From an uncultured Clostridia bacterium (GTDB lineage Bacteria > Bacillota > Clostridia > Oscillospirales > Ruminococcaceae): a DNA stretch of 64,000 bases. Position numbers and translations under genes: made by a program. Where the stretch lies: NCBI GenBank assembly GCA_947628655.1, contig CANRAS010000003.1:1-64000 (forward strand), read 5' to 3'. Positions 1-64,000 of this stretch are shown here, piece after piece (positions within the stretch are counted from its first letter, which is position 1; each line of letters opens with the position of its first letter). The notes under the pieces were generated by a model. The model worked only from the letters and a program-made list of their open reading frames with translations. It was not told where the DNA came from and searched no databases.

Positions 1-174
1 AATCTGCCCGATAATGTAACTATAATGCCCGGTGAGGAATATACATTTACAATAAAAGATTATAAAATCCCTGAGGCGGGATATAATTATCTTGAATTTA
101 GAATGGTTCAGGAGGGCGTGGAGTATTTCGGCGAAAAGGAGCGTGTTGATATAGCGGTTGACAGTTCAAGCTGA
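1..174 (+). CDS. C-terminal end of a surface protein with an NBR1-like Ig domain (5' truncated)
   Basis: Reading frame 1 is open from the window edge to a TGA at 172-174 and gives the last 57 residues of a protein. It contains PGEEYTF followed by RMVQEGVEYFGE. That pattern (PGE-Y-F, then a beta strand with RMVQEG and WFGE/YFGE) is typical of the bacterial form of the 'Ig-like domain from next to BRCA1', found in extracellular enzymes and wall proteins of clostridia. The rest of the protein lies outside the window, so its catalytic part, if any, is unknown. A strong terminator follows 25 bp downstream, so this is the last gene of its transcript. Confidence 0.6.
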   Translation, partial: NLPDNVTIMPGEEYTFTIKDYKIPEAGYNYLEFRMVQEGVEYFGEKERVDIAVDSSS

Positions 175-198
175 CGGTTTGATTTTGTAAATATCAAA

Positions 199-238
199 AG
201 GGCAGTACCATGCACATCGCAAGGTGCTGCCCTTTTTG
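199..238 (+). terminator. Rho-independent terminator
   Basis: An 11-bp stem (AGGGCAGTACC at 199-209 with GGTGCTGCCCT at 223-233, one T-G pair) is followed by a T-rich tail. It ends the Ig-domain gene. Confidence 0.9.
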
Positions 239-281
239 TTTGTAAGAAATTATAAACACGGCACAGCTTAAAAATTCCCCC

Positions 282-310
282 TTGACAACCCCACCATTAA
301 GTGCTATAAT
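282..310 (+). promoter_or_regulatory. Sigma-A promoter of the lipoprotein/ABC operon
   Basis: TTGACA (282-287), a 17-bp spacer and TATAAT (305-310) match the consensus exactly. The next start codon is about 100 bp downstream. Confidence 0.85.
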
Positions 311-413
311 ATAATCACCAAGTTCTTTCACAACCGAATATTTCACCATCAAAGACTAAAACACTATTTGCGTTTGCGAAAGCAACGATATTTTTTGTAA
401 AGGAGTTAATACT

Positions 414-1784
414 ATGACAACGAAAACAAAAAACCTTATGGCAACTATCCCCGCGATAATTTCCCTAACCCTCTGCACGGCTTGTTCTGGCGGAACAAGT
501 TCGGATACCTCGACCGACGGCAGTCAGACAACAAGTTCCGACATCACTTCTGCTGTTTCTGCGAACGACACTTCAAGCGATGCTCCCCAATCTCCTGTCA
601 ATGAAGAACCGATTTTAAAGCACGATAATCCGCGCGTCGATTATACGAAAGACGAAGTCAAAGATATGATCAACAGCTGTGAAAACCTTCAAGTCAGTGA
701 TGATTTCTTTTATACTTCTATCCCTAAAACCATTGACCATGTAAGTGAATTAAAATTCGGCTATCCTTATCAGCTTGAACCCGAAGAGGAAACGGAAGAA
801 TTTAAAACCGTATTTAAATATTTGTTTCCCGACCACGAATTTGACGAAAATTGTTGGCTTTTATATGACACTAGAAATTCGACTTCAAGCGACGATGGAT
901 TTTTGCATTTAAACGACAAAGACGTGTATAATTCGTATATCAACAGCACACATACAGATGACGAAGTGCTTTCTTTTATTTGTTATGACGAGCGCGAGTC
1001 GCCGCGTGAGGACAGCGTATCATTGTATTTTCGCAGTCCGTTCGGAAATGATTACTGCGTATTTAACAAGGGTTTTCTAAATAAATTTTTAGCGAACAAA
1101 AATGGTGAGGAGAAATATTACGCCTATGAGCTGTACAGCTTAGGCGATGAAGATTTCGGATTTGAAACTGCAGCGGTATATCCTCCCGACAGCGAGGAAA
1201 AGTTCAAACTGCTTGACGACAAAGAAATTTCCATAAAAGACGCCGTAACGTTTTTTGAAAACTATGCCGCGTCAATTCCGAGTACTGTAAACTCTCCTTA
1301 CGATATACATGTAAACGAAGTAAATGTTTACAAACTCGACGATGAACATTACGGCTTTGAAATGATAACGTCAAGAGAATTTGACGGCATACCGGTCAAC
1401 TTCACATGGGACGGTACTGATGTTGACGGTATAAACAGGGATATGGCATATGGAATTATGGTGAAAACCGATGATGTTGACCATATGTACGGCACATTCA
1501 GGGCGTGTTTGGGTTATGACGAAGTAAAACACACGGATTTTGTTCCTTTTAATGAAGCCGTTCAGACAATCTCCGAAAAAATGACAGCTTATGTTGGTTT
1601 TGAAGTTTTGCGGGCAGAGTTGGTTTATTGTTGGGGAAATAACGTAGGTACAGGCGATAAAGTCGGAGAAGTGCGCCGTGAATTGTACCCCTCGTGGAAA
1701 CTGCTGTTGTATAATCCGAATGACGACACAAGATACGCCGCGTTTGTAAACGCTCTCACAGGCGAATTTCGAGGCGGAAAGTGA
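414..1784 (+). CDS. Putative lipoprotein of unknown function, linked to an ABC exporter
   Basis: A 456-residue protein with an AAGGAG ribosome site 7-8 bases before ATG. The N-terminus has a short basic stretch, a hydrophobic segment and CTAC at about residues 21-24, resembling a lipoprotein signal with Cys24 as the lipidated residue; the -3 position is Cys rather than Leu, so the lipobox is imperfect. A Ser/Thr/Asp-rich linker of about 40 residues follows, as expected for a membrane-anchored extracytoplasmic protein. The remainder is acidic and aromatic-rich, with no domain I recognise. Only 10 bp separate it from the downstream permease, so it probably travels with that ABC transporter, perhaps as a surface partner or an immunity-like accessory. 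Function is unknown. Confidence 0.7.
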   Translation: MTTKTKNLMATIPAIISLTLCTACSGGTSSDTSTDGSQTTSSDITSAVSANDTSSDAPQSPVNEEPILKHDNPRVDYTKDEVKDMINSCENLQVSDDFFYTSIPKTIDHVSELKFGYPYQLEPEEETEEFKTVFKYLFPDHEFDENCWLLYDTRNSTSSDDGFLHLNDKDVYNSYINSTHTDDEVLSFICYDERESPREDSVSLYFRSPFGNDYCVFNKGFLNKFLANKNGEEKYYAYELYSLGDEDFGFETAAVYPPDSEEKFKLLDDKEISIKDAVTFFENYAASIPSTVNSPYDIHVNEVNVYKLDDEHYGFEMITSREFDGIPVNFTWDGTDVDGINRDMAYGIMVKTDDVDHMYGTFRACLGYDEVKHTDFVPFNEAVQTISEKMTAYVGFEVLRAELVYCWGNNVGTGDKVGEVRRELYPSWKLLLYNPNDDTRYAAFVNALTGEFRGGK

Positions 1785-1794
1785 GGGCGTAACA

Positions 1795-2634
1795 TTGCGT
1801 GAAACGGTAATTTCATTCAGAAAAATAATAACGGCGGGCGGCTTTTGGCTGTGCGCGGCGATGTCGCTTGTGTTGTTGTGCTGTTCGGATATTTACACGG
1901 ATTTCGATACGCAAAACAGATACTCCGTTGTTCGCGCGGTTTTGGAACTCCCCGCCGATGTAAAGTCCGCAAACGTTGAACTTTGCAGTGCAATGGTTAT
2001 AAGGAACGCGCGGGGCGCGTGGTTTGCGCAGTTTGCGCCGATACTCGCCGCGTTCTGTTTCGTTCCGCAGATGTGTGCCGAGCGCGAGGAAAACGCAGTT
2101 CGCTTTCAGATATTCCGCTCGTCAAAGCTGAAGTGGGAAATATCAAGGTTTGTTTCGGCTGTCGTGTCGGGCGGGGCGGCGATAATGCTGGGGTATATGG
2201 TATTCAGCGCCGCCGCGCTGCTGATTTTCCCAAACGTTTCGGAAATGACAGGCTTCGCCGCCGAACTTGCCACGGGTACAACGTTAAATTATTTCGCGGA
2301 AATTATGCGCGTCCTGCTTTACGGAATGTTCTGGAGTATCCCGTCGCTTGTGCTTGCGAGCGTTCTGCGCAACAAGTACATAATAATGTGCGTGCCGTTT
2401 TTCGTAAAATACGCGCTTACGGGGCTGTGCGCAAAGCTGACTAACAACGCGCTTTTTAGTGAAACGGTAGACGCGCAAACGTTACGGTTCGCGAACTTCA
2501 TCGACCCCGACAGGATTTTGTGGGTAAACTCCGAACAAGTTTTGGGCGCAGTAATTCTGTTCGGCGGTTTTGCGCTTGTTTTCTTCGCCGCGTATCTTTT
2601 CGCGGCGCGAAAGCGGGGTGACTGCGGTGCGTAA
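1795..2634 (+). CDS. ABC-2 type transporter permease subunit 1
   Basis: A 279-residue membrane protein starting at TTG, with GAGGG as a weak ribosome site 8 bases upstream. It has an N-terminal hydrophobic helix, a large external loop, then about five further helices, the usual layout of ABC-2 permeases related to bacitracin or lantibiotic export and ABC-2 self-immunity. It lies 10 bp after the lipoprotein gene and overlaps the next permease by 8 bp, so the two permeases are probably translated together and form a heterodimer driven by the ATPase at 3718-4350. The substrate cannot be read from sequence. Confidence 0.72.
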   Translation: MRETVISFRKIITAGGFWLCAAMSLVLLCCSDIYTDFDTQNRYSVVRAVLELPADVKSANVELCSAMVIRNARGAWFAQFAPILAAFCFVPQMCAEREENAVRFQIFRSSKLKWEISRFVSAVVSGGAAIMLGYMVFSAAALLIFPNVSEMTGFAAELATGTTLNYFAEIMRVLLYGMFWSIPSLVLASVLRNKYIIMCVPFFVKYALTGLCAKLTNNALFSETVDAQTLRFANFIDPDRILWVNSEQVLGAVILFGGFALVFFAAYLFAARKRGDCGA

Positions 2635-3469
2635 TCTTCGCAAGATATGGGGCGTTGCGCGAACGGAATATGTAAACTGGATAACCAACCCGCGCATAGT
2701 GATTTTGGGCGTTCTGTTGGTTTTTATGAAAAATCTGGTTATCGACCCGCTGTCCGCGCGCGCCGACAAATTCGGCGATACCATGGTTATATTCGAGCCT
2801 TATATTGCCATTACAAATTCCTCGCGGCTTATGCTGTTTATTCCGCTCCTTTTCTTGATTTTGCTGTCCGACTATCCGAAATTCGGCGGGAACTCTATGT
2901 TCTTCATTTCAAGAACAGGCAAGAAAAATTGGCTTTGCGGTCAAATCGTGTTTTTGATAATGGCGATAGTTACGTTTATGGGCGCGATTTTCGCTGTGAG
3001 CATATTGCTTTCGGGCGGACATTTCGGCACGGAATGGAGCGAGGCGGTGCGCAAATACGCCGCGCGTTTCCCCGAAGAGTCGGGCAATTTCGACAGCGAA
3101 CTGCTCCCGTCGAACCTATACAATCAAATCCCGATGATGACCGCGTTGTGGCAGTCGAGCCTGTTGCTTTTCGAGTATTTGCTGTCGCTGTCGCTTATTA
3201 TCTATCTTGCGAAAATCCTGTTCGGCGGAGCCGTGGGACTTGGCGGCGCGGTTTTGGTAATAGCAGTAGGCAGCGCCGCGCAGTATTCGCCGCTAAAGTG
3301 GGCGTTCCCCGCGGCAAATACGATTATATGGCGACACTATACCGAATTTTTAAGAGAACTTGTATACCCGATGTGGGCGTCGTTCCTGTATTTGGGAGCA
3401 ATGCCGCTTCTGTTGATTTTCGGGTGCTTTATCGCTCTGAAAAAACTGAAATTCACGGAAAACAGATAG
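2627..3469 (+). CDS. ABC-2 type transporter permease subunit 2
   Basis: A hydrophobic protein of about 280 residues with six or so predicted membrane segments. The open frame extends upstream to 2570, but that part lies inside the previous gene. I chose GTG at 2627 because a purine-rich GCGGGG stretch lies about 8 bases upstream and it gives a typical 8-bp overlap; GTG at 2618 is the alternative. After a short N-terminal cytoplasmic segment comes a first helix (TNPRIVILGVLLVFM), a loop, then paired helices as in ABC-2 permeases. Its last codons are duplicated downstream at 3587 (see the repeat entry). Confidence 0.7.
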   Translation: MRNLRKIWGVARTEYVNWITNPRIVILGVLLVFMKNLVIDPLSARADKFGDTMVIFEPYIAITNSSRLMLFIPLLFLILLSDYPKFGGNSMFFISRTGKKNWLCGQIVFLIMAIVTFMGAIFAVSILLSGGHFGTEWSEAVRKYAARFPEESGNFDSELLPSNLYNQIPMMTALWQSSLLLFEYLLSLSLIIYLAKILFGGAVGLGGAVLVIAVGSAAQYSPLKWAFPAANTIIWRHYTEFLRELVYPMWASFLYLGAMPLLLIFGCFIALKKLKFTENR

Positions 3470-3677
3470 GGCGTTTTGTAAAAATAATTTAATGTAAGAA
3501 CCTGTTAAAATCAGTGCAGAGGGTCAAAAGCACTCTCTTACAGGGTAATCCGCAAGAAGGTTATCCGCAAAGCGGATAACTCAATAATTCACGGAAAACA
3601 GATAGGGCGTTTTGTAAAAATAATTTAATGTAAGAACCTGTTAAAATCAGTGTAGAGGGTCAAAAGCACTCTCTTAC
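3451..3677 (+). repeat. Imperfect direct duplication of ~91 bp, 136 bp apart
   Basis: The segment at 3451-3541, which includes the last 19 bases of the permease gene and its stop, recurs at 3587-3677 with one visible mismatch (GTGCAGAG versus GTGTAGAG). Between the copies is a hairpin of the form TTATCCGC-AAA-GCGGATAA. A run of near-identical TTACTTC/TTACATC units follows before the ATPase ribosome site. It looks like a local tandem duplication in the space between permease and ATPase. Confidence 0.85.
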
Positions 3678-3717
3678 TTCTTACTTCTTACATCTTATTT
3701 CTTAAAGGAGAAAAACT

Positions 3718-4350
3718 ATGATTGAAATTAAAAATGTAAACCTTGTACTACAGAAAAACCAAATTTTAACGAACATTTCCGCGAACTTTGACCGCGGGAA
3801 AATCCACGGACTTATCGGCAGAAACGGCAGCGGAAAAACCATGCTGATGAAATGTATCTGCGGTTTTGTAAAGCCGACGGAGGGCGAGATTTCCGTAAAC
3901 GGGAAACGCATAGGGCGCGACTGCGATTTTCCCGAAAGCGCGGGAATTATCATAGAAACTCCGGGCTTTATCCCATACTATTCGGGCTTTAAAAATCTGA
4001 AACTTCTGGCTTCTCTGCGCGGAAAAATAACCAAAGACGACATTCGCAAAACGATGGAACGGGTGGGTCTGGACGCGAATTTAAGGCGGCACGTCGGGAA
4101 GTACTCTCTCGGAATGAAACAGCGTCTGGGACTTGCGCAGGCGATAATGGAGAACCCCGATTTGCTGGTACTCGACGAACCGATGAACGGTTTGGACAAA
4201 GACGGCGTAAAGGATATGCGTCAGTACCTGCTTGACCTCAAACAGCAAGGCAAGACCATTCTGATAGCCTCCCATTCTGCGGAAGATATAGATGTACTTT
4301 GCGATACGGTTTGTGAAATGGATAAAGGGGTACTGTCACAAATAAGATGA
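3718..4350 (+). CDS. ABC transporter ATP-binding protein (BcrA-like)
   Basis: A 210-residue ATPase with all expected motifs: Walker A GRNGSGKT at residues 34-41, signature YSLGMKQR near residue 128, Walker B LLVLDEP, and a switch His in IASHSAED. The length and the absence of the long C-terminal extension fit the short BcrA/LanF-like subgroup that powers ABC-2 permeases. AAAGGAG lies 7 bases before ATG. It sits 248 bp after the second permease, the gap being filled by the duplication above, so it may be cotranscribed or partly uncoupled. It presumably energises the two upstream permeases. Confidence 0.88.
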   Translation: MIEIKNVNLVLQKNQILTNISANFDRGKIHGLIGRNGSGKTMLMKCICGFVKPTEGEISVNGKRIGRDCDFPESAGIIIETPGFIPYYSGFKNLKLLASLRGKITKDDIRKTMERVGLDANLRRHVGKYSLGMKQRLGLAQAIMENPDLLVLDEPMNGLDKDGVKDMRQYLLDLKQQGKTILIASHSAEDIDVLCDTVCEMDKGVLSQIR

Positions 4351-4363
4351 TTTAGATTTTTCG

Positions 4364-4394
4364 GCGTTCACCCCGCCTGCGTTGGGGTGAACGC
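4364..4394 (+). terminator. Hairpin after the ABC ATPase, weak terminator
   Basis: An 11-bp perfect stem (GCGTTCACCCC at 4364-4374 with GGGGTGAACGC at 4384-4394) with a 9-base loop. There is no uridine run, so termination may be inefficient or of another kind. Confidence 0.5.
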
Positions 4395-4424
4395 TATTAC
4401 TATTCACTCAGCTCTGTAAACCGT

Positions 4425-4467
4425 AAACGGCGGGAGAACGCATATAATACGAACGCCGTTTCTTTGT
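4425..4467 (+). terminator. Second hairpin with T-rich tail
   Basis: AAACGGCG (4425-4432) pairs with CGCCGTTT (4454-4461) and is followed by CTTTGTT. With the preceding hairpin it probably ends the ABC transcript before the AraC-type gene. Confidence 0.5.
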
Positions 4468-4567
4468 TAGAAATAAGAAATATTAATTTGACACAACAAG
4501 CCACAAATTATCAGGACGCCCCGCTGATTTTATGATATGATTTAATTACACCAAAGGAGGGGAGAAA

Positions 4568-5431
4568 ATGAACTTAGCCACAGGTATTCAGAAAGCGGTT
4601 GACTACATTGAAGAACATATTACCGATGAATTGGATTACGGGGAAATAGCAAAGCAGGCGATGTGTTCGCCGTACTATTTTCAGAAAATATTCGGAATTA
4701 TGTGCGGATTTACGGTCGGTGAATATATTCGTAACAGGAGGCTCGCACTTGCCGGCAGCGAACTGTCCAAATCGAATATTAAAGTCATAGACGCGGCTTT
4801 GAAATACGGATATGAAACGCCTGAAAGTTTTACAAGGGCATTCGTAAAATTTCACGGTATTACGCCCTCAGAGGTAAAGAATGGCGGCACGCTCAGGTCA
4901 TTTTCCCGCTTAAAGGTGCAAATCATATTGAAAGGCGGTAATTCTATGAATTACAAAATTGTTACGAGAAAATCATTCACGGTGCTTGAAAAGGTCGAGC
5001 GTCACACCGTCGCGGGCGAACAAAACAAGAACTCTATTCCCGATTTTTGGGAAAGGGCGCAAAATGACGGAACGATAAAGACATTGCTTGAACACGCGTC
5101 AGACCGCAGTCATATTTTCGGTATCTGCTACGGCAACGGACACACCGATTGTGAGAGTTTTGATTACGGCATTGCCGTGCAGTGCGCTCCCGACACAGCC
5201 GCACCGTGCGGTTATCGTATGAACACTATCCCCGCAAGAACGTGGGTAGACGCCGAGTGTATAGGCGCAATGCCCGATGCAATTCAACGCTTGTGGCACG
5301 AAATTTGCACGGAGTTTTTCCCCACGTCAGATTATCAGCCAACCTACGAAATGGACATTGAGGAGTACCCTGAAGGCGATATGACGGCGAACGATTACAA
5401 GAGTTCGATATGGGTTCCCGTTAAGAAGTAA
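4568..5431 (+). CDS. AraC-family regulator with GyrI-like effector-binding domain
   Basis: A 287-residue fusion of two domains. Residues 1 to about 105 are an AraC/XylS double helix-turn-helix (ADELDYGEIAKQ-type first helix region, then the second helix with GYETPESFTRAFVKFHGITPSEV). Residues from about 125 onward resemble the GyrI/BmrR C-terminal ligand-binding domain, ending with the usual EYPEGD...SSIWVPVKK. Such proteins sense small hydrophobic molecules and activate transport or stress genes. The ribosome site AAAGGAGG is 8 bases before ATG. It stands alone between an ABC exporter and convergent ldhA, so regulation of the exporter is possible but not shown. Confidence 0.88.
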   Translation: MNLATGIQKAVDYIEEHITDELDYGEIAKQAMCSPYYFQKIFGIMCGFTVGEYIRNRRLALAGSELSKSNIKVIDAALKYGYETPESFTRAFVKFHGITPSEVKNGGTLRSFSRLKVQIILKGGNSMNYKIVTRKSFTVLEKVERHTVAGEQNKNSIPDFWERAQNDGTIKTLLEHASDRSHIFGICYGNGHTDCESFDYGIAVQCAPDTAAPCGYRMNTIPARTWVDAECIGAMPDAIQRLWHEICTEFFPTSDYQPTYEMDIEEYPEGDMTANDYKSSIWVPVKK

Positions 5432-5636
5432 GAGGTAAGAAGTAAGAGGTAAGCTGGAAGTAGCTAGAGAATAGTAGTTAGCAGTTAGTTTAGGTGTCCG
5501 CCTACGGCGGACAGAAAGATTGTCTTTAAGTCAAAGCGCCCCGCCGTCGGCGGGGCGTATTAATTAAAAGACAATCTAATCGTCCGCGAGAGCGGACACA
5601 TTATATTATGCACTCAGCACTCTTAACTGTAAACTG
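5432..5636. repeat. Palindromic intergenic module (copy A of a dispersed family)
   Basis: Starts with purine-rich TAAGAAGTAAGAGGTAAG-type runs and TAGTTAG repeats. It contains GTCCGCCTACGGCGGAC, then an outer stem AGATTGTCTTT (5517-5527) with AAAGACAATCT (5567-5577) enclosing an inner 9-bp stem CGCCCCGCC/GGCGGGGCG (5537-5557), then GTCCGCGAGAGCGGAC. Elements of this module recur near 11.8, 34.4, 36.2-36.8 and 37.4 kb. It lies between convergent genes and could end transcription from both sides. Confidence 0.75.
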
Positions 5637-6620
5637 TTATTGCGCTCTGACTTCATTCACAAGTTCTTTCCCGTTCAGAAAGTCGTCAAAGTTCTGCAAC
5701 GTCACCTCGGCTATGCTGTGCAGAGCCTCTTCGGTGAGAAACGCCTGATGTGACGTTATAAGCACGTTCGGGCGGGAAACCAGCAGCGACAGCACCTCGT
5801 CGGTCACTATCTTGTCGGAATTGTCCTCAAAGAACAATCCGCTTTCTTCCTCGTAAACGTCCAGCGCCGCGCCGCCTATGCGCTTATCATTCAGCGCGGA
5901 AAGCAGAGCCTCGCTGTCAATAAGCTGTCCGCGCGATGTGTTCACAATAAGCGCGGATTTTTTCATAAGCCCTATTGCGGCGTCGTCGATGATATAGCGC
6001 GTTTCGCGGGTAAGCGGGCAGTGGAGTGAAATTATATCGCTGCGCCGAAATAATTCGTCCGCGTCAACATACTCCACTCCCTCCAGCGGGGAGGGTTTCG
6101 GGTCGTATGCGATAACGTTCATATCAAATCCTCTGCATATCTTCGCGAAAACTCTGCCTATTTTGCCCGTGCCGATTATTCCCGCGGTTTTTTGGTACAA
6201 ATCGAAACCCGTAAGCCCGACTAAGCTGAAATTGAAATCGCGTGTGCGAATGTACGCGCGCGGTATCTTGCGGTTCAGCGCGAGTATCATTCCCATAGCG
6301 TGTTCCGCGACGGCGTGCGGAGAATACGCGGGTACGCGCAGTATCGTAAGTTTATCACGCGCGGCGGACAGCGCGATGTTGTTAAATCCCGCGCACCGCA
6401 TAAGCAGAACTTCTACGCCCATTTGTACGAGCGCGTCTATCGTTTTCGCGTTTATCACATCGTTTACGAACGCGCACACCGCCCTGCACCCGTCGGCTAA
6501 CCGTGCGCTTTCGGGGCGCAGACGGCTTTCATAGTAGATTATCTCGTACTTGCTGCCGTTTATTTTATCGAACCATTCCTTGTCGTAAGGCTTTGCGTCA
6601 AAAAATGCTATCTTTTCCAT
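5637..6620 (-). CDS. ldhA: D-lactate dehydrogenase (2-hydroxyacid dehydrogenase family)
   Basis: A 327-residue NAD-dependent enzyme that reduces pyruvate to D-lactate, regenerating NAD in fermentation. The Rossmann motif GIIGTGKIG is at residues 147-155. The catalytic triad is Arg230 (NTSRG), a Glu near 258 (DVYEEE) and His291 (TSHQAF). The loop LFFEDNSDKIVTDEVLSLL before the last catalytic strand is characteristic of the LdhA subgroup rather than phosphoglycerate or glycerate dehydrogenases. AAAGGAG precedes ATG at 6620. It is a single-gene unit, convergent with the AraC-type gene. Related 2-hydroxyacid dehydrogenases acting on other 2-oxoacids are the only serious alternative. Confidence 0.88.
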   Translation of the reverse strand: MEKIAFFDAKPYDKEWFDKINGSKYEIIYYESRLRPESARLADGCRAVCAFVNDVINAKTIDALVQMGVEVLLMRCAGFNNIALSAARDKLTILRVPAYSPHAVAEHAMGMILALNRKIPRAYIRTRDFNFSLVGLTGFDLYQKTAGIIGTGKIGRVFAKICRGFDMNVIAYDPKPSPLEGVEYVDADELFRRSDIISLHCPLTRETRYIIDDAAIGLMKKSALIVNTSRGQLIDSEALLSALNDKRIGGAALDVYEEESGLFFEDNSDKIVTDEVLSLLVSRPNVLITSHQAFLTEEALHSIAEVTLQNFDDFLNGKELVNEVRAQ

Positions 6621-6804
6621 TCTATTCTCCTTTGAAACGTCTGTTAATGTGTATTCATATTATTTCACGTTTTAGGAGCAATTAGGCGCGTTTTAAAAAG
6701 ATTTTGTATATTGCACAATAAGAGCGGGAAATTATTGTATAAATCGCCGAAAATTAAAAATACACACGGAATATTTTGTGTTTTGCTAAAGAAAGCGATA
6801 CTAC

Positions 6805-6832
6805 TTGACGATAATATATAAGATACTATAAG
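6805..6832 (+). promoter_or_regulatory. Putative sigma-A promoter
   Basis: TTGACG (6805-6810), 16-bp spacer, TATAAG (6827-6832), just upstream of the ribosome site of the following gene. Confidence 0.55.
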
Positions 6833-6850
6833 TAAAGGTGGGTGATTTCC

Positions 6851-7714
6851 GTGGGAGTATCGTCCGTAAGCAGGAATACATTGCTGTCAAGCCGCGCTAA
6901 TACGCCGAATGATACGCAAAGCAAAGCCAAAGCGCAGATAACGCACGGCAGAGATACCGCCGAATTTTCGGAATACGCAGAAAAACTGAGCGACACCGCG
7001 CAAATCGCCGATAAAAATACCGAAAAAGACAGCGGCAAGACGATAAGCGAACTTATAAGGGAACAGACCGAAAAGATAGATAAGATGTTCGCGGAGCAAA
7101 ACGAGGAAAACAAAAGCCGTCAGCTTTCAAGCATAAAGTATAAAATGCGCAGCGGGCTTACGCTTTTGCCGAGCGAGGAACAGTATCTTTCAAGATACGA
7201 CCCCGACGCTTATCAGAATTACTGTACGATAAAGGACGCGCGGCGGACGTTTCGTATGCAGCTTATGTGCTGTCGGACAAAGGACGAAGTGAACAGTATG
7301 CGCCTGTCCAATGCGCTTTCCGCGTATTCCGCATTTAAAAAAGCGTCAAAAGCAGGCGGCGACGCTTCGGCTGTCGTGGGTCTTAATATGGCGATTGAAA
7401 AGGAAATCTCAAGTTTCGCGGGAACAGGGCGCTATAAAGATTTGCCCACCGCCGCGGAGCGCGACCAATATTATGCGAAACTCGCGAAAGCGCGGAAATT
7501 TGAGCGCGAAAAACGCCTTGCCGAAAAGCTGAACAAAGTACGCAAAAAGAAAAAGCAGGTAAAGCGAGCGGGCGACGGAAAACAGACCGTAGCGCAGGTG
7601 GAAAACTCTCCGCTCGGCAGAAAAGTCCGCAAGGCGAACAGGGCGGGCGGTATAGCTATAAGCTACAGCGGTTCTTTCGCGCGGTCTTACGGTCATATGG
7701 ACCAAAAGGGTTAA
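6851..7714 (+). CDS. Hypothetical charged cytoplasmic protein
   Basis: About 287 residues, rich in Lys, Arg, Glu and Ser, with no signal peptide or membrane helix. GTG at 6851 is preferred because AAAGGTGG lies 9 bases upstream; an in-frame GTG at 6842 is the alternative. The N-terminal third (KTISELIREQTEKIDKMFAEQNEE) is probably helical or coiled coil; the middle has LPSEEQYLSRYDPDAYQ; the C-terminal part is very basic (NKVRKKKKQVKRA), suggesting nucleic acid or envelope contact. I do not recognise the family. Its own promoter lies upstream, and it is 42 bp ahead of the ECF S-component, so the two may be cotranscribed. Confidence 0.6.
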   Translation: MGVSSVSRNTLLSSRANTPNDTQSKAKAQITHGRDTAEFSEYAEKLSDTAQIADKNTEKDSGKTISELIREQTEKIDKMFAEQNEENKSRQLSSIKYKMRSGLTLLPSEEQYLSRYDPDAYQNYCTIKDARRTFRMQLMCCRTKDEVNSMRLSNALSAYSAFKKASKAGGDASAVVGLNMAIEKEISSFAGTGRYKDLPTAAERDQYYAKLAKARKFEREKRLAEKLNKVRKKKKQVKRAGDGKQTVAQVENSPLGRKVRKANRAGGIAISYSGSFARSYGHMDQKG

Positions 7715-7756
7715 TCAAGGCTTAAATTAAACTGAATATAAAGGAGTGTTGTTATT

Positions 7757-8305
7757 ATGCAGGAGAATGTACTTTCTCAGAGAAAACTGTCCGTTAAGGT
7801 TCAGACTTTGGCGGGAATTATCGCGGTCATTTCGGCGGTCGCTCTGCCGCAGCTTTTCCACGTTATGGGAGCGGCGGCGGGACTTGGAACGTCGCTTGGA
7901 GAGGCATTTTTGCCTATGCACCTGCCGATAATTCTTGTCGGACTTCTCGCGGGTCAATACGCGGGAGCGATAGCGGGACTTTTAAGTCCGCTTGTGAGCT
8001 TTGCAATTTCGGGAATGCCGAGCGTCGTTATGTTACCGTTTATGATGATTGAACTTTGCGTTTACGGTCTTTCGGCGGGACTTCTGCGCAATACTAAACT
8101 GCCCGTGATTGTAAAGGTTCTTATCGCGCAGGTAGCGGGACGCGCTGTTCGCGCCGCGGCTATCGTTATCGGAGTAAACTTCCTTGGAAGTGCGGCGGTT
8201 ATCTCGACTATCTGGACGAGTATCACCGCAGGTTTGTTCGGACTTGCTCTGCAATGGGCGCTTATACCGCTTATCGTGTACAGAGTTTGCGGAAAACAGG
8301 AATGA
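7757..8305 (+). CDS. ECF transporter S component (substrate-binding membrane subunit)
   Basis: A 182-residue, strongly hydrophobic protein with six predicted membrane helices and little else, matching the size and composition of energy-coupling-factor S components that bind a vitamin or nucleobase-like substrate. Segments such as GGxxxG-like LGEAFLPMHLPIILVGLLAGQYAGAI and GLLSPLVSFA followed by GMPS and PFMMIELCVYGLSAGLL resemble the S-component family. No EcfA or EcfT gene is nearby, so it would share the housekeeping energising module. The substrate is not evident and no riboswitch is visible upstream. GGAG lies 11 bases before ATG. The DUF1893 gene follows 22 bp later. Confidence 0.8.
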   Translation: MQENVLSQRKLSVKVQTLAGIIAVISAVALPQLFHVMGAAAGLGTSLGEAFLPMHLPIILVGLLAGQYAGAIAGLLSPLVSFAISGMPSVVMLPFMMIELCVYGLSAGLLRNTKLPVIVKVLIAQVAGRAVRAAAIVIGVNFLGSAAVISTIWTSITAGLFGLALQWALIPLIVYRVCGKQE

Positions 8306-8327
8306 TTTTGTTGAAAAGGAGAATGTT

Positions 8328-8750
8328 ATGCACCCTGAACTTGAAAATGCCAAGAACGCTTTAAAAGCCGACAAATGCACCTGCGTTATGACGCTGGGTT
8401 CGGTAATGTTCAAGAGCCAAGAGAAAGGCGTTCAGCCATTGCTTGACTGGATGAACAGCGGAAACAACTATATGGGATATATGATAGCGGACAAGGTTGT
8501 CGGCAGAGCCGCCGCGTTTATCGACATCGCGATGGGTATACGCGCGGTTTATGCGGAGGTTATAAGCGAACCCGCGAAAGCGCTCCTTGAAAAAAATCAT
8601 ATCGAGGTCGAGGCGGACTTGATTGTCCCCGAAATCCTAAACCACGACAAAAGCGACAAATGCCCGCTTGAAAAAGCGGTTGACGGCATAGAAAACGCTG
8701 CGGACGCTCTTATGCCTATTGAACTTGCGCTTATCAGAATGAATTTGTGA
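8328..8750 (+). CDS. DUF1893 (TM1506-like) protein, deaminase-fold family
   Basis: A 140-residue protein; the frame is open farther upstream but ATG at 8328, with AAAAGGAG 7 bases before, is the sensible start. It matches the DUF1893 pattern: an N-terminal TCVMTLGSVMFKSQEKGVQPLLDW, then a VGRAAAFIDIAMGIRAVYAEVIS core, ending MCPIE-like (ALMPIELALIRM). TM1506 of this family adopts a cytidine-deaminase-like fold, and the biochemical role is not settled. The tight coupling to an ECF S component suggests that it handles or senses whatever that transporter imports. A strong terminator follows. Confidence 0.82.
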   Translation: MHPELENAKNALKADKCTCVMTLGSVMFKSQEKGVQPLLDWMNSGNNYMGYMIADKVVGRAAAFIDIAMGIRAVYAEVISEPAKALLEKNHIEVEADLIVPEILNHDKSDKCPLEKAVDGIENAADALMPIELALIRMNL

Positions 8751-8758
8751 TTTAGTGG

Positions 8759-8800
8759 CGGAGAATTGCCGTATAATCGGCGGTTCTCCGTTTTCGTTTT
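8759..8800 (+). terminator. Rho-independent terminator after DUF1893 gene
   Basis: CGGAGAA-TT-GCCG pairs with CGGC-GG-TTCTCCG (8759-8790), followed by TTTTCGTTTT. Confidence 0.85.
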
Positions 8801-8813
8801 AAGGAGTTAGAAT

Positions 8814-9161
8814 ATGTTCGGATTTGGAAAGGGAAAGTCTAAAAAAACCGAAGAGGAAAAACGCGCCGAGGGTATGCCGAAAACGAAAAAGGTGCAGTTC
8901 GACCCTGTTCCGCTTGAAAAAGCCGTCGGCGAAATAACCGAGAACCCGCGGGCGATTTTGCAGTATAAACCCGTAAATTACTACGCGACAAAGGACAGCT
9001 TTTTGCTGTGCGTGTTCTATTATAATAACGAGTACACCGAAATTTATATGCGCCTTGAATACTGCGTGAACGATGTTTCCAAGGGAAAATCGCCTGTTTT
9101 TACGATAGATAAAGACCTAATGCGCGATATTCTGCGGAAATTCGGGCAGAATATCCCGTAG
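8814..9161 (+). CDS. Hypothetical small protein
   Basis: A 115-residue soluble protein with a basic, acidic-patched N-terminus (MFGFGKGKSKKTEEEKR) and an alpha/beta C-terminal part (YYATKDSFLLCVFYYNNEYTEIYMRLEYCVNDV). AAGGAG lies 7 bases before ATG. I do not recognise the family. It sits between a terminator and the large hairpin array; its stop codon falls inside a small palindrome (TATCCCG-TAG-CGGGATA) that resembles the second hairpin of the array unit, suggesting the array may have grown from, or spread into, the end of this gene. Confidence 0.65.
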   Translation: MFGFGKGKSKKTEEEKRAEGMPKTKKVQFDPVPLEKAVGEITENPRAILQYKPVNYYATKDSFLLCVFYYNNEYTEIYMRLEYCVNDVSKGKSPVFTIDKDLMRDILRKFGQNIP

Positions 9162-9300
9162 CGGGATAGAATTGTTAAAAAATTATTCTCCGAATTTTCA
9201 CTTCATATTCACAAAATAGCCGTTATTTATTCAAAATACGGTTGTATAATACAAGTGTTGCAGGAAAAAATGTTCTTGCACTTCCTTTTCATAAAAATTA
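9162..9300 (+). other. Spacer between small gene and hairpin array
   Basis: AT-rich, with TATAAT at 9245-9250 but no convincing -35 box at 17 bp, then a weak hairpin (AAGTGTTGCA with TTGCACTT). If the TATAAT is used, a transcript would run straight into the array. Confidence 0.35.
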
Positions 9301-10300
9301 CCAACCAAACCAACATCAGCGCTCCGTGACTTCGCGGGGCGCTGATGTTGTTATTATCCCGCCGTAGCGGGATTGTTTGTTTTATGCGGTTTCGCGCCAA
9401 ACCAACACAGCGCTTTGTGACTTCGCGGGCGCTGATGTTGTTATTATCCCGCCGTAGCGGGATTGTTTGTTTTGTGCGGGTTCACGCCAAATCAACACAG
9501 CGCTTTGTGACTTCGCGGGCGCTGATGTGTTATTATCCCGCAGTAGCGGGATTGTTTGTTTTGTGCGGGTTCGCGCCAAACCAACACAGCGCTTTGTGAC
9601 TTCGCGGGGCGCTGATGTTGTTATTATCCCGCCGTGGCGGGATTTTTTTGTTTTGTGCGCGTTCGCGCCAAACCAACACAGCGCTTTGTGACTTCGCGGG
9701 GCGCTGATGTGTTATTATCCCGCCGTGCGCGGGATTTTTTTGTTTTGTGCGCGTTCGCGCCAAACCAACACAGCGCTCCGTGACTTCGCGGGGCGCTGAT
9801 GTTGTTATTATCCCGCCGTGGCGGGATTGTTTGTTTTGTGCGGTTTCGCGCCAAACCAACACAGCGCTTTGTGACTTCGCGGGGCGCTGATGTGTTATTA
9901 TCCCGCCGTAGCGGGATTTTTTTGTTTTGTGCGGGTTCGCGCCAAACCAACACAGCGCTTTGTGACTTCGCGGGCGCTGATGTTGTTATTATCCCGCCGT
10001 AGCGGGATTTTTTTGTTTTGTGCGCGTTCGCGCCAAACCAACACAGCGCTTTGTGATTTCGCGGGGCGCTGATGTTGTTATTATCCCGCCGTGGCGGGAT
10101 TTTTTTGTTTTGTGCGCGTTCGCGCCAAACCAACACAGCGCTTTGTGACTTCGCGGGGCGCTGATGTGTTATTATCCCGCCGTAGCGGGATTGTTTGTTT
10201 TATGCGGTTTCGCGCCAAACCAACACAGCGCTTTGTGACTTCGCGGGCGCTGATGTTGTTATTATCCCGCCGTGCGCGGGATTTTTTTGTTTTGTGCGGT
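9301..10300 (+). repeat. Tandem array of 11 copies of a ~91-bp double-hairpin unit
   Basis: The core CAGCGC begins at 9317, 9408, 9498, 9587, 9679, 9771, 9862, 9953, 10044, 10136 and 10226, a period of 89-92 bp. Each unit carries hairpin 1, AACACAGCGC pairing with GCGCTGATGTT across a 15-17-base loop containing GTGACTTCGCGG; hairpin 2, ATCCCGC with GCGGGAT around a 4-5-base loop (CGTA, CGTG, AGTA, CGTGC variants), followed by a T-rich tract (TTTTTTTGTTTT or TTGTTTGTTTT); and a short GCG-TTC-GCGCC palindrome. The stems are invariant while loops and tracts vary. Hairpin 2 plus the T tract has the form of a terminator on the + strand only. Frames open through the array on both strands are considered non-coding. 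Confidence 0.95.
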
Positions 10301-10402
10301 TTTTCGCGGAATTTATCTAAAAGGAAATTTTCTTCGCGCCGTCATAACGACAAAATCGGAAAGTCTAAAAGTGTATAATATATTAAAAAAGGCGGTGATG
10401 TT

Positions 10403-10717
10403 ATGATTAAGATATACAACGACGGCAAAAGGATAACGGCGGCGCTTGTCGGGGACATAGACCACCACGCCGCCCGCGAGATGAGAGAACAGCTTGACGA
10501 TGTTATTGCGCGTTCGCGCCCCGAATTGCTGATACTCGACCTTGCGGGCGTTGGGTTTATGGACAGTTCGGGCATTGGACTGATACTCGGACGTTCGCGC
10601 GCCGTGCGTGCAGTCGGCGGGGAACTTCTCGTAAAGAACGCCGATTATGAAATAGCCGAAGTGATACGTATTTCGGGTTTGGGACACCTTATCGCGGCAC
10701 AGCCGAATACTCTGTAA
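10403..10717 (+). CDS. spoIIAA: Anti-sigma F factor antagonist SpoIIAA
   Basis: A 104-residue STAS-domain protein. The phospho-acceptor motif DSSGIG is at residues 54-59, with Ser56 corresponding to Ser58 of the Bacillus subtilis protein, the residue phosphorylated by SpoIIAB and dephosphorylated by SpoIIE. Unphosphorylated SpoIIAA binds SpoIIAB and frees sigma F in the forespore. GGCGGTGAT precedes ATG with normal spacing. It is the first gene of the classic three-gene operon. The region upstream holds the hairpin array; a TATAAT at 10374-10379 has no good -35, and AAGGAAAT at about 10320 resembles only half of a sigma-H promoter. Confidence 0.95.
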   Translation: MIKIYNDGKRITAALVGDIDHHAAREMREQLDDVIARSRPELLILDLAGVGFMDSSGIGLILGRSRAVRAVGGELLVKNADYEIAEVIRISGLGHLIAAQPNTL

Positions 10718-10734
10718 ATTAACAAGGAGAGAAT

Positions 10735-11190
10735 ATGAAAAAAGTATTGATAAACGAATGTAAAGCGGTATTTCCCGCGCTTTCCAGAAACGAAAGCATA
10801 TCCCGCTCGATAGCGGCGGCGTTTTTACTCCAATGCGACCCGACTGTCGAGGAAACGGCGGCAGTTAAAACGGCGGTTTCAGAGGCGGTTACAAACGCTA
10901 TTGTACACGGTTACAGAAACAGCAAAGGCTATGTTGAAATGCTGATGAAACTCTTTGACAACAACACCGTGTACATAAGAATAAAGGACAAGGGCGCGGG
11001 GATAGCAGATGTGAAAGCCGCAATGGAGCCTATGTTCACTACCGCGCCCGCCGACGAGGAGCGTTCGGGATTGGGATTTACGGTTATGGAGAATTTTATG
11101 GACAAGGTGCGGGTGCGTTCTGTTCTCGGCGAGGGTACGACTGTTACTCTCGAAAAGAAAATCGGAGGAAAACCGCTTGACAAGAGATGA
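10735..11190 (+). CDS. spoIIAB: Anti-sigma F factor / serine kinase SpoIIAB
   Basis: A 151-residue GHKL-fold kinase. The N box is EAVTNAIVHGY (Glu50, Asn54), the G1 box DKGAGI is at residues 85-90 and the G2 box SGLGF at 111-115; all nucleotide contacts appear intact. It holds sigma F inactive before septation and phosphorylates SpoIIAA. The gene starts 17 bp after spoIIAA with AAGGAG upstream, and its last 14 bases overlap the sigF start, so anti-sigma and sigma factor are translationally coupled. Confidence 0.95.
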   Translation: MKKVLINECKAVFPALSRNESISRSIAAAFLLQCDPTVEETAAVKTAVSEAVTNAIVHGYRNSKGYVEMLMKLFDNNTVYIRIKDKGAGIADVKAAMEPMFTTAPADEERSGLGFTVMENFMDKVRVRSVLGEGTTVTLEKKIGGKPLDKR

Positions 11191-11818
11191 GTTCATAGCG
11201 GAGAACATTCCGCTGGTACACTCGCTGGCAAATCGGTTTCGCGGGCGCGGCATAGAGTATGAGGAACTTTTTTCAGCGGGAAGTTTAGGACTTGTGAAAG
11301 CCTGCGATAACTTTGACGAAACGCGCGGACTGCGCTTTTCGACATATGCCGTACCCGTGATACTCGGCGAGATAAAGCGTCTGTTTCGCGACGGCGGGAC
11401 TGTTAAGATGAGCCGAAGTCTGAAAGAGCTTTCGATGAAAGCACAGCGCGCCCGCGAGGAACTTATGAAAAACGGCTCCGAGCCTACGCTTTCCGAACTC
11501 GCCGAATATATGGGAGTTTCAGCAGAGGACGCGGCGGAGGCAATTCAAGCGTCGTCGCCGACGGTATCGCTCACGTCCACCGAAGAGGGCGGAGAGTTTG
11601 ACGTGCCGATAGACGGAAACGAAAATGCGCTTATAGACAAACTCGCACTTCGCCAATGCTTAGAGAAACTATCCGAAACCGACCGCACGCTGATTACGCT
11701 GAGATATTTTCGCGGCAGAACGCAATCCGAAACCGCGCAGGCAATGGGAATGAGCCAAGTACAAGTGAGCAGGAGAGAGAGGAAGATATTGGAGGAATTG
11801 AGGCTACAAATGACTTAG
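11177..11818 (+). CDS. sigF: RNA polymerase sigma F factor, forespore-specific
   Basis: A 213-residue sigma-70 family protein lacking region 1. Region 2 is recognisable (FSAGSLGLVKACDNFDETRGLRFSTYAVPVILGEIKR) and region 4 ends with a clear helix-turn-helix (SETAQAMGMSQVQVSRRERKIL). It is read from TTG at 11177; GGAGG lies 8 bases upstream, inside the end of spoIIAB. Gene order and length identify SigF rather than SigG or SigB. It directs the first forespore transcription programme. No clear terminator follows; the next 400 bp are full of short palindromes. Confidence 0.94.
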   Translation: MTRDEFIAENIPLVHSLANRFRGRGIEYEELFSAGSLGLVKACDNFDETRGLRFSTYAVPVILGEIKRLFRDGGTVKMSRSLKELSMKAQRAREELMKNGSEPTLSELAEYMGVSAEDAAEAIQASSPTVSLTSTEEGGEFDVPIDGNENALIDKLALRQCLEKLSETDRTLITLRYFRGRTQSETAQAMGMSQVQVSRRERKILEELRLQMT

Positions 11819-12221
11819 ACCAGAGGCTAGAGGGTAAGATGTAAGAGGTAAGAGAGCGCTTTCCGCAGTTTATAGTTAATAGTTAATAGTGCATAGTAAT
11901 TGTGTCCGCTCTCGCGGACGATTAGATTGTCTTTTGGTCAATACGCGCCTGCGCCGTCCGCGGGGTCTGGCGTGGCTCAATTCAAGCGCCCTTTTCCCTT
12001 ATCTAGCATTAGTTTACCGCCAGACGTATTAACGCGCCTGCGCCGACCGTATACGCGCCGTTGCCCGACCGCCCGCAATTCGCCTGTCGGCGAATTTGCA
12101 CCGCTGTCGCGGTGCAGTTTTGCGCTTTGCGCAAAACGCGGGCTGCATAACACAACGCCCCGCCTACGGCGGGGAAAACGGTTATTACTTTGCACTTTGC
12201 ACTATAAACAGATTAAAGGGG
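11819..12221. repeat. Gene-free stretch of clustered short palindromes (module copy B)
   Basis: About 400 bp after sigF with no convincing gene. It opens with the same purine-rich TAAGAGGTAAGAG and TAGTTAATAG runs as the 5.4-kb module and contains GTCCGCTCTCGCGGAC and AGATTGTCTTTT, then a series of separate hairpins: TTCGCC-TGT-CGGCGAA, GCACCGC-TGTC-GCGGTGC, GTTTTGCGC-TTT-GCGCAAAAC and CCCCGCC-TAC-GGCGGGG. Stems of 6-9 bp with 3-4-base loops follow one another with almost no spacing. The function is not known; it may end sigF transcription. Confidence 0.7.
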
Positions 12222-12250
12222 TTGACATTTTATTAACATTGATGTATAAT
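12222..12250 (+). promoter_or_regulatory. Consensus sigma-A promoter
   Basis: TTGACA (12222-12227), 17-bp spacer, TATAAT (12245-12250), 39 bp upstream of the next start codon. Confidence 0.9.
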
Positions 12251-12288
12251 ATAATGTTAAATTAAAATAGATTTGGCGGTGATTGGAT

Positions 12289-12855
12289 ATGTTCACAAAT
12301 GGGATTGTCATTCAAAAATATGTCGATAACTCGTATAAAGGAATAGACGGTTCGGGGTTCAGCGAAAAAACGGGCGAGAATTGGTTTCTGAATGACGACG
12401 AAATCTTAGCCCCGCAATTTGAACCGTACTATGACGAGTATATCGGAAAAACATATTGGAATTTAGAAAAATTCTCGTGGATTTCTGCCTGCAATGATTT
12501 GAGTTACATTCGCAAATATATAAACGAGGCTCAAAAACGAAACATAAAATTCCGACTGTTATTGTGCGAAAGCTATATTCCAAATCCAATATTTGACGCG
12601 TCAAATTTAAAAACGGAATTTTTAGGATATGATTACGCCTATGCAAACGGTGATAATTATTCCGCCGTGTACAATGAAATCCCGTTTGTATTTTCGGAGT
12701 TCAAATTAAATCAGTATGGTCTTTTTCAAACAGAAGAAGAAATAAGCGAGTACATCGCAAAGCGAGAACTATTTAAACAGCAAAACCCGCCGTACACATT
12801 GGAGGACGGAGAGTTTGTCGTTTTTAGACTTTGCGAAATTGTAGATTTTTCTTGA
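12289..12855 (+). CDS. Hypothetical protein with its own strong promoter
   Basis: A 188-residue acidic, aromatic-rich soluble protein. I use ATG at 12289 because GGCGGTGAT, nearly the full anti-SD complement, is 9 bases upstream; the in-frame TTG at 12283 would be too close. The sequence has many Tyr, Phe and Trp residues and a C-terminal FVVFRLCEIVDFS. There are no membrane segments. The composition and solitary position next to a tmRNA-linked island recall small immunity or antitoxin proteins, but I recognise no family and that is only a suggestion. There is no clear terminator before the tmRNA promoter. Confidence 0.65.
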   Translation: MFTNGIVIQKYVDNSYKGIDGSGFSEKTGENWFLNDDEILAPQFEPYYDEYIGKTYWNLEKFSWISACNDLSYIRKYINEAQKRNIKFRLLLCESYIPNPIFDASNLKTEFLGYDYAYANGDNYSAVYNEIPFVFSEFKLNQYGLFQTEEEISEYIAKRELFKQQNPPYTLEDGEFVVFRLCEIVDFS

Positions 12856-13024
12856 AATAACAATTTTAGGCGGAATTATTTTCATTTCCGAAACTTTTGC
12901 GCTGCCTTAAAATTCAACACTTTACGTTTTAAATATATATATACATAATTTTCAATCAAAAGTCAATCCCAAATTGACAGAACAGGAAATTTAGTAATTG
13001 TCGAAAAACGACATTCAATTATCC

Positions 13025-13053
13025 TTGACAAATCTGTTCTGATGTGTTATAAT
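13025..13053 (+). promoter_or_regulatory. tmRNA promoter
   Basis: TTGACA (13025-13030), 17-bp spacer, TATAAT (13048-13053). The mature RNA begins 28 bp after the -10, consistent with a short 5' leader removed by RNase P. Confidence 0.92.
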
Positions 13054-13080
13054 AGTTGTAGGAAAATCTATGTCATTTAC

Positions 13081-13431
13081 GGGTCCGTAAAGGTTTCGAC
13101 GGGGATTCTGATGGGCGATAAGCGAGTAGTGAGGGCGAAATCACTTTAATAGTCGCAAGCTTAAAATTAAACGCAGACGACGATCTCGTTTTAGCAGCTG
13201 CCTAAGGCGCTGCCGTCATACCCCGCAGTATCGCGGGCGGGGATATGGCGTCGACTAGCGATGAACGACCGCGGCGAATAGCCTTATAACTGCGGTTGTA
13301 CTAAAGGCTGCCAAACGCGAAAGCCTGTTTGTCGGCGTTCGCGCAAGGGAGAACTAAATGACAGACTGCACTCGGAGAAAGTTGCTTGGACGGGTTTTCG
13401 GACAGGGGTTCAATTCCCCTCGGATCCACCA
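13081..13431 (+). ncRNA. ssrA: Transfer-messenger RNA
   Basis: The 5' end GGGTCCGTAAAGGTTTCGACGG and the 3' end GGTTCAATTCCCCTCGGATCCACCA form the alanyl-tRNA-like acceptor and T arm; the seven-base acceptor stem pairs 13081-13087 with 13421-13427 (one G-U), and CCA is encoded. The resume codon GCA at 13155 follows the conserved AATAGTC. The tag frame runs 16 codons to TAA at 13203-13205 and reads ASLKLNADDDLVLAAA, ending in the expected hydrophobic protease signal. It rescues stalled ribosomes together with SmpB. Its 3' end is a common integration target; an island with recombinase remains begins immediately after. Confidence 0.97.
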
Positions 13432-13436
13432 AGCTG

Positions 13437-13486
13437 AAAGCTACATTTTTAGTGCAAGATGCACAAAGAATGTAGCTTTTTGTTTT
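13437..13486 (+). terminator. tmRNA terminator
   Basis: AAAGCTACATT (13437-13447) pairs with AATGTAGCTTT (13469-13479), with an inner GTGC/GCAC stem, followed by TTTGTTTT. Confidence 0.9.
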
Positions 13487-13545
13487 ATATATTTACTAAT
13501 CGCAGACTGAAATATTCCTGCGGTTTGACTTTTGTGAGGAAAACG

Positions 13546-14384
13546 ATGAATAAATTACGAGTTGCAACGTACTACCGAGTAAGTACAAATCATGAGGAAC
13601 AAGAATCAAGTCTTGAAACACAGATTTCATATTATGAAAAGTTGATAACAGAACACTAAGACTGGCAATTTGTGAAGATATATTCTGAGCGTGCCTCGGG
13701 AGCTCAACTAAAGAAACGTCCTGAATTTATGAAAATGCTCAAGGCTTGTAAGCATAGAAAAATCAATTTGATTCTAACAAAGTCAATGAGTCGTTTTGGG
13801 AGAAACACGTTGGACACATTAAAGACATTGTATGAACTTTTTAACTTAGGCGTTAAAGTCTATTTTGAGAAAGAAAACCTAAACAACTATGATAAAAAGA
13901 TGCGGATAATGACGGGAATTTACGTAGGTTTTGCACAGGAAGGAAGCAAAAGCATGAGCGATAACATCCAAGTGGGGAATTCGTGAGAGAATGCGCGAGG
14001 GAAAAGTATGTCTTAACTGCACGCGCTTTTTAGGATATGATAAAGATGGGGACGGCAGATTGGTGATAGTTGAATCTGAAGCAGTTATAGTCATAAAAAC
14101 ATTTGAACTGTATCTTAACGGGTTTGGTGTTCGCAAGATAAAGAAATACCCTTGAGGAGAACGGCATCAAAACTGTAACAGGTAAAAATGTTTGGAGTAC
14201 CTCAACTATTGACCGCATTCTCTCCAATGAAAAATATGTTGTTGATGTGATAATGCAAAAGAGCTTTACCGAGGACTTCCTCACTGGAAAGCGTAAGAAG
14301 AATGAGGGAGAGTTGGATATGTATTTTATCGAAAGTGACCATGAAACGATTGTTAGCAGAGAAGTTTTTAAATCTGTTAAGTAA
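13546..14384 (+). pseudogene. Decayed serine recombinase (resolvase/invertase family) next to tmRNA
   Basis: Starting at ATG 13546 (MNKLRVATYYRVSTNHEEQESSLETQ), the catalytic N-terminus of a large serine recombinase is clear: YRVST holds the nucleophilic Ser and the frame continues with SMSRFGRN. An in-frame stop lies at 13657-13659 where relatives read HPDWQF, a frameshift near 13975 separates the catalytic domain from GIRERMREGKV, and another near 14140 precedes the TVTGKNVWSTSTIDRILSNEKY recombinase domain. Reading stops at 14384 after EVFKSVK, well short of the family's usual C-terminal coiled-coil and zinc region. It is almost certainly inactive, and was probably once the integrase of the element inserted at ssrA. 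Confidence 0.9.
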
Positions 14385-14411
14385 CGCAAAACAAAAAAAT
14401 TGTGATTTATA

Positions 14412-14440
14412 TTGATTTTTGTCCAATTATATGTTATAAT
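14412..14440 (+). promoter_or_regulatory. Promoter of the dCTP deaminase gene
   Basis: TTGATT (14412-14417), 17-bp spacer, TATAAT (14435-14440), 38 bp before the start codon. Confidence 0.75.
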
Positions 14441-14478
14441 GAATTTAATATATAATATACTTTTAAAAGGAGATTGTT

Positions 14479-16470
14479 ATGGATAAACGTGTTAAATCAA
14501 GTAAAAAATCTTCAATCATGAAGAAGACAGAGCAAACTAATCCTGTCGATGAGATATTCAATGAACGCGAGGATTTTATTGTGGTCGGCTTTACCGGCGG
14601 AACAGGGACAGGTTGCACAACTGCTGCCAGTATTCTTGAAACAGAAGTGTTTGAAGAACTGAAACTTCACAAACCCAAAAGCAGAGATTTTAACAACAGC
14701 GAAGAGCGAAAATATGAAATAATATATGATTACGCCCAATATCATTGGGATCCTTTCAAGTCGATAAGTATGAGCGATATGATAATTTCATTCATCATAC
14801 AGGATGGATATGAATCTATGATCAATTTAATCAAATCGGTTTTAAAGTTTGAGGGCAATGAAGTATTCAAAGACGTAACGATAGAAGAAATGGACTTTAA
14901 ACAATATTTTTCCGATCTGAAAATTGAATTTGATAGCTGTATTGATGAAAACTCAGCTTATAATACGCTAAAGCGTTGTGATACTCAACCCGGAATAGAA
15001 GAAACAGAAATAAAATGTCTTGAAAAGATAAATAAAGTTCGTGGTGTATTTAGTGAGCATCTTTCTGACAAAGAATTCGATTCAAACGAACATGAAAATG
15101 CCAAAGCAAATGCTTATACTTATTTTCTTCAAACAGTTGGAGATAATTTACGTATATCCGGTAATCCATCTGGTGGAAGTTTTTCGGGCAAGCATATGGC
15201 GATACTTGCAAGACGTGCGAATGGTTTTATTAAGGCGTTTCGGAGCCGAAACAGGAAAACTGGTCAAAAGACGCTCCTTTGCATTGATGCAATAAGAAAC
15301 CCATATGAGGCAACCTATTTCCAAGATCGCTACAACGCATTTTACCTTGTGGCAATCAATACCGACAGGGAGGAACGCAGACGCAGACTTAGCGAAGAGT
15401 GTGGACTTAATGACAAGCAGATATCTAATCTTGAAAACAAAGAATATCCTAAGCTGAAAGGGAATGATGTTTTTACACGTATAGACATCGGTGCTTGTTG
15501 TGAACTGGGCGACATTCACATCAACAATCCTAAAGAAGGCGTTGATAAATATTTTTTGACAGAACAGCTAGTAAAATATGTTACTCTTATGAAACATCCC
15601 GGGCTTATCACACCATCTGCAATAGAACGCTGTATGCAAATTGCATATAATGCTAAACTGAATTCAGGGTGCCTATCACGACAAGTAGGTGCAGTAATAA
15701 CCGACGCCTCGTTTAGCATAAAGGCTGTCGGTTGGAACAGTACCCCCGAGCATCAAGTTCCATGTAATCTCAGAAATCTTATACAATATTTCAATAACCT
15801 CGATGAAAATTCGTTCAGCTCATTTGAAATAAAAGATAAGGACTTTAGGAAGACACTTCAAAGTAAGTATGACAGTCTCGTCAATTTTGCAAAACATAAA
15901 GATGATGGTGATGGAACAAAAAATGTCCCGTATGATGTTGTTAAAGCTCTTAAAGGCAGGCATTACCCATACTGCTTTAAGGACGAGTATCAGAAATCCA
16001 ATCAAGTACATACCCGTTCGCTTCATGCTGAAGAGAATGCGTTTTTGCAACTTGCCAAGAACGGCGGCGAGGGTATAAAGGGAGGCAATTTGTTCACAAC
16101 AGCAAGTTCGTGTGTTTTATGTTCAAAAAAAGCCTATCATTTAGGGATAAAAAACATTTATTATATAATACCTTATCCCGACATTGCTCAATCGCATATA
16201 ATATCATTTGGGAAACCCGACAACGAACACAATCCGAAAAGCATTCTGTTTTCCGGAGCGATTGGAAGAGCGTACACTAGTTTGTATACGCAACGTATAG
16301 CTTTTAAAGACGAGTTAGGGCATTTGGTGCACAGCTCAAATTCCGTTTCTGATATAATCAAGAAACTGAACCGTATTGCTGATCTTTTCAAAGACGGAAA
16401 AACTAACAAGGCATGGGAAGAATATGAAAAGCTTGAATCCCAAAAGCCTAAAAAGGAGCAGAAGATTTAG
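14479..16470 (+). CDS. AvcD-like antiphage dCTP deaminase
   Basis: A 663-residue two-domain protein. The N-terminal part is a P-loop NTPase-like domain with GGTGTGCTT at residues 40-48. The C-terminal part, from about residue 378 (ERCMQIAYNAKL...LSRQVGAVI), is a zinc-dependent cytidine/dCMP deaminase with HAEEN (His516, Glu518) and Cys545-x2-Cys548. This architecture is that of the phage-defence dCTP deaminases (AvcD, E. coli AW1.7 DCD), which drain dCTP and dCMP during phage replication. The usual Pro before the first Cys is Ser here (ASSCVLCSKK). AAAGGAG precedes ATG. It has its own promoter and is uninterrupted, unlike its recombinase neighbours. No gene or RNA recognisable as AvcI is seen; only about 95 bp separate it from the broken recombinase. 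Confidence 0.88.
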   Translation: MDKRVKSSKKSSIMKKTEQTNPVDEIFNEREDFIVVGFTGGTGTGCTTAASILETEVFEELKLHKPKSRDFNNSEERKYEIIYDYAQYHWDPFKSISMSDMIISFIIQDGYESMINLIKSVLKFEGNEVFKDVTIEEMDFKQYFSDLKIEFDSCIDENSAYNTLKRCDTQPGIEETEIKCLEKINKVRGVFSEHLSDKEFDSNEHENAKANAYTYFLQTVGDNLRISGNPSGGSFSGKHMAILARRANGFIKAFRSRNRKTGQKTLLCIDAIRNPYEATYFQDRYNAFYLVAINTDREERRRRLSEECGLNDKQISNLENKEYPKLKGNDVFTRIDIGACCELGDIHINNPKEGVDKYFLTEQLVKYVTLMKHPGLITPSAIERCMQIAYNAKLNSGCLSRQVGAVITDASFSIKAVGWNSTPEHQVPCNLRNLIQYFNNLDENSFSSFEIKDKDFRKTLQSKYDSLVNFAKHKDDGDGTKNVPYDVVKALKGRHYPYCFKDEYQKSNQVHTRSLHAEENAFLQLAKNGGEGIKGGNLFTTASSCVLCSKKAYHLGIKNIYYIIPYPDIAQSHIISFGKPDNEHNPKSILFSGAIGRAYTSLYTQRIAFKDELGHLVHSSNSVSDIIKKLNRIADLFKDGKTNKAWEEYEKLESQKPKKEQKI

Positions 16471-16830
16471 TATATTGTTTCGCATTTTGTTAATCACCAA
16501 AGAGTTTTGTAAATATTAAGTATCTGGTATTACAAAGGGCAAAATCATTCTACCACTGTTGAGAAATGCTTTGTTTTCTATCGACTTTAATGAAATCTTT
16601 TTTGTTAACGTTTTACAGCACAACAAATTAGCCCTGCTTTGCAGGGCTAATTTGTTGTGCGCAATGCTTTGCTCGAATTGCCTAAAGGCAATTCGGTTTT
16701 GCTACACTCCGCTTGCATTCCATTCCGCAAAACACCGCGGGGTTGCGATACTCTTTTGCGTGGCTTTGGGTCGTTTTTGTATGCTCGCTGTTTCCATTAT
16801 GTCCTTACTGTTAAATTTGTTATAATTATA
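16471..16830. other. Structured gene-free region after the deaminase gene
   Basis: No convincing gene. It contains a perfect 20-bp stem with a 3-base loop (16618-16637 with 16641-16660; sequence centred on GCCCTGC-TTT-GCAGGGC), a 9-bp stem CGAATTGCC-TAAA-GGCAATTCG (16674-16695), and a weaker GC-rich pairing around 16725-16750. There is no U tract after the large stem. Open frames across it (for example 16559-16825) read through the palindromes and are not believed. Confidence 0.75.
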
Positions 16831-16866
16831 GGTGCTTATCAAACGATAAGCACCAATTTTTATTTA
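16831..16866 (+). terminator. Hairpin with T tract ahead of the integrase fragment
   Basis: GGTGCTTATC-AAAC-GATAAGCACC (16831-16854) followed by AATTTTTATTT. A TATAAT at 16821-16826 lies directly upstream, so it may be a terminator or an attenuator. Confidence 0.7.
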
Positions 16867-16879
16867 CGGAGGGAAAATT

Positions 16880-17062
16880 ATGCAGATACGAGAGAACGAC
16901 ATAAGGCAATTCGAGCAATTCCTACGCGAGGAAGAGAAGTCCGAAATCACAATCAAGAAGTACGTCTGCACACGACGCAAGCGGATAACCGTAAAGTATG
17001 CCGAAAGCGGAAGTACGCATTTGCGATTACTAAACAGTTTGGGACCGGTGATAACACGATAA
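16880..17062 (+). pseudogene. N-terminal fragment of a tyrosine recombinase
   Basis: From ATG 16880 (GGAGGG upstream) the protein begins MQIRENDIRQFEQFLREEEKSEITIKKY, the typical SAM-like N-terminal core-binding start of phage-type integrases. The frame then degenerates (CTRRKR...) and stops at 17062, with no catalytic domain. It is a remnant, possibly of the same integrase whose later part lies at 17243-17814, the two being separated by AT-rich filler. Confidence 0.65.
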
Positions 17063-17242
17063 TCGGTATTACGGTGTTATCGGTAACAAGGACAATCTGC
17101 TTTAAGATAAAAAATAATTCCAATTGTAAAAATGATGTTGACAAAAATATATGATATAATTTTAAAAGATGTGTGGTTATCGTGTTTTTTTCGATTTTTG
17201 TACACAATATAATACTGATTATCGTGTGAAAAAGAGCTGATT

Positions 17243-17814
17243 ATGGTGGAGTATGCTGACTTCCAAAAGTCTGAGGGGCTGTCGAAGAATAAGCGAAAGA
17301 AGTACCTGCGCGACGCAAATGCTCTGCTGAAATTCGCGGATGGGCGCGATTTGACGCCCGAACTGCTCGGCGAGTACAAGCGAAATTCGCTCGAAAATCA
17401 CCCCGAAAACAGCGCAAAATCTATGATAATAGCGCTAACAAGTACTTTGAATTTGCGGGTATTCTTTACAAAATACTGCATTAGGACGTGAATTGTTCGG
17501 CGATGAAAGCACCTGAGCGGAAACTTTCCGTTGACGAGTACGAAAAGATTTTAAACGCGGCGGGAGTGTTCGCGGACTACCGAATGTATATGCTGATAAA
17601 AACGCTTTGCGAAAAGGGTTTGCGGGTATCGGAACTGAAATATGTGACCGTTCGCGCGGTTCGGGACGGAGAAATTTCGCTGTCGTGCGGAAAGCGTTTG
17701 CATACGATTTTACTGCCGAAAAAACTCTGCGAGGAGTTGAAAAAATACTGCTCCAAAAAGCAGATTCACAGCAGGATGTTAATATCAGTATGGGCAGTGC
17801 CGGTTGGAATGTAG
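17243..17814 (+). pseudogene. Decayed tyrosine recombinase, core-binding and part of the catalytic domain
   Basis: The first frame (from ATG 17243) reads LSKNKRKKYLRDANALLKFADGRDLTPELLGEYK, a core-binding domain, and shifts frame around 17440. The second part continues with KLSVDEYEKILNAAG and LCEKGLRVSELKYVTV, which contains the first catalytic Arg, then ILLPKKLCEELKKYC. The remaining catalytic residues (His-x-x-Arg and Tyr) are missing because the sequence runs into an unrelated ILEI-domain fragment at about 17770. It is inactive. Confidence 0.8.
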
Positions 17815-18017
17815 GCGCATATTGCAAACTGTCTGTTAACGGGCGCGATTACGCGTGGAGCGTGCGCGGTCTTAACTTTGTTGTTTACGACCCCGAAAGC
17901 AAACTCGTTATTGATTCAGTTTCTTTTGACACGTCATTGACGACGATGAAGGTGACCAGAAACGGCGCGACAACCGAAAGTTTGCTCCGCGCCTACGAAA
18001 AGAAGATGTGCTTTTAA
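17775..18017 (+). pseudogene. Fragment of a protein with an ILEI (FAM3-like) domain
   Basis: In the frame that ends at 18017 the sequence SMGSAGWNVGAYCKLSVNGRDY, then RGLNFVVYDPESKLVIDSVSFDT, matches the ILEI/FAM3 carbohydrate-binding-like fold, in which RGLNvVvyD and the FDT ending are diagnostic. The start is missing: upstream the same frame runs into the integrase remnant. In bacteria this domain occurs in polysaccharide-associated proteins near MBOAT acyltransferases, which fits the next gene. It is best read as a 5'-truncated relic. Confidence 0.65.
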
Positions 18018-18131
18018 ATCTGAAAATTAAAAACTTTATGTTGTAGTATTCAAACAAATGGTGAACCATTATTAAAATTCCGTTGCTTGTAAAATGTTTG
18101 AGAAATGTAATATAGAAAGGAAAACGAAAGA

Positions 18132-19701
18132 ATGTCAATTATTTCGATTCAATTTGTTTCGCTTGTGGCTGTGTTGGTTTTGTTGTATTTTACATTGCCG
18201 CAGAAGTGTCGATGGGTCTTACTTCTTCTTGCCAGCGCATTGTTTTATATATCGGGTGGTGTTAAAGGGTGTCTGTATATCGTTGTGATATTGTTTCTCA
18301 GTATTTGATCGCTCTTGTCCTTGATAGCAAGAACAGGGAGATGGCAAAGGAATTATCTGATCTGGAAACAAACGGCAGTGACAAAACCGAAATAAAGAGA
18401 ATACTCTTTATCAAAAAGATGGTTTATAATCCTTTCTCTTGTCATAAACCTTGGACTCCTGTTTTGTCTTAAGTATATTAATATTTTCATTGGCAGTTTC
18501 AACAGTATTTTTGGAACTAGTGTTGATAATTTTGACATTCTTGTACCTGTTGGTTTAAGTTACTATACGTTCAAGTCAATAGGATATGTCATTGATGTAA
18601 ATTGGAGCAGAGTTAAAGCAGAACGTAATATTTTCAAACTCGCTCTTTATATCTCCTATTTTCCTGCCATTGTCCAAGGACCTATTTATAAATACGAGGA
18701 TTTGGCAGGACAGCTTTTTAAAGAACACATAGGTTTGAATATAAAAGGTTTTGCTTTGGTATTCAAAGAATGAACTGGGGATACATGAAGAAACTTATTA
18801 AAGCGGAGCGTGCGGCAGTTGTTGTAAACACCATACAAAACAACTACATAGCCAATGGGTATGTGGGATTTCTTATTGTACTTATGATTTTCTTTGGAGC
18901 GATACAATTGTATGCTGATTTTTTCGGAGGTATGGATATTACGCTTGGTGTTTCAGAAATATTTGGAATTTCCTTGACAGAAAACTTCAAACGACCGTTT
19001 CTTTCGTGTAGCGTTGCAGAGTATTGGCGGCGTTGGCACATTAGTTTGGGCGCTTGGATGAGAACATATGTATTTAACCCTCTTTCATTATCGAAGCCTT
19101 TTAAAAAGTACAATGCAGAGAGAAGTTGGGCAACAAATATGGAAGAGTAATAGCGTCCAGTATTGCGTCATTTATTACCTTTTTCTTGGTAGGAATTTGG
19201 TACGGATTAAGTTGGGTAAATATTGCTTTCAGTATATAATGCTGTTTTGATTTTAACTGCTGCGTTGCTTGAGGATTTCTGCGCATGGTGTAGTGGGAAA
19301 TTAAAAGTACAAGAAAATCGAAAGGCATTTAAAATCTTTCAGATTATACGTACTTTTATTTTAACTGCATTTTGCAGATATTTTTTGTCCCCAAGTTTTC
19401 TGATACAGCCAGATTACTTAAAGATACCGGTCACAGTTTTAACCCATGGGTATTTTTCGACGGCACATTATATACGCTTGGACTTGACAGACCGAATTTC
19501 AATCTGCTGTTTATATCAATAGTAATACTTGCGATTGTTGATATTATTCAAGAAAAAGGCGTGAAAATAAGAGAAACAATCGCAAGGCAAAACATAATTA
19601 TACGGTGGGTCATCTATTATGCCGGCATTTTTTCAATTATAATTTTCGGCATGTATGGTCCGGGATACGACGCGACGAGTTTTATTTATCAGCGTTTCTA
19701 A
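18132..19701 (+). pseudogene. Decayed MBOAT-family membrane O-acyltransferase (DltB/AlgI-like)
   Basis: AAAGGA precedes ATG 18132. Pieces of one protein appear in successive frames: N-terminal helices with LYFTLPQKCRWVLLLLAS; VPVGLSYYTFKSIGYVIDV; FPAIVQGPIYKYEDL; LYADFFGG and AEYWRRWHISLGAWMRTYVFNPL; and a last part with FFDGTLYTLGLDRPNF. These are MBOAT hallmarks, but stops or shifts occur near 18307, 18470, 18770, 19150, 19250 and 19370. Where the family has its catalytic His (VGLWHG), the sequence reads VGIWYG. An active enzyme would transfer acyl groups to an exported polymer or glycan. Confidence 0.85.
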
Positions 19702-19813
19702 GTAGATGTATTATCACGCAAACAGGAAACGTCCCTTGTGGTGTGGTTGATTACCGAAAACAAAAAACTGTTTTCGGAATATCATAAATAGATTTTATTA
19801 AGGAGATTTTAAA

Positions 19814-20049
19814 ATGGAAAACAAAGAACTTGTCAAAAAGACATTGGTTGAGATGAAGAAGGACATGGGGGCAGAATCTGGATAGCAACAGATTTATAAC
19901 CGATGGCCTGTTGGATTCTTTCGACATTATTAAGTCCTATTACGGAGTTAGAAGATGCATTCAATATTCAAATCGCCCCCGAAGATGTAGTGTAGGATAA
20001 TTTTGAATCTGTTGAGGCAATTACGGCTCTTGTGGAAAAATGCATATGA
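19814..20049 (+). pseudogene. Decayed acyl carrier protein (DltC-like)
   Basis: GGAG precedes ATG 19814 (MENKELVKKTLVEMK). After a frameshift near 19870 the sequence reads LDSNRFITDGLLDSFDI, then ITELEDAFNIQIAPEDV, a carrier protein with LLDSFD at the phosphopantetheine site. A stop at 19993-19995 and a second shift near 19930 break it. It probably fed the MBOAT enzyme upstream, as DltC does for DltB. Confidence 0.75.
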
Positions 20050-20071
20050 TTATCAATTAGGAGGTAATAAT

Positions 20072-20230
20072 ATGGATTTCCTAAAGAGACTATATTGTCT
20101 AAGATTCAGTATTTTGCCAAGGAGACACCAAAAAAAGTATGCCTTATTGAAGGAGCAAGCGGGAACGAGATAACCTATGTCTCTTTTTGGTCTCAAATCC
20201 TGCGATATGCTCACCAAATTTGTCAAAATA
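20072..20230 (+). pseudogene. N-terminal scrap of an adenylation enzyme (DltA-like)
   Basis: GGAGG precedes ATG 20072. In the frame next to that ATG the sequence reads SKIQYFAKETPKKVCLIEG followed by ITYVSFWSQILRYAHQI. This resembles the first strand and helix of AMP-forming ligases that load carrier proteins ('A...P...VALI....ITYxxLxxxA'). All catalytic motifs are absent. It is a remnant of the activating enzyme partnering the carrier protein. Confidence 0.5.
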
Positions 20231-20234
20231 AGCA

Positions 20235-20735
20235 TTGTTAGCAAAGTATTTGGACGAAGCCGTTGAGATAGGCTTTACATGCGATGATTTTGAGAAAAAT
20301 ATTGAAGCGTTCAAAAATTGCTCGTTGCATACATTCGTTGATAAAGAAACGGGACGAAATATGACTGAGTTAAGCGAGAAAACCGAAGATGAAGATTTAT
20401 ATACGGTATTTTCAGTCATACGTTTTCCCATTGTTGGGCAGGGAATGTATAAGAGTGATATTTGGAGGTGGTATGAGGCTCACTGTTATTTGAATATAAG
20501 AGAAAAAACTATATTTTGTCAAGCTCCTGTTATATATGCCGATGGCACGTGGGAACCTTGCGGCGTATGTGCTTCGTGTATCGAGGTTGTTCACAGCAAT
20601 CTTCTGGAGCCTTTTAAAGAAAAGGCATTGCACGTTATCATGAGTTTGAGGAAAAACATAATAATAGCCCCGAACGGTTTAGGTTCAAGGGATTTTGACA
20701 TAATAAGGAGGAATAAATGGCAGCAGAACGAATAA
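20235..20735 (+). pseudogene. Protein fragment with a CGVCASC cluster, possibly QueC-like
   Basis: An open frame of 166 codons without a convincing ribosome site, so probably 5'-truncated. The central part has WEPCGVCASCIEVVHSN, resembling the PCGxCxxC zinc cluster at the C-terminus of QueC-type PP-loop enzymes, but the upstream SGGxDS P-loop is not present. The last 30 codons diverge and overlap the start of the next gene. The true family is uncertain; it belongs to the same decayed block. Confidence 0.4.
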
Positions 20736-21384
20736 AACAATACGACAGCATCAAACTTGCGGATATTGAATGTAGTGCGCCTTATGATTGGAATGTTGAA
20801 ATGCAACCCATATTAGGGTGGGTTTACCGCCAACATATGAAAACCAAAGGCAGATGTATGAAAAAGGATTTTTCCTTGCAGACAGAACATTAGACGTATC
20901 AATCAATTTGACGCGTAGTGAAATTGATTTTAAGAAATTAATACGCATATGCCCAACAATCATTAGCGGTAGCAATGATGTTGTGTTTGATATAGCAAAG
21001 CAATGTTTTCCTACAGACAGACATTTCAATATTAATTTTAAACCGAACACGGAAACGTCCGAAATGGTTTTGCGCGGCTGGGTTGACCAATTGAAAAATG
21101 TTTATATTTACGAGATAAAGGGCGCTCCGGTTGGGTTTCTGACACTTGTCGGCGAAGGCAATTATCGGTTCGTTCATTTGGTTGCTGTTCTGGAACGTTA
21201 TAGACCAACAGGTGCAGGAATATCCCTTTATGCTGCCGAGGCTTATGATTGTCAAAAGGCGGGCATAAAATATCTAAATGGGATAATTTCAAGTGCAAAT
21301 ACTACTGTAATGAATTTATATTCACATTTAGGAGGTTCTTTTTCTAATCCATTGGATGTTTTTCTTAAGGAATGCAATGTTTGA
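20717..21384 (+). pseudogene. GNAT acetyltransferase gene with one frameshift
   Basis: AAGGAGG precedes ATG 20717 (MAAERIKQYDSIKLADI). After about 30 codons the frame must shift near 20810 to continue as GLPPTYENQRQMYEKGFFLADRTLDVSINL, then VYIYEIKGAPVGFLTLVGEG, YRFVHLVAVLERYRPTGAGISLYAAEA and NTTVMNLYSHLGGSFSNPLDVFLKE. The latter segments are the acetyl-CoA loop and the C-terminal half of a GNAT fold similar to sugar-amine acetyltransferases. Only one lesion is seen, so loss may be recent. Confidence 0.75.
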
Positions 21385-21396
21385 AAATAAAATAAT

Positions 21397-21438
21397 CACA
21401 AATTAAAACATGTGTCTTACGCATGGTTTTGATTTGTG
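21397..21438 (+). other. Imperfect hairpin in the 353-bp gap before the DUF262 pair
   Basis: CACAAAT (21397-21403) pairs with ATTTGTG (21432-21438), extended by AAAACATG with CATGGTTTT (one bulge). It probably marks the end of the decayed transcript. The rest of the gap is AT-rich without genes. Confidence 0.45.
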
Positions 21439-21589
21439 TTAGGGGATTAATTGATGGTAGTTCTTTAGAGTATATATACTTTTATGTGTTTTTGATTACA
21501 ACGGGAGATTTATAGAGCGTTATTTTTCGTGTAAATCACCATTAACAAATCTATATATCTGTGCAAATCGACAAAATTAAAGAAAATAC

Positions 21590-21618
21590 TTGAAAATATT
21601 TTTTTGTTGATGTATAAT
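21590..21618 (+). promoter_or_regulatory. Promoter of the DUF262 pair
   Basis: TTGAAA (21590-21595), 17-bp spacer, TATAAT (21613-21618), giving a leader of about 110 nt. Confidence 0.75.
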
Positions 21619-21684
21619 ATTTTTGGATGAAGAGGGATTATTGATTAAATTTTACATTTCCCTAAACGATAATTTAATTATGTA

Positions 21685-21715
21685 TTTAATTTGCTGTATT
21701 AAACAGCAAATTAAA
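21685..21715 (+). promoter_or_regulatory. 13-bp hairpin just before the DUF262 ribosome site
   Basis: TTTAATTTGCTGT (21685-21697) pairs perfectly with ACAGCAAATTAAA (21703-21715); the loop is ATTAA. The ribosome site AAAGGA begins 8 bases later, so the stem could tune translation or be an operator. Confidence 0.7.
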
Positions 21716-21737
21716 ATGTTATAAAAGGATAGTTGTT

Positions 21738-23441
21738 ATGAACAGTATACAATTAAAAACTCTTAACGAGCTCTCCTCATATTCTTTTTTTATTCCATCA
21801 TATCAACGTGGGTATCGGTGGACTGAGTTGGAAGTTAAGGATTTGTTAAACGATATTAATGAATTTATACCAAAAGAAATAGACGGTAAAGAAGAAAAAA
21901 CATGGTACTGTCTGCAACCCGTGGTTGTAAAATCAAAGGGAAATAACGAATATGAGGTAATTGATGGTCAGCAAAGGCTGACAACTATCTATCTAATTTT
22001 GCATTGCCTAAATGAAGATTTTGTTGCAAGTAAACGTGATAAATTATTTTCAATTGATTATGAAACCCGAATTGGTTCAAGAGACTTTTTGTTGAATCCG
22101 CAAAACGAAAATGATGACTATATTGATTTCCATTATATTCATAATGCCTATACAACTATTGAAAATTGGTTTGAAGTTCAAGAAACAAATCCGGCATTTG
22201 ACAAAAATGAATATAGGTCAAAATTAAAATTTCACACTAAAATCATATGGTATGAAATATCAGATGAGAACCCTATTACTGTATTTACAAGACTGAATAT
22301 AGGGAAAATAAGTTTGACTAATGCAGAGCTTATAAAAGCGCTTTTCTTGAACAGTTCTAATTTTAAGTCCGGTAATGAAGAGCGTATGCGTCTTCGTCAA
22401 ATTGAAATCGCTAATGAATGGGATAGCATAGAAACGGCTTTACATAACGACAAATTGTGGTATTTTTTGAGCGACACACAAAGAGAGGATAATAGGATTG
22501 AGTACATATTTGATTTAATGAACGATTCTACAGATACTGACCCGTATTCAACATTTAGGTTTTTTTACTCGAAATTATCAGGAAAGTCAGAAAAAGATAT
22601 GAATGAAAATTGGGAAAATGTTCAAGCTTATTATCAACGATTTAATGAATGGTTTAAAAATCGCGAACTATATCACAAAATAGGATTTATTCTTTCAACA
22701 AAAAAATTAAATTTAAATGTGAAAGATTTGTATGAGAAATCATGTGATTTGCGAAAAAGCGAATTTATTGCTTATATAGACGATGCTGTAAAAAATTATT
22801 TTAAGGATTCAAATTTATTTGATATGAACTATGACAATGATAAAACACAAAGTGTTTTATTGCTGTACAACATTTTAACAATGTTGCAAAATGAATGTGA
22901 TTCCTCTTATTTCCCGTTCGATGATTTTAAGAAAAACAAGTGGAATAAGGAGCATATCGCTTCACGTAAAGATTCAAACACCATTCCGGAATCAAACAGA
23001 AAAGATTGGCTTTATGATGTGAAATGTTATATTGATACGGAACAACCTGAAGCTAGTGAACTGCTAAAGGGCATTGAAATCATGCTTCAAAATAATTCGT
23101 TTGATAATGATAATGGGTTTAAGGAGTTGTTTGATAAAATTACACAGCATTTTAATAAATTTATGAACGAAACTGAAGATGTAGATGGAATATCTAATTT
23201 AGCATTATTGGACGAAAAGACAAACAAAGGTTATAAAAATGCTGTATTTCCTTTAAAACGGAAATATATTATTGATCGTGATAAATCAGGAGGTTTCGTT
23301 CCGATATGTACAAAGAATGTGTTCTTGAAGTATTTTAGTGACTATCCGCCGAAAATATCATTTTGGACACAGGATGATCGTGATAAATATGAACAGGATT
23401 TGGTTCGCGTTTTAGGAAACTATTTGGAGGTTAACAAATAA
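21738..23441 (+). CDS. DUF262/DUF1524-like GmrSD-type protein, first of a pair
   Basis: A 567-residue protein. The DUF262 (GmrS-type, ParB-like NTPase) domain opens it: PSYQRGYRW at residues 20-28 and VIDGQQRLTT at 74-83. The C-terminal part carries a DUF1524/HNH-like pattern, WNKEHIASRK (Glu405, His406), then ISNLALLDEKTNKGYKNAVFPLKR from about residue 485. GmrSD-type enzymes cut modified phage DNA in an NTP-dependent way, and relatives act in Ssp and Brx defence. AAAGGA lies upstream. The stop shares its last base with the start of the next gene (TAATG), so the two are translationally coupled. Strongly AT-rich codon use points to transfer. Confidence 0.85.
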   Translation: MNSIQLKTLNELSSYSFFIPSYQRGYRWTELEVKDLLNDINEFIPKEIDGKEEKTWYCLQPVVVKSKGNNEYEVIDGQQRLTTIYLILHCLNEDFVASKRDKLFSIDYETRIGSRDFLLNPQNENDDYIDFHYIHNAYTTIENWFEVQETNPAFDKNEYRSKLKFHTKIIWYEISDENPITVFTRLNIGKISLTNAELIKALFLNSSNFKSGNEERMRLRQIEIANEWDSIETALHNDKLWYFLSDTQREDNRIEYIFDLMNDSTDTDPYSTFRFFYSKLSGKSEKDMNENWENVQAYYQRFNEWFKNRELYHKIGFILSTKKLNLNVKDLYEKSCDLRKSEFIAYIDDAVKNYFKDSNLFDMNYDNDKTQSVLLLYNILTMLQNECDSSYFPFDDFKKNKWNKEHIASRKDSNTIPESNRKDWLYDVKCYIDTEQPEASELLKGIEIMLQNNSFDNDNGFKELFDKITQHFNKFMNETEDVDGISNLALLDEKTNKGYKNAVFPLKRKYIIDRDKSGGFVPICTKNVFLKYFSDYPPKISFWTQDDRDKYEQDLVRVLGNYLEVNK

Positions 23442-25420
23442 TGAAAAAAGATATTTATTCGTTTTATGAATTAATACAGGAATATAATGTAAAAGTTCCG
23501 ATAATTCAGCGAGATTATGCCCAAGGTAGGGATATCAATATTGGTCTGTGTGGAAATTTTTTAAAAACATTAAAAGAGGGCATAATAGATGATAGAACTA
23601 TAAATTTGGATTTTATTTATGGTAATGTAAAAGGTGATGAATTTCTTCCACTTGATGGACAACAACGCCTTACCACATTGTTTTTGTTGCATTGGTATGC
23701 CTGTGAGAAAGAGTGTGTTAATAAAGAAACAAGAAATATTCTCAAAAATTTTTCTTATGAAACCAGATTATCTTCACGGCGTTTTTGTGAAGCACTTGTC
23801 GATGCTTATAGCAATATTTCCATAGATTCTGAAACAAAAAATATTTGTTCACAAATTCGTGATTCGAGTTGGTTCTTTTTGTCTTGGAAAGACGATCCGA
23901 CCATTCGTGCCATGTTGCGAACTATTGATATAATTCATAATTTGTTCAAAGACGTAGAGAGAATTTGGTCGTCGTTGGTGAACAAAAGAAGTATTGTATT
24001 TCACCTGCTTATTCTTGAGGACTTTGGACTTTCTGACGATCTTTACATTAAGATGAATGCCAGAGGAAGACTTTTGACACCTTTTGAAAATTTAAAAGCG
24101 GAGATAGAAGACAAATCAACAAAATCGGGCTGGGAAAAAAATAAGACAGCAATGGAGCGTTTTTCTCATAAAATGGACGATCGGTGGACGCAGTTCCTGT
24201 GGAAAAATTTTAGAAAAGATAACTCTGTAGATAATGCACATATGAATTTTATTACCATAATTGTTATGGCAAAATTATCTACAGGTCAAATTTTAAAGGG
24301 GAACGATCGATTAGAAGCTATAAGGAAATTAAATGAAAATAGTTTTGCACGCGATTTAATTGACTATATTGATAATGAAACTTTTGAATATCTCTATAAA
24401 TCCTATGATTTGTATTTCAATTTATTTGAGAACGACGCAATGCCAACCTTAAGTATTGATATGTGGAGACACACTCCTGAAAACAACCTTTTATATCAGG
24501 TGCTTTTGGGAACTAATACATCTTACACTCATAAAGTTATGTTTTTCGCACAAACCGAATACCTTCTCCGTAATGCAGACATTAAGCAAGATAAATACGA
24601 AGATTGGATGCGTGTCATAAGAAATATTGTATCACGAGCCGATTTAACACCTGATGGCAAAAGAAGTGATATTATCAGAAGCCCAGAGACATTTAACGGT
24701 GCCATTAATTTGGTGAGCGAGTTGGCGTCTGGGAGCAGTAATATTTATGAATTCTTATATAATAATTCGATTTCCTCAACTTTTGCAAGTAAACAAGTTG
24801 GAGAAGAAACTCTGAAAGCTAAAATTATCATAAAATATCCTAAATACAAAGAATTGATACAAAAAACCGAGGACAACGAACTGTTAAGGGGCAGCATTTC
24901 ATTTGCTTTGGAATGCGCAAACTACAAAGATGATATAGCAAGTATAGATTTTGATAAATTGGCTGAAGTGCAGCTTGTGTTTGAAAAATATTTCAATAAA
25001 GATTTGGAAAGCGGCAGTTTAGAGTTTGACAAATTAAGGAGGGCTTTATTGACCATTGAAGTGGAAGGAAATTATAGATTCTATGATTACTGGTGGTCTT
25101 ATTGGAATGCCGGAAATGCTGAAAAAAGGAAATTGTTTCCGTTATACAGAGAAATTGAGTATTTTATAGTGCAAAATAATTTTCGCCCGTACTTTAAAAA
25201 ATTAGTGGAAAAACTAATATATCAAAGTTATGATGACATTATTTCCAATTTTACGAAACCGGGAAATATGGAAAATTGGCAGTACAGATTAATTAAAGAA
25301 GAAAATTTACTGAAGAATTGTCAATCAAAATATATTGCTATTTCTCAAGACCGTTCTTATTGTTTTCTGTTAAAAAGTAAACGTCCACCAGATATTGAGG
25401 GAAGCAAGAAAATAGTATAA
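23441..25420 (+). CDS. Large DUF262 protein, second of the pair
   Basis: A 659-residue protein with a variant DUF262 signature: VPIIQRDYAQGR at residues 19-30 and LDGQQRLTTLFLLHW at 71-85. Downstream it has KMNARGRLLTPFENLKAEIE, typical of this branch. The long C-terminal region (DRWTQFLWKNFR, a stretch around YRFYDYWWSYWN) is unlike the first protein and shows no HNH motif that I can identify. Its start overlaps the first gene's stop by one base. The pair most plausibly forms one complex in which this subunit senses or regulates and the first cuts. It is uninterrupted despite lying in a decayed island. Target and trigger are unknown. Confidence 0.82.
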   Translation: MKKDIYSFYELIQEYNVKVPIIQRDYAQGRDINIGLCGNFLKTLKEGIIDDRTINLDFIYGNVKGDEFLPLDGQQRLTTLFLLHWYACEKECVNKETRNILKNFSYETRLSSRRFCEALVDAYSNISIDSETKNICSQIRDSSWFFLSWKDDPTIRAMLRTIDIIHNLFKDVERIWSSLVNKRSIVFHLLILEDFGLSDDLYIKMNARGRLLTPFENLKAEIEDKSTKSGWEKNKTAMERFSHKMDDRWTQFLWKNFRKDNSVDNAHMNFITIIVMAKLSTGQILKGNDRLEAIRKLNENSFARDLIDYIDNETFEYLYKSYDLYFNLFENDAMPTLSIDMWRHTPENNLLYQVLLGTNTSYTHKVMFFAQTEYLLRNADIKQDKYEDWMRVIRNIVSRADLTPDGKRSDIIRSPETFNGAINLVSELASGSSNIYEFLYNNSISSTFASKQVGEETLKAKIIIKYPKYKELIQKTEDNELLRGSISFALECANYKDDIASIDFDKLAEVQLVFEKYFNKDLESGSLEFDKLRRALLTIEVEGNYRFYDYWWSYWNAGNAEKRKLFPLYREIEYFIVQNNFRPYFKKLVEKLIYQSYDDIISNFTKPGNMENWQYRLIKEENLLKNCQSKYIAISQDRSYCFLLKSKRPPDIEGSKKIV

Positions 25421-25648
25421 AATGAACGCACTGCTGCTTTTTGATTATGAAACCTAGCACATATAACTTTATTCGCCGCTCTGCGTTCTGCATTAAAGAC
25501 TTGCATGATTAGTAGCTTGCTCTTCGCTATCGGCTCCTCCAATGCGGCTGATTTCAAATTGATTAATTATCATCTTCATTTTTTGGGGATAAGTGTAACA
25601 TATCATTGATAAATTAATATATAGCTTTAATAATTTTTTCAAAACCCC
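25421..25648. other. Gap between the DUF262 pair and radC
   Basis: AT-rich and without a believable gene, RNA or strong terminator. A short minus-strand frame at 25357-25557 overlaps the end of the DUF262 gene and is not supported. Confidence 0.5.
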
Positions 25649-25678
25649 TTACAATTTATTTAAAACATATGTTATAAT
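25649..25678 (+). promoter_or_regulatory. Putative radC promoter
   Basis: TTACAA (25649-25654), 18-bp spacer, TATAAT (25673-25678). Confidence 0.5.
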
Positions 25679-25712
25679 ACAAATATAAATTCACAAATGA
25701 AGTGTATCACAA

Positions 25713-26404
25713 GTGGGCAACAGCAACGTTCACCAAGTTAATCACAAGCGCATAATGAAGCGGTATTTCGAGAATAGTTTTTCTGGATTTGAAGAACATG
25801 AAATTCTTGAAATACTGCTTTTTTTCTTCCGCAAGTGAATACTGATGAAATCGCACACGCCCTGATCGAACATTGCGGTTCGCTCCAAAAGGTCTTTAAA
25901 TCGCCCGTTGAAACGCTGAAAGAAGTATCGGGAGTCGGCGAAAATACTGCGGTCGCGTTGAAATTCATCGGCGACTTTTTTGAATATGTGATATTAAAAT
26001 CAAGCAACAATGAAGTGTTTTTTAACAGCACGGAAAGTTTTGTTAAGTACAGCAAAGAAAAATACCGCACACTACCGCACGAATGTTTTTCGGTTTATTA
26101 TTTAGACAGTCAGCTACGGTTGCTTTTTAACGATGATTTTCAAAGCAATGATTCGGGAATGGCTGAGTTCTACATTCCGCGTATAGCGAAAAAAGCGGTT
26201 CAGTACAACACGAAAAACGTTATTCTTTCGCATAATCATCCAAATGGCGGCTGCCGACCGTCGGTGACGGATTTTTCCACTACCCGCAGACTGGCAACGG
26301 TTTTCAGCGGGTTGGGAATAGGTCTGATCGACCATATAATCATCAGCGGCGACAAAGATTATTCTATGCGCGAAAGAGGTGATTTGCCCGAAGTATGGCG
26401 GTGA
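25713..26404 (+). pseudogene. radC: RadC-family JAB/MPN protein with a frameshift in a T run
   Basis: From GTG 25713 the frame reads NSNVHQVNHKRIMKRYFENS, GFEEHEILEILLF, a normal RadC N-terminus. It then meets seven Ts at 25819-25825 and stops; one extra T would join it to FLPQVNTDEIAHALIEHCG in the frame that continues to 26404. The rest has the helix-hairpin-helix VSGVGENTAVALK and the JAMM motif SHNHPNG with the final Asp, so the catalytic half is intact. RadC proteins are common passengers of mobile elements. The lesion could be a real loss, slippage expression, or an assembly error. Confidence 0.85.
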
Positions 26405-26440
26405 CTGAGAAGCGATGAAATATTACAGTCAAAATTACAC

Positions 26441-26472
26441 AAAACCCGCCGCCAAGCGTGGCGGGTTTTCAT
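26441..26472. terminator. Bidirectional terminator after radC and the GNAT gene
   Basis: AAAACCCGCC (26441-26450) pairs with GGCGGGTTTT (26460-26469); A and T tracts flank both sides, serving the convergent radC and GNAT genes. Confidence 0.85.
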
Positions 26473-26516
26473 ATATTATTGATTTATTGTTACTCGCTAA
26501 TCGGGAATTTGTAATA

Positions 26517-26990
26517 TCACAAACGACAAAGCATGATATATTCTTCTTCGTTTTCATCTACAATTTCAAATCCCACTTTTTTATACATCCTTACAGCATA
26601 GTTTGCTTTTTGCACAGCAAGTGATGCTTGTTTATATCCTCTGTCTTTGAGAATACGGAGCATTTCTTTCATCATTGCAGTGCCTATTCCCATTCCCCGA
26701 TAATCCTTGTACAATGATATTGCAAATGAGGGAGTATCATCATCTATGTGTCCGTAATCATTCATCATACGTACCCAAACAGCACCAACAGGCTTATTAT
26801 CAATTTCCGCAATCAAACAAATATCATCTTTTTTCGTTCCAAAGCCGGTTACATACACTTGCAGTTCAGGCTGATTAATAATTGATCTGGGCGGTGGAGA
26901 AATTCCCGGCGGCACAAATATAGCTTCATATAAAAAGTTGTTCAGTAAACTATCTTCTCCCTCTAATATAGTTCTAATTTTATATTTCAC
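26517..26990 (-). CDS. GNAT family N-acetyltransferase
   Basis: A 158-residue acetyltransferase. I start it at GTG 26990 because GGAGGG lies 8 bases upstream on the minus strand; a TTG at 27005 would overlap that site. Motif A, YRGMGIGTAMMKEML, binds acetyl-CoA, and the C-terminal part NYAVRMYKKVGFEIVDENEEEYIM completes the fold. The N-terminal IFVPPGISPPPRSIINQPELQVYV is a recognisable lead-in for a clostridial GNAT subgroup. The substrate is unknown. It is a single gene with its terminator shared with radC. Confidence 0.85.
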   Translation of the reverse strand: MKYKIRTILEGEDSLLNNFLYEAIFVPPGISPPPRSIINQPELQVYVTGFGTKKDDICLIAEIDNKPVGAVWVRMMNDYGHIDDDTPSFAISLYKDYRGMGIGTAMMKEMLRILKDRGYKQASLAVQKANYAVRMYKKVGFEIVDENEEEYIMLCRL

Positions 26991-27065
26991 GGCTTTTCCC
27001 TCCAAATCCCGATTTGTCGATTTTCCTTTATAATATTTTACAATATCTCAAAAGAAAAGTCAACC

Positions 27066-27095
27066 GCCAAAAAGCGGAGCGCCCCGCTCCGCTTT
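27066..27095 (-). terminator. Terminator of the flavin reductase gene
   Basis: AAAGCGGAGC (27071-27080) with GCTCCGCTTT (27086-27095); on the minus strand the stem is followed by a U tract. Confidence 0.85.
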
Positions 27096-27098
27096 CTG

Positions 27099-27665
27099 TT
27101 ATTTTAACAACTCCGCCCCGCTTTTCCAAGCCTGCCCGATTTTCCCGCCGATTGCATAATACCCGTTTCTCATCTGGTCAAATGCGAACGCGCCGAGTTT
27201 TCCCGCGTCGATGTTTCCTTTTTCATCAAGTATTTTCTCGTCCGCGAGAACGTTTATTATCCTGCCGAGTATCCTTAGACCGTAAGGCTCGTCCTCGATT
27301 TTCTCAACGGAACATTCAAGAGTCAGCGGATACTCTTTGATTATCGGCGCGTCAATTCGACTGCTTTTTTCCGCGTGCAGTCCCGTGCGCTCGAATTTGT
27401 CGCTTATCTTGTTTGCGGAGGCAATTCCGAAAAAATCCGACGCTTTCAGCGTTTCAACGCTCGGCACGGCAAGCGTAAACGCACCGCGCGCCTTGATGTT
27501 TGCGACCGTTTTATGCTCCGTTTCAAGGTTCAGCGCGACCATATCTTCCGCGCAGATACCGCCCCACGCCATCATCATCACGTCCACGGAATTGTCCTCG
27601 TTGTATGTTCCTATCATATAGGTCGGCATTGGAAATAAAAACGGCTTTGCTCCAAAATCTTTCAT
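27099..27665 (-). CDS. Flavin reductase-like FMN-binding protein
   Basis: A 188-residue protein of the split-barrel flavin reductase family. GGAAGGAG precedes ATG 27665; the frame extends a little upstream but without a better start. Characteristic segments are MIGTYNEDNSVDVMMMAWGG, LETEHKTVANIKARGAFTLAVPS, ASDFFGIASANKISDKFERTGL and PLTLECSV, which bind FMN and contact NAD(P)H. Members reduce flavins or act as small NAD(P)H oxidoreductases. It is a single-gene unit, divergent from the next gene. Confidence 0.85.
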   Translation of the reverse strand: MKDFGAKPFLFPMPTYMIGTYNEDNSVDVMMMAWGGICAEDMVALNLETEHKTVANIKARGAFTLAVPSVETLKASDFFGIASANKISDKFERTGLHAEKSSRIDAPIIKEYPLTLECSVEKIEDEPYGLRILGRIINVLADEKILDEKGNIDAGKLGAFAFDQMRNGYYAIGGKIGQAWKSGAELLK

Positions 27666-27739
27666 AAAAAAACTCCTTCCAAAATTTAAATTTGCATTTT
27701 CTATATTATAACACATTCCAACATAATAGTCAATCCCCC

Positions 27740-27768
27740 TTGACGCCCGCGAAAAATTATAGTATAAT
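27740..27768 (+). promoter_or_regulatory. Sigma-A promoter
   Basis: TTGACG (27740-27745), 17-bp spacer, TATAAT (27763-27768), 32 bp before the next start. Confidence 0.8.
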
Positions 27769-27800
27769 ATTCTTGTACAACGAAAGCGAGGTAATAAAAA

Positions 27801-28625
27801 ATGATTTGGCGGCGCGGAAATTATAATGAAAACACGGTCGATATGATACTAAATCAAATCGCCGTTGGAAAATATTTTCAAAACGGCGAGTGGTATGTCG
27901 GAGTAACCGCAAACGCTGTTCAAAGCCTTACGGCGCACGGCTTTGCGGGGGAGGAAATTTTCGGCAGAACGCTGGACTTCGCGGTTCGGGATATACCCGC
28001 CGAAAACGCTGTAAAATGCAAGCAGGAGATACTTAAACTTTACAAAAATACATCGTGCGATGACGAAAGCGATTTTCTGTCAGACAAGTTTGCTAATCTT
28101 TTTATCTATGTATTTGAAAAGAAACCAAAACTTGTAATGCACATTGACGTGAGCGGTTTTACGCCCGTGAAAACTCTCCCCGAAAACCCTGTTTGGATAA
28201 CCGAAAAATCGCGGGACGGAACTGTAACCCGAAAATTTTATGACCACGATTTTTCCGAGGAGGAGTTTGCGTATCTTCTCGAACATTTCCGCGAGGTGTT
28301 CTTAACCGGTGCGTTAAATACGCTTGTTATTCAGCATAGGAGCATTTGCGAAATGTGGGTAAACTACGGCGAGAGATGCTGCAGAATAAGCTACGATGCG
28401 CACACCTCACAAGAGGGAGGATATGCAAGTTGGCGAAACGGTTCAAAAGCGAGAAAGCCCGTGAAGTTTTTCGTGGGCGAATATCCCGCCTATATGGTTT
28501 GCACGGATGTTGAGCAATATATGACGGCGCTTTCATATTTCCTTAAAAACGACAGAAAGCCCGCTAAGCGCCAGAATGTTTTGTGGGCGTGGATAAAAGA
28601 GGATAAATTCCCGAAGAACAAGTAA
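27801..28625 (+). CDS. Hypothetical cytoplasmic protein
   Basis: A 274-residue soluble protein with balanced charge and many aromatic residues. The first half contains KYFQNGEWYVGVTANAVQSL; the second has CEMWVNYGERCCRISYDAH and ends with a basic tail (KEDKFPKNK). A GCGAGG ribosome site precedes ATG. I recognise no family. The solitary position and its own good promoter indicate an expressed single gene; nothing nearby suggests a role. Confidence 0.65.
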   Translation: MIWRRGNYNENTVDMILNQIAVGKYFQNGEWYVGVTANAVQSLTAHGFAGEEIFGRTLDFAVRDIPAENAVKCKQEILKLYKNTSCDDESDFLSDKFANLFIYVFEKKPKLVMHIDVSGFTPVKTLPENPVWITEKSRDGTVTRKFYDHDFSEEEFAYLLEHFREVFLTGALNTLVIQHRSICEMWVNYGERCCRISYDAHTSQEGGYASWRNGSKARKPVKFFVGEYPAYMVCTDVEQYMTALSYFLKNDRKPAKRQNVLWAWIKEDKFPKNK

Positions 28626-28753
28626 AAAAATCCAAATATTCCCTATCGGAATAATAAGCAAAAATCCGCAGAAACTAACTTCAGATTTCCTACGGTCTGA
28701 AATTCACAATGCAAAATAGACCGAAAAACCACAAAAGAAAGGAATGAAGAAGT

Positions 28754-28978
28754 ATGAGTATTATGGACAGAATAGCTCTTTGTATTCTGCTTATAGGCGG
28801 ACTTAACTGGGGCTTGGTCGGTATTTTCCAATTCGACCTTATCGCGTGGGCATTTGGCGGTGCAGACAGCGTTATAAGCCGTATTCTTTATATCATCGTC
28901 GCGCTGTCAGCAATCTGGTGCATTTCTCTGCTTTTCCGCAAAGAAGCCCTTACGCGCCGCAGTGCGGACATGGGCTGA
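28754..28978 (+). CDS. DUF378 small membrane protein
   Basis: A 74-residue protein with two membrane helices. It has the family signature GGLNWGLVGIFQFDLIAW and a second helix, ILYIIVALSAIWCISLLF. AAAGAAAGGAATG spacing gives a usable ribosome site before ATG 28754. DUF378 proteins are widespread in bacteria and of unknown function. Its own terminator follows. Confidence 0.88.
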   Translation: MSIMDRIALCILLIGGLNWGLVGIFQFDLIAWAFGGADSVISRILYIIVALSAIWCISLLFRKEALTRRSADMG

Positions 28979-29002
28979 TAATTCGGCGTCAAACTAAAGA
29001 GA

Positions 29003-29035
29003 ACGGCGGGCAGTTTTGCCCGTCGTTTTTCTTTG
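29003..29035 (+). terminator. Terminator of the DUF378 gene
   Basis: ACGGCGGGCA-GTTT-TGCCCGTCGT (29003-29026) followed by TTTTCTTT. Confidence 0.88.
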
Positions 29036-29081
29036 CGGGAATTTTTTAAAGCGCTGAAAAAACAGTTGAAAAAACGCGAAG

Positions 29082-29352
29082 TTTGTGATATAATATAGAA
29101 AACGCAATATCTTTAACAGGATAAACGGTATATTTCAAAGGGGCGTAACATTGGTGCGGGGCAAAGCCTCTTTGTGATATAATATAGAAAACGCAATATC
29201 TTTAACAGGATAAACGGTATATTTCAAAGGGGCGTAACATTGGTGCGGGGCAAAGCCTCTTTGTGATATAATATAGAAAACGTAATATCTTTAACAGGAT
29301 AAACGGTATATTTCAAAGGGGTATAATATAGAAAACGCAATATCACAGAAAT
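29082..29352 (+). repeat. Tandem 89-bp promoter-plus-hairpin repeat (three units and a shortened fourth)
   Basis: TATAAT occurs at 29089, 29178 and 29267, exactly 89 bp apart, and again at 29322 after a shortened unit. Each unit reads TATAATATAGAAAACGCAATATC, a middle part with TTTAACAGGATAAACGGTATA, then CAAAGGGGC pairing with GCCTCTTTG at its end. The first copy has TTGAAA 17 bp before its TATAAT and is a good promoter. The same element lies at 50.9 kb. The ArsB-like permease gene follows directly. Confidence 0.93.
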
Positions 29353-29374
29353 CCAAATAAAGGCGGTGAAAACA

Positions 29375-30493
29375 ATGCGCGCGGTATTAAACTTTTTCAA
29401 AAAAGAGGCTGTCTTGTGCATATCGGGAATATTGGCGGTAATTTCCTGCTTTATAGTCCCGCCGTCCTCGGCATACGCGGAGTATATCGACTTTCGCGTA
29501 TTGATACTTTTGTTCTGCCTAATGCTCGTAGTCGCGGGAATACGTCAGACGGGCGCGTTTACGGTTATCTGCGACGCTCTGCTGAAAAAACTTCACAGCA
29601 TAAAAACCGTCGGACTTGTCCTAGTACTCCTCAGCTTTTTTATGAGTATGTTACTCACAAACGACGTATCACTCGTCACGATAGTGCCGTTTACTCTGCT
29701 GTTGTTTGAGAATTTGCAAGGCGAAAAGAAAGGCAGGGCGCTGATAATCCTGCTTGTTCTGGAAACCGTTTCCGCAAACCTCGGCAGTATGCTCACCCCG
29801 ATGGGCAACCCGCAGAATTTGTATCTGTATTCCAAATTCAACCTGTCTTTCGGCGAATTTTTCAAAATCGTTTTCCCGTATTCGGCGTTATCGCTTGTAA
29901 TATTAATCGCGTCTGTTTTCCTGCTCCTGCCGAAGATGAACACAAAGAAACCCGACGGCGGCGCGAAAATAGACAGCAAATTCAGACTGATAATGTACAT
30001 AATCCTGTTCGCCGTGAATATGCTGACGATATTGCGCATACTCGACGATAAGATACTGCTTGCGATTGTAGTTGTCGCGGTGCTGTTGTTGGACAGACGG
30101 CTTTTTGGGCAAGCGGATTATTCGCTGCTTTTAACATTCGTATTTTTCTTTATATTTGTAGGAAATATGGGTTCAATTCCCGCGCTTTCCGAGGGACTTG
30201 GGAGCGTTCTGCGGGGCAGGGAAGTGTGGATTTCCGCCGCGCTGTCGCAGGTGATAAGCAACGTTCCCGCGTCAATCCTGCTGTCGCGCTTGTCCGATAA
30301 CGCCGCCGCGCTTATAGTCGGCATAAATTTGGGCGGTTTGGGTACGCTGATAGCGTCTATGGCAAGCCTTATCACTTACAAATTCTATGCGAGAGCGCCC
30401 GAAAGTTCTCCGAAAAAGTACATTCTCACGTTCACGGTTTACAGCGTCTGCTGTTTCGCGGTTCTGGCGGGATTATATCTGCTTATTTCATAA
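29375..30493 (+). CDS. ArsB/NhaD-like ion transporter (SLC13/CitMHS superfamily)
   Basis: A permease of about 372 residues with ten or so membrane helices. ATG 29375 is preferred over GTG 29366 because AGGCGGTGA lies 9 bases upstream. Signature stretches include LLTNDVSLVTIVPFTLLLFENL and NLGSMLTPMGNPQNLYLY, with a related motif VISNVPASILLSRLS in the second half; these two inverted-repeat hairpin regions define the ion transporter superfamily (arsenite, Na+/H+, dicarboxylate or citrate). The substrate is not evident; no arsenate reductase is near. A clean terminator follows. The 89-bp repeats upstream may control it. Confidence 0.85.
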   Translation: MRAVLNFFKKEAVLCISGILAVISCFIVPPSSAYAEYIDFRVLILLFCLMLVVAGIRQTGAFTVICDALLKKLHSIKTVGLVLVLLSFFMSMLLTNDVSLVTIVPFTLLLFENLQGEKKGRALIILLVLETVSANLGSMLTPMGNPQNLYLYSKFNLSFGEFFKIVFPYSALSLVILIASVFLLLPKMNTKKPDGGAKIDSKFRLIMYIILFAVNMLTILRILDDKILLAIVVVAVLLLDRRLFGQADYSLLLTFVFFFIFVGNMGSIPALSEGLGSVLRGREVWISAALSQVISNVPASILLSRLSDNAAALIVGINLGGLGTLIASMASLITYKFYARAPESSPKKYILTFTVYSVCCFAVLAGLYLLIS

Positions 30494-30498
30494 CGTTC

Positions 30499-30531
30499 AT
30501 TCGGCGGGAGATTTTCCCGCCGAATTTTTTT
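30499..30531 (+). terminator. Terminator of the permease gene
   Basis: ATTCGGCGGGA (30499-30509) with TCCCGCCGAAT (30515-30525) and a seven-T tract. Confidence 0.92.
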
Positions 30532-30552
30532 GAAAAATTTTTCAAAAACCCC

Positions 30553-30581
30553 TTGACAAATCGGAAGATTAGGAATATAAT
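30553..30581 (+). promoter_or_regulatory. Promoter of the metal-efflux operon
   Basis: TTGACA (30553-30558), 17-bp spacer, TATAAT (30576-30581). Confidence 0.9.
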
Positions 30582-30589
30582 ATAATCAA

Positions 30590-30612
30590 ACATATGAATG
30601 ATTGTTCAATTG
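30590..30612 (+). promoter_or_regulatory. Likely CadC/SmtB operator
   Basis: TGAA-TGATTG-TTCA flanked by ATA/TTG (about 30590-30612) is an imperfect dyad like the 12-2-12 operators of ArsR/SmtB repressors. It overlaps the transcription start region of the operon whose first gene encodes such a repressor. Confidence 0.6.
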
Positions 30613-30636
30613 ATAACTTAAAAAGGGGAAATTATT

Positions 30637-31002
30637 ATGCCGATAATTGAGAATGACGCGCCGCAGTGCGAGTTTTTGTGTGTTCACCCCGACACGGTGG
30701 ATAAGATACAAGCCGAAATGCCCGCAGAGGACACGCTGATTGACCTTTCGGAGCTTTTCAAGGTTTTCGGCGACAGCACGAGAATAAAGATACTGAGCGC
30801 CCTGAGCGGTGCGGAACTTTGTGTGTGCGATTTGTCCACGATTTTGGGAATGACAAGCAGCGCCGTGTCGCACCAATTGAAAATACTGAAGAACGCCGAA
30901 CTAGTTCGCTTTCGCCGCGAGGGGAAAACCGTGTTCTATTCACTAGCGGACGGACACGTTAATACTATTTTAAAGCAAGGACTTGAACACATAAACGAAT
31001 AA
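30637..31002 (+). CDS. cadC: CadC-type ArsR/SmtB metal-responsive repressor
   Basis: A 121-residue winged-helix repressor. Cys62 and Cys64 lie in ELCVCDLS, the alpha-3/alpha-R metal site, and an N-terminal Cys pair (Cys11, Cys15) completes a CadC-like site for Cd, Pb or Zn. The recognition helix MTSSAVSHQLKILKNAELV and wing VRFRREGKTVFYSL are intact. It should derepress the operon when metal enters the cell. AAAAGGGGA precedes ATG. A dyad in the promoter is the expected operator. HMA, acetyltransferase and ATPase genes follow on the same strand. Confidence 0.9.
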   Translation: MPIIENDAPQCEFLCVHPDTVDKIQAEMPAEDTLIDLSELFKVFGDSTRIKILSALSGAELCVCDLSTILGMTSSAVSHQLKILKNAELVRFRREGKTVFYSLADGHVNTILKQGLEHINE

Positions 31003-31053
31003 AGCACCAAAACTGCTAAAGGCAGAATTTATAGACCGAAAGGACAGAAAGCT

Positions 31054-31275
31054 ATGAAAAAGACATTTAAACTTATTGATTTGGACTGCGCGAACTGCGC
31101 CGCTAAAATGGAGGACGCGATTAAAAAAATCGACGGCGTAAAATCCGCGTCCGTAAACTTTATGACGCAGAAAATGACATTAGAGGCGGACGACGACCGC
31201 TTTGACAGCATTTTAAAAGACGCCGTAAAAGTTTGCAAAAAGGTAGAACCCGACTGCGAGATAGTTGTTAAATGA
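31054..31275 (+). CDS. Heavy-metal-associated (HMA) domain protein, split CadA N-domain
   Basis: A 73-residue ferredoxin-like HMA domain. DLDCANCAAKME places the metal-binding Cys at 12 and 15, and the rest (IKKIDGVKSASVNFMTQKMTLE) is the usual beta-alpha-beta. Free HMA proteins of this kind often accompany CadA ATPases that lack an N-terminal HMA, as the ATPase here does, so it probably delivers or senses metal for it. GAAAGGACAG lies upstream. It is 12 bp ahead of the acetyltransferase. Confidence 0.9.
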   Translation: MKKTFKLIDLDCANCAAKMEDAIKKIDGVKSASVNFMTQKMTLEADDDRFDSILKDAVKVCKKVEPDCEIVVK

Positions 31276-31287
31276 CAGGAGGCGCGT

Positions 31288-31944
31288 ATGATAAAAAGTA
31301 TGACCGAACGTATTCACAGCGGCGATTTGTATTTCTTCGACGATGAAGAAATAACCGTACAGCAATTAAAAGCGCGGGATAAGGTTTACGATTACAACAA
31401 TACGCGCCCGTCGGAATTTGAAAAACGGCAGGAACTTTTAAAGGAAATGTTCGCCGAAGTAGGGGAGAACTGCGTAATTGAACCGCCGTTCCACGCGACG
31501 TGGGGCGGGCAGAACGTACACTTCGGGAATAACGTCCGCGCGGGATTTAACCTCACGCTTATGGACGATACGCATATCTATGTCGGCGACCACACGATAA
31601 TTTCCCCGAATGTGACGATTGTCACCGCAGGCATACCGATACTTCCCGAACTCCGCGAAAAGAATTATCAGTACAACGCGCCCGTCCGCATAGGGAAAAA
31701 CTGCTTTATCGGCGCGGGGGCAATTATAATAGCAGGCGTAACGATAGGCGACAATACTGTAATCGGCGCGGGCAGCATCGTCACAAAAGACTTCCCGCCG
31801 AACGTAGTAGCGCGCGGAAATCCGTGCAAAGTAATACGCTGGATAACTCAGCGCGACAGCGAGTTTTTCTTTAAGAAAAAGCGTATTCTTTGGACGGCAA
31901 TTGACGCTGATGTGAAAAACAGTAACGGCGAAACGCAGGAATAA
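31288..31944 (+). CDS. Maltose/galactoside O-acetyltransferase family protein inside the metal operon
   Basis: A 218-residue left-handed beta-helix acetyltransferase. The Maa/LacA N-terminus (MTERIHSGDLYFFDD...EFEKRQELLKEMFAEVGENCVIEPPF) is followed by hexapeptide repeats, including IGKNCFIGAGAIIIAGVTIGDNTVIGAGSIVTKDFP and VARGNPCKVIRW. The expected catalytic His region reads DDTHIYVGDHT. It transfers acetyl from acetyl-CoA to sugar hydroxyls. Its place between the HMA and CadA genes is odd and has no obvious metal-related meaning. GGAGG precedes ATG. Confidence 0.88.
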   Translation: MIKSMTERIHSGDLYFFDDEEITVQQLKARDKVYDYNNTRPSEFEKRQELLKEMFAEVGENCVIEPPFHATWGGQNVHFGNNVRAGFNLTLMDDTHIYVGDHTIISPNVTIVTAGIPILPELREKNYQYNAPVRIGKNCFIGAGAIIIAGVTIGDNTVIGAGSIVTKDFPPNVVARGNPCKVIRWITQRDSEFFFKKKRILWTAIDADVKNSNGETQE

Positions 31945-31984
31945 ACGCAAATTCTATTAACTAAAACGGAAAGCTGGAATTATT

Positions 31985-33892
31985 ATGACGAAAAAGCAAA
32001 AGAGAATGTTGTGTCGGATAATCATTTCGGCAGTCGTGTTTGCTGTCGGTTTGGCTTTGGGAATTGTATTCCCCGACAGTACAGGCGTTATGAGCGGTCT
32101 TTTTTACGTCCGCACGGGACTGCTCCTTGCGTCGTATCTTATCGCGGGCTTTGACGTTTTGCTGAAAGCCGTGCGGAACATTCTCCACGGACAGGTGTTT
32201 GACGAGAATTTCCTGATGACAATAGCGTCGATAGGCGCGGTCGTTATCGGCGAATACAGCGAGGGCGCGGCGGTTATGATTTTCTATCAGGTAGGCGAAC
32301 TGTTTCAGTCGGTCGCGGTCGGAAAATCGCGTCAGTCTATCGCCGATATGATGGACATAAACCCCGAATACGCGAATGTAGAACGAGAGGGAATTGTAAC
32401 CGAGGTTGACCCCGAAGAAGTAGCCGTCGGTGAAACGGTCGTGATAAAACCCGGCGAGCGTATTCCGCTTGACGGGGAAGTGATATTCGGCTCAAGCGGA
32501 CTGAATACCGCCGCCCTTACGGGCGAAAGCGCCCCGCGCGATGTGACGGCAGGCGACGAGGTGATAAGCGGGTGCGTAAACACGGACGGTCTGCTTAAAA
32601 TCCGCGTAACAAAGCCGTATTCCGACAGCACGGTCGCGAAAATCCTCGAACTTGTGGAAAATTCCTCCGAAAGCAAAGCGAAAACCGAAAACTTTATCAC
32701 GCGCTTTGCAAAAGTCTACACCCCGATAGTTGTCATAGCCGCCGTACTTCTCGCGGTATTACCCTCTGTTTTCATAGGAATTACAAGCGGGGAATGGAAG
32801 TGGAGCGATTGGGTCTATCGTGCGCTTACGTTCCTTGTAGTAAGCTGTCCGTGCGCGCTGGTGATTTCCGTACCGCTTTCATATTTCGGCGGAATAGGCG
32901 GTGCGTCGCGCCACGGGATTATGATAAAAGGCGCGAATTATCTTGAACAGCTCCAAAAAGCGAAAACGTTCGTGTTTGACAAAACGGGAACGCTTACAAA
33001 AGGTTCTTTCGCCGTAACGGAAACTCACGCCATAGGGATTTCCGAACGTGAACTTCTGTCATTCTGCGCGGCGGCGGAGCAGATTTCACAGCACCCGATA
33101 GCGCGTTCGATAGTGGACGCGGCAAAGGAAACAGGCGAACTTCCGCAGACTTCCGATGCAAGCGAAACAGCGGGTTTCGGCGTAGAGACGGTGATAGACG
33201 GCAGGAAAACAGCGGTCGGCAATTCGCGCCTGATGGAAAAAGTCGGAGCGCACGCCGATGAAACCGAAAAAGCGGGAACGGTAGTACATTGCGCGGTTGA
33301 CGGCGAATACTGCGGTTATATTCTCGTATCTGACGAGATAAAGGAGAACAGCCGTTCTGCGCTGTCTGAACTTAAAGAAATGGGCGCGGAAAAACTCGTA
33401 ATGCTGACGGGCGACAGAGAAGTCACCGCCAAAGCGGTCGCGAACACCGTAGGTTTAGACGAGGTGCGTTCTCAGCTTTTGCCCGACGGAAAACTAAACG
33501 CGCTCGAAGAAATCTACTCGGCGAAATCTCCGAACACAACGCTCGTATACATTGGCGACGGAATGAACGACGCGCCCTCGCTTGCAAGAGCCGACGTCGG
33601 CATAGCCATGGGCGCTTTGGGCAGCGGCGCGGCAATCGAGGCGGCTGACATAGTGCTGATGAACGATGATATATCAAATCTCCCGCTAGCCGTCCGCACG
33701 GCGCGGAAAACTCACAGCATAGTAATGCAGAACATTATATTCGCGCTTGCCGTGAAAGCGGCGGTGCTGATACTCGCGGCGCTCGGCATTGGCAATATGT
33801 GGCTTGCCGTATTCGCGGACGTAGGCGTATCCGTTATCGCGATACTCAACGCCATGCGCTGTATGCGCACAGGGAAAAAAGCGTCACTTTAA
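31985..33892 (+). CDS. cadA: CadA-type P1B ATPase (Cd/Zn/Pb efflux)
   Basis: A 635-residue heavy-metal P-type ATPase. It has the CPC transmembrane metal site (Cys288, Cys290 in SCPCALVIS), the phosphorylation motif DKTGTLT with Asp332, the HP motif in EQISQHPIARS, and GDGMNDAPSL in the hinge. There are no N-terminal HMA domains, which is compensated by the separate HMA protein. The length and CPC motif with its metal-operon context indicate the Zn/Cd/Pb group rather than copper. It exports metal across the cytoplasmic membrane. The 3' end overlaps the convergent membrane-protein gene by 9 bp. Confidence 0.9.
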   Translation: MTKKQKRMLCRIIISAVVFAVGLALGIVFPDSTGVMSGLFYVRTGLLLASYLIAGFDVLLKAVRNILHGQVFDENFLMTIASIGAVVIGEYSEGAAVMIFYQVGELFQSVAVGKSRQSIADMMDINPEYANVEREGIVTEVDPEEVAVGETVVIKPGERIPLDGEVIFGSSGLNTAALTGESAPRDVTAGDEVISGCVNTDGLLKIRVTKPYSDSTVAKILELVENSSESKAKTENFITRFAKVYTPIVVIAAVLLAVLPSVFIGITSGEWKWSDWVYRALTFLVVSCPCALVISVPLSYFGGIGGASRHGIMIKGANYLEQLQKAKTFVFDKTGTLTKGSFAVTETHAIGISERELLSFCAAAEQISQHPIARSIVDAAKETGELPQTSDASETAGFGVETVIDGRKTAVGNSRLMEKVGAHADETEKAGTVVHCAVDGEYCGYILVSDEIKENSRSALSELKEMGAEKLVMLTGDREVTAKAVANTVGLDEVRSQLLPDGKLNALEEIYSAKSPNTTLVYIGDGMNDAPSLARADVGIAMGALGSGAAIEAADIVLMNDDISNLPLAVRTARKTHSIVMQNIIFALAVKAAVLILAALGIGNMWLAVFADVGVSVIAILNAMRCMRTGKKASL

Positions 33893-34234
33893 CGCTTTCA
33901 CCATACAGATTTTAGAGAATATAATATCCGCGATAAAAGCGGCGGCGTGTATCATCACACCGCCGTTTTGTGCGCACAGCGCGACGAATGTTATTTTCAG
34001 CACGAGAGCAATCCCGTCGCAAACGCAGAATATAACCCCGCGCTTTTCGGGATTTTGCGCGGAAAATTCCCGCGCCGTCATTGTGAAGTAAAGCGTAAAC
34101 ATTATGAACACAAAAAGACTTCCGATAAACTCTGCAACAATTGACCGCGCGATAAAGCACGACAACAACGCAATCATTCCGCAAAGAATGATATAAAGCG
34201 CGGTTTCCCCGCATTTTTTTGTAAAAGCAATCAT
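33884..34234 (-). CDS. Hypothetical membrane protein
   Basis: About 116 residues when started at ATG 34234 (GGGGA upstream on the minus strand); a longer frame to 34399 would run into a promoter region and is less likely. Four hydrophobic segments can be seen: ETALYIILCGMIALLSCFI, EFIGSLFVFIMFTLYF, GVIFCVCDGIALVLKITFVAL and VMIHAAAFIADIIFSKI. I recognise no family. It converges on cadA and may share regulation only by chance. Confidence 0.6.
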   Translation of the reverse strand: MIAFTKKCGETALYIILCGMIALLSCFIARSIVAEFIGSLFVFIMFTLYFTMTAREFSAQNPEKRGVIFCVCDGIALVLKITFVALCAQNGGVMIHAAAFIADIIFSKICMVKALK

Positions 34235-34339
34235 CACAAATCCCCATTTCAAATTTTTTCCCAATAGCCTTAATCTGATTTTACCATTTTCTTCCAGCAA
34301 ATTCAAGAGTGAAAACCTGTCAGATTTTGACTTAATATG

Positions 34340-34368
34340 TTGACAAACGTTGAATGTAGTGATATAAT
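34340..34368 (+). promoter_or_regulatory. Promoter of the ExbB/ExbD-like operon
   Basis: TTGACA (34340-34345), 17-bp spacer, TATAAT (34363-34368). It leaves a 165-nt leader. Confidence 0.9.
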
Positions 34369-34369
34369 A

Positions 34370-34530
34370 GAAGTTAGAGGTTAATAGACGGAGTATCAAC
34401 GCATTAACTCAAAGACAATCTAAAACGCGCCCGCAGGGCGCACCGTAGGGTAATCCGCAAAGCGGATTACTCGCTAACTACTAACAACTATTCTCTATAC
34501 GCTAACCAACCTCAGCCATTTATAAAGGAG
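34370..34530. repeat. Palindromic module (copy C) in the operon leader
   Basis: Contains AAAGACAATCT (the right arm of the 5.5-kb outer stem), the palindrome GCGCCC-GCA-GGGCGC, GTAATCCGC-AAA-GCGGATTAC and TAACTACTAACAACTATTCTC, the reverse of the TAGTTAG runs seen elsewhere. It falls within the transcribed leader of the next operon. Confidence 0.7.
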
Positions 34531-34542
34531 CATAAAAACTAA

Positions 34543-35001
34543 ATGGATATAATTACCATACTTATAATATTGCTAGGTTTAGCCAACGGTTTCGTCTACT
34601 ACATAACTTGGCGTTTAATAGCTAATCTGCAGAAACTAGTTCACCCGAAAGCGGACAGGCGCAACGGAATAAAGGCGGATCTTTCGATAAGTTCGGAGGA
34701 GGCGGCGGCGCTCAGCAAAAGTTCCGATAAGGCGTCGTTTTTCTATACGCTGTTTATCAACATAACCGCCGTGTTCCCGCTTATGGGAATTTTGGGAACG
34801 GTAATGTCGCTTATGAAACTAACGGGCGCGGACGACATTTCCGCAAACTTCGGGACAGCCTTGCGGACAACGCTCTGGGGACTGATTTTCGCAATAGTTT
34901 TCAAACTCTTGGATTCGGTAATTTCCCCGCGCCTTGACAGAGCGCTCGATGAATCGGATTATCTGATACACGAGCATGATAAAGAAAAGAGGAACGGATA
35001 A
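34543..35001 (+). CDS. MotA/TolQ/ExbB-type proton channel protein
   Basis: A 152-residue membrane protein with an N-terminal helix (IITILIILLGLANGFVYY) and a conserved pair of helices: TLFINITAVFPLMGILGTVMSLMKL, then SANFGTALRTTLWGLIFAIVFKLLDS. These are the core of the MotA/TolQ/ExbB family, whose pentamer surrounds an ExbD/TolR/MotB dimer to use proton flow. The cytoplasmic domains are shorter than in ExbB. AAAGGAG precedes ATG. The stop overlaps the next start (TAATG), so the partner is made in step. Confidence 0.82.
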   Translation: MDIITILIILLGLANGFVYYITWRLIANLQKLVHPKADRRNGIKADLSISSEEAAALSKSSDKASFFYTLFINITAVFPLMGILGTVMSLMKLTGADDISANFGTALRTTLWGLIFAIVFKLLDSVISPRLDRALDESDYLIHEHDKEKRNG

Positions 35002-35648
35002 TGAAACGCAGGCGCGGTCGCGACATTATCATTGAACTTACCTCGCTTTTGGACGTTATTATGATAATCATTTTTATGGTGATGAAAGAAAACAGCAAGA
35101 TGATTGTCGATAAGCAAAACGCGGTGAATTCCATGGCGCAGGTAAATTCTGAGCAAACCGAACAGATAAAAGACTTGCAGGCGCAGGCTGACGATTTGAC
35201 GGCACAGCTTGACGACGCTCTGGAAAAACTCGGCGAGGGCAACGCGGAGGAGCTTTTGGAACAGCTCCACGCCGCGGAAAACAAACTCGCGGGCTATCAG
35301 GCGATAGACGATGTTGTAATAGTGCTGAATATAGGGCTTGAAAATAATTACAACAACACAGTCCGCACGCTGTCTTTCGGCAGAATTAACGAGCAAACGC
35401 AGGTTATTGAAAACAACAGCGACGAGGAATTTGAAGTTACGCTTAATAAACTAAAGGTTTTTGTGAGTGAATATATTGACAAAATCACCGCAGACAAGAC
35501 CAACCAGACGATTGTCTACATAGTTTTCACCTACAACGCCCAAAAGGTGTATCAGCGCGATTACAAGGCGGTCGGCGAGGTTCTCGAACAAGCGGAAACA
35601 AAAGCGAATAACGGGAATTTCCGTTACAGGATAAATCCCGTAACATAA
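35001..35648 (+). CDS. ExbD/TolR-like partner with a coiled coil
   Basis: A 215-residue protein with a short basic N-terminus and one membrane helix, ELTSLLDVIMIIIFMVM. The Asp in SLLDVIMI is the conserved proton-carrying position of ExbD/TolR/MotB. A coiled coil follows (QTEQIKDLQAQADDLTAQLDDALEKL), then an extracellular domain of about 110 residues that I do not recognise. There is no OmpA-like peptidoglycan-binding domain, in contrast to MotB and ZorB. It overlaps the channel gene by one base. Confidence 0.78.
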   Translation: MKRRRGRDIIIELTSLLDVIMIIIFMVMKENSKMIVDKQNAVNSMAQVNSEQTEQIKDLQAQADDLTAQLDDALEKLGEGNAEELLEQLHAAENKLAGYQAIDDVVIVLNIGLENNYNNTVRTLSFGRINEQTQVIENNSDEEFEVTLNKLKVFVSEYIDKITADKTNQTIVYIVFTYNAQKVYQRDYKAVGEVLEQAETKANNGNFRYRINPVT

Positions 35649-35670
35649 AATTTATGAAAGGAAGTTTAAT

Positions 35671-36177
35671 ATGAAACATAACGAGCAGAATATGCCGCCT
35701 GTCGACCCCCGCGAACCCGAAATGCACGACAGGCACGGCAAGCACAGGAAACACGAAAAGCGCCGCAGGAGAGGACCGTCGTTCGGGTTTATTTTCCTGT
35801 TGATTATTATACTTGCGGTCGCGGCGTTTATCGTCCTTTGGAAGAACGGCTTAATTCACATCGGCAGAGAGGCGGGGCAAGGCGCAGGAAACGGCGGTAC
35901 TTCGTCCGCAGCCGAGGAAGTCACATCGTCAACGGTCGAAAGCACGGTCGTTGAAATCAAGGTCGATGAAGATAAAATCTACCTTGACGGCACACAAGTT
36001 GCAAGCGCCGATGAACTGAAAGAAAAGATAACCGCAATAGGCGACAAGAAAACCTACAATTTCGTCCACGAAAGCGCATTGAAAGCAACCTATGACGAAG
36101 TAAAGACAGTGCTTTCAGAGTTGGAACGCGCACTGAACATCAAGGTTGACTACAACGACGAAACGAGCGCACCGTAA
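35671..36177 (+). CDS. Second ExbD-like single-helix protein
   Basis: A 168-residue protein: a very basic N-terminus (HRKHEKRRRRGP), one helix (FGFIFLLIIILAVAAFIVLW), a Ser/Thr/Gly linker, and a C-terminal domain with VDEDKIYLDGTQVASADELKEKI and ALKATYDEVKTVLSELERALNIK. The last part resembles the periplasmic domain of ExbD/TolR ('v..dG.iyldG..v...eL...i'). It thus looks like the C-terminal half of an ExbD on a separate anchor. GAAAGGAAG precedes ATG. It completes a three-gene operon without any TonB or outer-membrane partner. Confidence 0.65.
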   Translation: MKHNEQNMPPVDPREPEMHDRHGKHRKHEKRRRRGPSFGFIFLLIIILAVAAFIVLWKNGLIHIGREAGQGAGNGGTSSAAEEVTSSTVESTVVEIKVDEDKIYLDGTQVASADELKEKITAIGDKKTYNFVHESALKATYDEVKTVLSELERALNIKVDYNDETSAP

Positions 36178-36190
36178 GAAGTAAGATGTT

Positions 36191-36251
36191 AAAGTTGCGC
36201 CACCTGCTTAACAAATGCCTCTATCCACACGCGCTTATGTGGCGCAACTTT
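36191..36251 (+). other. Long-armed hairpin after the ExbD-like operon
   Basis: AAAGTTGCGCCAC (36191-36203) and GTGGCGCAACTTT (36239-36251) are perfect 13-base inverted repeats 35 bases apart, flanked by GTAAGATG-type purine-rich runs. Confidence 0.75.
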
Positions 36252-36306
36252 CGATGTAAGATGTAAGACCTTTAAGTCAAGAGGTTGACACACTAGGCAA
36301 AGCAAT

Positions 36307-36335
36307 GCCCCCGCTAACGCGGGGGCGGTTTTGTT
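36307..36335 (+). terminator. GC-rich terminator
   Basis: GCCCCCGC-TAAC-GCGGGGGC (36307-36326) followed by GGTTTTGTT. Confidence 0.8.
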
Positions 36336-36349
36336 AAGGCGCTTACGGC

Positions 36350-36596
36350 TCTTTGTATGGCATACCTTATGGCAGACTTATGGCAGACTTTATGGCAGAC
36401 TTTTTGGCTTAACAATGCGCCTTTGGCAGACTTGGCATACTTTTTTTATTTCTAAGAACATTTTTATAAATCACATGCACAAAACTGCACACGCAAAAAA
36501 CGTATAGAATTTGCGATTTCTGGCATAAGTCTGCCAAGCCCGCATTACAATGCGGTTTGTGCCTGCCATAAAGTATGCCATAAAGTCTGCCCGACT
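36350..36596. repeat. Cluster of TGGCAGACTT/TGGCATAC repeats with an inverted counterpart
   Basis: The left part (about 36356-36441) repeats ATGGCAGACTT four or more times between two TGGCATAC units. The right part (about 36521-36592) carries the reverse complement, with AAGTCTGCCA, TGCCATAAAGTATGCCATAAAGTCTGCC. The arms can pair across an 80-base AT-rich middle. No gene is present. Confidence 0.8.
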
Positions 36597-36800
36597 AGTA
36601 GCTAGTTTTATAGATGCTGGTAGCTGGAATGTGCCGTCTAAACCAAACACCCCCGCGACCTGCGGGGGCGTTGTAATTCCCTAGACAATCAACGCATTGA
36701 CCTAAAGACAATCTGATCGTCCGCGAGAGCGGACACATTTGCTGTGCCAGCGTTTTCCGCAAAGCGGATAATGCGTGCACTCTTAACTATAAACTGTTTC
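36597..36800. repeat. Palindromic module (copy D) after the kinase-like gene
   Basis: Contains CCCCCGC-GACCT-GCGGGGG (36650-36668), AAAGACAATCT, GTCCGC-GAGA-GCGGAC and TCCGC-AAA-GCGGA, the same parts as in the 5.4-kb module. It lies downstream of the minus-strand gene. Confidence 0.75.
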
Positions 36801-37403
36801 CTAGGTTCTGCCGTAAAAGTCGTCCGCAAATCTTTTAAGCGCGTCAACCGTTCTGTCAATGCCCAGCGCCGAACTGTCAACGCAAATCTGATAATTCTGC
36901 GGCTGACCCCAACGCTTGTCGGTGTAGTAGTTGTAGTAGGACGTGCGTTGCTTGTCTATGCGCTTTACATAGTTTTCCGCGTGCTTTTCGGCTATGCCGT
37001 AGACTTCAATCGCGCGTTTTACCCGCACTTCAAACGGCGCGCTGATGAAAATATTCAGCACCTTTGAAAAATCGCGCAGAGCATAATCCGCACACCTGCC
37101 GATAATAACGCAAGGACCTTCGGACGCGATTTTCCTTATAGCCTCCAGCTGCGCGAAAAACAGCGCGTCATCAAAAGGCACCCCGCCCTGACCGTATGTC
37201 GTAGACAGCAAGTACAAAAAGCTGTTCGAGCGCCGTTCGTCGTTTTCTTCAAAGTGCGACTTGTGAATTCCGCTGCTCCCCGCGGCGATTTCCAACAGCT
37301 TGTTGTCGTAAAACTCCACTCCGAGAGCATTAGCGAGCTTTTCCCCGACCTCGCGCCCGCCGCTGCCGTATTGCCTTGTAATCGTGATTATTCTGTTAGC
37401 CAT
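36801..37403 (-). CDS. Cytidylate kinase-like family protein
   Basis: A 200-residue P-loop kinase of the 'cytidylate kinase-like' (AAA_26) family. ATG 37403 is used since AAGGGGTG lies 9 bases upstream on the minus strand. The N-terminus is IITITRQYGSGGREVGEKLANALGVEFYDNKLLEIAA, a Walker A variant (RQYGSGGREVG) typical of this group. It also has PCVIIGRCADYAL and VLNIFISAPFEVRVKRAIE. True CMP kinases are near relatives, but this family is widespread in gut clostridia and its substrate is not settled. It is monocistronic. Confidence 0.85.
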   Translation of the reverse strand: MANRIITITRQYGSGGREVGEKLANALGVEFYDNKLLEIAAGSSGIHKSHFEENDERRSNSFLYLLSTTYGQGGVPFDDALFFAQLEAIRKIASEGPCVIIGRCADYALRDFSKVLNIFISAPFEVRVKRAIEVYGIAEKHAENYVKRIDKQRTSYYNYYTDKRWGQPQNYQICVDSSALGIDRTVDALKRFADDFYGRT

Positions 37404-37658
37404 AGTAAACAACACCCCTTTTCCTGCTGGTTGTTAGAGAATAGTAGTTAGAGATTAGTTCTTTGTCCCAAACGCACTATTCCCTGTTAAACGATAACAG
37501 TTGTCATTGCGTTCTTCTTGCTACTATTATTATAGCATATATTAAATGCAAAATGTTGATAATTTATATATTATTTCGTTGATTTCGGTGAATTTTGTTT
37601 ATAATGCACAAATATAATTGCCTTGATTATATAAGAAAATAAAATTTGCAAAAAGTGC
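37404..37658. other. AT-rich gap between kinase-like gene and infC promoter
   Basis: Holds TAGAGAATAGTAGTTAG (a short piece of the dispersed module) just upstream of the minus-strand kinase gene and otherwise AT-rich sequence with no gene. Confidence 0.5.
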
Positions 37659-37687
37659 TTGACAAATCGAAAATGATGTGATATAAT
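37659..37687 (+). promoter_or_regulatory. Promoter of infC-rpmI-rplT
   Basis: TTGACA (37659-37664), 17-bp spacer, TATAAT (37682-37687). Confidence 0.92.
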
Positions 37688-37694
37688 ATATCGG

Positions 37695-37866
37695 TAAAGC
37701 AGAGCCACCACACTCTCACCCGCCGACGGGCGTTTGCGATGATAGGGTTTCCTACGGTGCAGGCGTTGTATTTTCAGTCAGGCGCGGTAGTTTATTCGAT
37801 AAGTACCCCGATACGGGATAATTACGTTTAAGCGTGAGTTGTGCAGCTCACGCTTAAATTATTTCC
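37695..37866 (+). promoter_or_regulatory. infC operon leader, L20-leader-like attenuator
   Basis: About 200 nt lie between promoter and infC. Several short pairings are followed by a strong 12-bp stem TTTAAGCGTGAG/CTCACGCTTAAA (37827-37858) with a weak T-rich end. In Firmicutes this operon is controlled by ribosomal protein L20 binding a leader that ends in a terminator; position and shape fit, but I cannot check the binding-site fold. Confidence 0.65.
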
Positions 37867-37895
37867 AAAGGTTAATACGAAAGGCGGTGCTCACA

Positions 37896-38411
37896 ATCGC
37901 AGCGAAAGAACAGCTCATAAACGAGGATATTCGGGAAAAGGAAGTAAGGCTGATAAGCGCCGAGGGCGAACAGCTCGGCATTATGTCGTCGAAGGAAGCC
38001 CTTGAAAAAGCGTATGACGCGGATTTAGACCTTGTGATGATTTCACCAAATGCAAATCCTCCGGTATGCCGTATAATGGATTACGGTAAATACAAGTTTG
38101 AGCAGACAAAACGGGAAAAAGAGGCCAAGAAGAACCAGAAAACAGCCGATGTCAAGGAAGTCAAGATGTCGCTTAACATTGATACGAACGATTTCAATAT
38201 CAAAGTCAAGAACGCGATAAAATTCCTGCAAAACGGCGATAAGGTAAAGGTCACTATTCGATTTAGACGTATGCGGGAACTTACGCACGTCAATCTTGGC
38301 GAAGACCTGATGAAACGCTTTTGCGACGCGGTCGCGGAGTACGGCGGTTCCGACAAGCCCTCAAAGCTGGAGGGACGAAACTACGCCGTTGTATTAAGCC
38401 CTAAGAAATGA
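37896..38411 (+). CDS. infC: Translation initiation factor IF-3, probable AUC start
   Basis: A 171-residue IF-3: the N-domain begins EQLINEDIREKEVRLI, with SPNANPPVCRIMDYGKYKFEQ, a linker, and the C-domain KVKVTIRFRRMRELTHVNLG. No ATG lies near the expected start. AAAGGCGGTG is placed at the spacing used before ATG elsewhere in this window (for example at 29375), and the codon there is ATC at 37896. IF-3 genes often use AUU or AUC so that IF-3 represses its own synthesis. A GTG at 37887 is in frame but sits inside the ribosome site. rpmI and rplT follow. Confidence 0.92.
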   Translation: MAAKEQLINEDIREKEVRLISAEGEQLGIMSSKEALEKAYDADLDLVMISPNANPPVCRIMDYGKYKFEQTKREKEAKKNQKTADVKEVKMSLNIDTNDFNIKVKNAIKFLQNGDKVKVTIRFRRMRELTHVNLGEDLMKRFCDAVAEYGGSDKPSKLEGRNYAVVLSPKK

Positions 38412-38476
38412 TAAGCGATGAACGTGAGGATTTGGAACGTTTTTGCTTTTAATGAAAATTTAAGGAGGAAAAACAA

Positions 38477-38674
38477 ATGCCTAAAATCAAAACACACAGC
38501 GGCGCGAAAAAGCGCTTTAAGCTGACGGGAACAGGTAAAGTGAAGATGCAGCACTGCGGTAAGCGCCATATACTTACCAAAAAGTCCACCAAACGCAAAA
38601 GAGGTCTGCGCCAGGGCGCATATGCCGATGTTACAAACGTAGAGCAGGTAAAGAGCCTTATTCCGTACAAATAA
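38477..38674 (+). CDS. rpmI: Ribosomal protein L35
   Basis: A 65-residue, very basic protein: [20 protein letters not shown], then [17 protein letters not shown], the complete L35 pattern and length. AAGGAGG precedes ATG. It lies between infC and rplT, the standard order, and should share their L20-controlled transcript. Confidence 0.97.
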
Positions 38675-38742
38675 GCGAAAACGCGGATTTCGCATTGTAA
38701 CGTGATTTTAACGCAACCCGATGATATAAGGAGGATAAAGAA

Positions 38743-39096
38743 ATGGCAAGAGTAAGAGGTGCGCTTGCTACGCGCAAGAGAAGAAATAAAACTCTAAAGC
38801 TCGCAAAGGGCTATTGGGGAGGAAAAAGCAGACTGTTCAAGACCGCAAAAGAGGCGGTAATGAAGAGCGGTCAGTATGCGTATATCGGCAGAAGACTGAA
38901 GAAAAGAGATTTCAGACGCTTGTGGATAACAAGAATTTCCGCGGCTTGCAAAGCGAACGGAATGAATTATTCCACGTTTATGAACGGGCTTAAAAAGGCG
39001 AATATTACGCTTAACAGAAAAATGCTCTCTGAAATCGCAATAAACGACGCCGCAGGTTTTACCGCGCTTACTGAGAAAGCAAAGGCTGCGCTTTGA
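38743..39096 (+). CDS. rplT: Ribosomal protein L20
   Basis: A 117-residue basic protein: [63 protein letters not shown], the full L20 pattern. It assembles early on 23S rRNA and in Firmicutes represses this operon through the leader. AAGGAGG precedes ATG. A terminator follows. Confidence 0.97.
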
Positions 39097-39104
39097 TTGG
39101 ATTT

Positions 39105-39145
39105 TCTCACGCCTTGATACACGGGGCGTGAGATTTTCAATATTT
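39105..39145 (+). terminator. Terminator of the infC operon
   Basis: TCTCACGCC (39105-39113) with GGCGTGAGA (39125-39133) then TTTTCAATATTTT. Confidence 0.88.
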
Positions 39146-39235
39146 TAGGCTTGTTTACAAAGCCGCGTAAACGCGCGGGATTTTGGCGTTCGTGGCTTTG
39201 TAAGCAAACCGATTTTAGGGGCGGGAGGTGTTTTT

Positions 39236-40021
39236 TTGGAGATAATATCCTCGCGCAGGAATTACAACGTCCGCGTTGTGCGGGAGCTTTTGAAAAGCGC
39301 GGAATACCGCCGCCAAACGGATATGTTTGCCGTAGAGGGCGATCACCTTTGCGGGGAACTTTCGCGGTGTACCGATATAGAGTATTTCCTCTATACGGAA
39401 AAAGCCGGGAAAAAATACCCCGAAACCGTAAAGCGCGCTGTAGAGAAAGCGCATTATTCGGCGGTAATAACGGAGGAACTTTCCGAATATATTTCCGATA
39501 CGAAAACCCCGCAGGGGCTTTTTGCGGCGGCGGAGCGTTTCGGCGTGGAGATTTCGGAAAACGCTGACAGAATAGTCGTGCTTGATAACGTCCAGGACCC
39601 GAAAAACGTCGGTACGATAATCCGCACCGCCGAGGCGCTGGGATTTGACGGCGTGATATTCATAAACGGCTGCGCCGATAAGTTCTCGCCGAAAACGCTG
39701 AGAGCGTCTATGGGCAGCGTGTTCAGAATGCCGTCTTTTTTTCCAAAGGACGTAAACGCGCTTAAAGAGCGGTTGGCGGGCTTTGAAATTTACGCCGCTA
39801 TGCTCGACAAAAGTGCAAAGCGTTTGGGAGAAGTGAAATTCACGGGAAAAACCGCTGTCGTTATCGGCAACGAGGGCGCGGGCGTATCGCGGGAAACGGC
39901 CGAAATATGCGGTGAAAAGCTGTATATTCCGATAAGGAAAGCGGAAAGTCTGAACGCGGCGGCAGCCGCCGCGATAATATTGTGGGAAATTTCCGACAAG
40001 AACCAAAGAGGAGAAGATTAG
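39236..40021 (+). CDS. TrmH/SpoU-family RNA 2'-O-methyltransferase
   Basis: A 261-residue SPOUT methyltransferase started at TTG 39236 (GGGAGGTG upstream). The N-terminal substrate-binding domain (SSRRNYNVRVVRELLKSAEYRRQTDMFAVEG) precedes motif 1 VLDNVQDPKNVGTIIRTAEALG, motif 2 VIGNEGAGVSRE and motif 3 YIPIRKAESLNAAAAAAI. These knot motifs bind S-adenosylmethionine; relatives methylate 23S rRNA ribose. The position behind rplT, or near pheST in other clostridia, is usual for the YsgA-like branch. The exact nucleotide is unknown. It lies 2 bp ahead of topA. Confidence 0.9.
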   Translation: MEIISSRRNYNVRVVRELLKSAEYRRQTDMFAVEGDHLCGELSRCTDIEYFLYTEKAGKKYPETVKRAVEKAHYSAVITEELSEYISDTKTPQGLFAAAERFGVEISENADRIVVLDNVQDPKNVGTIIRTAEALGFDGVIFINGCADKFSPKTLRASMGSVFRMPSFFPKDVNALKERLAGFEIYAAMLDKSAKRLGEVKFTGKTAVVIGNEGAGVSRETAEICGEKLYIPIRKAESLNAAAAAAIILWEISDKNQRGED

Positions 40022-40023
40022 TT

Positions 40024-42105
40024 TTGTCTAAGTTAGTAATTCTAGAGTCGCCGTCAAAGGCGAAAACAGTTAAAAAATACTTGGGCGCGGGATATGAAGT
40101 GATAGCCTCAACGGGGCATATTATCGACCTGCCCAAGTCCAAATTCGGCGTTGACGTGGATAATAACTTCGAGCCGCAGTATGTCAATATGAAAGACAAG
40201 GCTGAAATAATCAAAGAACTGAAAAAGCGGGCGAAAGACGCCGATACCGTCTACCTCGCGACCGACCCCGACCGCGAGGGAGAGGCTATAGCATGGCACT
40301 TGTCGCACCTGCTGAATATCGACGAGAAAGCCAGAGTACGCGTAACGTTCAACGAGATAACGAAAACGGGCGTGCAGTACGGAATGAGCCACCCGCGCAC
40401 GATTGACCCAGATATAGTAAACGCCCAGCAGACGCGCCGTATTCTTGACAGGATAGTCGGCTACAAGCTGTCGCCGTTTTTGTGGAAAAAGGTGCGCAGA
40501 GGACTTTCGGCGGGCAGAGTTCAGTCAGTCGCGGTGCGCCTTATCGTAGACCGCGAGGAAGAAATAAACGCGTTCAAAACGACGGAGTATTGGAGCATAG
40601 ACGCAAAACTCTCCGCCGCGTCGTCGAAGAAAACATTCGCGGCAAAACTTGCCGAAGTGGACGGCGAGAAAGCGAAGATAGACAATAAAGAGCAGGCGGA
40701 CGCAATCTTAGCGAACCTCAAAGGCGCGAACTTTGTCGTCAGCAATCTGAAAAAGTCACAGCGGAAAAAACAGCCTGCGCCGCCGTTTACCACGTCAACA
40801 CTTCAGCAGGAGGCGTCGCGCCGTCTTTCGTTCCAGGCAAGAAGAACTATGAAAGCCGCGCAGGAACTTTACGAGGGCGTTGACGTCGAGGGCACGGGCG
40901 CGGTAGGTCTTATCACCTATATGAGAACCGACAGCCTGCGCATTTCCGAAGAGGCGAGAACCGCCGCCGCGGAGCATATCAAGAACGTTTACGGCGAGAA
41001 ATATCTCCCCGAAAAACCGCGGGTTTTCAAGTCCAAAAGCAACGCGCAGGACGCGCACGAGGCAATTCGCCCGACAAACGTCGAGTTTACTCCCGAAAAG
41101 GTGAAAGGTTCGCTCACGAGCGACCAGTTCAAGTTGTATAAGCTGATTTGGGAACGCTTTATGGCAAGCCAGATGGCAAACGCGGTAATGGACACCGTGT
41201 CTGCCGAGATAACCGCGAAAAACTGCCTGTTCAAGTCAAGCGGTTATTCCGTGAAGTTTGACGGCTTTACAAAATTATATGTTGAAAGCAGTGACGACGA
41301 GGAACAAAGCGGAGCGCTCCCGAAACTCGAAAACGGCGAAACGCTCAAATGCGCCGATTTGTCGGGCAATCAGCACTTCACACAACCGCCCGCGCGATAT
41401 AACGAGGCGTCGCTTATCAAAGCGCTTGAAGAAAACGGTATCGGCAGACCCTCCACTTACGCGCCGATTATCTCTACGATACTTGACAGACACTATGTCG
41501 AGCGCGAAACGGGCAATCAGCTTAAACCTACGTCCTTAGGCGAGGTCATCACGGGTCTTTTGAAAGATAAGTTCAACAATATCGTTGATGTGAAATTCAC
41601 GGCGAAAATGGAAAGCGACCTCGACGATATTGAAAAGGGCAGTAAGGATTGGGTGTCCACTCTTGATAAATTCTACAAAGGCTTTGCAAAATCGCTTGAA
41701 AAAGCGGAGCATGATATGGAGGGCAAACACCTGCGTGTTCCCGACGAACCCACCGATATAATATGCGAAAAGTGCGGGAAGAATATGGTCATTAAAATCG
41801 GACCATACGGAAAGTTCTTAGGCTGTTCGGGATTTCCCGAATGTACGTTCACAAAGAAGATAGTTACCGAAACGAAAGGTCGCTGTCCGAAATGCGGCGC
41901 GAAAATGCTCCTCAAAAAGTCCAAAAAAGGAAAGCCGTTCTACGGGTGCGAGAACTATAAAGAATGTAACTTTATGACATGGGACGTACCGCTTGAGGAA
42001 AAATGCCCCGAATGCGGTATGACATTGTTTAAGAAAACGGGAAAACAGGGCAAAATCTACTGTGCGAACGAGAACTGCGCTTACGAAAGACCGCTCGATA
42101 AATAA
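40024..42105 (+). CDS. topA: DNA topoisomerase I
   Basis: A 693-residue type IA topoisomerase. I use TTG 40024 (GAGGAG upstream), which gives MSKLVILESPSKAKTVKKYLG, the standard N-terminus; the frame upstream lies within the methyltransferase gene. The Toprim DxD-type motif TDPDREGEAIAWH is complete, the active Tyr lies in GLITYMRTDSLRIS, and three C-terminal Cys4 zinc ribbons (CEKCGKNMV, CPKCGAKML, CPECGMTLF) end it. It relaxes negative supercoils. First of a long run with trmFO, plsX, rnc, smc and ftsY. Confidence 0.97.
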   Translation: MSKLVILESPSKAKTVKKYLGAGYEVIASTGHIIDLPKSKFGVDVDNNFEPQYVNMKDKAEIIKELKKRAKDADTVYLATDPDREGEAIAWHLSHLLNIDEKARVRVTFNEITKTGVQYGMSHPRTIDPDIVNAQQTRRILDRIVGYKLSPFLWKKVRRGLSAGRVQSVAVRLIVDREEEINAFKTTEYWSIDAKLSAASSKKTFAAKLAEVDGEKAKIDNKEQADAILANLKGANFVVSNLKKSQRKKQPAPPFTTSTLQQEASRRLSFQARRTMKAAQELYEGVDVEGTGAVGLITYMRTDSLRISEEARTAAAEHIKNVYGEKYLPEKPRVFKSKSNAQDAHEAIRPTNVEFTPEKVKGSLTSDQFKLYKLIWERFMASQMANAVMDTVSAEITAKNCLFKSSGYSVKFDGFTKLYVESSDDEEQSGALPKLENGETLKCADLSGNQHFTQPPARYNEASLIKALEENGIGRPSTYAPIISTILDRHYVERETGNQLKPTSLGEVITGLLKDKFNNIVDVKFTAKMESDLDDIEKGSKDWVSTLDKFYKGFAKSLEKAEHDMEGKHLRVPDEPTDIICEKCGKNMVIKIGPYGKFLGCSGFPECTFTKKIVTETKGRCPKCGAKMLLKKSKKGKPFYGCENYKECNFMTWDVPLEEKCPECGMTLFKKTGKQGKIYCANENCAYERPLDK

Positions 42106-42126
42106 CGCTGTTTTGAGGAGAATTAA

Positions 42127-43443
42127 ATGTCGGTTAAGGTGATAGGCGCGGGGCTTGCGGGGTGCGAGGCGGCAATGCAGTTAGCACGGCGCGGTTTTTC
42201 CGTGGAACTTTACGAGATGAAACCCCAAAAGTTTACGCCCGCGCATAAGTACGAGGGTTTTGCGGAACTTGTCTGCTCAAATTCTCTAAAGTCGAAAAGC
42301 GCGGACAGCGCGTGCGGATTGCTTAAAGAGGAAATGCGAATGTTAGGCTCCGTTATCGTTCCCGCGGCGGAAAAGACAGCCGTGCCCGCGGGCGGAGCGC
42401 TCGCCGTGAACAGATACGCGTTTTCCGACGAGGTAACCCGAATTATCCGAAACGAGCCGAACATCACGGTGATAAGCGCGGAAGTGACGGAGTTTCCCGA
42501 AAAAAACGCGGTAATCTGTACAGGACCGCTGACGGGCGGCGCGTTTGCCGAAAAGATACGCGAAAGGTGCGGAGAGTATCTCAGCTTTTACGACGCGGCA
42601 GCGCCTATCGTGACCGCCGAAAGCATTGACTTTGACACGGCGTTTTGCCAGTCGCGCTATGATAAAGGCGGCGCGGATTATCTCAACTGCCCGATGAACA
42701 AGGACGAGTACGACGCTTTCTATAACGCGCTGATAAACGCCGAGAGCGCACCGCTCCACGAGTTCGACCGCCCCGAAGAAAGCGCGGGACTTAGGGTCTA
42801 CGAGGGCTGTATGCCCGTCGAGGTACTCGCAAAGCGCGGGTATGACAGCGTAAGATACGGCTGTATGAAACCCGTGGGGCTTACCGACCCGCGCACGGGA
42901 AAACGCCCCTACGCCGCCGTTCAGCTTAGAAAAGAGGACGCGGACGGGACGATGTATAATTTAGTCGGATTTCAGACGAACTTGAAATTCGGCGAACAGA
43001 AACGCGTCTTTTCGATGATACCGGGGCTTGAAAACGCGGAGTTCGTGAGATACGGCGTTATGCACCGCAACACGTTCCTGTACAGTCCGAAACTGCTGGA
43101 CGAGCATTTTATGCTCAAAGGTTCGGATAACGTGTTCTTCGCGGGGCAAATGACGGGCGTTGAGGGTTACGTCGAAAGCGCAATGTCGGGGATATGCGCA
43201 GGACGAGCATTAGCGGATATTCTTTCGGGAAAATCCCCGCTTTCTTTCCCGCGCACAACAATGACGGGCGCATTGTCGAATTATGTCGCGAACGCATTTA
43301 CATATAATTTCCAGCCCATGGGCGCTAATATGGGAATACTGCCTCCGATAAAAACGGCAGTGAGAAAGCAGAGCAAACAGGAGAAGTATCACGCGCTCTC
43401 GCAAAGGGCGCTGGCTGAATTAGAGGAACTTATTCGGATATAA
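42127..43443 (+). CDS. trmFO: tRNA m5U54 methyltransferase, folate-dependent
   Basis: A 438-residue FAD protein: VIGAGLAGCEAAMQLARRG at the N-terminus binds FAD, and the diagnostic KPQKFTPAHK, ELVCSNSLKS, GLLKEEMR and PRTTMTGALSNYV stretches follow. It makes ribothymidine at position 54 of tRNA using methylenetetrahydrofolate. GAGGAG precedes ATG. It follows topA by 21 bp, as in most Firmicutes. Confidence 0.97.
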   Translation: MSVKVIGAGLAGCEAAMQLARRGFSVELYEMKPQKFTPAHKYEGFAELVCSNSLKSKSADSACGLLKEEMRMLGSVIVPAAEKTAVPAGGALAVNRYAFSDEVTRIIRNEPNITVISAEVTEFPEKNAVICTGPLTGGAFAEKIRERCGEYLSFYDAAAPIVTAESIDFDTAFCQSRYDKGGADYLNCPMNKDEYDAFYNALINAESAPLHEFDRPEESAGLRVYEGCMPVEVLAKRGYDSVRYGCMKPVGLTDPRTGKRPYAAVQLRKEDADGTMYNLVGFQTNLKFGEQKRVFSMIPGLENAEFVRYGVMHRNTFLYSPKLLDEHFMLKGSDNVFFAGQMTGVEGYVESAMSGICAGRALADILSGKSPLSFPRTTMTGALSNYVANAFTYNFQPMGANMGILPPIKTAVRKQSKQEKYHALSQRALAELEELIRI

Positions 43444-43454
43444 GGAGAATTTTG

Positions 43455-44477
43455 ATGAGGATTGTAATAGACGGTTTCGGCGGGGACAACGCCCCCGACG
43501 AGGTACTTAAAGGCGCAGCGCTTGCCGTAAAGCAGTTAGGTGTGGAAGTCGCGGTTACGGGGGATTTAAAGGTACTTAAAGAGCGTATGTCGGCGCTCCA
43601 AATTCCCGAAAACGGCATAGAACTTGTACCCGCCGAGGGAGTAATAACGACGACGGACAACCCGCGCTCAATACTTAAAGCAAACGCAGGTACTTCAATG
43701 GGCGTGGCGTTTTATATGCTGGAACGCGGGGACGCGGACGCGTTTATTTCCGCGGGAAGTACCGCCGCGCTTGTTTTGGGCGGTACGCTTATCGAAAAGC
43801 GCATAAAGGGCGTTAAGCGCACGGCGCTCGTGCCGTTAATGCCCGCCGCGAACGGCGTTAAGTACGCGGTAATGGACGGCGGTGCAAATCTCGACTGCCG
43901 ACCCGAAATGCTCCTGCAGTTCGCGATTTTGGGCAGTTGTTTTATGGAAACGACAATGGGCGTAAAAAATCCGCGTATCGGTTTACTTAACATAGGCACG
44001 GAGGACGAAAAGGGCAGAGAACTCGAACACGAGGCGAAAGACCTGTTGGATAAGCAGAGTACGCTGAATTTCTTAGGCTATGTAGAGGCGCGCGAGGCTC
44101 CGCTCGGCGCGGTGGACGTGCTTGTGACCGACGGCTTTACGGGAAACGTGTTCCTCAAAGCCTGCGAGGGTATGGGCGTTTTGATGAAAGATTCGCTGAA
44201 ACAAGTGATGTTCGCAAATCTCAAAACGAAGATAGGCGCGCTCTTAGTCAAGAAACAGCTCGGAAAAGTTATGCGCCATCTGGATTATAAGGAAATAGGC
44301 GGTTCGCCCCTCCTAGGCACGGCAAAGCCCGTGTTCAAGGCGCACGGTTCAAGCGATGAAAAAGCGTTCCTCGGAGCGTTCCGTCAGGCGAAGATATTTG
44401 TCGAAAACAACACGATAGAAAAAATGACCGAGGCTATTTCTCGCATAACTCCCGAGGGGGTAGTGTGGGATGAGTGA
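43455..44477 (+). CDS. plsX: Phosphate acyltransferase PlsX
   Basis: A 340-residue enzyme that converts acyl-ACP to acyl-phosphate for phospholipid synthesis. ATG 43455 is chosen (AAGGAG 8 bases upstream); TTG 43452 is also in frame. The N-terminus IVIDGFGGDNAPDEVLKGA and SAGSTAALVLGG, MDGGANLDCRPEML and VTDGFTGNVFLKACEG are diagnostic. fabD-fabG-acpP, which often follow plsX, are absent here; rnc overlaps by 8 bp instead. Confidence 0.96.
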   Translation: MRIVIDGFGGDNAPDEVLKGAALAVKQLGVEVAVTGDLKVLKERMSALQIPENGIELVPAEGVITTTDNPRSILKANAGTSMGVAFYMLERGDADAFISAGSTAALVLGGTLIEKRIKGVKRTALVPLMPAANGVKYAVMDGGANLDCRPEMLLQFAILGSCFMETTMGVKNPRIGLLNIGTEDEKGRELEHEAKDLLDKQSTLNFLGYVEAREAPLGAVDVLVTDGFTGNVFLKACEGMGVLMKDSLKQVMFANLKTKIGALLVKKQLGKVMRHLDYKEIGGSPLLGTAKPVFKAHGSSDEKAFLGAFRQAKIFVENNTIEKMTEAISRITPEGVVWDE

Positions 44478-45168
44478 GTTTAAAGAACTTGCGGAACTTG
44501 AGCGGAAAATCGGTTACGAATTTAAAAACCGCGAACTTCTTCACCACGCAATGACCCATTCGAGCTATTCGGGAGGAAAGAATTACGAATGTAACGAGCG
44601 TTTGGAATTTCTGGGCGACGCGGTTTTGCAGCTTACTGTTTCAAAGTATCTGTTCACGAATATGAAAAACCTCCCCGAAGGCGAACTTACAAAACTCCGC
44701 GCGTCAATCGTGTGTGAAAACTCGCTTTATTCGTTTGCAAAGCGCATAGACCTAGGGAAATATATTCTCTTAGGCAAGGGCGAAGAAATAACGGGCGGGC
44801 GCGACAGAAAGTCGATTTTGTCCGACGCGTTTGAGGCGATGATAGCGGCGGTCTATCTTGACGGCGGCGACGAGCAGTCCGCAAAGATGATACTGTCGTT
44901 CGTGCCTGACATTGAGGCGCTGAAGTCGGGCAAGGTGCGCCTTGGCGACTATAAAACGATACTTCAGGAGATAATCCAGAAGAACCCCGAAGAGCATATT
45001 TCGTACAAGGTCGAGGAGTTTGACGGACCGCATAATCACAGAACGTTCACCGCGAATGTACTGCTTAACGGACAGTCCATAGGGAAAGGTTCGGGACATT
45101 CCAAAAAAGAGGCGGAGCAGGCGGCGGCAAAAGAGGCGGTAAGGCTTATGGGTTATGAAACGGACTAA
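44470..45168 (+). CDS. rnc: Ribonuclease III
   Basis: A 232-residue double-strand RNA endonuclease. The signature NERLEFLGDAVLQL holds the catalytic Glu and Asp, and DAFEAMIAAVYLDGG the second pair; the C-terminal dsRNA-binding domain runs from GDYKTILQEIIQK to SKKEAEQAAAKEAV. It overlaps plsX by 8 bp and the next gene by 14 bp, indicating coupled translation. Confidence 0.97.
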   Translation: MSEFKELAELERKIGYEFKNRELLHHAMTHSSYSGGKNYECNERLEFLGDAVLQLTVSKYLFTNMKNLPEGELTKLRASIVCENSLYSFAKRIDLGKYILLGKGEEITGGRDRKSILSDAFEAMIAAVYLDGGDEQSAKMILSFVPDIEALKSGKVRLGDYKTILQEIIQKNPEEHISYKVEEFDGPHNHRTFTANVLLNGQSIGKGSGHSKKEAEQAAAKEAVRLMGYETD

Positions 45169-46156
45169 TATCTCGATTTTTATTCCGCATATCGGCTGTC
45201 CGCACAGATGTTCTTTCTGCGACCAGCGCACGATTTCGGGCGCACAAAAACCGCCGACCGCCGACGAGGTTTCCGCGTTGCTATGCGGGCAAGCCCCGCA
45301 TTTGACGGAGAACGGTACATTGGCGCAAATCGCGTTTTTCGGAGGAAGTTTCACGGCGATACCGCGCGGATATATGGAAGAATTGCTGAAAGCCGCAAGC
45401 GACGCGGTAAAGCGGTTTCCGTGCTATACGGGAATACGCTGTTCCACCCGCCCCGACTGCATAAGCGAGGAAATTCTGGAACTTCTAGCGTCCTACGGAA
45501 TGACCGCCATAGAACTTGGCGCGCAGTCAATGAACGACGAGGTGCTGAAAGCGAACGAGCGCGGACATACCGCCGATGACGTTCGCCGCGCGGCGCGTCT
45601 TATAAGGCAAAGCGGAATAGAACTCGGCTTGCAGATGATGACGGGATTGTATAAAGATACTCCCGAACGTTGCCTATATACAGCGGACGAGTTCATAAAG
45701 CTGTCGCCCGATACCGTGAGGATTTATCCGACCGTGATTTTGAAGAACACAACGCTTGGCAGTCTTTACGAAAAAGGCGAATACAAATCGTTCGGCTTTG
45801 ATGAAACGGTGGAACTCTGCGCAAAACTGCTGTCCATTTTTGAGAGCAATAATATACAGGTAATAAGGCTCGGACTTCATTCAAGCGGAGATATTTCCCG
45901 CGATATGTTAGGGGGAGTATACCACCCCGCGTTTCGCGAGATAGTCGAAAGCCGCGCCGTACTTCGCGCTTTGACAGAGCGTTTTAACGCTTTGCCAAAC
46001 GGTAACTATGCGGTTTTTACGGATAAGAGAAACATCAGTCGGGTAATCGGGCAAAAGCGCTGTAATATTCGTGCTTTGGGAGCGCTCGGCTATAACATAA
46101 TCGTTAAAGAACGCGAGGGCGAAACGCTTGACATTGCCCCGCAAAAGGAGATTTAA
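45155..46156 (+). CDS. Elp3-like radical SAM protein
   Basis: A 333-residue radical SAM enzyme with the cluster motif Cys15-x3-Cys19-x2-Cys22 (IGCPHRCSFC). It continues FFGGSFTAIP, IRCSTRPDCIS, GAQSMNDEVL and VRIYPTVILKNTTLG, typical of the Elp3-related group, but the acetyltransferase domain of true Elp3 is missing and a short C-terminal domain replaces it. It is conserved between rnc and smc in many clostridia; a tRNA-modifying role is plausible but unproven. Its stop shares bases with the smc start (TAATG). Confidence 0.88.
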   Translation: MKRTNISIFIPHIGCPHRCSFCDQRTISGAQKPPTADEVSALLCGQAPHLTENGTLAQIAFFGGSFTAIPRGYMEELLKAASDAVKRFPCYTGIRCSTRPDCISEEILELLASYGMTAIELGAQSMNDEVLKANERGHTADDVRRAARLIRQSGIELGLQMMTGLYKDTPERCLYTADEFIKLSPDTVRIYPTVILKNTTLGSLYEKGEYKSFGFDETVELCAKLLSIFESNNIQVIRLGLHSSGDISRDMLGGVYHPAFREIVESRAVLRALTERFNALPNGNYAVFTDKRNISRVIGQKRCNIRALGALGYNIIVKEREGETLDIAPQKEI

Positions 46157-49100
46157 TGCTTTTTAAAAGTCTTGAAATACAAGGATTTAAGTCGTTCGCC
46201 GACAAGACCGTTTTGACATTCGACACGAAAACCACGGCAGTCGTAGGTTCAAACGGAAACGGCAAAAGCAATATTTCGGACGCGCTGCGCTGGGTAATGG
46301 GAGAGCAGGGCGCAAAAACTCTGCGCGGCGAAAAAATGGAGGACGTTATTTTCCACGGCACGGTAGAGCGCAAACCGATGGGATTTGCGCACGTCGCGCT
46401 GACGATTGACAACGCCGACCGCGCATTGTCCGTTGACGCTGATGAAGTCGTGATTTCGCGCAAACTCTACCGTTCGGGCGAGAGCGAATATCTTATAAAC
46501 GGCAGGAAATCCCGCCTTAAAGACGTTCAGGAACTTCTGATGGGAACGGGTTTAGGTCGCGACGGCTATTCGATAATCGGTCAGGGCAGAGTAGCAGAAA
46601 TAGTCAACGCCCGCGATACGCAGAGGCGGGAGATTTTCGAAGAGGCGGCGGGCGTTTCGCTTTTCCTGCACAAAAAAGCGGACGCGGAAAAGCAGTTAGC
46701 GCAAGCCGAGGAAAATATGACGCGCCAGCGCGACCTTATCCGAGTTGACGAGGAAAGACTTCCCATTCTCAAAAAGCAGTCGGAAAAGGCGCTGAAAGCG
46801 TCCGAACTTATGCAGAAGAAAAAGGAACTTGAAATTTCCGTTTCTGTCGCAAGACTAAATGAAAAGCGCGAAACGCTTTCGCAAATCAGCGACGATTTGT
46901 TGATTAACCGCGGAGAGTGCGAGCATTTCGAGCGCGACATCAAAAAAGCGGAGGACGAAATAGAAAACCTAGGCGATGATAAATTGGCAACACAGGGCAG
47001 ATTAGAGCGCGTTCGCGCGAGCGTACAGGACGCTAATGATTTACTCGCCGAAAAACGCGCGGAAATTTCCGTCGCGGAAAACGACCTTAAACACAACGAA
47101 GAACGCCGCGCGGAACTTACCGGGCAATTAAGCAGCGCAAAGGAAAACTCCGCGACATTCGACGAGCAGATAAAGGAAGTAGAGGGAAAAATAGACGGCG
47201 CGCAAAAATCGGCTGAAGAATACGAGAAAAAAGCCGCCGAATACAGTAAAGTCTTAGATGATATTTCCAACCGCAATTCCGCCGCGGGCGAGGAATATTC
47301 CGCGCTCGAAAGCGAACTTGCCCGCCTGCGTTCCGAGGAGGCAAAGCAGGAACTTGCCGTATCAATGGCAAAGCGCACGGCAGGGGAGGCTGAAACCCAA
47401 AAGCAAAACTTTCTAAGCGACCTGTCAGACGGCGAAGTGAAAACGCGCGAGTATAAAGAAGAACTCGCGAAAGTAAAGAAAACCGCCGTCCAAAACGCCG
47501 AGGAAAAGGACACGGCGAAAAATCGCCTTGCGGGTATGGAGCGCTTAGCCGAGGGCAAGCAAAAGCGCTATGACGAAACGCGCAAAGCGCTTGACGAAGT
47601 AAACTCAAAACTCAACGAAAAACAGCAGCGCTATCGCGTATTGTCCGATATAGAAAAGAGCAAAGAGGGTTACAACCGCGCGGTAAAGGAAATACTTTTA
47701 GCGGGAGAGCAGGGGAGAATACACGGTATACACGGCATTGTCGCCGATGTTATAACAGTACCGCAAAAATACGTTACGGCTATTGAAACCGTACTGAATT
47801 CCGTTATGCAGAATATTATCGTGGACGACGAGGAAACCGCGACGCGGTGTATTCGGTTTTTAAAGGAAACAAACGCGGGCAGAGCGACATTCTATCCCTT
47901 AACGTCGATGAAAGGGCGCACCCTGAACGAAAACGGTCTGCGCGGCGAAAACGGCTTTGAGGGCATTGCCTCCGAACTCGTGGAATGTGCCGACGAATAC
48001 GCGCAAATCATATCCAACCTTTTAGGGCTTACGGCGGTAGTGGACGATATAGACACCGCGACCGTTATCGGAAAGAAATACGGCTATAAATTCCGCATCG
48101 TCACGCTTGACGGACAGTTGGTAAACGCGGGAGGTTCGTTTACGGGCGGTTCTAAAATAAGCCGAGGGGGAATTATCTCCCGCAAGCAGGAACTTGACGC
48201 GCTGTTTTCCGAAATTGCAAAGCTAAAGGAGAGCGCCGCCGCAAAAAGCGAGGAGTTCGAGCGCTACAAAGCGGAAATCGCGAAATTCAATATCGAAAGC
48301 GAGGGTATGACCGAGCGCATACGCGAATTAGAACAGGAGGAAATCCGCAGCGGCGCGGAAGTGTCAAGGCTTACAAGCCTTATAGAACAGCTTGACGCTC
48401 AAAGCGAAACCGCGCGCAGAACGCTTGAAAACTTCGACAATCAGATAAATCAGCAGACAAAACTCGCCGAAACCGCAAATCAAGCGAAAGATGAATTGCA
48501 AAAACAAATAGCGGAACTTGAAACCCGTCAGGAGGAGCAAAGCGGAAAGCGCACGGAAACCGAAAACAAACTGCGTGATATTTCCGAAAAACTTAAACAA
48601 TGCAACCTCGATAAACTCGCCTGCGAACGTGACATTGACGTGTTCAGACAGCAGATAAAGAACATAGAGGAAAACCGTAAAACGCTCGTTGAAAACAGCG
48701 ACGGCTACAAACGCGCGATGGCTGAACTCGACGGGCAGGATCGCGAAATCCGCGAAAAAATCGAGCGCGTAAAGCGCGAGATTACCCAAAGCGCGGGAGA
48801 GCTTAACGAAAAAACCGACGAGATAACCGCGCTTACAAACGAGATAAACGAGTTCGACCGCAAGATAAGCGAACTTCACCGCAATATCAACGACTATAAC
48901 CGCGACAAGGAGAAATTCTCCCGCGAAGTCGCGCGTCTTGACGAGCGTCAGGTGACTGTTCAAAAAGAGTATGACAAGATAGTTGCGTTGCTTTTCGATA
49001 GTTATACGCTTACGGTGTCCGAGGCGCAGGAGCAGGCAAAAGTCCCCGAAAATCTCCGCACCGCTGAAAACGATTTAGCGGAACTCAGCAAGGAAATAAA

Positions 49101-49725
49101 CGCCTTAGGCATTATCAATATGGCGTCGATTGAGGAATACGAACTTGTGTCAAAACGGTACGAGTTTCAGTCAAAGCAGTTAAAGGACATTGAGGACAGC
49201 AAGCGCGAACTTGAAAAACTGATAGCTGAAATGACGGAGAGCATAAAAACGCAGTTTCTCGACAGTTTCAACGACATTAACCGCCATTTCAAGAACGTTT
49301 TCGTGCAGATATTCGGAGAGGGCGCACACGCCGAACTCGAACTCACAAACCCCGAAGACGTTTTGAATTCGGGAATAGAAATAAAAGCCGCGCCTCCGGG
49401 AAAGGTAATTAAAAACCTTATTTCGCTGTCGGGCGGCGAGCAGGCAATGGTGGCAATAACTATCTATTTCGCGATACTTATGCACCGCCCGACGCCGTTT
49501 TGTATGCTCGACGAGGTAGACGCGCCCCTTGACGTTGTGAATGTTGAAAAATACATAAACTACCTCAATCGTTTCAGCAATCACACACAGCTTATGATAA
49601 TCTCGCACCGCCGCGGCACTATAGAGGGCTGTAAAGTCCTTTACGGCGTTTTTATGCAGGAAAAGGGCGTTTCGCGCCTGTTAAGGCAGGAACTTACCGA
49701 TGATTTGGAAGGAGTAACGAACTAA
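46156..49725 (+). CDS. smc: Chromosome partition protein SMC
   Basis: A 1189-residue SMC. Walker A GSNGNGKSN near residue 32, long coiled coils, the central hinge (about residues 500-670, containing GIHGIVADVITVP and GGSFTGGSKISRGGIISR), and a C-terminal LSGGEQAMVAITIYFAI signature with Walker B FCMLDEVDAPLD. This is the usual full length. It condenses and segregates DNA with ScpA and ScpB. It overlaps the radical SAM gene by one base and is followed by ftsY after 2 bp, the common smc-ftsY pair. Confidence 0.98.
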   Translation: MLFKSLEIQGFKSFADKTVLTFDTKTTAVVGSNGNGKSNISDALRWVMGEQGAKTLRGEKMEDVIFHGTVERKPMGFAHVALTIDNADRALSVDADEVVISRKLYRSGESEYLINGRKSRLKDVQELLMGTGLGRDGYSIIGQGRVAEIVNARDTQRREIFEEAAGVSLFLHKKADAEKQLAQAEENMTRQRDLIRVDEERLPILKKQSEKALKASELMQKKKELEISVSVARLNEKRETLSQISDDLLINRGECEHFERDIKKAEDEIENLGDDKLATQGRLERVRASVQDANDLLAEKRAEISVAENDLKHNEERRAELTGQLSSAKENSATFDEQIKEVEGKIDGAQKSAEEYEKKAAEYSKVLDDISNRNSAAGEEYSALESELARLRSEEAKQELAVSMAKRTAGEAETQKQNFLSDLSDGEVKTREYKEELAKVKKTAVQNAEEKDTAKNRLAGMERLAEGKQKRYDETRKALDEVNSKLNEKQQRYRVLSDIEKSKEGYNRAVKEILLAGEQGRIHGIHGIVADVITVPQKYVTAIETVLNSVMQNIIVDDEETATRCIRFLKETNAGRATFYPLTSMKGRTLNENGLRGENGFEGIASELVECADEYAQIISNLLGLTAVVDDIDTATVIGKKYGYKFRIVTLDGQLVNAGGSFTGGSKISRGGIISRKQELDALFSEIAKLKESAAAKSEEFERYKAEIAKFNIESEGMTERIRELEQEEIRSGAEVSRLTSLIEQLDAQSETARRTLENFDNQINQQTKLAETANQAKDELQKQIAELETRQEEQSGKRTETENKLRDISEKLKQCNLDKLACERDIDVFRQQIKNIEENRKTLVENSDGYKRAMAELDGQDREIREKIERVKREITQSAGELNEKTDEITALTNEINEFDRKISELHRNINDYNRDKEKFSREVARLDERQVTVQKEYDKIVALLFDSYTLTVSEAQEQAKVPENLRTAENDLAELSKEINALGIINMASIEEYELVSKRYEFQSKQLKDIEDSKRELEKLIAEMTESIKTQFLDSFNDINRHFKNVFVQIFGEGAHAELELTNPEDVLNSGIEIKAAPPGKVIKNLISLSGGEQAMVAITIYFAILMHRPTPFCMLDEVDAPLDVVNVEKYINYLNRFSNHTQLMIISHRRGTIEGCKVLYGVFMQEKGVSRLLRQELTDDLEGVTN

Positions 49726-49727
49726 GT

Positions 49728-50861
49728 ATGGGATTATTTGATAAATTCAAAAAGAAAAACGGCGAAGAACTCCCCGAACAGCCCGAACAGACAGAGGAGC
49801 AAACCGCCGATACCGAAAATCAGCCCGCCCCCGCCGACCCCGCCGAGGACGGCGCGCGTCCCTCGCTCCTTGAACGTTTAAGCGGCGGCGCGCCTATCTT
49901 TACCGACCACGAAAGCGATATTCAGTATAACGAGGAGTACGCCGCGCAGGAGAAAGAGCGCAGTTTCTACAAGCTGAAAGAGGGACTGAAAAAGACCAAA
50001 GACGGCTTTATGTCCAAAGTGGAACTGCTGATAAACTCTTTCACGAAGATAGACGAGGATTTCTTTGACGAACTCGAAGAAACGCTGATATTATCCGACA
50101 TAGGCGCGCAGACCTCGGCGAATATCTGCGATAAACTCCGCGCGGAAGTAAAGAAAACGGGCGTTACCGACCCCGCCGAAGTAAAGCAGATGTTAAAGAA
50201 TATCATCACGGAAATTCTCACGGGCGGCAACGAACTGAATATTTCGACAAAACCGTCCGTTATAATGGTGATAGGCGTAAACGGCGCGGGAAAAACCACG
50301 ACAATCGGCAAAATGGCGGCGAATTTCAAGGCGCAGGGTAAAAAAGTTATCGTGGCGGCGGCGGACACGTTCCGCGCGGCGGCTATCGACCAGCTGAACG
50401 TCTGGACGGAAAGAGCGGGCGTTGATATTGTAAAGCACGGCGAGGGCAGCGACCCTGCCGCGGTGATATTCGACGCGATTTCCGCCGCCAAGGCGCGCGG
50501 CGCGGATATAGTCTTGTGCGATACGGCGGGCAGACTTCACAACAAGAAAAATCTTATGGACGAACTAAAGAAGATAGCGCGCGTAATTTCACGGGAACTT
50601 CCCGGCGCCGCTATTGAAACACTCCTCGTACTTGACGCCACGACGGGGCAAAACGCCGTAAGTCAGGCGCAGCTTTTCAACGAAGCCGCCGATATTACGG
50701 GAATTGTCCTCACAAAGCTGGACGGCACGGCGAAAGGCGGTATCATTATCCCGATAAAGGACGAATTGGGGCTTTCTGTAAAACTTGTCGGCGTAGGCGA
50801 AAAAATAGACGATCTTCAGCCGTTTGTCCCCGAAGATTATGTGAACGTGCTTTTCGATTAG
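49728..50861 (+). CDS. ftsY: Signal recognition particle receptor FtsY
   Basis: A 377-residue SRP GTPase. The acidic N-terminal A domain (about 85 residues rich in Glu, Pro, Gln) precedes the NG domain: GVNGAGKTTTIGKMA (G1), DTFRAAAIDQL, DTAGRLHNKKNLMDEL (G3), TKLDGTAKGG (G4) and GVGEKIDDLQPF. It docks SRP-bound ribosomes at the membrane. It is the last gene of the topA-to-ftsY run; a promoter and repeat element follow. Confidence 0.97.
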   Translation: MGLFDKFKKKNGEELPEQPEQTEEQTADTENQPAPADPAEDGARPSLLERLSGGAPIFTDHESDIQYNEEYAAQEKERSFYKLKEGLKKTKDGFMSKVELLINSFTKIDEDFFDELEETLILSDIGAQTSANICDKLRAEVKKTGVTDPAEVKQMLKNIITEILTGGNELNISTKPSVIMVIGVNGAGKTTTIGKMAANFKAQGKKVIVAAADTFRAAAIDQLNVWTERAGVDIVKHGEGSDPAAVIFDAISAAKARGADIVLCDTAGRLHNKKNLMDELKKIARVISRELPGAAIETLLVLDATTGQNAVSQAQLFNEAADITGIVLTKLDGTAKGGIIIPIKDELGLSVKLVGVGEKIDDLQPFVPEDYVNVLFD

Positions 50862-50896
50862 CAAAAATTCCCCGTTAAAACCGAAAATATCGGTAC

Positions 50897-51015
50897 TTGA
50901 CTTTAATTGTTTTATATGCTATAATATAGACAACGCAATATCTTTAACAGGATAAACCGTATAACTCAAAGGGGCATTATATTGGTATGGGGCAAAGCCT
51001 CTTTGTGCTATAATA
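50897..51015 (+). repeat. Single dispersed copy of the 89-bp promoter-plus-hairpin element
   Basis: TTGACT (50897-50902), 17-bp spacer, TATAAT (50920-50925), then the same middle sequence as at 29.1 kb (GCAATATCTTTAACAGGATA) and the end hairpin CAAAGGGGC/GCCTCTTTG. A second TATAAT begins at 51009, exactly 89 bp after the first. It lies between ftsY and rdgB, and the next start codon is 77 bp after the second TATAAT. Confidence 0.9.
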
Positions 51016-51090
51016 GTATTGTATAACTAATTAAACGCAAAACAGCGTTTTGCGAAACGCTTTATAAAATTGTTTGAGAAAGGATTATTT

Positions 51091-51726
51091 ATGAAACAAC
51101 AACTTCCTTCAGGCGAAGAACAATCCCCCGACCGAAAACGGCTTATAATCGCGTCAAACAACGCGGGAAAAATCCGCGAGTTTAAAGAACTTCTAAGCCC
51201 GTACGGCTTTGAGGTGATTTCTATGCGCGACGCGGGATTTAACGGCGATATTGTCGAGGACGGCGAAACGTTCGAGGAAAACGCACATATCAAGGCGAGA
51301 ACGGTTTTCGAGGCGACAGGAGAACCCACAATAGCCGATGACAGCGGTCTGGAGATAGATTTTCTGGACGGCGCGCCGGGTGTGTATTCCGCGCGGTACG
51401 CGGGCGAGAACGCGACGGACGAGGAACGCTGCGCAAAGGTACTAAACGAAATGCACGGCGTTGCAAGAGAATTGCGCGACGCGCGGTTCGTATGCACGCT
51501 GTACTTCGTTTACGCGGAGGACGACGAGTATTCCGTCCGCGGAGAAGTGAACGGCTACATAGGTTATGAACCGCAGGGGAAAAACGGATTTGGCTATGAC
51601 CCGATTTTTATGCTGAATGACGATGAAAGTATGGCGGATTTGGACGAGGGGGAGAAAAACCGTATCTCTCACCGCGCTATGGCTTTCCGCAAGCTATCGG
51701 AAATATTAAAGGAGAAATTTTCTTGA
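51091..51726 (+). CDS. rdgB: XTP/dITP diphosphatase (RdgB/HAM1)
   Basis: A 211-residue nucleotide-pool cleaning enzyme. ATG 51091 has AAAGGA upstream. The family pattern is complete: IIASNNAGKIREFKELL, ETFEENAHIKART, IADDSGLEIDFLDGAPGVYSARYAG, GYEPQGKNGFGYDPIF and RISHRAMAF. A longer than usual N-terminal lead (KQQLPSGEEQSPDRKR) precedes the core. It hydrolyses dITP and XTP. It is followed directly by yhbY. Confidence 0.96.
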   Translation: MKQQLPSGEEQSPDRKRLIIASNNAGKIREFKELLSPYGFEVISMRDAGFNGDIVEDGETFEENAHIKARTVFEATGEPTIADDSGLEIDFLDGAPGVYSARYAGENATDEERCAKVLNEMHGVARELRDARFVCTLYFVYAEDDEYSVRGEVNGYIGYEPQGKNGFGYDPIFMLNDDESMADLDEGEKNRISHRAMAFRKLSEILKEKFS

Positions 51727-52026
51727 ATGTTGACAAGTAAACAAAGAGCAAAACTGCGTTCGACGGCGCAAAGCTATGACCCGATATTCTATATCGGCAA
51801 ATCGGGGATTTCGGACGAGATAATTTCTCAGCTGGAGAACGCGATAAACGCGCGGGAACTGATAAAGCTGGGCGTTCAGGAGAACTGCGAGTATTCCGCG
51901 CGGGAGGCCGCCGATATAATCGCGCCGAAACTTTCCGCGGACGTTGTGGCGGTCATCGGCAGGAAATTCGTACTCTTTCGGCGCAGCCGCGACCCAAAAA
52001 AGCGGGTGATAGACCTTGGGAAGTAA
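51727..52026 (+). CDS. yhbY: YhbY/CRM-domain RNA-binding protein
   Basis: A 99-residue CRM protein beginning LTSKQRAKLRSTAQSYDPIFYIGKSGIS, with the conserved ELIKLGVQ and VAVIGRKFVLFRRS. It associates with the assembling 50S subunit. ATG immediately follows the rdgB stop, and the gene overlaps nadD by 11 bp; the order rdgB-yhbY-nadD-yqeK-rsfS is typical of Firmicutes. Confidence 0.95.
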   Translation: MLTSKQRAKLRSTAQSYDPIFYIGKSGISDEIISQLENAINARELIKLGVQENCEYSAREAADIIAPKLSADVVAVIGRKFVLFRRSRDPKKRVIDLGK

Positions 52027-52639
52027 AAACGCGGTAAAGACGGGAATTTTCGGCGGTGCATTCAATCCTCCGCACATCGGACACATAAATCTCGCACGGC
52101 AGGCGATAGAACAGCTAAACCTGCGAAAACTCGTGATAGTCCCGACGTTTGAAAGCCCGCATAAATCGACGCGGCTTTTGCCGTTTGAACAACGCCGTGA
52201 GATGTGCAAAAGGGCGTTCGCTCCCCTTGACGGCGCGGGAAATTGCAATTGCACGATAGAAATATCCGACATAGAGCGCGAACTCGGCGGGGTAAGCTAC
52301 ACGATAAATACCTTGCGGGAACTTTCAAAACGCTGTCCCGACGAGCGGTTCTATCTGCTTATCGGCGGCGATATGCTGTTTTCGTTCGACACTTGGTATA
52401 AGTACGAAAGCGTCCTGAAAGAAAGCACGGTCTGCGCCGTTGCCCGCGAAAACGACAGTTTCACGGATATGGTGGAGTTCGCGAATAAATTAGGACGAGT
52501 GAAAGTTCTTCCGACAAACGTTGTCGAAGTATCGTCCACAGATATAAGGGAGCGTTTAGCGAAAGGCGGGGACGTATCGGCGCTTTTGCCGAGCGAAGTC
52601 GCGGATTATATAAGAGAAAATAATTTATACAGCGCATAA
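52016..52639 (+). CDS. nadD: Nicotinate-nucleotide adenylyltransferase
   Basis: A 207-residue NAD biosynthesis enzyme. It starts at TTG 52016 inside yhbY. The nucleotidyltransferase motif GIFGGAFNPPHIGHINLA and the C-terminal VEVSSTDIRERLAKG mark it as NadD. It joins nicotinate mononucleotide and ATP to deamido-NAD. yqeK follows after 67 bp. Confidence 0.96.
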   Translation: MGSKNAVKTGIFGGAFNPPHIGHINLARQAIEQLNLRKLVIVPTFESPHKSTRLLPFEQRREMCKRAFAPLDGAGNCNCTIEISDIERELGGVSYTINTLRELSKRCPDERFYLLIGGDMLFSFDTWYKYESVLKESTVCAVARENDSFTDMVEFANKLGRVKVLPTNVVEVSSTDIRERLAKGGDVSALLPSEVADYIRENNLYSA

Positions 52640-52706
52640 AAGCGCGGTTGATTTTTGACGGCAGGGGGGAGTTAAGCGAAAAACGGCATCGCTTTTCGCG
52701 GATAAA

Positions 52707-53300
52707 ATGAGCAAATATGCGGATTTTGACGAATACGAAAAATTACTGCGCGAGCGTCTTTCCAAAAAACGCTTTACGCACAGTATGAATGTAGCGGAGG
52801 AGTGTTTTAAACTCGCGGAAAAACACGGCGCGGACAAGCGCAGATGTTACCTTGCGGGAATGCTGCACGACATAATGAAAGAAGAACCGCCCGAACGTCA
52901 GAAACAGTATACGGCAGACAGCGGATTAGACCCCGACCCCGTGGAAATAGCGACAAAAAGCCTTTGGCACGGAGTAGCGGGCGGATATTACGTCCGCGAG
53001 GTGCTGAAAATCGACGACGACGAGATAATCAGCGCGATAAGATACCATACAGTGGGGTGCGCCCGAATGAGCGTTATGGAAAAAATCGTGTATCTGGGGG
53101 ATATGATTTCCGCCGAGCGCGATTACAAGGGCGTTGACAAAATGCGCGAGTATTGCTATAAAGACCTCGACCTCGCAATGAGCGTAGCGCTTATCTATCA
53201 GATAGAGTGCGTGTGCGCAAAGTGCGGAGCGTTGCCGATGGCGACCGTAGAGGCGTACAATTATTATTTGAAGTACAATAAGGATAAGGAGAGCCTATGA
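52707..53300 (+). CDS. yqeK: HD-domain nucleotide hydrolase YqeK
   Basis: A 197-residue HD phosphohydrolase, probably a symmetrical Ap4A hydrolase. His and Asp ligands are in FTHSMNVAEEC and AGMLHDIMKE, followed by WHGVAGGYYVRE and IRYHTVGCARMSVMEKIVYLGD. The 67 bp before it include no obvious terminator. The last four bases overlap the rsfS start (ATGA). Confidence 0.93.
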   Translation: MSKYADFDEYEKLLRERLSKKRFTHSMNVAEECFKLAEKHGADKRRCYLAGMLHDIMKEEPPERQKQYTADSGLDPDPVEIATKSLWHGVAGGYYVREVLKIDDDEIISAIRYHTVGCARMSVMEKIVYLGDMISAERDYKGVDKMREYCYKDLDLAMSVALIYQIECVCAKCGALPMATVEAYNYYLKYNKDKESL

Positions 53301-53653
53301 CCGACAGAGAAGAGCTTGAAATAGCTGTAAAAGCATTGGACAGTAAGAAAGCCGAAAACATAACCGCGCTGAAAATCGGCGACCTAACGGTTTTAGCGAA
53401 TTATTTCGTAATAGCCTCGGCTACGAGTACGACGCAGGTAAAAGCCCTAGCGGACGCGGTGGAATACAATCTTGAGCAGGCGGGCGTTAAGCCTAAAAGT
53501 ATCGAGGGCGTACAAAGCCGAAATTGGATAGTGCTGGATTATATTGACGTTGTTGTTCACATTTTCACAGACGAGGCGCGGGAGTTCTATCAGTTGGAAC
53601 ACCTATGGGCGGACGGCGAGAAAATTGACATTTCAAGTGTAACAACACCGTAA
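53297..53653 (+). CDS. rsfS: Ribosomal silencing factor RsfS
   Basis: A 118-residue Iojap-family protein: VLANYFVIASATSTTQVKALADAV, then GVQSRNWIVLDYIDVVVHIFTDEAREFYQLEHLWADG, the full conserved core. It binds L14 and prevents subunit joining when nutrients fall. Its place at the end of the nadD-yqeK-rsfS run is standard. Confidence 0.96.
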   Translation: MTDREELEIAVKALDSKKAENITALKIGDLTVLANYFVIASATSTTQVKALADAVEYNLEQAGVKPKSIEGVQSRNWIVLDYIDVVVHIFTDEAREFYQLEHLWADGEKIDISSVTTP

Positions 53654-53743
53654 ATGAGCGGGAAATATCTGCTAACTTGTAACGGTTTATTTTGTATAAA
53701 ATAACCAAAAACTTAAAATTGGTGTTTTTTTTGGCGTAAACTC

Positions 53744-53772
53744 TTGACAAAATGAAAGATTTGTTGTATAAT
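53744..53772 (+). promoter_or_regulatory. rpsU promoter
   Basis: TTGACA (53744-53749), 17-bp spacer, TATAAT (53767-53772). Confidence 0.92.
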
Positions 53773-53843
53773 ATTTCATATACTTTATGTATGACTACTG
53801 AAAGTAGGAACCTATGCCATGCGGCAAAGGGAGGGAAATATAA

Positions 53844-54017
53844 ATGGCAGAAATTCGTCTTGGGAAAAATGAATCTCTTGAGACTGCCCTGAAGCGTTTC
53901 AAGCGTTCATGCGCAAGGGACGGCGTTCTTGCTGAAGTTCGTAAAAGAGAGCATTACGAAAAGCCTTCGGTAAAACGTAAAAAGAAGTCCGAAGCTGCTC
54001 GCAAGCGCAAGTATTGA
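53844..54017 (+). CDS. rpsU: Ribosomal protein S21
   Basis: A 57-residue basic protein read from ATG 53844 with AAAGGGAGGG upstream: [20 protein letters not shown], then [20 protein letters not shown]. This is the complete S21 pattern and length, and it has its own promoter. It helps the 30S subunit select the start region of mRNA. Confidence 0.96.
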
Positions 54018-54072
54018 TTTGCATAAAGCGAACTTATCTTAAAGTGCGAATTGATTAACAGAAAAACGGTTG

Positions 54073-54104
54073 AAGCGGGCAGGAGTTGTCCGCTTTAATT
54101 CTTT
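54073..54104 (+). terminator. Terminator of rpsU
   Basis: AAGCGGGC (54073-54080) pairs with GTCCGCTT (54088-54095), one G-U, followed by TAATTCTTTG. Confidence 0.65.
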
Positions 54105-54124
54105 GTTGACGGAGGGATAAAACA

Positions 54125-54547
54125 ATGGAAATGTACAAGCTGGATTACGGCTGGGAGATTTATGTTCCCGATGGCTGGGAAATGGACAGGGAGGAAACGG
54201 GCAGTTATTACTTTTACCCCTCCGATTCCGAAGACGAAACCACGCTTTACGCCTCTGTATTTCATTCGGAATACCAGAACCTGCTTACCCCCGAAGAAGT
54301 TATGCAGCAGAGCTTTGAAAAAAGTATGCCCGAAAACGTTCAGGTCACTACATATCTTATAAACGTCCATTGCAAGGCGTTTTCAACAGTCACCGCAGAC
54401 GGCGTTTTTCACTATGGCGCGGGGTATTTCTGCCCCGGAAATCTTCTCACGCTCAACGTCTTTTCCAAAAACGAGGACGAGGCGAGAAAGGTTGCCGCGG
54501 GGTTTGATAAGGTAAACTTTACAGGCAGGAGAAAAAATGATATTTAA
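54125..54547 (+). CDS. Hypothetical protein
   Basis: A 140-residue soluble protein opening with YKLDYGWEIYVPDGWEMDREETGSYYFYPSD. That layout, with a polar start, 'PdGW' and then alternating beta strands, suggests a small PsbP/Mog1-like beta-sheet fold, though I cannot name the family. GGAGGG lies 9 bases before ATG. It overlaps the HAD phosphatase gene by 11 bp, so the two are coupled. Confidence 0.6.
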   Translation: MEMYKLDYGWEIYVPDGWEMDREETGSYYFYPSDSEDETTLYASVFHSEYQNLLTPEEVMQQSFEKSMPENVQVTTYLINVHCKAFSTVTADGVFHYGAGYFCPGNLLTLNVFSKNEDEARKVAAGFDKVNFTGRRKNDI

Positions 54548-55037
54548 ACCGACGTTTCATCTGAAAAACGTTCTGTCCGTTGACGAGGATTTTTTGAAGA
54601 AAAACGGCGTAGACGCGTTAATCCTCGATATGGACAACACTCTTGCACTTCACGGAAATCCCGCCCCCGTGGACGGTATCCCCGAATGGCTGAATAAAAT
54701 GAAAACGCTCGGCATAAAAATGCGCGTTGTTTCAAATAACACGAAAAAGCGCGTAGCGCCGCTCGCGGAAAAACTCGGACTTGCCTTCACGGCAAACGGC
54801 GCAAAACCGCTGACGTTCGGCGTAAACCGCGCGGTGAAAGCTATGAACGTCCCCAAAAGCCGAACGCTCGTTGTCGGCGACCAGATATTCACGGATATAA
54901 TAGCGGGCAATCTCGCGGGAATACGCACGGTGCTTGTAGAGCCGTTTCATATGGAAACGATGTGGCTGTTCCGCTGGAAAAGAAAACTTGAAAACTTCCT
55001 GTTTGGCAGAGAACAAAACGATTTGGAGATGAAGTAA
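54537..55037 (+). CDS. YqeG-family HAD phosphatase
   Basis: A 166-residue HAD IIIA phosphatase. Motif I is LDMDNTLALHG, motif II VVSNNTKKRV, the Lys region ANGAKPL, and motif IV VVGDQIFTDIIAGNLAG. This is the YqeG pattern, with a basic C-terminal tail. Relatives are linked to shikimate and ribosome genes in Firmicutes; the substrate is not certain. Its final base is shared with the ATG of the next gene. Confidence 0.92.
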   Translation: MIFKPTFHLKNVLSVDEDFLKKNGVDALILDMDNTLALHGNPAPVDGIPEWLNKMKTLGIKMRVVSNNTKKRVAPLAEKLGLAFTANGAKPLTFGVNRAVKAMNVPKSRTLVVGDQIFTDIIAGNLAGIRTVLVEPFHMETMWLFRWKRKLENFLFGREQNDLEMK

Positions 55038-55873
55038 TGATAACATTCGGACCGGGAGGAAATTCACTAAGCTGGGGAAACCGCAAGTTTCCCGCCGATT
55101 TACCGCAGTATCTAAAGGATTTGGGCTTAAACGGCTATGAAGTAGAGTGCGGGCGCGGCGTTCGCTTGTCGCAGACGGCGCAGGAACTTCCCTTACTCGC
55201 AAAGGAAAACGGGATATACATAACGCTCCACGCGCCGTATTTTATTTCGCTGTCATCAGTCGAGGAAGAAAAACGGCAAAACAGCGTAGGCTACATATTA
55301 GAATCCGCAAAGGCGGCAAAAACAGTCGGCGCTGAAAAGATAGTCGTACACAGCGGTTCGTGTTCTAAGATAAGCAGAGCCGAGGCGCTTTATCTCGCAA
55401 AACAAACGCTTGCTATGGCACAAAAGGCGCTTGACGAAAACGGGCTTTCCGATATAATCATCTGCCCCGAAACAATGGGAAAGATAAATCAGTTAGGAAC
55501 GCTCGAAGAAGTTGTGGAACTATGCAAAATCGACGAACGTTTCCTGCCGACGGTAGATTTCGGACATCTGAACGCGAGAACGCTCGGCGGGATAAAATCT
55601 CGCGGGGACTACGCGAAAATGCTGAATTACATCGAAAATGAATTGGGTCACGACCGCCTGTCGCGTATGCACATTCATTTCAGCAAGATAGAGTATACAA
55701 ACGGCGGCGAGAAAAAGCACCTGACGTTTTCGGACAGCGTTTTCGGTCCGCAGTTTGAACCGCTGTTGGAGGAAATCCGCGAGCGCGGGCTTGAACCCTC
55801 GATAATATGCGAAAGCGACGGCACGCAGGCTGAGGACGCCGCCGCGATGAAGAAATATTACGAACGCTTGTGA
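55037..55873 (+). CDS. Endonuclease IV-like TIM-barrel protein
   Basis: A 278-residue xylose-isomerase/endonuclease IV-type barrel. Metal-ligand segments are visible: ITLHAPYFISLSS, KIVVHSGS, IICPETMGK, LPTVDFGHLNAR, RMHIHFSKIEY and IICESDGTQAEDA. These match Nfo-like AP endonucleases, although the N-terminal hexapeptide differs from canonical Nfo and the function could be another isomerase or nuclease of the family. It starts on the last base of the phosphatase gene. Confidence 0.85.
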   Translation: MITFGPGGNSLSWGNRKFPADLPQYLKDLGLNGYEVECGRGVRLSQTAQELPLLAKENGIYITLHAPYFISLSSVEEEKRQNSVGYILESAKAAKTVGAEKIVVHSGSCSKISRAEALYLAKQTLAMAQKALDENGLSDIIICPETMGKINQLGTLEEVVELCKIDERFLPTVDFGHLNARTLGGIKSRGDYAKMLNYIENELGHDRLSRMHIHFSKIEYTNGGEKKHLTFSDSVFGPQFEPLLEEIRERGLEPSIICESDGTQAEDAAAMKKYYERL

Positions 55874-55900
55874 TTTAGCCTTAAATTTAAGGAGAACGAT

Positions 55901-56332
55901 ATGAAGAAGATACTTGTGATAAACGGACCTAACCTTAATCTTTTAGGCGAACGCGAACCCGCCGTTTACGGGGACAATTCGCTTGAAAAAATAAACGCGA
56001 AAATTTCCGACAGCGCAAAGTCGTTAGGCTTTGAAACGGATTTTTTCCAGTCGAACAGCGAGGGCGCGCTTATCGACCGTCTGCACGAGGCGCGTCTTGA
56101 CTGCGCGGGCGTTATTCTGAACGCGGGTGCGTATACGCATTACAGTTACGCGATAAGAGATGCAATATCGGCGATAAAGATACCCGTTATAGAGGTGCAT
56201 TTAAGCAATGTGGACAGCCGCGAGGAGTTCCGAAAGACAAGCGTAATAGCGCCCGTCTGCAAGGGGAGTATTTCGGGCTTTGGCGAATACAGTTATCTTT
56301 TGGCGCTCGACGCGCTTAAATTCTTGCTTTAG
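55901..56332 (+). CDS. aroQ: Type II 3-dehydroquinate dehydratase
   Basis: A 143-residue shikimate-pathway enzyme: ILVINGPNLNLLGEREPAVYG at the N-terminus with the catalytic Tyr, FQSNSEGALIDRLHEA, ILNAGAYTHYSYAIRDAI, and EVHLSNVDSREEFRKTS. All type II residues (Tyr, Arg, His) are in place. AAGGAG precedes ATG. It sits ahead of the M24 homologue and efp, as in Bacillus. Confidence 0.97.
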   Translation: MKKILVINGPNLNLLGEREPAVYGDNSLEKINAKISDSAKSLGFETDFFQSNSEGALIDRLHEARLDCAGVILNAGAYTHYSYAIRDAISAIKIPVIEVHLSNVDSREEFRKTSVIAPVCKGSISGFGEYSYLLALDALKFLL

Positions 56333-56338
56333 AAAGAA

Positions 56339-57415
56339 ATGATAAATATGAACGAAAACAGCCGACTGGAAGAACTTGTTAAAAAACTTCCCGCCGATAA
56401 TTCCGCCGTGCTTGTCATCTCGCCTATATCCATAAGGTTCTTGTGCGGATTTGACGTGGAAAGCGGTATGCTCCTAGCGTCCAGAGAGGCGCGTATCCTG
56501 TTTGTGCCGAAAAGCGCCGTAAACGCGCTTAAAGAACGCATAAACGGCATTGAAGTAACAGCGCTGACAGCCGACGGGCAAATGCTTGATATAATCGTAA
56601 AATATGGCATAAAGCGCGTTTATATCGAGGCGGACAAGATGACCGTCGCGGAATATAACGTGTTTAAAGAACAGCTCCACTATGCACAGCTTGATACGTC
56701 AAACGCGCTTGACAAAGCGATTGCCGAACTTAGGTGCGTAAAGACCGAACAGGAACTCACCCTTATCGGCAGTGCGCAGAAGATATGCGATAAGGCATAC
56801 GACAGACTTTTAGGCTCTCTGCGCAAGGGAATGTCCGAACGGCAGATAGCCTCTATGCTCGAATATTACCTGATAAAGTTCGGCTCGGAGGGCGGAGTTC
56901 CCGTCAAGGTGCTGTCGGGCGAGAACACCGCGAATTTTGACCTGAATCCGAGCGACCGCAAAATATCGGACGGCGATATGCTGATAATGGAATTTGGCGC
57001 AAAGTTCGGCGGGTATTACGCGAAAATGTGCCGTACCTGCGGCGTAGGACGGATAGACCCAAAGCGCGAGAACGCTTATAATGCGGTGTCCTGCGCGATA
57101 CACGACGGCTTGCGCGCTCTTCGCGCGGGAGTTGGCAGTAAAGTAGCCGACAGCGTGGCAAGGGCAACGCTTAATGCGTGGGGCGTAGACGAATACTGCT
57201 CCACAACATTCGCTCACGGAGTTGGCTTAGAGCTTGTAGAACCGCCGTTTTTAGGCAGAGGGAGTTTCGCCCTCAAAGAGAACACCCCGCTTTTCGTGAA
57301 GTGCGGAGTAACATTTCCGGGGAAATTCGGCGTAAAAATCGGCGATATGGCGGTTTTAACAGACATCGGCTGTACGAATTTGACCGAAGCTACAAAGAGT
57401 TTGGTGAATATTTAA
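56339..57415 (+). CDS. M24 aminopeptidase homologue lacking most metal ligands
   Basis: A 358-residue protein with the creatinase-like N-domain and a 'pita-bread' C-domain, at the locus (aroQ-this-efp) where Xaa-Pro aminopeptidase YqhT/PapA normally lies. The five metal ligands of the family are largely replaced: the DFG Asp is Glu218 (MEFG), the SDxTR Asp is Lys229 (AKMCR), the HGxGH His is kept as His293, the EPGIY Glu is Lys321 (VKCGV) and the RIED Glu is Gly335 (KIGD). The substrate His before PSDR is also gone. The frame is uninterrupted and otherwise well conserved, so this is probably a pseudo-enzyme with a retained role, not a decayed gene. Confidence 0.88.
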   Translation: MINMNENSRLEELVKKLPADNSAVLVISPISIRFLCGFDVESGMLLASREARILFVPKSAVNALKERINGIEVTALTADGQMLDIIVKYGIKRVYIEADKMTVAEYNVFKEQLHYAQLDTSNALDKAIAELRCVKTEQELTLIGSAQKICDKAYDRLLGSLRKGMSERQIASMLEYYLIKFGSEGGVPVKVLSGENTANFDLNPSDRKISDGDMLIMEFGAKFGGYYAKMCRTCGVGRIDPKRENAYNAVSCAIHDGLRALRAGVGSKVADSVARATLNAWGVDEYCSTTFAHGVGLELVEPPFLGRGSFALKENTPLFVKCGVTFPGKFGVKIGDMAVLTDIGCTNLTEATKSLVNI

Positions 57416-57455
57416 CGCGAAAATGCGGTTTTTTAAAAAATTTTTAAAAAACTAC

Positions 57456-57484
57456 TTGCAAAATCGCTATAAATTTGTTACAAT
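57456..57484 (+). promoter_or_regulatory. efp promoter
   Basis: TTGCAA (57456-57461), 17-bp spacer, TACAAT (57479-57484). Confidence 0.7.
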
Positions 57485-57544
57485 ATAAAATGAGGTTTAT
57501 ATAGCCCATATTTTGGGTATTTATTAAAATAATGGAGGTTCGCT

Positions 57545-58105
57545 ATGATAACAGCGGGAGATTTCAGAAACGGTATGACATTTGAAGAAGACGGCAATGT
57601 AATGCAGATAATAGAATTTCAGCATGTAAAGCCGGGCAAGGGCGCGGCGTTTGTCCGCACAAAGGTAAAGAACGTGATAACGGGTTCGGTCGTTGAAAAG
57701 ACCTACAACCCGTCCGCAAAGTTCCCGACGGCGTATGTTGAGAGAAAGGATATGGAGTATACTTATTCCGACGGTGAACTTTATCACTTTATGGATCAGG
57801 AAACTTACGAGGACGTTCCCGTAAACGCAAAGGACGTCGGCGATAACTTCAAGTTCGTAAAAGAGAATATGATATGCAAGATATTGTCCTACAAGGGCAA
57901 GGTGTTCGGCGTAGAACCGCCCAACTTTGTAGAACTTCAGGTATCTCAGACAGACCCCGGATTTGCGGGAAATACGGCGACAAACGCTACTAAGCCCGCA
58001 ACGCTTGAAACGGGCGCGGAGATAAGAGTTCCGCTGTTTATAAACGAGGGCGAAATCATTCGTATAGACACCCGCACGGGCGAATATATGGAAAGAGTTA
58101 AGTAA
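57545..58105 (+). CDS. efp: Elongation factor P
   Basis: A 186-residue [44 protein letters not shown] in domain I, with Lys32 at the tip (KPGKGAAF), then [27 protein letters not shown] and [14 protein letters not shown] at the end. It relieves ribosome stalling on polyproline. GGAGG precedes ATG. No modification enzyme gene is adjacent. Confidence 0.98.
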
Positions 58106-58119
58106 GGAGAGCCGTTAAT

Positions 58120-58515
58120 ATGACAATAGGTGAAAAGGTATCTTACCTCAAAGGTTTAGCCGAGGGAATAAAGACCGACGATAAAATCGTGAACGGCATA
58201 CTCGACGTGTTAGCCGATATTGCCGAAAACCTCGCCGAAGTTGATGAGGAACTTGACGATGTAGCGTCCGTAATGACGGATATGGAAGAAAGCCTTGCCG
58301 ATATTGAGGACGACCTCTACGGCGATGATGACGACGATTATTACGACGACGACATCGACGAGGAGCTGGACGGAATGTACGAAACCGTCTGCCCGAACTG
58401 CGGAAACTCTATCCGTTTCGATTACGAGCAGGCAAACGCGGGCGGAATGGACTGCCCGAACTGCGGAAAGCGTCTTGTGTTCGAGCTTGACGAGGACGAT
58501 TCCGAGGAACTGTAA
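58120..58515 (+). CDS. CD1247-like protein with acidic linker and zinc ribbon
   Basis: A 131-residue protein. The N-terminal domain (MTIGEKVSYLKGLAEGIKTDDKIVNGILDVLADIAENLAEVDEELDDV) is helical and matches the 'CD1247 N-terminal domain' common in clostridia. A strikingly acidic Asp/Tyr linker follows, then a zinc ribbon with CPNCGNSI and CPNCGKRL. It starts 14 bp after efp and is probably cotranscribed. Function is unknown; the ribbon suggests contact with RNA or a transcription or translation complex. Confidence 0.85.
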   Translation: MTIGEKVSYLKGLAEGIKTDDKIVNGILDVLADIAENLAEVDEELDDVASVMTDMEESLADIEDDLYGDDDDDYYDDDIDEELDGMYETVCPNCGNSIRFDYEQANAGGMDCPNCGKRLVFELDEDDSEEL

Positions 58516-58533
58516 TAAATAATAAACATTAGT

Positions 58534-58590
58534 GGACAATGGATAATTAGGGCTTTTGCTCTGTTGTCCGTTGTCTATTGTTTTGTCGGA
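58534..58590 (+). terminator. Imperfect hairpin after the CD1247-like gene
   Basis: GGACAATGGATAATTAGGGC pairs, with G-U pairs and one mismatch, with GCTCTGTTGTCCGTTGTC; a T-rich tract (CTATTGTTTTG) follows. It probably ends the efp transcript. Confidence 0.65.
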
Positions 58591-58601
58591 GGGTATGAAA
58601 A

Positions 58602-59654
58602 TTGAGCTGGCGAGATAATCTTATAAAAATAGAGCCGTATGTCGCGGGCGAACAGCCTAAGAAAACGAATTTCATAAAGCTGAACGCAAACGAAAACCCG
58701 TACCCGCCCTCTCCCAAGGTGGCGGACGCGGTTAAGAATTTCAACGCGGAAATTCTGAAAAAATATCCCGACGCGAACGCCGTTCCCCTCACCTCGGCAA
58801 TAGCAAAGCGCGAGGGGCTTAAACCCGAAAACGTGTTCGCCTCAAACGGTACGGACGACGTGCTGTCGCTGTCGTTCCGCGCGTTCTTCAATTCGGACAA
58901 GCCGATAGTTTTCCCAGATATTACATACTCGTTCAACACGGTATGGTGCGATATTCTGCGGATACCTTATGAAACCGTACCCGTAGACGATAATTTTAAC
59001 ATAAACCCCGCCGATTATAAACGGGAAAACGGCGGTGTTGTCATAGTAAATCCGAACGCCCCGACGTCTATCGGGCGCGGACTTGATTTTATCCGCGAGG
59101 TTATGGACGCAAACCAAAACAGCGTTGTGATTATCGACGAGGCGTATGTGGACTTCGGCGGTACAACCGCCGTCCCGCTTTTAGCGGAATATGACAATCT
59201 GCTGATAACCCGGACGTTCTCAAAATCGCGCTCGCTTGCGGGTATGCGGTTAGGCTGGGCAATGGGGAGCGCCGAACTAATATCCGCGCTTTACGCGACA
59301 AAGGACAGTATGAACAGCTATCCCGTTGACAGCATAGCGCAGGCGGCGGGAATAGCGTCAATAGAGGACGAGGAATATTTTAAAACAACGGTCGCGAAAG
59401 TGATTTCATCGCGCGAAAGATTAACGCAGGAACTTCGCAAAATGGGCTTTAACCTGCCCGACAGCCAGACGAACTTTGTTTTCGCGGAGCACCCGAAATA
59501 TTCGGCAAAGGATATTTTCGAGTTCTTAAAATCACGCGGCATCTATGTGCGGTGGTTCAATAAGCCGCGAATAGACAACCGCCTGCGGATAACCGTCGGC
59601 ACGGACGATGAAATCGACGCGCTGATAACCGCTCTGCGGGAATTTATAAAGTAA
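58602..59654 (+). CDS. hisC: Histidinol-phosphate aminotransferase
   Basis: A 350-residue PLP enzyme read from TTG 58602 (GGAGGG 9 bases upstream). It has LNANENPYPPSPKV, SNGTDDVLSLSFRAF, NPNAPTSIGRGL, DEAYVDFGG and the PLP Lys in TRTFSKSRSLAGMRLGW, then the C-terminal RITVGTDDEIDAL. It converts imidazole-acetol phosphate to histidinol phosphate. No other his genes are near, so it may also serve aromatic amino acids. Confidence 0.92.
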   Translation: MSWRDNLIKIEPYVAGEQPKKTNFIKLNANENPYPPSPKVADAVKNFNAEILKKYPDANAVPLTSAIAKREGLKPENVFASNGTDDVLSLSFRAFFNSDKPIVFPDITYSFNTVWCDILRIPYETVPVDDNFNINPADYKRENGGVVIVNPNAPTSIGRGLDFIREVMDANQNSVVIIDEAYVDFGGTTAVPLLAEYDNLLITRTFSKSRSLAGMRLGWAMGSAELISALYATKDSMNSYPVDSIAQAAGIASIEDEEYFKTTVAKVISSRERLTQELRKMGFNLPDSQTNFVFAEHPKYSAKDIFEFLKSRGIYVRWFNKPRIDNRLRITVGTDDEIDALITALREFIK

Positions 59655-59688
59655 ATGAAACAAAAGAAATAATTTGGAGGTAACTAAA

Positions 59689-60954
59689 ATGAAAATTGAA
59701 ACAAAATGTCTGCACGAGGGATATTCTCCGAAAAACGGCGAACCGCGCGTTATGCCGATAGTTCAAAGCACGACGTATGTGTACGACAGCACCGACGACG
59801 TAGCGGCGGTGTTTGACGACCCGACAAAGAGCCTTATTTATTCGCGCTTTGAAAATCCCACGACCGACTGCGTAGAGAAAAAGATAGCCGCGCTTGAGGG
59901 CGGCGCCGCGGCAATGTGTACGTCCAGCGGTCAGGCGGCGAGCCTGCTGTCTATTCTCAACATCTGCGAGGCAGGCGACAGCTTTATAGCGTGCGCGTCC
60001 ATCTACGGAGGGACTATAAACCTTTTCGGCGTAACGCTTAAAAGAATGGGCATAGAGTGCATTTGGGTAGACTCCGACGTAACGGAAGAAGAACTGAACG
60101 CGGCTTTCAAGCCGAATACAAAGGCGGTTTTCGGAGAAACCCTCGCGAACCCCGCGCTCACCGTGCTTGATATAGAGATGTGGGCGAAATGCGCGCACGC
60201 GCACGGCGTACCGCTTATCGTAGACAACACGTTCGCCACGCCGATACTCTGCCGTCCTATTGAATGGGGCGCGGATATTGTAATTCATTCCACGTCAAAA
60301 TATATGGACGGTCACGCAGTGCAGGTAGGCGGCGTTATTGTAGACAGCGGAAAATTCGACTGGACAAACGGAAAGTTCCCGTGTATGACCGAACCCGATG
60401 AAAGCTATCACGGTATTGTTTACACGGAAAAATATTCGTTCGCTCCGTATATCGTAAAAGCGAGAATGCAGCTTATGCGCGATTTCGGGTGCTATCCCGC
60501 GGCAAATTCGTCGTTTTTGCTGAATTTGGGGCTTGAAACTCTCCCCGTCAGAATGAAACAGTACTGCGAAAACGCGCTTGCCGTCGCAAAGTATATCCGC
60601 GATACGGGCAAGGCGGAGTTCGTAACATATCCCGCTTTAGAGGGGAGCAAGGGTCACGAACTTGCGCGGAAGTATCTCCCGAACGGCACAAGCGGTGTAA
60701 TTTCGTTCTCGATAAAAGGCGGGCGTTCGTCGGCTGTAAAGTTTATGGACAGCTTGAAACTTGCAAGCAATGAAGTACACGTTGCGGATATACGCACCTG
60801 CGTACTCCACCCCGCAAGCGCAACTCACCGTCAGCTTACCGATGAACAGCTTGAGGCGGCGGGCATAGACGGCGGTCTTATCCGCTTGTCGGTAGGTCTT
60901 GAAAACGTCGAGGACATCATTGACGATTTGAAATCAGCGTTCGCGAATGTATGA
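59689..60954 (+). CDS. metY: O-acetylhomoserine sulfhydrylase-type transsulfuration enzyme
   Basis: A 421-residue PLP enzyme. ATG 59689 has GGAGG 8 bases upstream. The family features are IVQSTTYVYDST, SRFENPTTDCVEKKIAALEGGAAAMCTSSGQAA, VDNTFATPILCRPIEWGADIVIHSTSKYMDGH (PLP Lys) and HPASATHRQLT. The length and ENPT...FATP pattern fit O-acetylhomoserine aminocarboxypropyltransferase, which makes homocysteine from sulfide. It follows hisC by 34 bp. Cystathionine gamma-synthase is the alternative but is usually shorter. Confidence 0.92.
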   Translation: MKIETKCLHEGYSPKNGEPRVMPIVQSTTYVYDSTDDVAAVFDDPTKSLIYSRFENPTTDCVEKKIAALEGGAAAMCTSSGQAASLLSILNICEAGDSFIACASIYGGTINLFGVTLKRMGIECIWVDSDVTEEELNAAFKPNTKAVFGETLANPALTVLDIEMWAKCAHAHGVPLIVDNTFATPILCRPIEWGADIVIHSTSKYMDGHAVQVGGVIVDSGKFDWTNGKFPCMTEPDESYHGIVYTEKYSFAPYIVKARMQLMRDFGCYPAANSSFLLNLGLETLPVRMKQYCENALAVAKYIRDTGKAEFVTYPALEGSKGHELARKYLPNGTSGVISFSIKGGRSSAVKFMDSLKLASNEVHVADIRTCVLHPASATHRQLTDEQLEAAGIDGGLIRLSVGLENVEDIIDDLKSAFANV

Positions 60955-61027
60955 CAAGCAAAACCGCGGGAACGTTTACAGAATGTGTAAATCAACAGAT
61001 ATATAAGCAACCGAAAGGAGAACTATT

Positions 61028-62641
61028 TTGATAACAGTAACGGACGTTTCCGTGTCGTTTGGCGGACAGGTCTTATTCAAGGACGCGGAACTTAAATTTA
61101 CGGCAGGGAACTGTTATGGAGTAATCGGCGCGAACGGCGCGGGAAAATCGACGTTCCTGCGCGTTCTCTGCGGGGAACTCGAACCCACAAAGGGCACGGT
61201 AACGCGCCCCGCGGAACTCAGAATGAGCGTTCTGCGCCAAGACCACTATGCGTTTGATGATTACACGGTACAGGATACCGTGATAATGGGCAATAAAAAG
61301 TTATATGATATAATGCGCGAAAAGGACGAACTTTACGCAAAGCCCGATTTTTCGGACGAGGACGGCGAAAGAGCGTCGGTATTAGAGGGCGAGTTCGCGG
61401 AACTGAACGGCTGGGAGGCTGAAAGCGACGCGTCAAAGCTGGTGCAGGGTCTTGGACTTCCCGAAGAGATAATGGGACAGCAAATGTCCTCTCTTACGGG
61501 CAACGAGAAAGTAAAAGTTCTTTTGGCGCAGTGCCTGTTCGGCAATCCCGATATTATCCTTATGGACGAGCCTACAAACCATCTCGATGTCGAGGCGGTA
61601 TCGTGGCTTGAGGATTTCCTCGCCGATTATTTCGGCACGGTCATAGTCGTGTCGCACGACCGCCATTTTCTTAACAACGTCTGCACGCATATTGTGGATA
61701 TAGACTACGGCAAGATTAAAATGTATGTCGGAAACTATGAATTCTGGTATGAAAGCAGTCAGCTTATCCAGCGTATGATAAAACAGCAGAACAAGAAAAC
61801 AGAAGAAAAAATAAAGGAACTTCAGAGTTTTATAGCAAGGTTTTCCGCGAACAAATCAAAATCCAAACAGGCGACTTCCCGCCGTAAATTGCTTGACAAG
61901 CTGACCGTTGAGGAACTCCCCGCAAGTTCCCGAAAGTATCCGTATATCGGCTTTGATATGGAGCGCGAGGCGGGCAAGGATATTCTTGGGGTCACGGGGC
62001 TTTCCAAAACGGTAGACGGTGTTAAAGTGCTGAATAACGTGAGTTTTACAGTTGCAAAGGGCGATAAAATAGCGTTCGTCGGCAACAATGAAATCGCCGT
62101 TACAACGCTTTTCCGTATCCTCACGGAAGAACTCGAACCCGACGAGGGAACGTTCAAGTGGGGAGGAACTATAACCACAAGTTATTTCCCGAACGACAAC
62201 AGCGCGTTTTTCAACGACTGCGAGCTTTCGATAATTGATTGGATGCGTCAGTATTCCTCCGATGAAACCGAGAGTTTTCTGCGCGGTTTCTTAGGCAGAA
62301 TGTTATTCAGCGGTGATGATGTGTATAAGCCCGTAAACGTGCTTTCGGGCGGTGAAAAGGTAAGGTGTATGTTCAGCAGAATGATGCTCTTTCATTCAAA
62401 TTGCCTGATACTTGACAGACCCACCAACCACCTTGACCTTGAAAGCATAACCGCCGTAAACAACGGGCTTTCGGAGTTCAAAGGCAATGTGCTTTTCGCA
62501 AGCCACGACCACGAAATACTCGACACCGTGCCGAACAGGATAATAGAAATAACGGAAAACGGCTGTTATGACCGCCGCGGCAATTACGACGAATATATAG
62601 AGTGGCGAAAGGAAAACGTCGGCGGTTCGCTTTCCATTTGA
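61028..62641 (+). CDS. ABC-F family ATPase with a degenerate second nucleotide site
   Basis: A 537-residue twin-ATPase without membrane helices, started at TTG 61028 (AAGGAG upstream). Site 1 has Walker A GANGAGKST and Walker B LMDEPTNHLD; its signature reads LTGNE. Site 2 reads GNNEIAVTT in place of Walker A, and LDRPTNHLD in place of the catalytic Glu motif, while its signature LSGGEKVR is normal. This asymmetry resembles the YkpA/YbiT branch. ABC-F proteins act at the ribosomal E site in translation rescue or antibiotic protection. Whether this one confers resistance is unknown. Confidence 0.88.
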   Translation: MITVTDVSVSFGGQVLFKDAELKFTAGNCYGVIGANGAGKSTFLRVLCGELEPTKGTVTRPAELRMSVLRQDHYAFDDYTVQDTVIMGNKKLYDIMREKDELYAKPDFSDEDGERASVLEGEFAELNGWEAESDASKLVQGLGLPEEIMGQQMSSLTGNEKVKVLLAQCLFGNPDIILMDEPTNHLDVEAVSWLEDFLADYFGTVIVVSHDRHFLNNVCTHIVDIDYGKIKMYVGNYEFWYESSQLIQRMIKQQNKKTEEKIKELQSFIARFSANKSKSKQATSRRKLLDKLTVEELPASSRKYPYIGFDMEREAGKDILGVTGLSKTVDGVKVLNNVSFTVAKGDKIAFVGNNEIAVTTLFRILTEELEPDEGTFKWGGTITTSYFPNDNSAFFNDCELSIIDWMRQYSSDETESFLRGFLGRMLFSGDDVYKPVNVLSGGEKVRCMFSRMMLFHSNCLILDRPTNHLDLESITAVNNGLSEFKGNVLFASHDHEILDTVPNRIIEITENGCYDRRGNYDEYIEWRKENVGGSLSI

Positions 62642-62700
62642 ACGTGCTTTTAAATACACCGCAATGGTTTTACCATTGCTGAAAAAGAAAGAATGGTTTT

Positions 62701-63648
62701 ATGAACTATATTATTCTCGACCTTGAGTGGAACCAGGCGATAAGCGTCGCGCGTATGATACGCAAACCCGTAATGCTCCACGGCGAGATAATTCAGATAG
62801 GCGCGGTAAAAACGGACGAGAATTTCAACTTGCAGGATAAAATAAGATTGAGCGTCCGTCCGATGTACTATAAGAAAATGAACCCCCATGTCGAAAGGCT
62901 GACGGGCATAACGCAGGAACAGCTGACGTGCGGGCTGGAGTTTCCGAAGGCGTTCGAGATGTTCAAGAAATGGTGCGGAGATGATTTCAGATTTATAACG
63001 TGGGGCTTTGACGATGTTGGCGTGTTTTCCGACAATTTAACGCTCCACGGTCTTGACCCGTCTTTCGGGAGCAATTATATCAATTTACAGCTTATCTACA
63101 ACCGCCAGACAAAATCGGAACATCTCCAATGCGCATTAGCGGCGGCGGCAGAGAGTATGGGCATACCGATTGACGTTCAGTGCCACGACGCATTAAACGA
63201 CGCTTATCTTACTTATGAATTGTGCAGAAGTCTTGATATGACGTTGGGTATAGCGGAGTACGCCGAATACGCGGCGGCGCTCCCCGTACCTCTTGCAAAA
63301 GACGCGGTGAATAATATCCGCGACCTCAAAACAATGCTGTACGATAAGCGTGTGACGGATATTTCCTGTCCAAAGTGCGGCGGGAAATTAAAACACGGAC
63401 AATGGCTGTTCAGCAGCGGGAAAAGCTGCAAGACCATATCAAATTGCCCCGCCGACGGGAACTTCCTGATTAAACTGAAAGCCGTGAAAATTTCAGACAG
63501 CAGCTATACGGTAATGCGCACCGTATTTTCGGCGTCCGATGAAGAAACCGCCGCTTTTAATGAAAAAATCGCGCAGCGAAAAGAGCGCAGAAAGAAACTC
63601 GCCGCGCAGGGAAACGGAGGACAAAATGATAAAAACAGTAATGTTTGA
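62701..63648 (+). CDS. DEDDh 3'-5' exonuclease with C-terminal zinc-ribbon region
   Basis: A 315-residue DnaQ/KapD-like exonuclease. The first acidic pair is in ILDLEWNQ, the second Asp in WGFDDVGVFSDNL, and the HD of the third motif in QCHDALNDAYLTYELC. A C-terminal extension has CPKCGGKLKHGQWLF, with a further Cys pair, and a very basic tail. It probably trims RNA or DNA 3' ends. The 23-bp overlap with the next gene suggests coupling. Confidence 0.87.
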   Translation: MNYIILDLEWNQAISVARMIRKPVMLHGEIIQIGAVKTDENFNLQDKIRLSVRPMYYKKMNPHVERLTGITQEQLTCGLEFPKAFEMFKKWCGDDFRFITWGFDDVGVFSDNLTLHGLDPSFGSNYINLQLIYNRQTKSEHLQCALAAAAESMGIPIDVQCHDALNDAYLTYELCRSLDMTLGIAEYAEYAAALPVPLAKDAVNNIRDLKTMLYDKRVTDISCPKCGGKLKHGQWLFSSGKSCKTISNCPADGNFLIKLKAVKISDSSYTVMRTVFSASDEETAAFNEKIAQRKERRKKLAAQGNGGQNDKNSNV

Positions 63649-64000
63649 CTTAGACGGCACGCTCCTGCCGTTCGAGCAGGAAGATTTCATAAAGCAGTAT
63701 TTCGGCTGTCTTAGCAAAAAGTTAGTTCCGTTCGGCTATGTGCCCGAAGATACCGTAAAGAATGTCTGGGCAGGCACGAAAGCTATGGTACTAAACGACG
63801 GCTCGCGCCCGAACAGCGCCGCGTTCTGGGAAACGTTCAGACAGGCGTTCCCCGACAAGCCCGATGTCCGCGGAATATGCGACGAGTTTTACACAAACGA
63901 ATTTGATATGGTAAAGGCGTGCTTAAAGCGTACTCCAAATCATAAGCCCCTTATAGAACGTCTGAAAAACGCGGGTATAGATACAGTTTTAGCGACAAAC
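63626..64000 (+). CDS. HAD-superfamily phosphatase (3' truncated by window end)
   Basis: From ATG 63626 (CGGAGGAC upstream) an open frame of 125 codons runs to the window edge. Motif I is VMFDLDGTLLPFEQ, and the last residues DTVLATN are the start of motif II. The alpha-helical cap region (residues 15-95) resembles the phosphoglycolate phosphatase-like group. The substrate is unknown. It overlaps the exonuclease gene by 23 bp. Confidence 0.85.
   Translation, partial: MIKTVMFDLDGTLLPFEQEDFIKQYFGCLSKKLVPFGYVPEDTVKNVWAGTKAMVLNDGSRPNSAAFWETFRQAFPDKPDVRGICDEFYTNEFDMVKACLKRTPNHKPLIERLKNAGIDTVLATN

Follow-up and report, generated by a model that had tools for sequence, protein, structure and literature searches.

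The tandem array in front of the spoIIAA-spoIIAB-sigF operon of this uncultured Clostridia bacterium is most likely (a probability of roughly three in four) a lineage-specific amplification of the terminator end of an independent small-RNA gene. As read from sequence, the array is the 3′ end of a predicted small-RNA gene that begins upstream, near position 9245 of the window, the 64,000-nucleotide stretch of DNA analysed here (Table 1). The initial annotation had placed an array at 9301..10300 directly upstream of the sigF operon; the operon indeed adjoins, whereas the array runs to 10304, leaving 98 bases to the spoIIAA start, and the element from which it stems starts near 9245. The predicted small-RNA gene whose terminator forms the array had been overlooked.

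Table 1. Features around the array and the sigF operon, in coordinates of the window.
Feature	Position	Strand	Basis or detail
Upstream gene 8814	8814..9161	+	no Pfam or NCBIfam match
TATAAT, possible -10 of the small-RNA promoter	9245..9250	+	read from sequence; predicted transcription start ~9257
5′ stem-loop of the predicted small RNA (TGCAGG..TTCTTGCA)	9259..9280	+	8-pair stem
Small-RNA model match	9274..9355	+	74.6 bits, E 4.2e-13; the sequence itself is in the model's training set
Conserved core of the predicted small RNA, TTTTCATAAAAATTACCAACCA	9286..9307	+	exact pattern in genus, alignment
Unit 1	9305..9396	+	terminator hairpin 9311-9350 (-33.3 kcal/mol), second hairpin 9356-9373
Units 2-11	9397..10304	+	repeats of the terminator module, each without one stem base present in unit 1
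Separate promoter-like region of spoIIAA	10348..10379	+	CGACAAA; TATAAT at 10374-10379
spoIIAA, spoIIAB, sigF operon	10403..11818	+	NCBIfam matches

TRF reported a single strong array at this site, 9305-10299 (period 91, 10.9 copies, 93% matches, score 1683), and splitting at CCAAA[CT]CAACA yielded 11 units of 89-92 bp each that fill 9305-10304 with a mean column identity of 94%. Such likeness over the full unit length differs from a CRISPR array, with its short repeats and unique spacers. Both hairpins are present in all 11 units: the long hairpin 1 (CAACA..TG), followed by TTATTAT, and the short, GC-rich hairpin 2 (ATCCCGC..GCGGGAT), a 7-pair stem followed by T6 in six units and by TGTTTGTTTT in five. 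The unit number, period and two hairpins per unit that had been described before are thereby confirmed. The stem bases, which had been called constant, are so in stem 2, where all seven pairs are identical in 11/11 units, but not in stem 1, which varies among units (CC/TT, GGGG/GGG, one T missing in units 2-11, TTG/TG). Folding each unit alone gave a third small hairpin near the 3′ end in 9/11 units, and in the best fold of unit 5 hairpin 2 was paired differently.

Searching both strands of 8600-11000 for terminator-like sites returned 28, versus 5.0 (sd 2.9) in shuffled sequence. All those inside the array lie on the + strand save one 5-pair site at 9782-9769, so that the earlier view of terminators on this strand only holds with that exception, and a series of + strand terminator-like hairpins between the upstream -10-like hexamer and spoIIAA is supported. 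T-rich stretches follow hairpin 2 on one strand in every unit, and the array hairpins combine, by sequence, the GC-rich stem and one-strand T tract of intrinsic terminators. The hairpin of unit 1 (-34.3 kcal/mol when folded as the relatives were) falls within the relatives' range of -25.7 to -40.9, leaving aside the cut-off copy G004a, and hairpin 1 of units 2-11 is weaker in each case (-16.7 to -28.2 kcal/mol). The T-tract score behind hairpin 1 is 2.76, beside 0.1 to 4.4 in relatives, values that are not fully comparable as the relatives' fold absorbs the first T's.

The predicted small RNA would start near 9257 and comprise a 5′ hairpin, a nearly invariant core of ~20 nt and, as its terminator, the covarying hairpin of unit 1. 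A -10-like hexamer (5 of 6) stands 38-80 nt before the core, at varying distance, in 41/44 copies, where 19.9 would be expected from mononucleotide shuffles. A two-hexamer promoter scan listed none before the predicted small RNA, which indicates a poor -35. Relatives have, by eye, 5′ hairpins of differing sequence at the equivalent place. The small-RNA model found only one full-scoring copy in this genome, along with partial matches in the array units. At 22 nt, the core of the window is longer than those of the 43 other copies (20 or 21 nt); alignment with these revealed one insertion and an altered 5′ flank, so the predicted small RNA of this genome could be decaying.

Conservation of the element was assessed with the core pattern TTTTCATAN{1,4}ATTACCAACCA, which occurs exactly in 39/43 genomes of the genus (44 copies), the reversed-pattern control giving 0 in each. 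A scan of named genomes yielded 60 stretches with the pattern, of which 42 were kept (records named Clostridia, Oscillospiraceae or Ruminococcaceae with the element visible, some cut by contig ends) and 18 were excluded before alignment as chance, 17 by unrelated taxon and L110 for want of flanks. Of the 44 copies, the contig-end copy L073 was left out of the model, which was built from the remaining 43 rows. In the terminator stem 99.2% of cells are paired, versus 80.8% in shuffles and 36-50% when the arms are slid, and two-sided changes occur in 12/17 pairs. The covariation that had been proposed as a check is therefore present, and the element has a terminator of its own with conserved structure, as a small-RNA gene should. 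G-U pairs are common in this stem on the + strand, which fits that strand as the RNA. Insertions and deletions of 1, 4 and 5 nt within the conserved part argue against coding for a peptide; some open frame crosses the body in 19/44 copies, so the coding test is not decisive. In G016 two full-length copies lie 210 bp apart (L072, 1501 and 1711), a tandem duplication of the whole gene.

The core is absent from G002 and G005 (97% and 98% complete), and the small-RNA model gave only weak matches without the core in G005 and G033 and no match in G002 and G003. Run on 295 genomes of the order with strict filters and 15 candidates scored per genome, the 43-copy model (R1) returned 10 matches, two of them from the genus itself (G000 and G010); the eight beyond the genus were without the core by eye, most being bare terminators, and with filters this strict weak relatives outside the genus could be missed. 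Rfam 15 contains no family that reached its gathering score at the small RNA or the array, a full scan of the window reporting the tmRNA only. Relaxed scans of 9150-10420 and of eight loci with the small RNA gave, at the small RNA, only matches far under gathering: isrJ at 30.1 bits versus 37 (L007), Leu_leader at 26.7 versus 50 (L051) and, in the window, Bp1_781 at 22.5 versus 80 (E 0.0023). Titles and abstract openings returned by literature searches contained nothing on this predicted small RNA or the array, and a search with the core string returned one unrelated paper, on a mushroom.

The predicted RNA would act in trans, and the antisense of its core was sought as a target in the 43 genomes. 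This sequence (21 nt, up to 3 mismatches) occurs in 29/43 genomes, at the small-RNA gene itself save for four stray places with 3 mismatches; no conserved near-perfect place was found outside the small-RNA gene. The antisense reads GGTTGG..ATGAAAA and thus resembles a ribosome-binding site with a start codon, a resemblance that offers a lead to possible targets at translation starts. The four stray places (3/21 mismatches; G029 C267:2924, G016 C20:862, G012 C6:32560 and G034 C164:3829) each keep ATG (or AGATG) at the start-codon position, one of them behind AGGGAGG; they are possible targets or chance matches.

Position beside the sigF operon could also suggest a cis-acting leader or attenuator of that operon, as in five genomes, this one included, the element lies upstream of it and points the same way. 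NCBIfam identified SpoIIAB above its cut-off, and SpoIIAA and SigF matched their own models below the cut-offs. Among 39 genomes with the small RNA, the operon is near it in 13, in three arrangements (same direction in 5, divergent in 7, convergent in 1), which makes an operon leader unlikely. The operon is thus on the other strand in 8/39 genomes, and in 26/39 it falls outside the nearest three ORFs on each side, a count for which neighbours were picked mechanically and some contigs end close to the small RNA; in G016 and G032 the operon is ~5.5 kb away. A leader would precede a fixed gene in the same direction, and across the 39 genomes no such downstream gene was found. In 13/39 genomes, that of the window included, one of the three closest ORFs upstream of the small RNA is homologous to gene 8814. 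Since spoIIAA moreover has a promoter-like box of its own, we regard a leader or attenuator as scarcely credible.

The CGACAAA in this region resembles a Spo0A box. The box with its -10 pattern recurs in 23/31 sigF loci, the window's included, in a raw count that contains at least one match (L012) at a wrong site. A conserved 5′ leader of ~55-90 nt, CCGCTCACCGCGC..GGAGTAAAGACGGCGG, identified by alignment, was also observed between this box and spoIIAA. Its pattern is found in 17/31 sigF loci (L006, L007, L008, L009, L010, L012, L013, L014, L015, L017, L018, L020, L021, L025, L027, L028 and L051), an 18th match, in L033, lying outside the leader; L019, L022 and L024 look alike by eye. Rfam produced no match inside this leader in the scanned loci that carry it. 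It is possibly a cis-regulatory RNA of the sigF operon. The spoIIAA of the window is without that leader, with 23 nt from TATAAT to the start. A tmRNA gene (13081-13431) lies close to sigF in the window, and likewise near sigF in G026.

How the array came about can be approached through relatives. In G024 and G026, which are among the closest by SigF, the equivalent stretch from the 8814 homologue to spoIIAA (which in G026 includes an extra ORF) contains a single two-hairpin module, with other stem sequences, behind the string TTTTCATATAATTACCAACCAAACC; a slightly altered TTTTCATATAATTACCAACCAAACC precedes unit 1 in the window, at 9286-9307. Only the window's copy (n=44) runs directly from the core element into a tandem array; four other copies have unrelated tandem repeats at least 680 nt further downstream. 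Downstream sequence is shorter than 500 bases for five of the 44 copies, and many relatives are fragmented, which makes absence of the array from relatives weak evidence. The palindrome TATCCCG..CGGGATA at the end of gene 8814 (9152-9168) resembles hairpin 2, and it had been put forward as the seed of the array. That proposal was rejected: G024 and G026 have the module once behind the same core, and their 8814 genes do not end in this palindrome, that of G024 carrying a different small inverted repeat instead.

Within the array, unit 1 has the intact stem and units 2-11 share the one-base deletion, with variants mixed among units. Of 36 pairs of informative site patterns in the 11 units, 20 display all four combinations, which indicates that units exchanged sequence or mutated recurrently; the changing copy number suggested initially is consistent with these signs of exchange, recurrent change being possible too. 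We considered an assembly artefact with a wrong copy number, given that the assembly has 34 contigs and that the longest exact repeats within the array are 126 and 107 bases, lengths near the limit of short-read graphs. Against this, each unit has a distinct combination of variants and the array lies inside a contig of 169,765 bases, and an artefact is therefore very unlikely.

A mobile palindrome of the REP, BIME or REPIN type expanded in place, an origin mentioned in the initial annotation, would fit the abundance of GC palindromes in this genome and the resemblance of hairpin 2 to them: CCCGCCN{2,4}GGCGGG occurs 394 times, versus 0-159 in the other 42 genomes, whose low counts may partly reflect assemblies broken at repeats. 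The 115 GC palindromes counted in 499 kb of sequence form 58 clusters, of which 40 hold a single palindrome, and their outer arms differ in sequence. The search for single units elsewhere, however, found no second full site in the genome, only a 34-base match on contig C6 and, on the opposite strand, the unit's own hairpin, and the counterparts of hairpin 2 at the same place in G024 and G026 are of other sequence. Y1_Tnp, present in 9/43 genomes of the genus, had 0 matches in this genome and none in the next palindrome-rich ones, G028 and G014. A RAYT-driven REP was accordingly rejected, and an element of this type altogether is very unlikely.

Hairpin arrays built of different units occur elsewhere in this genome, on C6 near 47.9 kb and on C10 at 36.7-41.4 kb, where uvrC, rsmD and coaD are neighbours. 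By locus, hairpin arrays with periods from 37 to 156 bp lie at L036 2681-3283, 5295-5891 and 6648-7357, L035 5875-6424, L146 18968-19573 and L160 8757-9551. ORFs of at least 90 aa overlap 6/7 of the other arrays checked; we judge these arrays intergenic and take the overlapping ORFs as chance frames or late start codons. Hairpin arrays numbered two in a 400-kb sample of this genome versus 0 in 352 kb from four relatives, too few to establish a difference. An 89-bp tandem repeat (2.3-3.1 copies) with TATAATATAG was noted at 29082-29321 of the window, L037 9431-9708 and L151 1-208, and minisatellites of 7, 14 and 21 bp (TCTTACC, AGAGGTA and similar) at 3672-3704 and 5422-5453 of the window and in L145, L150, L160 and L162. 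The hairpin arrays elsewhere make a general amplification process in this genome likely. Together with the 394 palindromes and the missing Y1 transposase, they point to slippage or unequal exchange at hairpins as the likeliest origin of the array, and we infer that the last single-stranded bases of the small-RNA gene and its two hairpins (~91 bp) were duplicated repeatedly in this species, probably by this route, as at the other sites in the genome.

If the array is the amplified end of a small-RNA gene, unit 1 would still terminate the small RNA, RNA polymerase entering from the small-RNA promoter might stop at each unit, and units 2-11 would be at most spare terminators that catch read-through before spoIIAA. 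A set of redundant terminators behind the predicted small RNA is thus the most probable effect of the array. Two refinements of this explanation were weighed. The array may be a neutral repeat that simply results from duplication at hairpins in a genome with many GC palindromes and would have no effect because unit 1 already terminates. This has somewhat less than even odds in our estimate: the palindromes and several unrelated arrays, the weaker hairpin 1 of units 2-11 and the mixed variants speak for it, whereas the identical hairpin 2 stem in 11/11 units and the T-rich stretch after each on one strand do not.

Alternatively, the stack may be a selected insulator that prevents transcription of spoIIAA-spoIIAB-sigF from the small-RNA promoter during growth, with copy number tuning the leakage. 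In its favor, the terminator-like sites in the array are oriented toward spoIIAA, which has a promoter-like region of its own downstream of the array. In 6/11 units hairpin 2 is followed by a longer T tract than in unit 1, which could mean selection for termination; with its six T's, hairpin 2 would be the stronger stop in these units, judged by the T tract. PMC5540618 and PMC9931155 describe a sigF operon in B. subtilis that is on at high Spo0A~P and SigH-dependent, and Rho termination affecting sporulation through kinB, both of which we counted in favor of insulation. On the other side, no T tract directly follows the hairpins in the uvrC-rsmD and rsmD-coaD arrays, which favors a general process (T-rich stretches do occur in the C6 array), and G024, G026 and G011 have the same gene order but one or two hairpins. 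Shielding of sigF by the array is possible, and selection for it rather doubtful. We consider it improbable that the array is a working terminator ladder of variable copy number, on which the small RNA would be made with serial 3′ ends from unit 1 to unit 11.

Like trans-acting small RNAs with an intrinsic terminator, the predicted RNA has a -10-like hexamer, a 5′ hairpin, a conserved single-stranded core, a covarying terminator and no fixed downstream gene. It differs from them in having no Rfam 15 family at threshold, in being found only in the window's genus among the genomes searched and, in this species, in a terminator end repeated eleven times. The array shares with tandem (double) intrinsic terminators the arrangement of hairpins and T tracts in series on one strand. 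Two intrinsic terminators in series are ordinary; to our knowledge, eleven two-hairpin units in series are not. GC-rich, multi-copy palindromes outside genes are common to the array and to REP, BIME and REPIN elements, from which it differs in the confinement of its unit to one site and in the lack of a detectable Y1 transposase in the genome. The palindromic candidate structured RNAs of human microbiomes in PMC8040213, which gives 3161 candidates, are likewise terminator-like structured RNAs predicted in gut bacteria.

The array and the other hairpin arrays make this genome a case of terminators or palindromes multiplying where no Y1 transposase was found, and the window offers a natural series of up to eleven terminators before a sporulation switch operon. 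Were the ladder real, each further unit would add a CCAAACC segment and another stop, and recombination that expanded or contracted the array would determine how far the RNA extends at its 3′ end and how strongly its promoter leaks into the sporulation operon, so that sporulation would vary in a heritable way. For the genus as a whole, the finding is a predicted small-RNA family in 39 of 43 genomes, whose nearly unchanging core of ~20 nt invites a search for its partner, be it an mRNA or a protein.
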